DNA from: a virus
IMG/VR virus record: IMGVR_UViG_3300015360_000224
Location: 1-21,385 of that record
DNA length: 21,385 nucleotides
Direction: 5' to 3' (one strand)
How positions within the stretch are numbered: position 1 is the stretch's first letter; every line of letters starts with the position of its first letter. This document shows, in pieces, positions 1 to 21,385 of this stretch. The notes under the pieces are model-generated. The model worked only from the letters and a program-made list of their open reading frames with translations, did no database searches and was not told the DNA's origin. The position numbers and the translations under genes are program-made.

Positions 1-168
1 CCTTGCAATAATCTTCTCAATGCGCCCGCCGTTTGTGGCGTCTGCCGTGAACACGGTGGCAATGGTGCCGGATGCTCCATCCCTTGCGGCGTTGGCAGTG
101 ATTAGTGCGGCTGGAGCCCACTGAATGTCAGGGGCGAGTGAAAAGATCGGGGATATATTTGCGGGCAT
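1..168 (-). CDS. Partial CDS, N-terminus of a small phage structural-type protein (runs off left edge)
   Basis: An open frame of 56 codons begins with ATG at 168 and is still open at base 1, so only the N-terminus is visible. It starts MPANISPIFSLAPDIQWAPA and continues with ITANAARDGASGTIATVFTA and a GGRIEKI segment. The start is convincing: TAAGGAGTTCCCATG puts a strong AGGAG ribosome site a few bases upstream, and the TAA stop of the preceding gene is fused to that site. From memory, N-termini of the form ISPIFxLxPxIxW ... T.TVFTAGxNG occur in many phages of Alphaproteobacteria and marine bacteria as small proteins of unassigned function near fibre genes. Position after the fibre cluster suggests a virion accessory or adhesin role, which is inference. 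The reading frame and start are well supported; the function is not. Confidence 0.75.
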   Translation of the reverse strand, partial: MPANISPIFSLAPDIQWAPAALITANAARDGASGTIATVFTADATNGGRIEKIIAR

Positions 169-177
169 GGGAACTCC

Positions 178-540
178 TTAAGGAAAAAATAAATTGCGGG
201 CTAAAACTTTACCCAATGAAACATCGGCCGCCCTAGTGTTTTCAATTCTTATTGTATCGTTTCCGGAAAAGCCGGAAATACCTATGCCCGTTCCAGGAAT
301 AAATGTAAGGATATCGCCCTGGGTTGCTGAGACAACCAGAGTTCCGTTGGCATTAATTGTTCCGTAATCGGGCGATTGCGCGCCGGCGCCCGGTGCATTT
401 ATTAGTTTGTGAGCGCCGTTCGCGGCCTTGAACCATAAATTGCCCGTAAAATGATCAAGACCTAGCTCTCCGTTAGCCAAGGCACTTGGTACGGCTCCAG
501 AAGAACTAGCCTGCTTGAGGCGTATTACGTTATTGGCCAT
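178..540 (-). CDS. Small tail-fibre-type protein (120 aa)
   Basis: This 120-aa protein opens with MANNVIRLKQASSSGAVPSA followed by LANGELGLD...GNLWFK. That pattern (xxIRLKxS, GAVPxxLANGEhGhN, then a short strand ending in F/WFK) is common at the N-terminus of fibre and fibre-base proteins of marine T4-like phages. The rest (residues 50-120) is rich in G, T, S and N and looks like beta structure. Its opening MANxVIxxxxS resembles that of the 420-aa fibre protein at 1043-2305, so the two may dock on the same site. The upstream coiled-coil gene ends in tandem TAA TAA stops directly before this ATG. It has no membrane segment and no enzyme motif. I read it as a short fibre or fibre connector; the exact place in the virion is unknown. 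Confidence 0.75.
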   Translation of the reverse strand: MANNVIRLKQASSSGAVPSALANGELGLDHFTGNLWFKAANGAHKLINAPGAGAQSPDYGTINANGTLVVSATQGDILTFIPGTGIGISGFSGNDTIRIENTRAADVSLGKVLARNLFFP

Positions 541-543
541 TTA

Positions 544-951
544 TTATTTCTTCTTATTTACTTTTTTCAACTCATTGATTGTTTCATTTAACGAAACAAT
601 CACTTTATCTTTATCATCAATAACCACATTCAGAGAATTAATTTGCCGGGCAAATTGATCTACCTGAGATGATTTATTTTTTAAGGCATCTCTTTCTTTT
701 TTGGCGGATACTAATTCTGCGACGAGAGCGTCATAAACCGTATCTTTTTCACCAACATCAATCTTTGTTTCGTCAATAATGGCTTCTAATCTACGCAGTT
801 CAACAAATTGTTCATCAATTAATTTATTTTTTCCATCTAAGTCTTTTACTATAACTGCATAATTAGCTTCGGCGGAAAATTGTGCGTGTAATGCTTTGTG
901 TAAATTACCCAATACTATGTCAATGTATACGTTAGTCAATTCCTCGGACAT
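544..951 (-). CDS. Small coiled-coil protein within the fibre cluster (135 aa)
   Basis: The protein is 135 aa, highly charged, with hydrophobic residues in heptad-like spacing from about residue 40 to 132 (for example ELRRLEAIIDETKID and INSLNVVIDDKDKVIVSLNE), so a long coiled coil is likely. There is no glycine-rich beta section like that of its neighbours, and the DNA is visibly more AT-rich than theirs. The ATG lies in a TAATG overlap with the stop of the 11-codon ORF at 951-986, and GGAG sits six bases upstream of it, so translation can be coupled or independent. By position it could be a fibre stalk, a spacer or a fibre-assembly factor. I do not recognise the family, so the function remains open. 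Confidence 0.75.
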   Translation of the reverse strand: MSEELTNVYIDIVLGNLHKALHAQFSAEANYAVIVKDLDGKNKLIDEQFVELRRLEAIIDETKIDVGEKDTVYDALVAELVSAKKERDALKNKSSQVDQFARQINSLNVVIDDKDKVIVSLNETINELKKVNKKK

Positions 952-986
952 TATTTACTCCATTTTTTAAAATCTATTGCTGACAT
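951..986 (-). CDS. Putative 11-codon mini-ORF (leader peptide or gene remnant)
   Basis: In the gap between the 420-aa fibre gene and the coiled-coil gene the minus strand reads GGAGG TATAAT ATG, followed by codons for MSAIDFKKWSK and TAA. The GGAGG is a perfect Shine-Dalgarno core, six bases from the ATG. The TAA overlaps the next ATG by one base (TAATG), the junction seen at seven other places in this window. This makes translation plausible and suggests a leader that feeds ribosomes to the coiled-coil gene, or the remnant of a longer gene. At this length coding cannot be proven from sequence alone. Confidence 0.45.
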   Translation of the reverse strand: MSAIDFKKWSK

Positions 987-992
987 ATTATA

Positions 993-997
993 CCTCC
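993..997 (-). promoter_or_regulatory. Strong Shine-Dalgarno (GGAGG) before the mini-ORF
   Basis: The minus strand carries GGAGG, fully complementary to the core anti-Shine-Dalgarno, six bases from the ATG at 986. Most ribosome sites in this window are the weaker AAGGA type, so this is among the strongest here. It is the main reason to believe the 11-codon frame is translated. Confidence 0.6.
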
Positions 998-1042
998 ATA
1001 AAGTTTACCCCGTGGAGATATATAGGCGAAAAGTATAGTGCG

Positions 1043-2305
1043 CTAAAATGTACCACCATCGAGATCGGCAAATACGGGAGCACCCGAAACGTTACCCTGT
1101 AATACTTTTCCTTCGGTTGGTGCAGTCGTAATCAGCAATGCTCCGTTTGCTCCTGCGCCGTATATAACACCGTTTAGTGCAAAGGATGATTGGCCTGTGC
1201 CACCAAATTGAACGTTAATCGTTGAGGCTTGCCATGTGCCGATGGTAAGTGTTCCTAGTCCTGTGATGCCGGTATAAGAACCTGACACGCGGGCGGAAGG
1301 AATAGTACCAACAGAAAGAGCCGTTGCGTTGGCATAACCATCTGTGTGGAGGCGACCAAGAGCGGATGCGCCCGATAGAATGTTGTTTGACTGTGCTGTC
1401 CACCAATCATTGGTTTCATCCCAGTAGATTGCAGCGTTTGAGTTTGTGTTGCCGCGGTTAACAACAAGTCCCGAATCTTCGGATGGAGCAATACCAATAG
1501 GAATATCGGCATTCAATACCAACATATTGTCGCCAATATTCAACTGGTTTGTATTGGCAAAAAATGTTGTGCCGGACATAACAATATCTCCGGTGAATGT
1601 TTTATTACCTCCAATTGTTTGGGTACCGGTTGTTCTAACTACGGTTGAGTCAACAGATGTTTGAACGATTGTATTGCCGGTGTTTGCGATAACAGCGGTT
1701 GTAATACCATCGCCACCAAGTATGTTTAAATTATCACCGGCAGCAATAACGTCTGAGCCAGTATTGCCTTTAACGGTAAATGTAGAACCTGCCGCGATTG
1801 CAACGTTGGATGCACTAGTGATGCGGCCTTCGATATCAACCAGGAATGAAGAATATGCAGAACCATCGGTTGCGCCATATAGACCTGGCGTAACGCCGGT
1901 ATCAGTAAGATCAACAGTTAGTGTAATATTTGTTGAACCATCAAATATGACGTTAGCGGTTGCGTCACCGGCCAGAGCGATATAACGACCGGTTGTTAAC
2001 GTGTTGGCTGTATTTGCTGGGCCATGCAAAGCACCAACATGTTGGGTCCCTGTAATAATTCGGCCCGAAAAATCACCGTCGTTGGTGCGCTTTACGAGAT
2101 TATTTGCGTTATTTGCTGAGGTTGCACCGTCAACGATATCAACATAATACTTACCGCCGATGGTTAAAACGCCGGTACCAGCAGCATTACCCATATATAA
2201 TTTATCAGAAGCAAACGAATATGCAGGTTCAGCTATATTAAGACTGCCTGCTGTTGGTGCCGCTGTAACTGCGCTCCGGCGGAATTTAATTACGGTATTG
2301 GCCAT
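1043..2305 (-). CDS. Tail fibre protein (420 aa)
   Basis: This 420-aa protein has the patchwork make-up of T4-like marine phage tail fibres. Residues 1-50 form an opening module (MANTVIKFRRSA ... LNIAEPAYSF...KLYMGN). At about 110-135 is ALAGDATANVIFDGSTNITLT, a recurrent fibre motif. At 226-240 GTQTIGGNKTFTGD is the widespread fibre repeat. At 253-304 NIGDNMLVLNADI and AAIYWDETNDWW follow, and from 335 to 420 come IPSARVSGSYTGITGLGT, FGGTGQSSF, TEGKVLQ and a terminal LDGGTF. These motifs are characteristic of adhesive, trimeric beta-structured fibres. The ATG has AAGGAC upstream and the stop is TAG. The C-terminal DGGTF recurs in the adjacent 72-aa protein. The role is probably a distal fibre or receptor-binding component; which surface molecule it binds cannot be told. 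Confidence 0.85.
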   Translation of the reverse strand: MANTVIKFRRSAVTAAPTAGSLNIAEPAYSFASDKLYMGNAAGTGVLTIGGKYYVDIVDGATSANNANNLVKRTNDGDFSGRIITGTQHVGALHGPANTANTLTTGRYIALAGDATANVIFDGSTNITLTVDLTDTGVTPGLYGATDGSAYSSFLVDIEGRITSASNVAIAAGSTFTVKGNTGSDVIAAGDNLNILGGDGITTAVIANTGNTIVQTSVDSTVVRTTGTQTIGGNKTFTGDIVMSGTTFFANTNQLNIGDNMLVLNADIPIGIAPSEDSGLVVNRGNTNSNAAIYWDETNDWWTAQSNNILSGASALGRLHTDGYANATALSVGTIPSARVSGSYTGITGLGTLTIGTWQASTINVQFGGTGQSSFALNGVIYGAGANGALLITTAPTEGKVLQGNVSGAPVFADLDGGTF

Positions 2306-2366
2306 TTTTGGTCCTTACTATTATTTTTGCCTAATCTAGGACAATTTTTTCTTTTGTTTTACTTTA

Positions 2367-2585
2367 TTAAAATGTTCCGCCATCAATAACCGGAATGACT
2401 TTTATTTCGTATTTGCCTGTAACATCATTCCACACCAATACTTCGCCGTTATCCGAATCCGATGCGTCCACATCCGTTAATCCGGCAAGAGTACTCGAGC
2501 CTGATCCTGATCCTGTTGCATTGATCGCCAAGGACCTAACTGTCTTGGTTCCACCTGTTCTATTTATAGAAATGCGATTTGTCAT
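2367..2585 (-). CDS. Small fibre-associated protein with a GLTDVD motif (72 aa)
   Basis: The 72-aa product holds a single recognisable block at residues 33-62, LAGLTDVDASDSDNGEVLVW followed by NDVTGKYEIK. The pattern LxDLTDVDxS...GQVLVYNxxTGKYE recurs, often in tandem, in tail fibres of cyanophages and relatives. The protein ends IDGGTF, nearly the same as the last residues of the 420-aa fibre. It looks like a one-repeat fibre made as a separate polypeptide, or the detached N-terminal piece of a once longer fibre. Its ATG overlaps the upstream stop (TAATG). A perfect late promoter box lies within its first codons. Function beyond fibre association is unknown. Confidence 0.75.
   Translation of the reverse strand: MTNRISINRTGGTKTVRSLAINATGSGSGSSTLAGLTDVDASDSDNGEVLVWNDVTGKYEIKVIPVIDGGTF
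2561..2568 (-). promoter_or_regulatory. Candidate T4-type late promoter box TATAAATA inside the 72-aa gene
   Basis: The minus strand reads TATAAATA, an exact match to the T4 late promoter box recognised by the phage gp55-type sigma factor. It lies within codons 6-9 of the 72-aa gene, about 255 bases upstream of the 420-aa fibre start. It could give extra transcription of the fibre genes. It could also be chance, because the sequence is simply read as Ser-Ile-Asn codons. Confidence 0.35.
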
Positions 2586-2920
2586 TAATTCACCTTAGGA
2601 CTTACAAAGACCGTGCCTTCCATAACTTTTGACACCGTGGCTCCATTATTAATGAATACACTGTAAATATATCGGCCGGCTTTCAATAAAGAGGTATTAG
2701 CCGCGGTCATTGTCATTTGAATTGCACCATTTGGGCCATCACTAATTGACGTTATAATATTGCCCGATGCGTTGGCACTGGTTGCGGCCCGCTTGAGTTT
2801 AATTGTATCTATTGTATAGCTGGATAGATTTAGGTTTGCGGACGTTACATCATCTGCAATAGTGATTGTATCGTTGAAAGTCGCTCCGGCATCTATGTAT
2901 AATTCTGCATATGCTGACAT
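2585..2920 (-). CDS. Conserved small virion-type beta protein (111 aa)
   Basis: The 111-aa product begins MSAYAELYIDAGATFNDTIT and continues with a strand-rich pattern (LNLSSYTIDTIKLKR, GAIQMTMTAANTSLLKAGRY, VFINNGATVSKVMEGTVFV). The order 'AELxIDxGxxFxxxITLxDD ... LxxYTxxxxhRK ... ISDxxNGxhxhxhTxANTSxhKxGRYxYxhxxxxxxxVxRVhEGxhxVxPxV' is one I associate with small structural proteins of cyanophages and other marine phages. It resembles in outline the Ig-like N-terminal domain of baseplate upper proteins. It sits between fibre genes, 22 bases downstream of the 224-aa gene, and its stop overlaps the 72-aa start. A bridging role between baseplate and fibre is inference. Confidence 0.78.
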   Translation of the reverse strand: MSAYAELYIDAGATFNDTITIADDVTSANLNLSSYTIDTIKLKRAATSANASGNIITSISDGPNGAIQMTMTAANTSLLKAGRYIYSVFINNGATVSKVMEGTVFVSPKVN

Positions 2921-2942
2921 TTAATTATCTTTCTTATACAAA

Positions 2943-3617
2943 TTATAGATCACTGTCAGTATTTGCAGTGTAAAATAGATTTATTCCATGTAGGCGGCCG
3001 TCAATAGCAAGAGTGTCTGCGGCAAGGGTCGCGCCTCGGCTTATAGCCAAAATCAACAAATCACCATCCACAGGAGAACCGGACGGAGTTATAGCTGCAC
3101 TCTCGGCGCCAATATAAAGAATATTTGCAGTACCGCCAGAAATCGTAACGGTAATTGGGGTTGAATACGCAACGTCTATGCTATCACTGGTGCTGGCTAC
3201 GCAAGCCGCCAAGTTCCATGATGCTGAACCGGCCGAGGTTGTTAGCTGAGAATATACTGGGGTAAAAGTAATAGTTCCTTTATCCCATGATTTTGGCATT
3301 CTAATTTGAAGTTCGGCCGTTTCGACGGTTGCAGGATCAAAATCATATGTTTTATAATTTATGGAATTCGTGGTTGAAACAACTTGATTCAGTGCAGGAC
3401 CATTGGTCAAACGCGCCTGGAAGGCCGCGGCCGGAAGCCACATTGTTTGCTTGCCGGCGCCAAGCACCTGACCATTTTTTAACAGATTTGTGGCCGAAAA
3501 TCTAACCGTGCTGTTGGCTGGCATAAGATCAATACTTATGGTATTGTTTCCTGTTGTCATAGTCAACGGAGTGGTGTTGCTACTTGTATTGATTGTGGTG
3601 ACTGTTAATGTTGACAT
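2943..3617 (-). CDS. Conserved phage protein with GKQTMWLPA and RLHGINLFY motifs (224 aa)
   Basis: Residues 1-50 are low-complexity T/N/S sequence of fibre type (TVTTINTSSNTTPLTMTTGN). From residue 53 the protein follows a pattern I recognise from many phages of marine and alphaproteobacterial hosts: GKQTMWLPA, TTNSINYKTYDFDP, ELQIRMPKSWDKGTITFTP, a W-containing strand, LYIGAESAAITPSGSPVDGD and the ending DTLAIDGRLHGINLFY. That family is widespread and has no assigned function as far as I know. It often sits by tail-fibre or head-decoration genes. The start has AAGGGAA upstream of ATAATG. Here it is embedded in the fibre cluster, so a fibre or surface-decoration role is the most economical reading. 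No catalytic motif is visible. Confidence 0.78.
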   Translation of the reverse strand: MSTLTVTTINTSSNTTPLTMTTGNNTISIDLMPANSTVRFSATNLLKNGQVLGAGKQTMWLPAAAFQARLTNGPALNQVVSTTNSINYKTYDFDPATVETAELQIRMPKSWDKGTITFTPVYSQLTTSAGSASWNLAACVASTSDSIDVAYSTPITVTISGGTANILYIGAESAAITPSGSPVDGDLLILAISRGATLAADTLAIDGRLHGINLFYTANTDSDL

Positions 3618-3626
3618 TATTTTCCC

Positions 3627-4502
3627 TTAAGCGATAACGGCTCGACCACCAGTAGTGATCGTCAAAACAATTCCTGTATTGACTACCAGTGGTCCTACAG
3701 CAATTGCTCTTTCTGTTGCATCTATTGTAACGTTTGCATTCATATATGCATGATTGACTCTAAAGATATCGCCAATGTTATTTGCGTTACCAATTGTTCC
3801 TCGATTACCTTTGAAATAACCTCCGCCGGTTGCATTGTTGGCGGTGTCAAAGGCGGCCGATGCAATAACATTTGCTGCGTTAGCCTTATTGAACGCACCC
3901 GAGGCTATAACTAATGTTGCATTTGTATTTGCATTGACAGTAAAGGCGAATAAATTGGCTGCGTTGGCCTTATCATATGCACCGGACGCAATAACATTTG
4001 CTGCGTTAGCCTTATCAAATGCAGGACCGGCAACGGCGCCGCTGTTGGCTTGTGCATATGCTCCAACTGCAATCATATGAACCGCATTAACGGCGTTAGC
4101 TGATGCTATATTTGCAGTGCTTTGATCATTTGTTCTGGAACTTAGAGTGCCAACATCAAAATAAACCGTGGCGCCGAGATTGGCGTTGTTGCCGCCTGAT
4201 ACAACCAGCGTTGCTGAATTTGAAATAAATTTAATATATGAATTAGCAAGTTTAGCATTTGTGACTGTTGCATCTGCAATAACAGTGGCCACGTTGGTTA
4301 GAAGTCCGCCGTCACCTTTAATCAATCCCGAAGATACATTAAGGGTAACGCCGGAGCCAACCCCGCCTGCATTTGTTAGTTTCAAAGTACCGGTGGAATT
4401 TGCTTGGCCTTCTGTTGATAAATTGGCAACAGTGATCAATTCATTTGTTTTGTTCATCCATGATAGGAATGTATCTACTAGGGTTACAAGTGATATAGCC
4501 AT
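3627..4502 (-). CDS. Repeat-containing tail fibre protein (291 aa)
   Basis: Residues 1-27 (MAISLVTLVDTFLSWMNKTN ELITVAN) form a short helix-like opening of the type LxDTFxxWxxxTNxII seen at the base of marine phage fibres. Residues 70-140 carry ATVTNAKLANSYIKF, a common fibre motif. Residues 147-222 hold imperfect alanine/asparagine repeats of the form AFDKANAANVIASG. Residues 243-291 end with VNTGIVLTITTGGRAVI, matching the frequent C-terminal cap LAVGPLTIxxGVTVTIxSGAxWVI. It is therefore a compact, complete fibre with base, repeat shaft and tip. It overlaps the 66-aa coiled-coil gene by a TAATG junction, suggesting paired synthesis. Receptor and exact location are unknown. Confidence 0.85.
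   Translation of the reverse strand: MAISLVTLVDTFLSWMNKTNELITVANLSTEGQANSTGTLKLTNAGGVGSGVTLNVSSGLIKGDGGLLTNVATVIADATVTNAKLANSYIKFISNSATLVVSGGNNANLGATVYFDVGTLSSRTNDQSTANIASANAVNAVHMIAVGAYAQANSGAVAGPAFDKANAANVIASGAYDKANAANLFAFTVNANTNATLVIASGAFNKANAANVIASAAFDTANNATGGGYFKGNRGTIGNANNIGDIFRVNHAYMNANVTIDATERAIAVGPLVVNTGIVLTITTGGRAVIA
3862..4015 (-). repeat. Direct DNA repeat within the fibre gene (28-base copies at 3862-3889 and 3988-4015)
   Basis: Two 28-base segments beginning gcaataacatttgctgcg are identical and 126 bases apart, in frame (42 codons). A third, shorter and slightly diverged copy of the centre (ctgcgttggccttat) lies near 3958-3972. They encode the KANAANVIAS repeat. Near-identical nucleotides, rather than only similar residues, point to recent duplication or homogenisation and allow shaft length to change by recombination. 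Confidence 0.8.
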
Positions 4503-4702
4503 TAGTTACGCCCCATCATTAGGTTCTTTAGAATTTCGATATCGTTTTCCATTTTTTCCAATTTATCCCGCAACTTGCGGTTTTCGATCAATAAACGCTT
4601 CTTTGCGATATAGTCATTTTTGACCTTTAAATCTGTTTCCAAAAGGGCCATGTTTACTGTATCACGCACCAGTGTTTTTTCGTCGGTTTTTATCAGAGAC
4701 AT
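4502..4702 (-). CDS. Small coiled-coil protein between baseplate and fibre genes (66 aa)
   Basis: The 66-aa product is almost wholly helical and charged: residues 8-61 include NMALLETDLKVKNDYIAKKR, LLIENRKLRDKLEKMENDIE and ILKNLMM, with hydrophobic residues at heptad spacing. It joins both neighbours by TAATG overlaps, so its output is probably tied to the 883-aa protein and to the 291-aa fibre. It may be a coiled-coil adaptor between baseplate and fibre or a small assembly helper. I do not recognise a named family. Confidence 0.78.
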   Translation of the reverse strand: MSLIKTDEKTLVRDTVNMALLETDLKVKNDYIAKKRLLIENRKLRDKLEKMENDIEILKNLMMGRN

Positions 4703-7353
4703 TATAGGTTCTCCGCTGGTAGTGCAATGGCGCGCACATCAAAGACTACAGGGTATTTAACTGTATTTTCTGACAGCATGACAATTTTCACCGCATATTG
4801 ATTGAATGAGCGGTATGTGTTTGTGCCCGAAGTGTAGGTAATTGAGTTGGCCGAAGCATATGGACGATATTCATATTCCTTATTGTCATATTCGTTTAGC
4901 GATTTGATAGTTGAAGGAGTTTTCTGTTCCATAAGAACATAGGGCTGCTTCTCAAATGCCACTGGGTCAAGAGAATTGCGAATCTTGTAATACACCTTAA
5001 GGTTTGTGCCGATTGGCTTATATGCAGTTAGCCACACACGTAAATCTCCGGAGTCGAAGCCTTCCGCTAAAGTTACTTTTTTAGAAATATACTTTGAAAC
5101 GGCCGGACCACCCGAAGGATTGATTTCGCTGGTTACGGAAAATGTTTGCGTATTTGAGCCCGATAGTACCACGATATTTGCGGTATTGATATAATTTTTA
5201 CCGCCATCTGTGATGACAAGGTAAGAAATACCGTTAGAGGCAGTGCCTGAACCTGCGGTGTTACCAATGGCATAACCAATTGCTGTTGTGGTTGCATCGC
5301 CTCCTGTGATCACAAGGGCCACATTAGAGTTTTGTGCCCAACCAGAACCTTCATTTGTGATTGTAATATCAGCATTTCCGATGTTTGCATTGTTGATGAT
5401 ATTTTCGATGGCCAGAACATTATAGTTTTTTGAGAAGATGATTGGAGATACATCTGGATCGGATGAAGTCAGAGTAGCACGTAGTTTGTACTTGCCTTCA
5501 TTATCCAATATCAAACGCGCACTTGGAACAAAGTTTGTATCCGGTACAAAATTAGCAAATGATACACCCGCATCAAACGATTGCGCATATGATACAGCGG
5601 TATTGCGTACAAACAAATCGTCGGCGTGTGTATATACCATGTCCATAGGAACATTGGCTGTTGGGGACACGTTATCAAATACAACAGAACCAGAAGTGGT
5701 GAATTGGCACTGATACAATTTGAACATCAAATCTTCTAACTGAATTGCATCCCAGGTCGAAGCATTTTGTGATTTGAAGAATGAACCAACATATGGTTGT
5801 TCGGAAACTTTGCGGGTTGAACCAATAATAGTGCCGCCCAATTCAGAAATCCAAACTTCATATTCGGTACTTGGTGAAACAACAACCATTGAATATTCGC
5901 CGGGTGGCAAATATAGGGGTGATGCGAATTTGAAATACGTGCCCACTTCTGGAATGATGGAACCGGTTACATATGGTGAAGATTCATACGTGCGTATATC
6001 TTCGGCCTTGACGGTAGAAATACCGCCATCCATAATTTCATATGAAGATGGATAGCCGTTTACAACAGGACGTATCTGTAGGGTAATTGGCATAATTTCA
6101 TCTTTGCTGCGAAACCAAATTTCAACCTTTGAGAGGAAGATACCATTGGTATGTTCATCATCATTTACAAAAAATGTTTGTGCAATAGGATCAGTGCGCC
6201 CGCCGTTGCCCTGCGAAGGAGTCCTGGGCCGAGGAGGTGTTACTGGCGGGGTTACAACAGTTGAAACTGTTGTTTGGGTATCTCGCAAAATAATACTATT
6301 GCGTACTTCCTGCAAACCAGATGCCGAGAATTTATATTCGGCCCGTGTGGTGCAATCATTAGGATCACCAGATGGATCGTCGATTATTTTGAATATACGT
6401 TCGCCGGTACGGAACATTCCCGGCGGAACCACAAATGTGCCAGCAATTGTTCCTTCACGCGAAATGCGGAAGTCTGAACCATCATTTGTTGCTTGTGACC
6501 AATTTATACCAAAATCGGCTGCTGGACGAATACTTGGCTCATCGGGAAATAGCTGCGCAAACGTTTGCGATAGCATAAGTGTTTGTGTAACGTTATTGAA
6601 ACCAACAACATTTGCTCGCGCAGCGCGAATTCTGTTTTTGCCAGCACCTTGGCCGCCGTGTGGAATAATAGTGATGTTATTTGAGCCGCTGGTTCCCCAG
6701 AAGTTATTTGCGGTGAATTTGGTTGCGGAATGTAGATTTAGCGTGTTGCTTGATACGCCTGAGAATCCTCCACCGCCCTTTTTACCCAGACGTTCAACAC
6801 CACGCACAACATGGCTTTTGATAGTTGAAGTGTTTCCGGTTACGGAACCGGTGATACCTGCGGTGTTTGCCCAGATACCAAACGCATTTGATATTTCTAG
6901 AATGCGGCGGCGGCCGCGATCATTGCCAGCATCATCATTATCAATGTCTCGGCGGCTTAGTCGGATAACAGCGTTGTTAGCCGAGGTACCTGAGATTAGC
7001 GAATCGTTGTTTGAAACGCCTTGGTTGAAAACAGCAATATCGGCGTTCGCGCTCAATTCCAATATATCGGTCGAAATTATGTAATCTGTAACATTTACAT
7101 CATCAAAGAAGAACCATACTTTGCGTTGGGGCTTCATGCCTTGCGCGACGAAATTGATTGACTGAGGACGCATAAACGGAATAATAGAAATGTCTATAAC
7201 ACCGTTATCAAAAGTGGATTGCTTAGTTGTAGTTTGTGTAGTCGTGGCAACTACAGCAGTTCGGCCGCCGCCAGTCGTGGGCGTGCCGCCCGTAGTTACG
7301 GTTGCACTAGAAACAACTGTTCCGTCTTGCAATATTCTTGGTGCTGTTGCCAT
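4702..7353 (-). CDS. Large virion structural protein, outer baseplate or fibre-base type (883 aa)
   Basis: This 883-aa protein matches large structural proteins of cyanophage-like T4 relatives. Residues 1-50 are T/G-rich linker. At 59-92 FMRPQSINFVAQGMKPQRKV...FFFDDVNVTDY is a conserved opening. Residues 150-260 include a GKKGGGGFSG loop. A proline-rich hinge lies at 368-380. Residues 387-545 form a domain with DPIAQTFFVND...GIFLSKVEIWFRSKD, IQIRPVVNGYPSS-type segments and GEYSMVVVSPSTEYEVWI. Residues 662-735 hold two glycine-rich beta modules (TNEGSGW..., TDGGKNYIN...). Residues 755-810 contain KKVTLAEGFDSGDLRVWLTA and YKIRN, also conserved. The gene follows a candidate late promoter at 7379-7386. 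It stands where T4 has gp9-gp11 but I cannot equate it with any of these. A role as peripheral baseplate or fibre-attachment protein is inference from context. Confidence 0.85.
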   Translation of the reverse strand: MATAPRILQDGTVVSSATVTTGGTPTTGGGRTAVVATTTQTTTKQSTFDNGVIDISIIPFMRPQSINFVAQGMKPQRKVWFFFDDVNVTDYIISTDILELSANADIAVFNQGVSNNDSLISGTSANNAVIRLSRRDIDNDDAGNDRGRRRILEISNAFGIWANTAGITGSVTGNTSTIKSHVVRGVERLGKKGGGGFSGVSSNTLNLHSATKFTANNFWGTSGSNNITIIPHGGQGAGKNRIRAARANVVGFNNVTQTLMLSQTFAQLFPDEPSIRPAADFGINWSQATNDGSDFRISREGTIAGTFVVPPGMFRTGERIFKIIDDPSGDPNDCTTRAEYKFSASGLQEVRNSIILRDTQTTVSTVVTPPVTPPRPRTPSQGNGGRTDPIAQTFFVNDDEHTNGIFLSKVEIWFRSKDEIMPITLQIRPVVNGYPSSYEIMDGGISTVKAEDIRTYESSPYVTGSIIPEVGTYFKFASPLYLPPGEYSMVVVSPSTEYEVWISELGGTIIGSTRKVSEQPYVGSFFKSQNASTWDAIQLEDLMFKLYQCQFTTSGSVVFDNVSPTANVPMDMVYTHADDLFVRNTAVSYAQSFDAGVSFANFVPDTNFVPSARLILDNEGKYKLRATLTSSDPDVSPIIFSKNYNVLAIENIINNANIGNADITITNEGSGWAQNSNVALVITGGDATTTAIGYAIGNTAGSGTASNGISYLVITDGGKNYINTANIVVLSGSNTQTFSVTSEINPSGGPAVSKYISKKVTLAEGFDSGDLRVWLTAYKPIGTNLKVYYKIRNSLDPVAFEKQPYVLMEQKTPSTIKSLNEYDNKEYEYRPYASANSITYTSGTNTYRSFNQYAVKIVMLSENTVKYPVVFDVRAIALPAENL

Positions 7354-7378
7354 GTCGTAAATTTAATCCTTTGTGGTC

Positions 7379-7386
7379 TATTTATC
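7379..7386 (-). promoter_or_regulatory. T4-type late promoter box GATAAATA before the 883-aa gene
   Basis: The minus strand reads GATAAATA, one mismatch at the first base from TATAAATA and matching the nATAAATA form described for cyanophage late promoters. The ATG at 7353 is 25 bases past the box, a normal late leader, with AAAGGAT between. The TAA inside the box is the stop codon of the 1161-aa gene. Confidence 0.65.
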
Positions 7387-10300
7387 GGCTTCTGCGGGTG
7401 CCAAAATGAGTCAATTGCATGTTATTTGTCGTGGTAAATGCATTGTTTCTAACGTTTGCGCGGGCCTGGTTCGTAACATTGTTGGCCACAAGGTCGGAGT
7501 TTACTTCGCCCAAGTTGACAATAACATCTGGTGCTTGAACCGTATCAATCCAGTTATCTGCTGGTGGGTCCATAACAATAGAACCAATGAAATCAGCAAA
7601 TAGATAAGGCTGCACGTTAACAAACTTGGTGGCCGTTAATTGACTGGCCAATTCAGTTTCCGTGTAAGATAGTAATGTTTTCTCACCAAGAGTTTTGATT
7701 GATGAGCCACTTGTTACATATAGTTTACGTTCAACAATGTTCTGGCGAGGCAGGGCCGCGCCGAAAACCTTATCGATAGAAATACTGAAATCTGGATTGT
7801 CAATGTCTCCTGAACCGAAGGTTGAAAAATTATCTACCAGAATGCCATATTTGGTGCGTTCCAATCCATCGGAATCGGTAATTGACAAATCAGAAACCGT
7901 TTGCTCCAATAGGCTTAGGGTCTGGTAATATTCCAGGTTTTCTATACGGTGTTCCAATACACCAATATCACGCATTGTATAACGCTTGTTTTCAACAAAT
8001 GTGACGATTGCATTTGCTGTACCTAGAGTGTATGGCTCAAGATATAGTTTGTATAGTATCATGGAATCGTCCATGACCCGAGGTTCCTGAGGGAACAAAC
8101 TTGATTCACCTTGAACTAGAGTGAATGGCGAATCCTGATTTGTTGTCATTACAATATAATCACGGCGACCTAGATAATACTGGTAATCCGCTTGGAAGTT
8201 TTCGTTAGGATAAGGAACGCGTAAACCTTGAATCGTGTAATTCGGCGCGGCATTTGATGCATTAATGCGCTTTGGTCTAAAATCGATGCAATCGCGCAAT
8301 GAATATGTTATGCCATCCTGTTTGGTGAATGATGGAACGGCAGCATATCCAGCGGTGTTGGCTGTATTTGGGTAAGAATCAACAGAGAAATAACCAAGAG
8401 TATCGCTTGTACCACCCGCAACATGCTCATACCAATCAAAACAAACAATCAATGGACCCGATGGCGCAGGAACACGCGGCTTTAAACGCAACGAAGCGTG
8501 ATCATAATGACTGTCGCGTTGGCCTGTATCAAAAGTGTATTTGGTTGTAACATCGGTATAACCGGCGATTGAAGCACCGGCCGATGGCAATGCGGCGCCC
8601 GCCAGATCGTAAATCTTAACAACACGTGTAACGTCCGAAACAAATAGATTTATATCAACATCAGGAATACGTGATGGTGTTTGTATTGTTACCTGTCCAG
8701 CAGTTAAGTAAACGGTGGTGTTTGAAGTACCGAATACAAAGCTTCCGTTTGATGTTGGTTGCACAAAATGACTTGTGTTCGCGGAGAATAGACTCTTGCT
8801 CTTAGGAAGAATGTTTTGGCCCGAATTTAAATTAATTGCTGCATATACCGTTGCTGCGCCGGCCTGGCCAGAATCTTTTGCGGTAAGTGTCGCAACACCC
8901 AGCGCAATGGTAAGTGTCGATAGTTCAATCACACGGCCTGTTGTATCATCTATAACAATGAAGTTACTCAGAACGGCACTTGAAGTTCCTAGACCGCCGG
9001 CACCATTGAAAGTTTCGGCGGGATAAGTGCCCAGAGTTGCGGTTGTTGAACCAGCAGTGAAAGTAACAGCAATCTTTTTAATATATCGGAAACCTTGATC
9101 GGAAATACTACCCGCCTTAATAAATTTCTGCGGGAATGGAAATAGAAGGCTGTTTAGGGTTGTTTCGGACAAATATGCGGAACCGTTAGCAATGTTATCT
9201 TGTTTGCTTGCAATTGTAATATTGCCGTTTGCGCGGTTAGAAGGTGCGCCATTGGTATAAGCAGAAATCATTAGAGATTCGGCCATCTTGAAATCAAAGT
9301 CAATTGAGAATTGTGTTGCGGCGTTTAGAGTTTGTGTAAAGTTTACCGCGGTGTTAATTGTCTTTTCGGTCGCGTTTGCGGTGTAGCGCGAAATAACATG
9401 TGTTTCGGCAAGTAGCGCGCCGCCTGTTGAAGGAATGATACGTAATGTAGCGCCTGCATATGCTGCGGAGTTTGCTGAGAATTTGTTTACGCCGGTATCG
9501 TAAATCAAAATACCATTGGCCGTGGTTGCCAGAACATTTGAGGTGATATTTGCAAAATTGGTATCGAAAACCGACATGCGATATGTGCGCGTATTTGCGT
9601 TAGCGGTATTTGATCCGCCCTCATATGTAACGGCGCGGACATGGCCCGTGCCGATTTTGGTTGAAGTGTAGCCTGTGTTCGAAAAAAGATTGGCAAACTG
9701 ATATGGCACAGAATGGAAATCAACCAACTGCCCAACAGTTGCATCCATTGAACCGCGCATATCGCCAACGATGATATAGTTACCGTAATTCATTGGAATA
9801 TCATAATTATTTACGGCTGAGTTGGCCCGCGCCCGAGGAATAGTTATCGCTTTCTGTGAAATACTTTCATATTCGTAGCCCTTTACATATGCTTTACCTG
9901 GATCAAGACGAACGTCAATAGAAGTATCATCGGTTGGATGATCAAAAACGTTGATTAAAAAAGGTCGTACGGTATACGAACCAGATTCGTCATATGTGCG
10001 CCGCGCCAGAGTATCACCTAGGGCCGAATATTGGGTATAAACAACTTCTGATTTGATTGAGCCCTCAACAATTTTCATAATTTCAATAAATGTATCATCA
10101 TCTGACGAATCTATGGAACGGATAGCAAGATCAAAATTAATTTGCAGGCGATTAGCACCAGGCGCCTGATAGTTTGAGGCTTCTTGTGCAGGATCAAGTA
10201 ATGTGGTATCCGCAGATGAATTGATAATATCGTTGGTGTATTCTAGTCCGATACGCGCATTGGCCCGCGCCGAGAATTTATCAACCACAATTGTTTGCTC

Positions 10301-10867
10301 AGGAACTTTAACGAAATATCCATTAATATAATAAATGCCTTCCGAAATAGAAACCATGGTTGCAGAACCATTTGAATTGGTGGTAGCAACATTCGCATAT
10401 ACATTTGCGAATGATTTTATTGTTGTGGCTCCGGAGAATTCCTGCCCAGTTAGATATTTGATAATCAAAACTGGACCATCATTGGCGGTAGGCTCTTTTG
10501 TACCAACCACAACGGCCTGCACATATGAGTTGCCGGTTGAATGTGTGATTGTGTTGCCAAGGAAAGAACCAACAGTAATATCGGTATTAGCATATTGCGC
10601 CGCAAGATTAAGGTGAGTTGCGCGATCATCTAATGAGATGCTACCGCCCAATACCTTTGAACCGTTCTTAAATACGTGATTACCAAAACGTTCAATTTGG
10701 TTTTGCAAGATAGTACCAATTTGGGTAAGTTCTGTTGCCTGTACGGCGTAACCAGGACGGAACAACAAGGACATGTAGTTCTTTTCTTCATCCCAATTGT
10801 TATAATAAGGAGTGATACGAACTTCCGCTGGAACGATCTTTGATGTTGCAATATTGGCAGTTGACAT
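7382..10867 (-). CDS. Large DUF4815-type virion structural protein (1161 aa)
   Basis: This is the longest gene in the window. Residues 20-75 (YYNNWDEEKNYMSLLFRPGY, AVQATELTQIGTILQNQIER, FGNHVFKNGS) match the hallmark opening of DUF4815-type phage structural proteins, which are known from T4-like and other myophages. Later blocks fit the same family: LDPGKAYVKGYEYE, RDCIDFRPKR, a likely helical segment MRDIGVLEHRIENLEYYQTL at 965-984, and VNVQPYLFADFIGSI...PPADNWIDT near 1083-1108. The central part is T/S/N-rich beta sequence. The start follows TAAGGAATAATAATG, where the ribosome site overlaps the gp8-like stop. T4 itself has no clear equivalent. Position between gp8 and the fibre genes suggests an outer baseplate or fibre-collar component; this is inference. 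Confidence 0.85.
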   Translation of the reverse strand: MSTANIATSKIVPAEVRITPYYNNWDEEKNYMSLLFRPGYAVQATELTQIGTILQNQIERFGNHVFKNGSKVLGGSISLDDRATHLNLAAQYANTDITVGSFLGNTITHSTGNSYVQAVVVGTKEPTANDGPVLIIKYLTGQEFSGATTIKSFANVYANVATTNSNGSATMVSISEGIYYINGYFVKVPEQTIVVDKFSARANARIGLEYTNDIINSSADTTLLDPAQEASNYQAPGANRLQINFDLAIRSIDSSDDDTFIEIMKIVEGSIKSEVVYTQYSALGDTLARRTYDESGSYTVRPFLINVFDHPTDDTSIDVRLDPGKAYVKGYEYESISQKAITIPRARANSAVNNYDIPMNYGNYIIVGDMRGSMDATVGQLVDFHSVPYQFANLFSNTGYTSTKIGTGHVRAVTYEGGSNTANANTRTYRMSVFDTNFANITSNVLATTANGILIYDTGVNKFSANSAAYAGATLRIIPSTGGALLAETHVISRYTANATEKTINTAVNFTQTLNAATQFSIDFDFKMAESLMISAYTNGAPSNRANGNITIASKQDNIANGSAYLSETTLNSLLFPFPQKFIKAGSISDQGFRYIKKIAVTFTAGSTTATLGTYPAETFNGAGGLGTSSAVLSNFIVIDDTTGRVIELSTLTIALGVATLTAKDSGQAGAATVYAAINLNSGQNILPKSKSLFSANTSHFVQPTSNGSFVFGTSNTTVYLTAGQVTIQTPSRIPDVDINLFVSDVTRVVKIYDLAGAALPSAGASIAGYTDVTTKYTFDTGQRDSHYDHASLRLKPRVPAPSGPLIVCFDWYEHVAGGTSDTLGYFSVDSYPNTANTAGYAAVPSFTKQDGITYSLRDCIDFRPKRINASNAAPNYTIQGLRVPYPNENFQADYQYYLGRRDYIVMTTNQDSPFTLVQGESSLFPQEPRVMDDSMILYKLYLEPYTLGTANAIVTFVENKRYTMRDIGVLEHRIENLEYYQTLSLLEQTVSDLSITDSDGLERTKYGILVDNFSTFGSGDIDNPDFSISIDKVFGAALPRQNIVERKLYVTSGSSIKTLGEKTLLSYTETELASQLTATKFVNVQPYLFADFIGSIVMDPPADNWIDTVQAPDVIVNLGEVNSDLVANNVTNQARANVRNNAFTTTNNMQLTHFGTRRSR

Positions 10868-10876
10868 TATTATTCC

Positions 10877-12196
10877 TTAAAACTTAATTGTAATCTTAAA
10901 ATCTTCTGATTGGTTGACATTTCGTGAAATTGCCACGATATTGTCAACATATAAGAATTCACCGGTGTTGATTTTCAAATCCGGAAGACCAATTGATGTT
11001 ACATACTTAGAAGCCGCCGAGGTAACTCCGACTAGAGGGTCAGAGATAGGAGTTCCTGCGGTATTCGTAACTAATACAACGGTATTGGCAGAATCATATT
11101 CCACAACAGTTCCGTAGAATGTAGCCGTTGCCAGAGATGCACCTTGGTAAACATATTCATCTTGAACATAATCTGCACCTACTCCGGAAACCGTTAGGTC
11201 AAAGGTTTGGGAATAAGCACTATTTCCGGCTGGTGCCAAATTGCCGTAAGTAAGCGGATTAAGCAATATAGCAACTTGTCTAAAGTCATTGGATACGCTC
11301 AATACGCCACCTTCACTATTTATAAGCCTTGGGTTGAGGATTAAGTTCTTTCCAACGAGTTCATATAACGGATCAGCACCATGGCCGCCCGGCGGTCCAA
11401 TCAAAGCTTTTGCGGTAGCGCCCGAACCAGCGCCGCCCGAAATAGTAACCGATGCATTTGTATATCCTGTACCGTAATCTGTTAGCGTGATGGTATGTAC
11501 TAATCCAGAGGTTAAGTTGATATTTGCCGTGGCCGTGGCTCCGGTGCCGTCACCGCCGATTGCGATGGTAATATTTGAGTTATTTGAATACGCGGTACCG
11601 CCTGAGGTTAATGAAATACCATAGATAGCGCCATCCGTGGCGCCTTCCTGTACGTCCCATTGCAACGAACCATCATCGGCCGATAAAGATTTAATAGGAA
11701 TATAAGAACCTGTCGTGAAACGAATCTGCTCCGAACCCGAGACAGAATACATGAATTTCCATGTGTATCCGTCCGCCGTTTGTGTGATGTTTGTTGGATT
11801 GATTGCCGTTGGCTTAACTGTTGAGTTGGCCCCGCCGTTATTGTATAGACACTTATAAACGTTGAAATCTGAATTAACCACATAGAATTTGACGTTATCT
11901 TGCCCTAACGTTAGACTGTTCTGGTCATATTGGGTATAAACGGTGTTCGCAGTCCAGTCATATCGCGGAATGCAATGCTGTACGTCATTGCCTGTAATGC
12001 GTTTGACTCCAATAATTGATTGCCATATTTCCGCGCTGTGTGCTGGTGAAGTATTGGCCGTGGCTGGTACGGCTTCATTGCTCCATGGCAATTTTTTACC
12101 AAACGTGAAAAACACATTAGCAGATGCCTGGTTGGAAATAGTATCTTTAAAGATAGAGGCTGTAAAAACTCTATGATTGTCAAGTAATGTTGGCAC
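10877..12196 (-). CDS. 8: Baseplate wedge protein, gp8-like (439 aa)
   Basis: Similarity to T4 gp8, a dimeric wedge protein, is recognised in the N-terminal half: residues 1-50 (NHRVFTASIFKDTI), FYVVNSDFNVYKCLYNNGG at 104-122 and GYTWKFMYSVSGSEQIRF at 143-160, followed by GPPGGHGADPLYELVGKNLI at 267-286, a conserved block in cyanophage-type gp8. At 439 aa it is about 100 residues longer than T4 gp8 (334 aa). Two tandem glycine-rich beta modules at about 191-266 account for much of the difference. The start is GTG at 12196 with AAGGAAC upstream; no better ATG exists nearby. A perfect late promoter box lies 18 bases upstream. A second TATAAATA is found inside the gene at 11317. Confidence 0.88.
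   Translation of the reverse strand: MPTLLDNHRVFTASIFKDTISNQASANVFFTFGKKLPWSNEAVPATANTSPAHSAEIWQSIIGVKRITGNDVQHCIPRYDWTANTVYTQYDQNSLTLGQDNVKFYVVNSDFNVYKCLYNNGGANSTVKPTAINPTNITQTADGYTWKFMYSVSGSEQIRFTTGSYIPIKSLSADDGSLQWDVQEGATDGAIYGISLTSGGTAYSNNSNITIAIGGDGTGATATANINLTSGLVHTITLTDYGTGYTNASVTISGGAGSGATAKALIGPPGGHGADPLYELVGKNLILNPRLINSEGGVLSVSNDFRQVAILLNPLTYGNLAPAGNSAYSQTFDLTVSGVGADYVQDEYVYQGASLATATFYGTVVEYDSANTVVLVTNTAGTPISDPLVGVTSAASKYVTSIGLPDLKINTGEFLYVDNIVAISRNVNQSEDFKITIKF
11317..11324 (-). promoter_or_regulatory. Internal TATAAATA box in the gp8-like gene (possible late promoter)
   Basis: An exact TATAAATA on the minus strand lies about 450 bases upstream of the 1161-aa gene start and is read as Leu-Ile-Asn codons. 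The 1161-aa gene has no closer box, so this could supply it. It may equally be a chance match. Confidence 0.3.
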
Positions 12197-12207
12197 GGTT
12201 TGTTCCT
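12194..12207 (-). promoter_or_regulatory. Ribosome site that supports the GTG start of the gp8-like gene
   Basis: The minus strand reads AAGGAACAAACCGTG. AAGGA is at normal distance from GTG at 12196. The frame gives PTLLDNHRVF, consistent with the gp8 family N-terminus, so GTG is preferred to a later start. Confidence 0.6.
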
Positions 12208-12214
12208 TTTTCTA

Positions 12215-12222
12215 TATTTATA
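12215..12222 (-). promoter_or_regulatory. T4-type late promoter box TATAAATA before the gp8-like gene
   Basis: An exact match to the T4 late consensus on the minus strand, followed by a short A-rich leader to the GTG at 12196. The TAA stop of the 708-aa gene (12218-12220) is contained in the box. This is the best-supported promoter in the window. Confidence 0.75.
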
Positions 12223-14344
12223 CGGTGCGGCCGAACGAAACGGTGCCCGTATTAGCTGCTCCTGCATATGGATGAATAACATAAAATACGTTTGTATTGG
12301 CCACCTGTCCAACGGTAAAGATACCATTGGCTATATTTGCCGTGTCGCCGGTCAAGATATCCAAATACACAGTGGCGTTTGCTGTCATTCCGTGGCTTGT
12401 ATAGGTTACGCGCAAGTTTTGTCCATTTGCTACGCCTGCGGTTAAGAAAGTACCAGTTAAGAAAATCATCTGTTGGTTTGTGTTGTAGTCTGCGGTGCGA
12501 TCTTGTTCCTCACCATTATCTTCAACCAAATATTCACCAAATAGTTTCATGCCGCCGGGATGCACGATACTTTCAACATATGATTTGTATTCTTTCAATG
12601 AGTTTTTGATCTTGGCAACATATGAGAAGTTCTGGTAGTAATCGCGGTCCTGTAGGAAGTTATATGAACTTATATGTCCATCGTCGTTTAGGTAACGGCC
12701 ATCATACGTATATACACCAGTAACGATTGTTGCTATGGCCTGTGCCGTACCGTCTCCGGATTGCGTTAGATTTAGGGTAGGCGCCGTTGTGTAATCTTGG
12801 CCGCGGTTTGTAATCGTAATACGTTCGATGGCTCCTAGTACCGAAGTAGTCATGCCGATTTCTTCACCGTCACCAAGAATAGCCTTTGCAACTACGTTTG
12901 CGCCAGATCCTGTAACTGTCGCCACATTTAAGGTAGGCAAGGCAGATTGTAGATAACCAAAACCACCAATAACCCAACCCGTATTGGCCGTAAATTGAAC
13001 AAGATTGATTGCGCCATTGCCATGAATTGACTTAACCTCGGCGTTAGCGCCGAATCCTTGTGCCGCCGTGAATTGGATTCGATCACCAACTGTATATGAT
13101 AGACCTCTGCTCACAACTTCCATACGTCCCAATATACCTAGAGACTTGACGGTTGTGTTTGCAATAACGTCCACGGTCGGTATCGAGGTATAATTGATGC
13201 CTCGATTACGCAATGATATGGAAGTAATGGGTCCAATTGGACCGTACACAAATGAACTTAAAGCATTAATGAGGGTGGTATTTGCATTCGGAGATGATAT
13301 CAAGATATTCAGGTTAGAATAAACGGCATTTGACAATAGAGTATTTGCTTCAACCTGAATTGTGCTTGAAAATATGTTGTATGTATTCGGGTGATATGTT
13401 CCTGAGGTGTCAACAGTTACAACATTAGCATTGGCCAATGAACCACCGCCGCCGCCGCTAAATAGCATGAATTCATTTCCGCGGAAACCGGCTCCAGGCG
13501 CGACAATTTGAATTGACGCTAGGTTACCTGAGGAAACCTGTGTAATAGAAGCCATGGCTCCTGTGCCGCTGCCAGACTCGATTATTACCGTATTTCCAAC
13601 GGAATAACCTTCACCTGGTTGAGTTATATTGATGGAATTTAAAATTCCACCAAAAACATTGGCGGAGAGTGACTTAGTAGCTCCGTTCTCAATAAACGTG
13701 GTAAAAACGGTTTCTCCGTTAAGGAATGTACCTTTATCGGAAGAAATGATTAATTCTGAGATGAGTGTTCCGTTTTCGTAGAACCGGTCGACTTTTTCGA
13801 TGATGGCCGATGCATTGGAGGTATTGCCAGTAACAACTTTGGAAACGAAGTTTTGTATGGCAGTTAGATTATTATTAGCGATACCAGCAATCTTTGTATC
13901 TTCCACACGAAGGGATTTCTGAATAAACCATTTACCGTCCGATGCTCGCAGAATATCAAGTTTCGGATAATAGATATCCGCTTCATTTCCGTCCGTCAAC
14001 AAACGCAATAGAAACTTAAGTGATTTCTCCGAACCTTTAGAGCGATAAAAATCCTTGACGTTTTTAAGGATTACTTCTTTATCGGTCAAAATATCTCCGG
14101 GCAGAAGCTTAAGGAAATTCGCATAAAACTTCTGAGAAAAATCGGTTAGAGTTGTGTCAACGTCAATGTAATTTAGAAGGTTCTCTGCGCGTTCAACAAC
14201 ACGACCCTGATTCAATACGGCCTTGTTTTCTTGTAGGTATTCATAATACGCTTCCATAAACGCAACAAAGGTCCTATGGTCATTACGGACATAAAAGGGG
14301 ACCTGCGAGTTAACCAGATTGCTGATGCGATTATTGCTTGACAT
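12218..14344 (-). CDS. Baseplate wedge-type structural protein in the gp7 position (708 aa)
   Basis: Residues 8-145 (ISNLVNSQVPFYVRNDHRTF, VAFMEAYYEYLQE, DVDTTLTDFSQKFYANFLKL, LKNVKDFYRSKGSEKSLKFL, IYYPKLDILRASDGKW) match a conserved N-terminal domain of T4-like cyanophage structural proteins that sits between gp6 and gp8. Residues 234-541 consist of several glycine-rich beta modules (for example QPGEGYSVG and TNRGQDYTTAPTLNL). Residues 571-608 (YQNFSYVAKIKNSLKEYKSY, HPGGMKLFGEYL) form a second conserved block. Residues 644-706 hold an extra small module, TSHGMTANATVYLDI...GIFTVGQVANTNVFYVI, known from other phage proteins. It overlaps gp6-like by TAATG. T4 gp7 is 1032 aa and I see no direct similarity, so equivalence rests on position only. 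Confidence 0.82.
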   Translation of the reverse strand: MSSNNRISNLVNSQVPFYVRNDHRTFVAFMEAYYEYLQENKAVLNQGRVVERAENLLNYIDVDTTLTDFSQKFYANFLKLLPGDILTDKEVILKNVKDFYRSKGSEKSLKFLLRLLTDGNEADIYYPKLDILRASDGKWFIQKSLRVEDTKIAGIANNNLTAIQNFVSKVVTGNTSNASAIIEKVDRFYENGTLISELIISSDKGTFLNGETVFTTFIENGATKSLSANVFGGILNSINITQPGEGYSVGNTVIIESGSGTGAMASITQVSSGNLASIQIVAPGAGFRGNEFMLFSGGGGGSLANANVVTVDTSGTYHPNTYNIFSSTIQVEANTLLSNAVYSNLNILISSPNANTTLINALSSFVYGPIGPITSISLRNRGINYTSIPTVDVIANTTVKSLGILGRMEVVSRGLSYTVGDRIQFTAAQGFGANAEVKSIHGNGAINLVQFTANTGWVIGGFGYLQSALPTLNVATVTGSGANVVAKAILGDGEEIGMTTSVLGAIERITITNRGQDYTTAPTLNLTQSGDGTAQAIATIVTGVYTYDGRYLNDDGHISSYNFLQDRDYYQNFSYVAKIKNSLKEYKSYVESIVHPGGMKLFGEYLVEDNGEEQDRTADYNTNQQMIFLTGTFLTAGVANGQNLRVTYTSHGMTANATVYLDILTGDTANIANGIFTVGQVANTNVFYVIHPYAGAANTGTVSFGRTV

Positions 14345-16431
14345 TATGTGTTTTCGTTTACCGCGGTTACTTGGATACTTGAACCATCGTTATCGTCGAT
14401 ATCCAAAATACGATTGCGCAATGGATAAATTGTTTCATCTAGAGGCTTAATGTTTATGGCCAGTATATCATTTGCATAGTAAGAATTTTCAACCAAAGCG
14501 GTTGGTAGAAAACTTAAAATACGAATTATGCCCTTATCATAATCAATCGTGCCGGCTGCCGCATTAACAATAACTTTTTCGCCGTTTGTTTTATAATAAA
14601 AGGTGCGTAGATCACCTGTTCTGTTTTGCAGAACGGCCGTTGCTGTTGCTCCTGCTCCTTCGCCGCCAGTTATGGCAATGATGGCGCGAGTATAATTTAT
14701 GCCGCGATTGGCAATTGTAATGGTCGTTACCCGGCCATTCACAATCTTTGCGGTTGCGGTTGCGCCGATGCCATCGCCCGTAATAGTAACGGTTGGTGCA
14801 ATTTCATAGTCTGTACCAGGATCAATAACATCAATGGAATCCAATCCAGTAAATGAATCCGGAATTTCTTCAAAATAAACGTTACGCGAAACGCCATTGA
14901 TATCAGTGACGGTTACCGCTGGGTAAGAATATAGTTTATCCTGTGAGGAACCTTTATACAGAGATGCATTGAAATTCAAGGTATAATTCTTTGTTTCATT
15001 CAATGTTGGTTCAAACCGCTTCTGTAGGTATACGTCCAATTCAGATGAAGTGATTGAATTATCAACGGCGTCAAATGACCGTTGCAACACAGAGTTACGG
15101 AATACCGACGTAAATGAACGCAGATTGCTATCACGATAGTCAATGACGGCCTCGCGGATCAATGCACCAATTTCATCCTCATCATATGAAGTTAGTCTGC
15201 TATCATAATAGACTTTGGCTACAATGATAAAGTAAACGTATTGCGGGTCCACGATTTCCGCGGTTACGGTTAGAACACTTCTATTTTCCAGAATATCAGT
15301 AACAATGCGGTTCTTTTCAACAATGGAAATAGCATACCCGTCAACAGGACTTAGTGAGATAAAAATCTTACCATAGATCGGCGGATCATTTGATTCTCCG
15401 CCCCAAACGGCCGCGGAATAAATGTTTGGATAATCCTTTAGAATAATGGCCTGATAATCGTCAATGGTAACCGCACGGTTCTGAACCGTGTAGTGTATAG
15501 GTGCCCGTGTACGGATTTGTTCAATTGTTTCTTTTGCTGAACCGCCGGCCGCTGCTGTTACCGAGGTAACAATAACGTTGGCGGTAAAACCATCAATGTC
15601 CTGCACCAAGGTGAATGTGTTGGCCTTGTTTGCTGCGATACCTTGGGTATCGATATAGCGAATGAATACAATGTTTCCGTTTGATAAATTTTGACCAAGA
15701 ATACCATCGCCAAATGTAATTGTATAAGAACCATTTGAATCTGGATTTTCTTCAACAAAATACACTGCTGAATTTGACTTCAACTCAGTTAGGTCTTCCG
15801 CTTCTGTGTAAGAATATGTTAGCGTGTTTGCAATAGATTCCTGCACTGTAACGATGATGGAATTCAAATCAACTGTGCCAGATGGGATTGTGTAGCGGCG
15901 TTTGGTATTGGAAGGCGATACCGTATAGGTCTGGGTGAGAAGTTCGCCCTGCTTTAGTTGAACGTTGGTGAACAGAAATGCGCCATTGGCGGTCTTGGTT
16001 GCGTTATTGGATGCAACCGTTAGGAAGTTATATGCAATTCCGTCAATTGGTTCCGATAGGAATTGAGTGTACCTATCCAGTGTTGCATTCTGCACAACTT
16101 GATCTTCCAATAAAGAAGGCGTGACGGTGATATTGACTACGGCAACTGGTGCATTTTCGCCAGCCGGCACATAGTTCATAAGCTTGGCGTGTGAAATGAT
16201 TGAATTTCGGAGCTGGGCAGTATCAATGAACATTTCATTGGCTGCCATATTCAAATAGTAACCCATGTAATGTGTGTTATATGCGAGAAGATCGATAAGG
16301 ACAGACATACCGGCGCCTTCAAAATCATAATCTGAAAATTCAGCTTGATTCCGTAAGAATTCTTTTAAGTTAGCTTTAATGCTATTAAAATCGAGTTCGG
16401 AAACTCGAAGGGCAGTATTTGCTTGTGCCAT
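14344..16431 (-). CDS. 6: Baseplate wedge protein, gp6-like (695 aa)
   Basis: The opening (SELDFNSIKANLKEFLRNQA, EFSDYDFEGAGMSVLIDLLA, YNTHYMGYYLNMAANEMF) is the classic start of gp6, the wedge protein that links baseplate wedges into a ring. Residues 215-260 with YTITFGDGILGQNLSNGNIV and 300-345 with APIHYTVQNRAVTIDDYQAI (a baseplate J-like pattern) strengthen this. At 695 aa it is slightly longer than T4 gp6 (660 aa). Residues 531-601 carry two tandem glycine-rich modules (DPGTDYEIAPTVTITGDG and NRGINYTRAIIAITGGEG). A ribosome site ATAAGGT precedes the ATG, overlapping the end of the gp25-like gene. The stop overlaps the next start. I am confident of the family. Confidence 0.93.
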   Translation of the reverse strand: MAQANTALRVSELDFNSIKANLKEFLRNQAEFSDYDFEGAGMSVLIDLLAYNTHYMGYYLNMAANEMFIDTAQLRNSIISHAKLMNYVPAGENAPVAVVNITVTPSLLEDQVVQNATLDRYTQFLSEPIDGIAYNFLTVASNNATKTANGAFLFTNVQLKQGELLTQTYTVSPSNTKRRYTIPSGTVDLNSIIVTVQESIANTLTYSYTEAEDLTELKSNSAVYFVEENPDSNGSYTITFGDGILGQNLSNGNIVFIRYIDTQGIAANKANTFTLVQDIDGFTANVIVTSVTAAAGGSAKETIEQIRTRAPIHYTVQNRAVTIDDYQAIILKDYPNIYSAAVWGGESNDPPIYGKIFISLSPVDGYAISIVEKNRIVTDILENRSVLTVTAEIVDPQYVYFIIVAKVYYDSRLTSYDEDEIGALIREAVIDYRDSNLRSFTSVFRNSVLQRSFDAVDNSITSSELDVYLQKRFEPTLNETKNYTLNFNASLYKGSSQDKLYSYPAVTVTDINGVSRNVYFEEIPDSFTGLDSIDVIDPGTDYEIAPTVTITGDGIGATATAKIVNGRVTTITIANRGINYTRAIIAITGGEGAGATATAVLQNRTGDLRTFYYKTNGEKVIVNAAAGTIDYDKGIIRILSFLPTALVENSYYANDILAINIKPLDETIYPLRNRILDIDDNDGSSIQVTAVNENT

Positions 16432-16434
16432 TTT

Positions 16435-16848
16435 TTACCTTATGCGTTCTAAGAATACCGTGATTGTATATGGTTCGGTACGATTAATTGGTCTAAATGC
16501 TATACGAGCCGTATAGCCGTTTTCATCGGGGCGTGACTGAACCACAACATCAATAACCTGGGCCCGAGGTTCAAAGTTTTGAATTACCTGAATAATCGCA
16601 TCCTTCAGGAGGTTTGCGGTCATCATGTCTATGTTTTCAAATAATAACTTCTGTGCGTTTGACCCTATCTGAGGATTGAACGGTCTATCATAGAAATTGG
16701 TAAAAATCAAGTTGCGAACGGACCGAGCAATGGCTTCGACACCAACCTTCTTTGTTATGTCTCCGGTAACCGGATGCATACCAAAATTAAGGTCAAGATC
16801 ACTATAATCTGATTTCCGTGCTACTTTTTGTACGTTTACTATGGCCAT
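16435..16848 (-). CDS. 25: Baseplate wedge protein, gp25-like (137 aa)
   Basis: The length and sequence fit gp25 (T4: 132 aa), the small wedge protein related in fold to VI-type secretion TssE. Recognised are YSDLDLNFGMHPVTGDITKK, the block ARSVRNLIFTNFYDRPFNPQ and GSNAQKLLFENIDMMTANLL. The conserved PFxPxxGSNxxxLLFEN region and the following NFEPR segment (residues 91-95) are present. It precedes gp6-like with a three-base gap, an order also familiar in cyanomyoviruses. Only a weak ribosome site is visible, and a CATAAATA box lies just upstream of the ATG. I regard the identification as firm. Confidence 0.93.
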   Translation of the reverse strand: MAIVNVQKVARKSDYSDLDLNFGMHPVTGDITKKVGVEAIARSVRNLIFTNFYDRPFNPQIGSNAQKLLFENIDMMTANLLKDAIIQVIQNFEPRAQVIDVVVQSRPDENGYTARIAFRPINRTEPYTITVFLERIR

Positions 16849-16853
16849 GACTG

Positions 16854-16861
16854 TATTTATG
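16854..16861 (-). promoter_or_regulatory. Late promoter-like box CATAAATA directly upstream of gp25-like
   Basis: The minus strand reads CATAAATACAGTCATG. The box fits the nATAAATA late form but ends only five bases before the ATG at 16848, so a transcript from it would begin at or near the start codon. It is either a promoter for a near-leaderless message or a chance match. It does not contain a stop codon, unlike the two other boxes upstream of genes. Confidence 0.4.
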
Positions 16862-16881
16862 TCCTACTTTGGAGGTGTTGT

Positions 16882-17163
16882 TTAGTAGGCAGTAACATTA
16901 TCAGAGCCGGTGACGGCCGTAACTTCAATGGGAGTATGTAGGAGATTATCTGGCGCGCTTCCAGGATCTCCAATTGTAATAACTCTTTTTCCCTCTATTG
17001 TAACCGTAGTACCATTAACCGCCAACAACGGACCTTCTCCATGCGAATTTTTATCTCCTTCAACCGCCCACAATAAACCATTTACAAAAACAGAACTTTG
17101 ACCAGTAACCTGGGTTAGAGCACCGCAGGCTCGTAAATCTGCAACGCGGTGAGCTACCGGCAT
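16882..17163 (-). CDS. 5.4: PAAR-type spike tip protein, gp5.4-like (93 aa)
   Basis: The 93-aa protein is the size of T4 gp5.4 (97 aa), the PAAR protein that sharpens the cell-puncturing needle. It has MPVAHRVADLRACGALTQVT followed by GQSSVFVNGLLWAVEGDKNS, the GSxNVFVNGxPhxRxGD-like PAAR core. One cysteine (C13) and three histidines (H5, H41, H76) are present, the composition expected for a bound metal at the tip in PAAR proteins. It follows the needle gene in a TAATG overlap, so tip and needle are made together. There is no C-terminal toxin extension: after residue 78 only a short tail remains. Confidence 0.9.
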   Translation of the reverse strand: MPVAHRVADLRACGALTQVTGQSSVFVNGLLWAVEGDKNSHGEGPLLAVNGTTVTIEGKRVITIGDPGSAPDNLLHTPIEVTAVTGSDNVTAY

Positions 17164-17825
17164 TAAGGATTCAATTCAATTGTCGGCGCAACCATTGTGG
17201 TTGCGCCGGACGAGGTAGTTGTAAATGTTGCTCCCATAGTCATAACGGTATCACTTCCTGATATGGTTCTAAACTTTGTAGCTGCGGATACACCCACCAT
17301 ACCCGAAGATGAGCCTATACCCACACCTTCATCGCCTGCGAAAAGAGCAATGCCGGCCGATGAATGTTCAATGCCACCCAAGACCTTTGTGGTTTGGTCA
17401 CCACCAACAGCAACTTCTTGATTACCCTTAACCGCTGTATTATGATTTCCGTGTACGGTTGTTTCCATATTACCTTCCACAATATTTGTCATATTGCCGG
17501 AGACGCGCATCTCGTAGTTACCTTGAACCTTCAAGGAGCCACCACCCATGATAGTAACATCTTGACTTCCGGAAACCAAAATCTTATTATCGGCCAATGT
17601 AATTTCATATTTGTCCTTCAATGATTTAATGACAATATTTCCATCGGGTCGCATTTCAATTTTTGCACCGGTTCTATGTGTAATTTGCACATATTCATTA
17701 TTCATTTCATCGCTGAATGTAAATGAATTGCCTGACCGACTAATAACGCGGGTTACTTCACCTTGATTTTTTTCAGAAGGAACTAAAGTTTCTGGTTCTT
17801 CCCAACTTGTCCTATTTTCTGCCAT
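17163..17825 (-). CDS. Spike needle beta-helix protein, gp5 C-terminal-like (220 aa)
   Basis: Residues 84-150 form nine octads of the VxGxxxxx type, with V or I at 84, 92, 100, 108, 116, 124, 132, 140 and 148 and G two places later (for example VQGNYEMRVSGNMTNIVEGN). This is the pattern of the triple-stranded beta-helix needle of T4 gp5C and VgrG. Residues 20-80 match the part that precedes the helix in hub proteins (SRSGNSFTFSDEMNNEYVQI, then IEMRPDGNIVIKS). Residues 150-220 are a T/S/G-rich tail. It starts one base after the stop of the gp5-like OB-fold gene, with AAAGGT as ribosome site, and ends in a TAATG overlap with the PAAR tip. Its role is the membrane-piercing needle that carries the tip. 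Confidence 0.9.
   Translation of the reverse strand: MAENRTSWEEPETLVPSEKNQGEVTRVISRSGNSFTFSDEMNNEYVQITHRTGAKIEMRPDGNIVIKSLKDKYEITLADNKILVSGSQDVTIMGGGSLKVQGNYEMRVSGNMTNIVEGNMETTVHGNHNTAVKGNQEVAVGGDQTTKVLGGIEHSSAGIALFAGDEGVGIGSSSGMVGVSAATKFRTISGSDTVMTMGATFTTTSSGATTMVAPTIELNP
17376..17576 (-). repeat. Nine VxGxxxxx octad repeats in the needle gene
   Basis: These codons give nine consecutive eight-residue units with valine or isoleucine at position 1 and glycine at position 3. They build the triple-stranded beta-helix shaft. Units vary enough that DNA-level duplication is old. Confidence 0.85.
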
Positions 17826-17826
17826 A

Positions 17827-19038
17827 TTAACCTTTCAATAAACTTTGTAGTTCTGCCAATTTTCCCTCAATGGCCACCCTTGGTGCACTTCCCGATAAAT
17901 CCTCAAACATTTTTTTAAATGCGGCGGCCTTTTCTGGTATCATACGTTCCACCATATCGGAAGTTATCTGTGAACTTGGAAGGAAATTTCCACTGCCGCC
18001 TAGAATAGGTATGCCCGAAAGCAGGCCCGAAAATAATTCTTTGGCTTTATCAATCAAATCAGACGCAACATTTTCCACATCACCATTTGCTTTCAGCAAT
18101 TGAGGAATTGAACCGAAACCACTTAGTCCCGTCATAGCCACATCTGCCATGGCCGACAATCCAGTTATAGAATCATCTGTTACAATTTTATTCAGTGCTT
18201 CTTTAAGTTCTTTTGTGTTCTTTACATCTTTTAGAGCTTCCAGCATATTGGCACCAAATACAGCAGGATTAACTCTGGTTATGTTTTGCATAAATCCATC
18301 GCCATTTGCGGGCGTAAATTCGGCTGATGTTTCGGCAATATTTTGGAATGCCGTCATTACTTCGGTTGGAATTTTAGATTTTAGTTCATTTAAAAGATCG
18401 CCCTTTAAAAAATCATCAAATATTTTTGATAATTTGAATATTTGGCCCGGCAACAGCGCGGCCATAGCAGTCGTAAATATTGATGCATCAATGCTTAACG
18501 CCGTATTTACATTTTTCACCGGCGGAGGAACAGTTACCGTTTGTGGATTTGCGCCCATTTGTGTGGGTATTTCCCGGCGTTGCTTGACCGAAAGTTCTTC
18601 CTGTTGTTCAACATGGCGAACATCTAGTTTACTTTTATCAGAACCACGGCCATTCGGCACTTTTTCTTGATCAACCTTGCCTGGACCAGAAATGGTTGGA
18701 TTTCGTTTTGCTTCATATGCCGCCCTAAGAAATTCAAGACTAATATTTCCCGGCATGGCAGGATTTGCTTTTTGTTTCTGTGAACCAACAACACTAACAA
18801 CTTGGCGTATAGATGGATTAGTCTTATTTACCTGTACGATTACGCGAGTACCCACCTGCGGAGGCGAAGGACCATCCGAGCCAAAACCTTCGGGTCCCTT
18901 TAGAATATTTACCCATGTTGTTTCTTGTGCTGGATTGGTGCCGTCAATTGCTTCGCAATGTACCTTAACCCGGCCCAGACCTTCGGGGTCATCAATCGCG
19001 GTCACGAAACCTGAATTAGGAATAAAACTATCTTGCAT
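17827..19038 (-). CDS. 5: Baseplate hub OB-fold protein, gp5 N-terminal-like, no lysozyme domain (403 aa)
   Basis: Residues 1-86 form the gp5/VgrG OB-fold (GFVTAIDDPEGLGRVKVHCE, WVNILKGPEGFGSDGPSPPQ, VGTRVIVQVN). The rest differs from T4 gp5 (575 aa). Residues 87-175 are a polar, proline-bearing linker and 180-403 are mostly helical (ASIFTTAMAALLPGQIFKLS, KAAAFKKMFEDLSGS). I see no T4-lysozyme-type E...D...T catalytic set, so peptidoglycan cleavage, if any, must come from elsewhere. The beta-helix needle that ends T4 gp5 is encoded by the next gene. It overlaps the gp27-like gene by TAATG, fitting the gp27-gp5 hub complex. Identity is firm for the OB part and uncertain for the helical part. 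Confidence 0.85.
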   Translation of the reverse strand: MQDSFIPNSGFVTAIDDPEGLGRVKVHCEAIDGTNPAQETTWVNILKGPEGFGSDGPSPPQVGTRVIVQVNKTNPSIRQVVSVVGSQKQKANPAMPGNISLEFLRAAYEAKRNPTISGPGKVDQEKVPNGRGSDKSKLDVRHVEQQEELSVKQRREIPTQMGANPQTVTVPPPVKNVNTALSIDASIFTTAMAALLPGQIFKLSKIFDDFLKGDLLNELKSKIPTEVMTAFQNIAETSAEFTPANGDGFMQNITRVNPAVFGANMLEALKDVKNTKELKEALNKIVTDDSITGLSAMADVAMTGLSGFGSIPQLLKANGDVENVASDLIDKAKELFSGLLSGIPILGGSGNFLPSSQITSDMVERMIPEKAAAFKKMFEDLSGSAPRVAIEGKLAELQSLLKG

Positions 19039-20246
19039 TATAATTCCCCCACAGCCACCGTTTCAGATACACAATCAATTGTAGTTGTGCCGAAACCGCC
19101 TGCTTTATAATTATGCGACAATGAACAAATCAAATAATCACCACTTCCATATTCTGGTTGTCCCTTCGTGATTTCATCTTTAGAAATAAACATTGCATTG
19201 ATCACTGTTCCTGCATGTAAATCTGGATTGAATGGTACAGTCATTCGCAGTCCAATCTTATCTTGTTCCAAGAGGCTCATGCGGGCCTGTCGGAGGTGAA
19301 GATATTTCTCAACACTTACGTCACATCCTTCTGAGGAACCAGAATCCGTTAGAGCATATTTAGTCAATCCGGCGCCGATGCCGGTTGTGCGCTGCTGCCC
19401 GCCGAATAGTGATAATATGCCGTTTTGTATATTCTCAATGATACCAGATGAATTTCCCACTCCGTTTAGAAGGTCAGAAAGCAAATCAAAGTCACAGGGA
19501 AATTCAAATGACATTATAGACCAAGGATTGGCAAAGCCCGCTTCATTCGTGCCCTTTTCGTTCCAAACATAATAAGCAACAGGGCCGCCTTTGGCCATAT
19601 CAGCAAGTGAACGAAAATGGTGTGTGCCCGTTGTATTTTCAAATGTCATGAAGTGGACAAATGAAGGGTCTGTGCCATTAGTTAATGCTACCTCGGCTTG
19701 TTCTGCCACGACCTGATAGGGGTGTATATTGGTTGCCGAATAATTGCGTGTTGGAACAGAATTTTCTGTGTGGGTATGTGCTGCGCCTATGCCATTCAAA
19801 ACCTCGGTGACCACCGCGGTAGGTGTTGTACATACCCATTGCTTGGCCACGCGAGACTTGGCGTTTGATAAAGCATCAACATCAATGGCGTGCATTGTAT
19901 ATGTTTCCATTTGCATGTTCATCATTTTGCGGTTATCAATGCGGTAGATTGTTTGTTTTACCAAAAGTTCCTTATCAAGGTCTTTCTTATATAGATTGAA
20001 TGATAGAGTCTTGCCTTTAAATAGATTTAGGTCCTTTACTTTATTATCTGGTGCAAAATAAATCGGATCTTGAAGTTCAACCGTGGTGTGAATAGATGGC
20101 GTTAACAGACTTTCGACACAGGTAACGGAAGCAATTGAAGATTCATATAGATATGATTCCGGTACACCATCAACATGCATAAATAAAACTGTGGAACCAT
20201 CACCATAGTCACCGACTGGTATTTGTTTATTTGGAGGTGCTACCAT
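19038..20246 (-). CDS. 27: Baseplate hub protein, gp27-like (402 aa)
   Basis: At 402 aa it is close to T4 gp27 (391 aa), the trimeric hub ring that adapts the six-fold tube to the three-fold spike. The pattern fits the gp27 family of T4-like cyanophages: SYLYESSIASVTCVESLLTP near the start, TIYRIDNRKMMNMQMETYTM, HAIDVDALSNAKSRVAKQW, and a C-terminal LHAGTVINAMFISK...GSGDYLICSLSHNYKAGGF block resembling a hub beta domain. It lies directly before the gp5-like hub gene, joined by TAATG at both ends, as expected for partners made in equal amounts. Confidence 0.88.
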   Translation of the reverse strand: MVAPPNKQIPVGDYGDGSTVLFMHVDGVPESYLYESSIASVTCVESLLTPSIHTTVELQDPIYFAPDNKVKDLNLFKGKTLSFNLYKKDLDKELLVKQTIYRIDNRKMMNMQMETYTMHAIDVDALSNAKSRVAKQWVCTTPTAVVTEVLNGIGAAHTHTENSVPTRNYSATNIHPYQVVAEQAEVALTNGTDPSFVHFMTFENTTGTHHFRSLADMAKGGPVAYYVWNEKGTNEAGFANPWSIMSFEFPCDFDLLSDLLNGVGNSSGIIENIQNGILSLFGGQQRTTGIGAGLTKYALTDSGSSEGCDVSVEKYLHLRQARMSLLEQDKIGLRMTVPFNPDLHAGTVINAMFISKDEITKGQPEYGSGDYLICSLSHNYKAGGFGTTTIDCVSETVAVGEL

Positions 20247-20905
20247 TACCGAACTACTCTGCGACTAATAATACTCTTTACGCCCGACTTAGACAACAGT
20301 TCCTGGAATTCACCCAAAACTTGTGATAGATTTTCCTTTTTAAGTAATTTAATATTGCGTTTACTATCGTTTGCATCTTGTTCCCATGTCAGGCAATCAA
20401 CGGCCGCGCGTGTAATTAATACCTCTATAGAACGGCCGCTTGAAAGAGTTTCTGTTTCTAGAGATGATTCGGGAAGTGCAGTATATGCCGTTAGATCGAT
20501 TTCCAACGTAATCCGATTATATACATCGCTATTCACATCGGTACGTTTAATAACTTTGGTATAGTGATGGGTTAAGGCCGCGGCGGCAGCCAGACTGCCG
20601 TATTTGTCCTCAATATATTTGGCGAAGGCATCTGCTTTAAGTGGCCAATCAAACAGTGGGTTGACAATATCATTCATTAATAGAATAATCCAGTGATATT
20701 CTGAATCACCATAATATCTATCCGCCAAGTTTTCAGGTGTATCCTGTTCTCTAATTAAATAATCATAATACGCAAAGGCATTGTTCTTTACTTCAGAAAT
20801 AACACCTAATCTAAGAAAGATATTCGTAACGAAATCCTGATTGCGCCTGCCAGTTTTAGCAATGTCATAACTAACAAGAGGAAAAAGATCATAGAATTTT
20901 GACAT
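20246..20905 (-). CDS. 53: Baseplate wedge protein, gp53-like (219 aa)
   Basis: The protein is slightly longer than T4 gp53 (196 aa). It opens MSKFYDLFPLVSYDIAKTGR, and residues 54-88 (QDTPENLADRYYGDSEYHWI, ILLMNDIVNPLFDWPL) form the LysM-like core typical of gp53 family members (DTPexIAdkyYGds.yhWlILlaNdI.dp..dWPL). Gp53 stitches neighbouring wedges together around the hub. A ribosome site AAGGAT precedes the ATG at 20905, three bases after the gp48-like stop, and the gene ends in a TAATG overlap with the hub gene. I regard the identification as firm. Confidence 0.9.
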   Translation of the reverse strand: MSKFYDLFPLVSYDIAKTGRRNQDFVTNIFLRLGVISEVKNNAFAYYDYLIREQDTPENLADRYYGDSEYHWIILLMNDIVNPLFDWPLKADAFAKYIEDKYGSLAAAAALTHHYTKVIKRTDVNSDVYNRITLEIDLTAYTALPESSLETETLSSGRSIEVLITRAAVDCLTWEQDANDSKRNIKLLKKENLSQVLGEFQELLSKSGVKSIISRRVVR

Positions 20906-20908
20906 GTA

Positions 20909-21385
20909 TTAAAATCCTTGTAGAATTCGCAATTTTGTATTTACTTCAAGTTCACGGAATTCAATTTGCATACGGCAAGAAACGGGACTACCGGTGCCCC
21001 TGAATGTCGAATAAACGCCTTGCGGTGCATAGTCAACACTTATTTTAGATAACGCACATGTACTAATGCGGTGTATACTTTCATTTTCTCTACCGCGATT
21101 AAAAAAGGTAATATCAAATTCCGAAGGCGGAACATAAACGAAAGCACCAAAGTCTGTTTGATATTCAGGCGCCGCATGAAATCGCAGAGTCTTGATTATT
21201 TCTTCCATTGCAATTGTTTCGGAATGTGAATCCGGCGCGAATAAGAAATCAAATTGAAATGTGCGCTGTAATGTATTGCGGAACAAAACTTCAATGCGTG
21301 GATTGATTGGTCTTTGCGCTATTTGTCCAATCGTCGAACCAAGGCTCGCGGCCGCGCTTAGACCACCAACAGCGGCGCGAATTGC
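20909..21385 (-). CDS. 48: Partial CDS, tail tube cap/baseplate protein, gp48-like (C-terminal 158 aa)
   Basis: The frame is open to the right edge, so the gene begins outside the window. The visible 158 residues start AIRAAVGGLSAAASLGSTIG and continue QIAQRPINPRIEVLFRNTLQ, then RTFQFDFLFAPDSHSE. A start inside this frame (a TTG in VLF at 21286) would cut through the conserved block and is not real. The pattern NPxxEVLFxxxxxRxFxFxFxhxPxxxxE...IIxxLRFHxxPE followed by PSEFDIxFF belongs to gp48 and its tube-like relatives. Gp48 sits on the hub and with gp54 starts tail-tube growth. T4 gp48 is 364 aa, so about half is seen. Gp54 is not in the window. Confidence 0.87.
   Translation of the reverse strand, partial: AIRAAVGGLSAAASLGSTIGQIAQRPINPRIEVLFRNTLQRTFQFDFLFAPDSHSETIAMEEIIKTLRFHAAPEYQTDFGAFVYVPPSEFDITFFNRGRENESIHRISTCALSKISVDYAPQGVYSTFRGTGSPVSCRMQIEFRELEVNTKLRILQGF

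Follow-up and report, generated by a model that had tools for sequence, protein, structure and literature searches.

In the baseplate of phage T4 the C-terminal domains of the wedge protein gp6 make ring contacts, with gp8 serving as a gp6 chaperone, according to the portion of PMC3004832 available to us, and elsewhere in the virion the additional Ig-like domains of tail sheath proteins are proposed, in the accessible part of PMC9230969, to aid adhesion. The window analysed here, a 21.4 kb virus record (IMG/VR record IMGVR_UViG_3300015360_000224, taken at its full length), holds on its minus strand a T4-like baseplate cluster of gp53, gp25, gp6, a 708-aa protein, gp8 and a split VrlC-like protein, and its gp6 and gp8 share with those of T4 both the parent fold and the surrounding gene order. 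The gp6-like wedge protein (695 aa; 14344..16431, minus strand, as are all window features below) matches Pfam Gp6-like_1st at 8e-24 and phrog_219 (baseplate wedge), scores 83.6 bits against PF21379 (cut-off 27), and in a fold search its AF2 model aligns with T4 gp6 (3h2t) over 273 residues (Z 21.4, rmsd 3.5). The gp8-like wedge protein (439 aa; 10877..12196) matches Pfam Phage-Gp8 at 3e-11 and PF09215 with 43.5 bits (cut-off 25), its AF2 model aligning with T4 gp8 (1n7z) over 263 residues (Z 21.5, rmsd 2.8). Between them, in the gp7 position of a gp6-X-gp8 order, lies the 708-aa protein (12218..14344), which gave no sequence match in the PDB and is linked to gp7 by that position, which is that of the annotated gp7 in P-HM1, and by Pfam PF23786 (Baseplate_wedge, 7e-9). 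The 883-aa protein (4702..7353; phrog_358) is, by comparison with full-length ORFs, the C-terminal half of the split VrlC-like virion protein. This protein occupies 4702-10867 of the window as two adjoining genes (1161 and 883 aa), as it does in four collected loci (L002-L004 and L006), and is a single ORF of ~1640-2750 aa in P-HM1, S-PM2, HTVC008M and others.

What these four window proteins have in common is a repeat unit of ~35 residues with the consensus GSITSITITNGGSGYTSGPTVTISGGSGTGATATA. A whole-record profile search of the T4 genome returned zero matches to it, and each of the nine other T4-like records searched (HTVC008M, P-HM1, Melnitz-1, vB_OspM_OC, pf16, S-PM2, Mosig and two IMG/VR records) gave at least one. 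Recurrence in four adjoining virion proteins was the core of the original prediction, and a seed profile of six window units, taken from gp6, gp8 and the 708-aa protein and never from the 883-aa protein, locates the very stretches it named. The gp6-like protein has two units (residues 528-565, 14737..14850; residues 566-603, 14623..14736), both matched by the seed profile and by a later run. The gp8-like protein likewise has two profile-matched units, at residues 189-228 (11513..11632; predicted strands 191-201, 209-215 and 218-227) and 231-268 (11393..11506; predicted strands 232-243, 248-254 and 258-266). Four to six are found in the 708-aa protein: a profile-matched unit at residues 233-272 (13529..13648), a weak one at 273-310 (13415..13528; 8.5 bits with the seed profile, 5.8 in the later run), a partial one at 371-396 (13157..13234; 22.2 bits; 371-392 with the seed profile), two more at 403-437 (13034..13138; 16.8 bits) and 504-542 (12719..12835; 44.0 bits), and a partial and weak match at 460-486 that the iterated profile adds (12887..12967; 9.0 bits). 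The 883-aa protein has one clear unit at residues 662-691 (5281..5370; 663-691 with the seed profile) and a weak one at 710-733 (5155..5226; 714-733 with the seed profile). In five of six complete ORFs labelled as the VrlC half, some of them near-identical, two units score at least 6 bits.

Because three of the four genes (gp6, gp8 and that of the 708-aa protein) had contributed units to the seed, detection was rerun with one gene held out, the profile being built without the target gene and the threshold set by the best of 1000 shuffles of the target protein. Both gp6 units scored above the best gp6 shuffle (27.1 and 22.5 against 10.2 bits), as did both gp8 units above theirs (13.5 and 22.0 against 10.5). 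Of five stretches in the 708-aa protein a single one did so (17.7 against 13.9) and two more reached 12.7; the remaining copies depend on orthologs and on the wider profile. For the 883-aa protein the seed profile was already independent; here the first stretch passed (10.0 against 5.2 bits) whereas the second, at 4.6 bits and at 5.5 in a further run, lay within the shuffles and is not significant alone. On these held-out and shuffle tests one homologous ~35-aa unit is present in all four window proteins, the 883-aa case being the weakest. The predicted pairs in gp6 and gp8 and the two or more copies in the 708-aa protein are thus confirmed as one homologous module in differing core wedge proteins; of the two diverged units expected in the 883-aa protein only the first stands by its own score.

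The units are short and biased in composition, and a PDB match to BurrH repeats, considered as a possible relative, is plainly compositional; Gly/Ala/Thr-rich beta sequence might therefore look alike without common descent. We consider this very improbable: in the 1596 ORFs of the window and collected loci the iterated profile scored 362 units at or above 10 bits, against one in composition-preserving shuffled and none in reversed controls, gp6 and gp8 pass when held out, and the same strand pattern appears in two separate models. Within the window, BLASTP aligns gp6 with gp8 at 44% identity over 79 aa (E about 1e-11), and among its 18 proteins the best iterated-profile score outside the four unit-bearing ones is 7.7 bits (1161-aa protein, residues 588-611).

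In gp6 the pair is an insertion within the conserved C-terminal domain: both flanks are conserved in the ortholog alignment, and orthologs that have no units show a shorter loop at the same place. Profile alignment to T4 ends at window residue 496 in gp6 and 169 in gp8, in each case ahead of the units. The suggestion that the pair accounts for much of the length by which the window gp8 exceeds that of T4 is upheld, the excess being 439 - 334 = 105 aa and the pair spanning about 80; if a weak match between window residues 302-316 and T4 residues 266-280 is correct, the window gp8 spends 132 residues on an interval that takes 54 in T4, and the 78 extra match the pair in size. Whether related phages lack the units was one of the checks proposed, and for gp6 many do. 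A first set of complete gp6 orthologs has exactly two units in 15/83 and none in 68/83, and a second, retrieved with the 708-aa protein and having contigs in common with the first, has two units in 50 of 53 distinct complete proteins and none in the other three. The neighbouring gp25 has zero units in 87 proteins of the first set and 46 of the second.

Trees of the gp6 core, built with the insert removed, place this acquisition. Across 75 rows (14 with units), drawn from 94 gp6 ORFs after removal of poorly covered ORFs and duplicate cores, the unit trait changes once (SH-aLRT 85), and it again changes once among 31 selected rows (15 with units, and 16 of the 61 without), where support is 92/95; support for a single gp6 unit clade is fair but below the starred level. 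As far as the trees show, the pair was probably gained once, in the ancestor of the clade, and then kept at two by vertical descent. The gp6-core tree also groups within this clade the gp6 of a contig assigned to a Chitinophagaceae MAG (locus L102, 1138-3174), which has gp25, a two-unit gp6 and the start of gp7; it is a phage binned into the MAG, and perhaps a hint at the host.

The pair in gp8 has a different distribution. Of 43 distinct complete gp8 sequences in the clade set, 42 have two units, and 14 of 35 complete proteins in a wider set give no profile match; across 26 gp8 sequences that include distant, profile-negative ones, the G, Y and GDG positions are invariant or at least 90% conserved. 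From this pattern the gp8 pair looks older than that of gp6. The gp7-position protein carries a looser array than the gp6 and gp8 pairs: every one of the 49 distinct complete proteins in the clade set has four to eight units, 4/55 of a wider set have none, and the 4,446-aa protein of P-HM1 has 17. In seven clade records of 110-178 kb, 46 of 48 unit matches fall in the gp6-gp7-gp8-VrlC neighbourhood, as assigned by ORF length and order. The remaining two of the 48 lie in a single 196-aa ORF with no assigned function, far from the baseplate cluster (locus L211, 1414-2004).

Where the gp6 pair came from is a question on which scores and tree at first pointed to the gene next but one. The gp6 and gp8 units match in register (matched means of 62 and 59, mismatched 49 and 43), and gp6 unit 1 is closer to gp8 unit 1 (mean 62) than to gp6 unit 2 (53), a result that goes against the proposed intragenic duplication in gp6. 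As pairs, those of gp6 score on average ~112 against gp8 pairs, 64.5 against clade gp7 pairs and 35 against shuffles, and for 12 of 13 some gp8 pair scores above every gp7 pair. A tree of pairs, with few columns and rough support, groups 11/12 gp6 and 12/13 gp8 pairs at 91/91, the outliers being one gp6 pair (locus L025) and one gp8 pair, and the pair data are compatible with all gp6 and gp8 pairs forming one clade (p-AU 0.285). All of this would suit a direct copy of the gp8 pair into gp6, followed by independent descent. Yet when the pool was enlarged, the 12 gp6 pairs compared (that of locus L026 was dropped) had mean scores of 110 against bacterial, 125 against sheath, 114 against gp8 and 67 against gp7 pairs, and the best single match was bacterial in 11 of the 12 and a bacterial/gp8 tie in the other. 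The bacterial pool was retrieved by a pattern from gp6 and gp8 unit 1, a GDG-pattern bias, so these scores come from a pool enriched for look-alikes and biased towards gp6 and gp8. Since bacterial and sheath pairs match gp6 equally well, gp8 is removed as the exclusive source and no gp8 origin is claimed; we hold a direct copy to be a doubtful, if still serious, account. Nor do gp6 and gp8 of the same genome match more closely. In 35 non-redundant genomes out of 54 having both pairs, the mean rank of a gp6 pair's own gp8 pair was 17.3/35 (permutation p 0.22), which gives no support to gene conversion or ongoing exchange. The transfer hypothesis thus survives in part: the spread of the module and its single gain in gp6 agree with it, continuing transfer between neighbouring genes is not supported, and gp8 as donor, contacts between the modules and a decorative role stay conjectural.

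The unit occurs well beyond these four proteins. It is also present in the neck protein gp14 of P-HM1, the hub protein gp5 of S-PM2 and a gp15-like protein of Mosig whose annotation is proximal tail sheath stabilization. Matches to the gp6 pair were obtained in 13 PHROG families. Genome contigs, when scanned, yielded 25 loci, at least four of which (L101, L102, L106 and L113) have phage baseplate genes of the same type. Ten proteins from the loci were scanned with Pfam, and two of these ten, together with L104, were compared in whole or part with PHROGs; the remaining loci were scored for units only. In this way the unit was placed in tail sheath proteins (L104, L105 and L108), CrtC-like proteins (L110 and L112), a multicopper-oxidase-like protein (L122), a GDSL-lipase-like protein (L109), a beta-helix protein (L103), a gp8 (L113) and an eight-unit protein from Verrucomicrobiae that matched no family (L099). 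The sheath proteins hold two to four units each (L105, 2560-4023; L108, 2530-4041; L104, 2254-4053), in genomes of Aestuariivirga, Pseudochrobactrum and Methylobacterium, and the multicopper-oxidase-like protein, from an Anaerolineales assembly (1341-5489 of its locus), has ten unit matches near its start. Two phylum samples, their centres counted in, gave matches at 1e-5 in 3/200 and 15/145 genomes. A tblastn search with the gp6 pair alone returned nothing at 1e-3 in phages or plasmids, though the profile detects units in those same phages.

Family libraries returned little over the unit itself. Pfam and NCBIfam scans gave no model above cut-off; the nearest, Gp18_dom_I (PF22639), reached at best 21.2 bits (708-aa protein) against a cut-off of 27, with weak matches in 3/39 units (best E 0.039). 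Sequence and profile searches of the PDB with the unit gave no confident match. Candidates set aside were a tailspike (partial, E 0.095), which was gone in a repeat profile search, weak matches to an endoglucanase (E 0.54) and a levanase (E 0.35-0.43), and filamin, weak with a single sequence (E 0.069) and at E 0.33-0.71 with the gp6 query; another single-sequence search returned nothing. Compared as profiles, the complete gp8 and gp6 alignments matched weakly (probability 14%, 28 columns). An open-access literature search found no title or abstract start that describes the unit.

One published experiment touches unit-bearing genes. In the portion of PMC9910659 available, the S-PM2d chemostat experiment lists early-mutated ORFs S-PM2d081, 084 and 088, whose S-PM2 counterparts bear the unit; together they took 4/33 early non-synonymous mutations while supplying ~14% of the genome (9137 codons out of a maximum of 65,427, computed from AJ630128), which is no excess and gives no sign of selection on module-bearing proteins. 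The same portion names gp8 among the mutated genes, yet S-PM2 gp8 has no unit match, and does not name the unit-bearing gp5.

As to what the module does, the original prediction raised the possibility of surface-exposed decoration domains that touch each other. In gp6 the units have mean pairwise identities of 0.56 and 0.44, other segments ranging from 0.38 to 0.68; in gp8 they stand at 0.48 and 0.48, with other segments at 0.44-0.54; and the G, Y and GDG.GA residues are among the most constant unit positions. Judged from sequence comparison, conservation so like that of the core argues against a fast-changing decoration, and taken with the near-constant count of two it favours a structural part. 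AF2 models of gp6 and gp8 predict three strands in each unit, with a pLDDT of 83-93 over the unit block, though pTM for the whole gp6 model is only 0.53; fold searches with the whole models were taken up by the parent domains rather than the units. We infer a position in a surface loop and autonomous folding. Given the ring contacts of the T4 gp6 C-terminal domains and the chaperone role of gp8 (PMC3004832, in the part available), an insert in the gp6 C-terminal domain would most plausibly brace contacts within or between wedges.

Host-contact domains usually vary. The main rival to bracing is weak adhesion, with exposed beta surfaces that loosely bind host or environmental glycans in the manner of Ig-like virion domains, and the sheath and fibre settings among the unit's locations in sheath, fibre, baseplate, neck and bacterial proteins suit such a role equally well; help with adhesion has already been proposed for Ig-like sheath domains (PMC9230969). 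The core-like conservation of the gp6 and gp8 units and a count that is nearly always two nevertheless speak against it, as does the absence of any carbohydrate-binding family from Pfam scans of the units; we therefore favour bracing and judge adhesion unlikely. A bolder reading, in which an unrecognised and widely mobile domain of phages and bacteria moved between unrelated genes as a two-unit cassette and came to form an adhesive patch joining gp6, gp7, gp8 and VrlC in marine-type T4-like phages, strikes us as unlikely too.

The reading we lean towards, with modest confidence for the whole, is that of a plug-in. The module would be a compact beta element, frequently built as two ~35-residue units of three strands each, and would form a small self-contained domain able to go into a loop and so to insert into otherwise unrelated proteins. 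The gp8 pair would have come first; the clade ancestor's gp6 would then have acquired a pair in its C-terminal domain and passed it on vertically; and the beta surface added by the module would strengthen contacts inside a baseplate wedge or from wedge to wedge instead of serving as variable host-range decoration. Such a recurrent building block is not covered by the family libraries scanned, and in one core baseplate protein, gp6, its point of acquisition can be placed on a tree. A gp6 that has either no units or two makes a countable system in which to study how the proteins of a virion can take up new domains and leave the assembly machinery working, and a curated model of the unit would help to annotate large hypothetical virion proteins.

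Accessory mosaic beta domains of virion proteins are a known kind. Like the Ig-like and beta-sandwich additions of sheath proteins described in the accessible part of PMC9230969, the window insert is an accessory beta element in a conserved virion protein, set off from the functional core; unlike them, it consists of tandem ~35-aa units with a signature of their own, sits in baseplate wedge proteins and is known from sequence and predicted strands. The phage domain mosaicism surveyed in PMC10684548 likewise finds one domain across proteins of differing function, the baseplate included, but the available portion of that survey is framed in terms of functional classes and ECOD domains and does not name the unit, and 'gp6' is absent from its main text. 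The profiles of phrog_438 (gp8-like), phrog_701, phrog_460, phrog_1922 and other PHROGs do contain the unit and match the unit-bearing window stretches, yet these are whole-protein families, and none was found that defines the module itself. Across the libraries searched, then, this unit family and its spread over phages and bacteria appear to be an uncatalogued member of that known kind.
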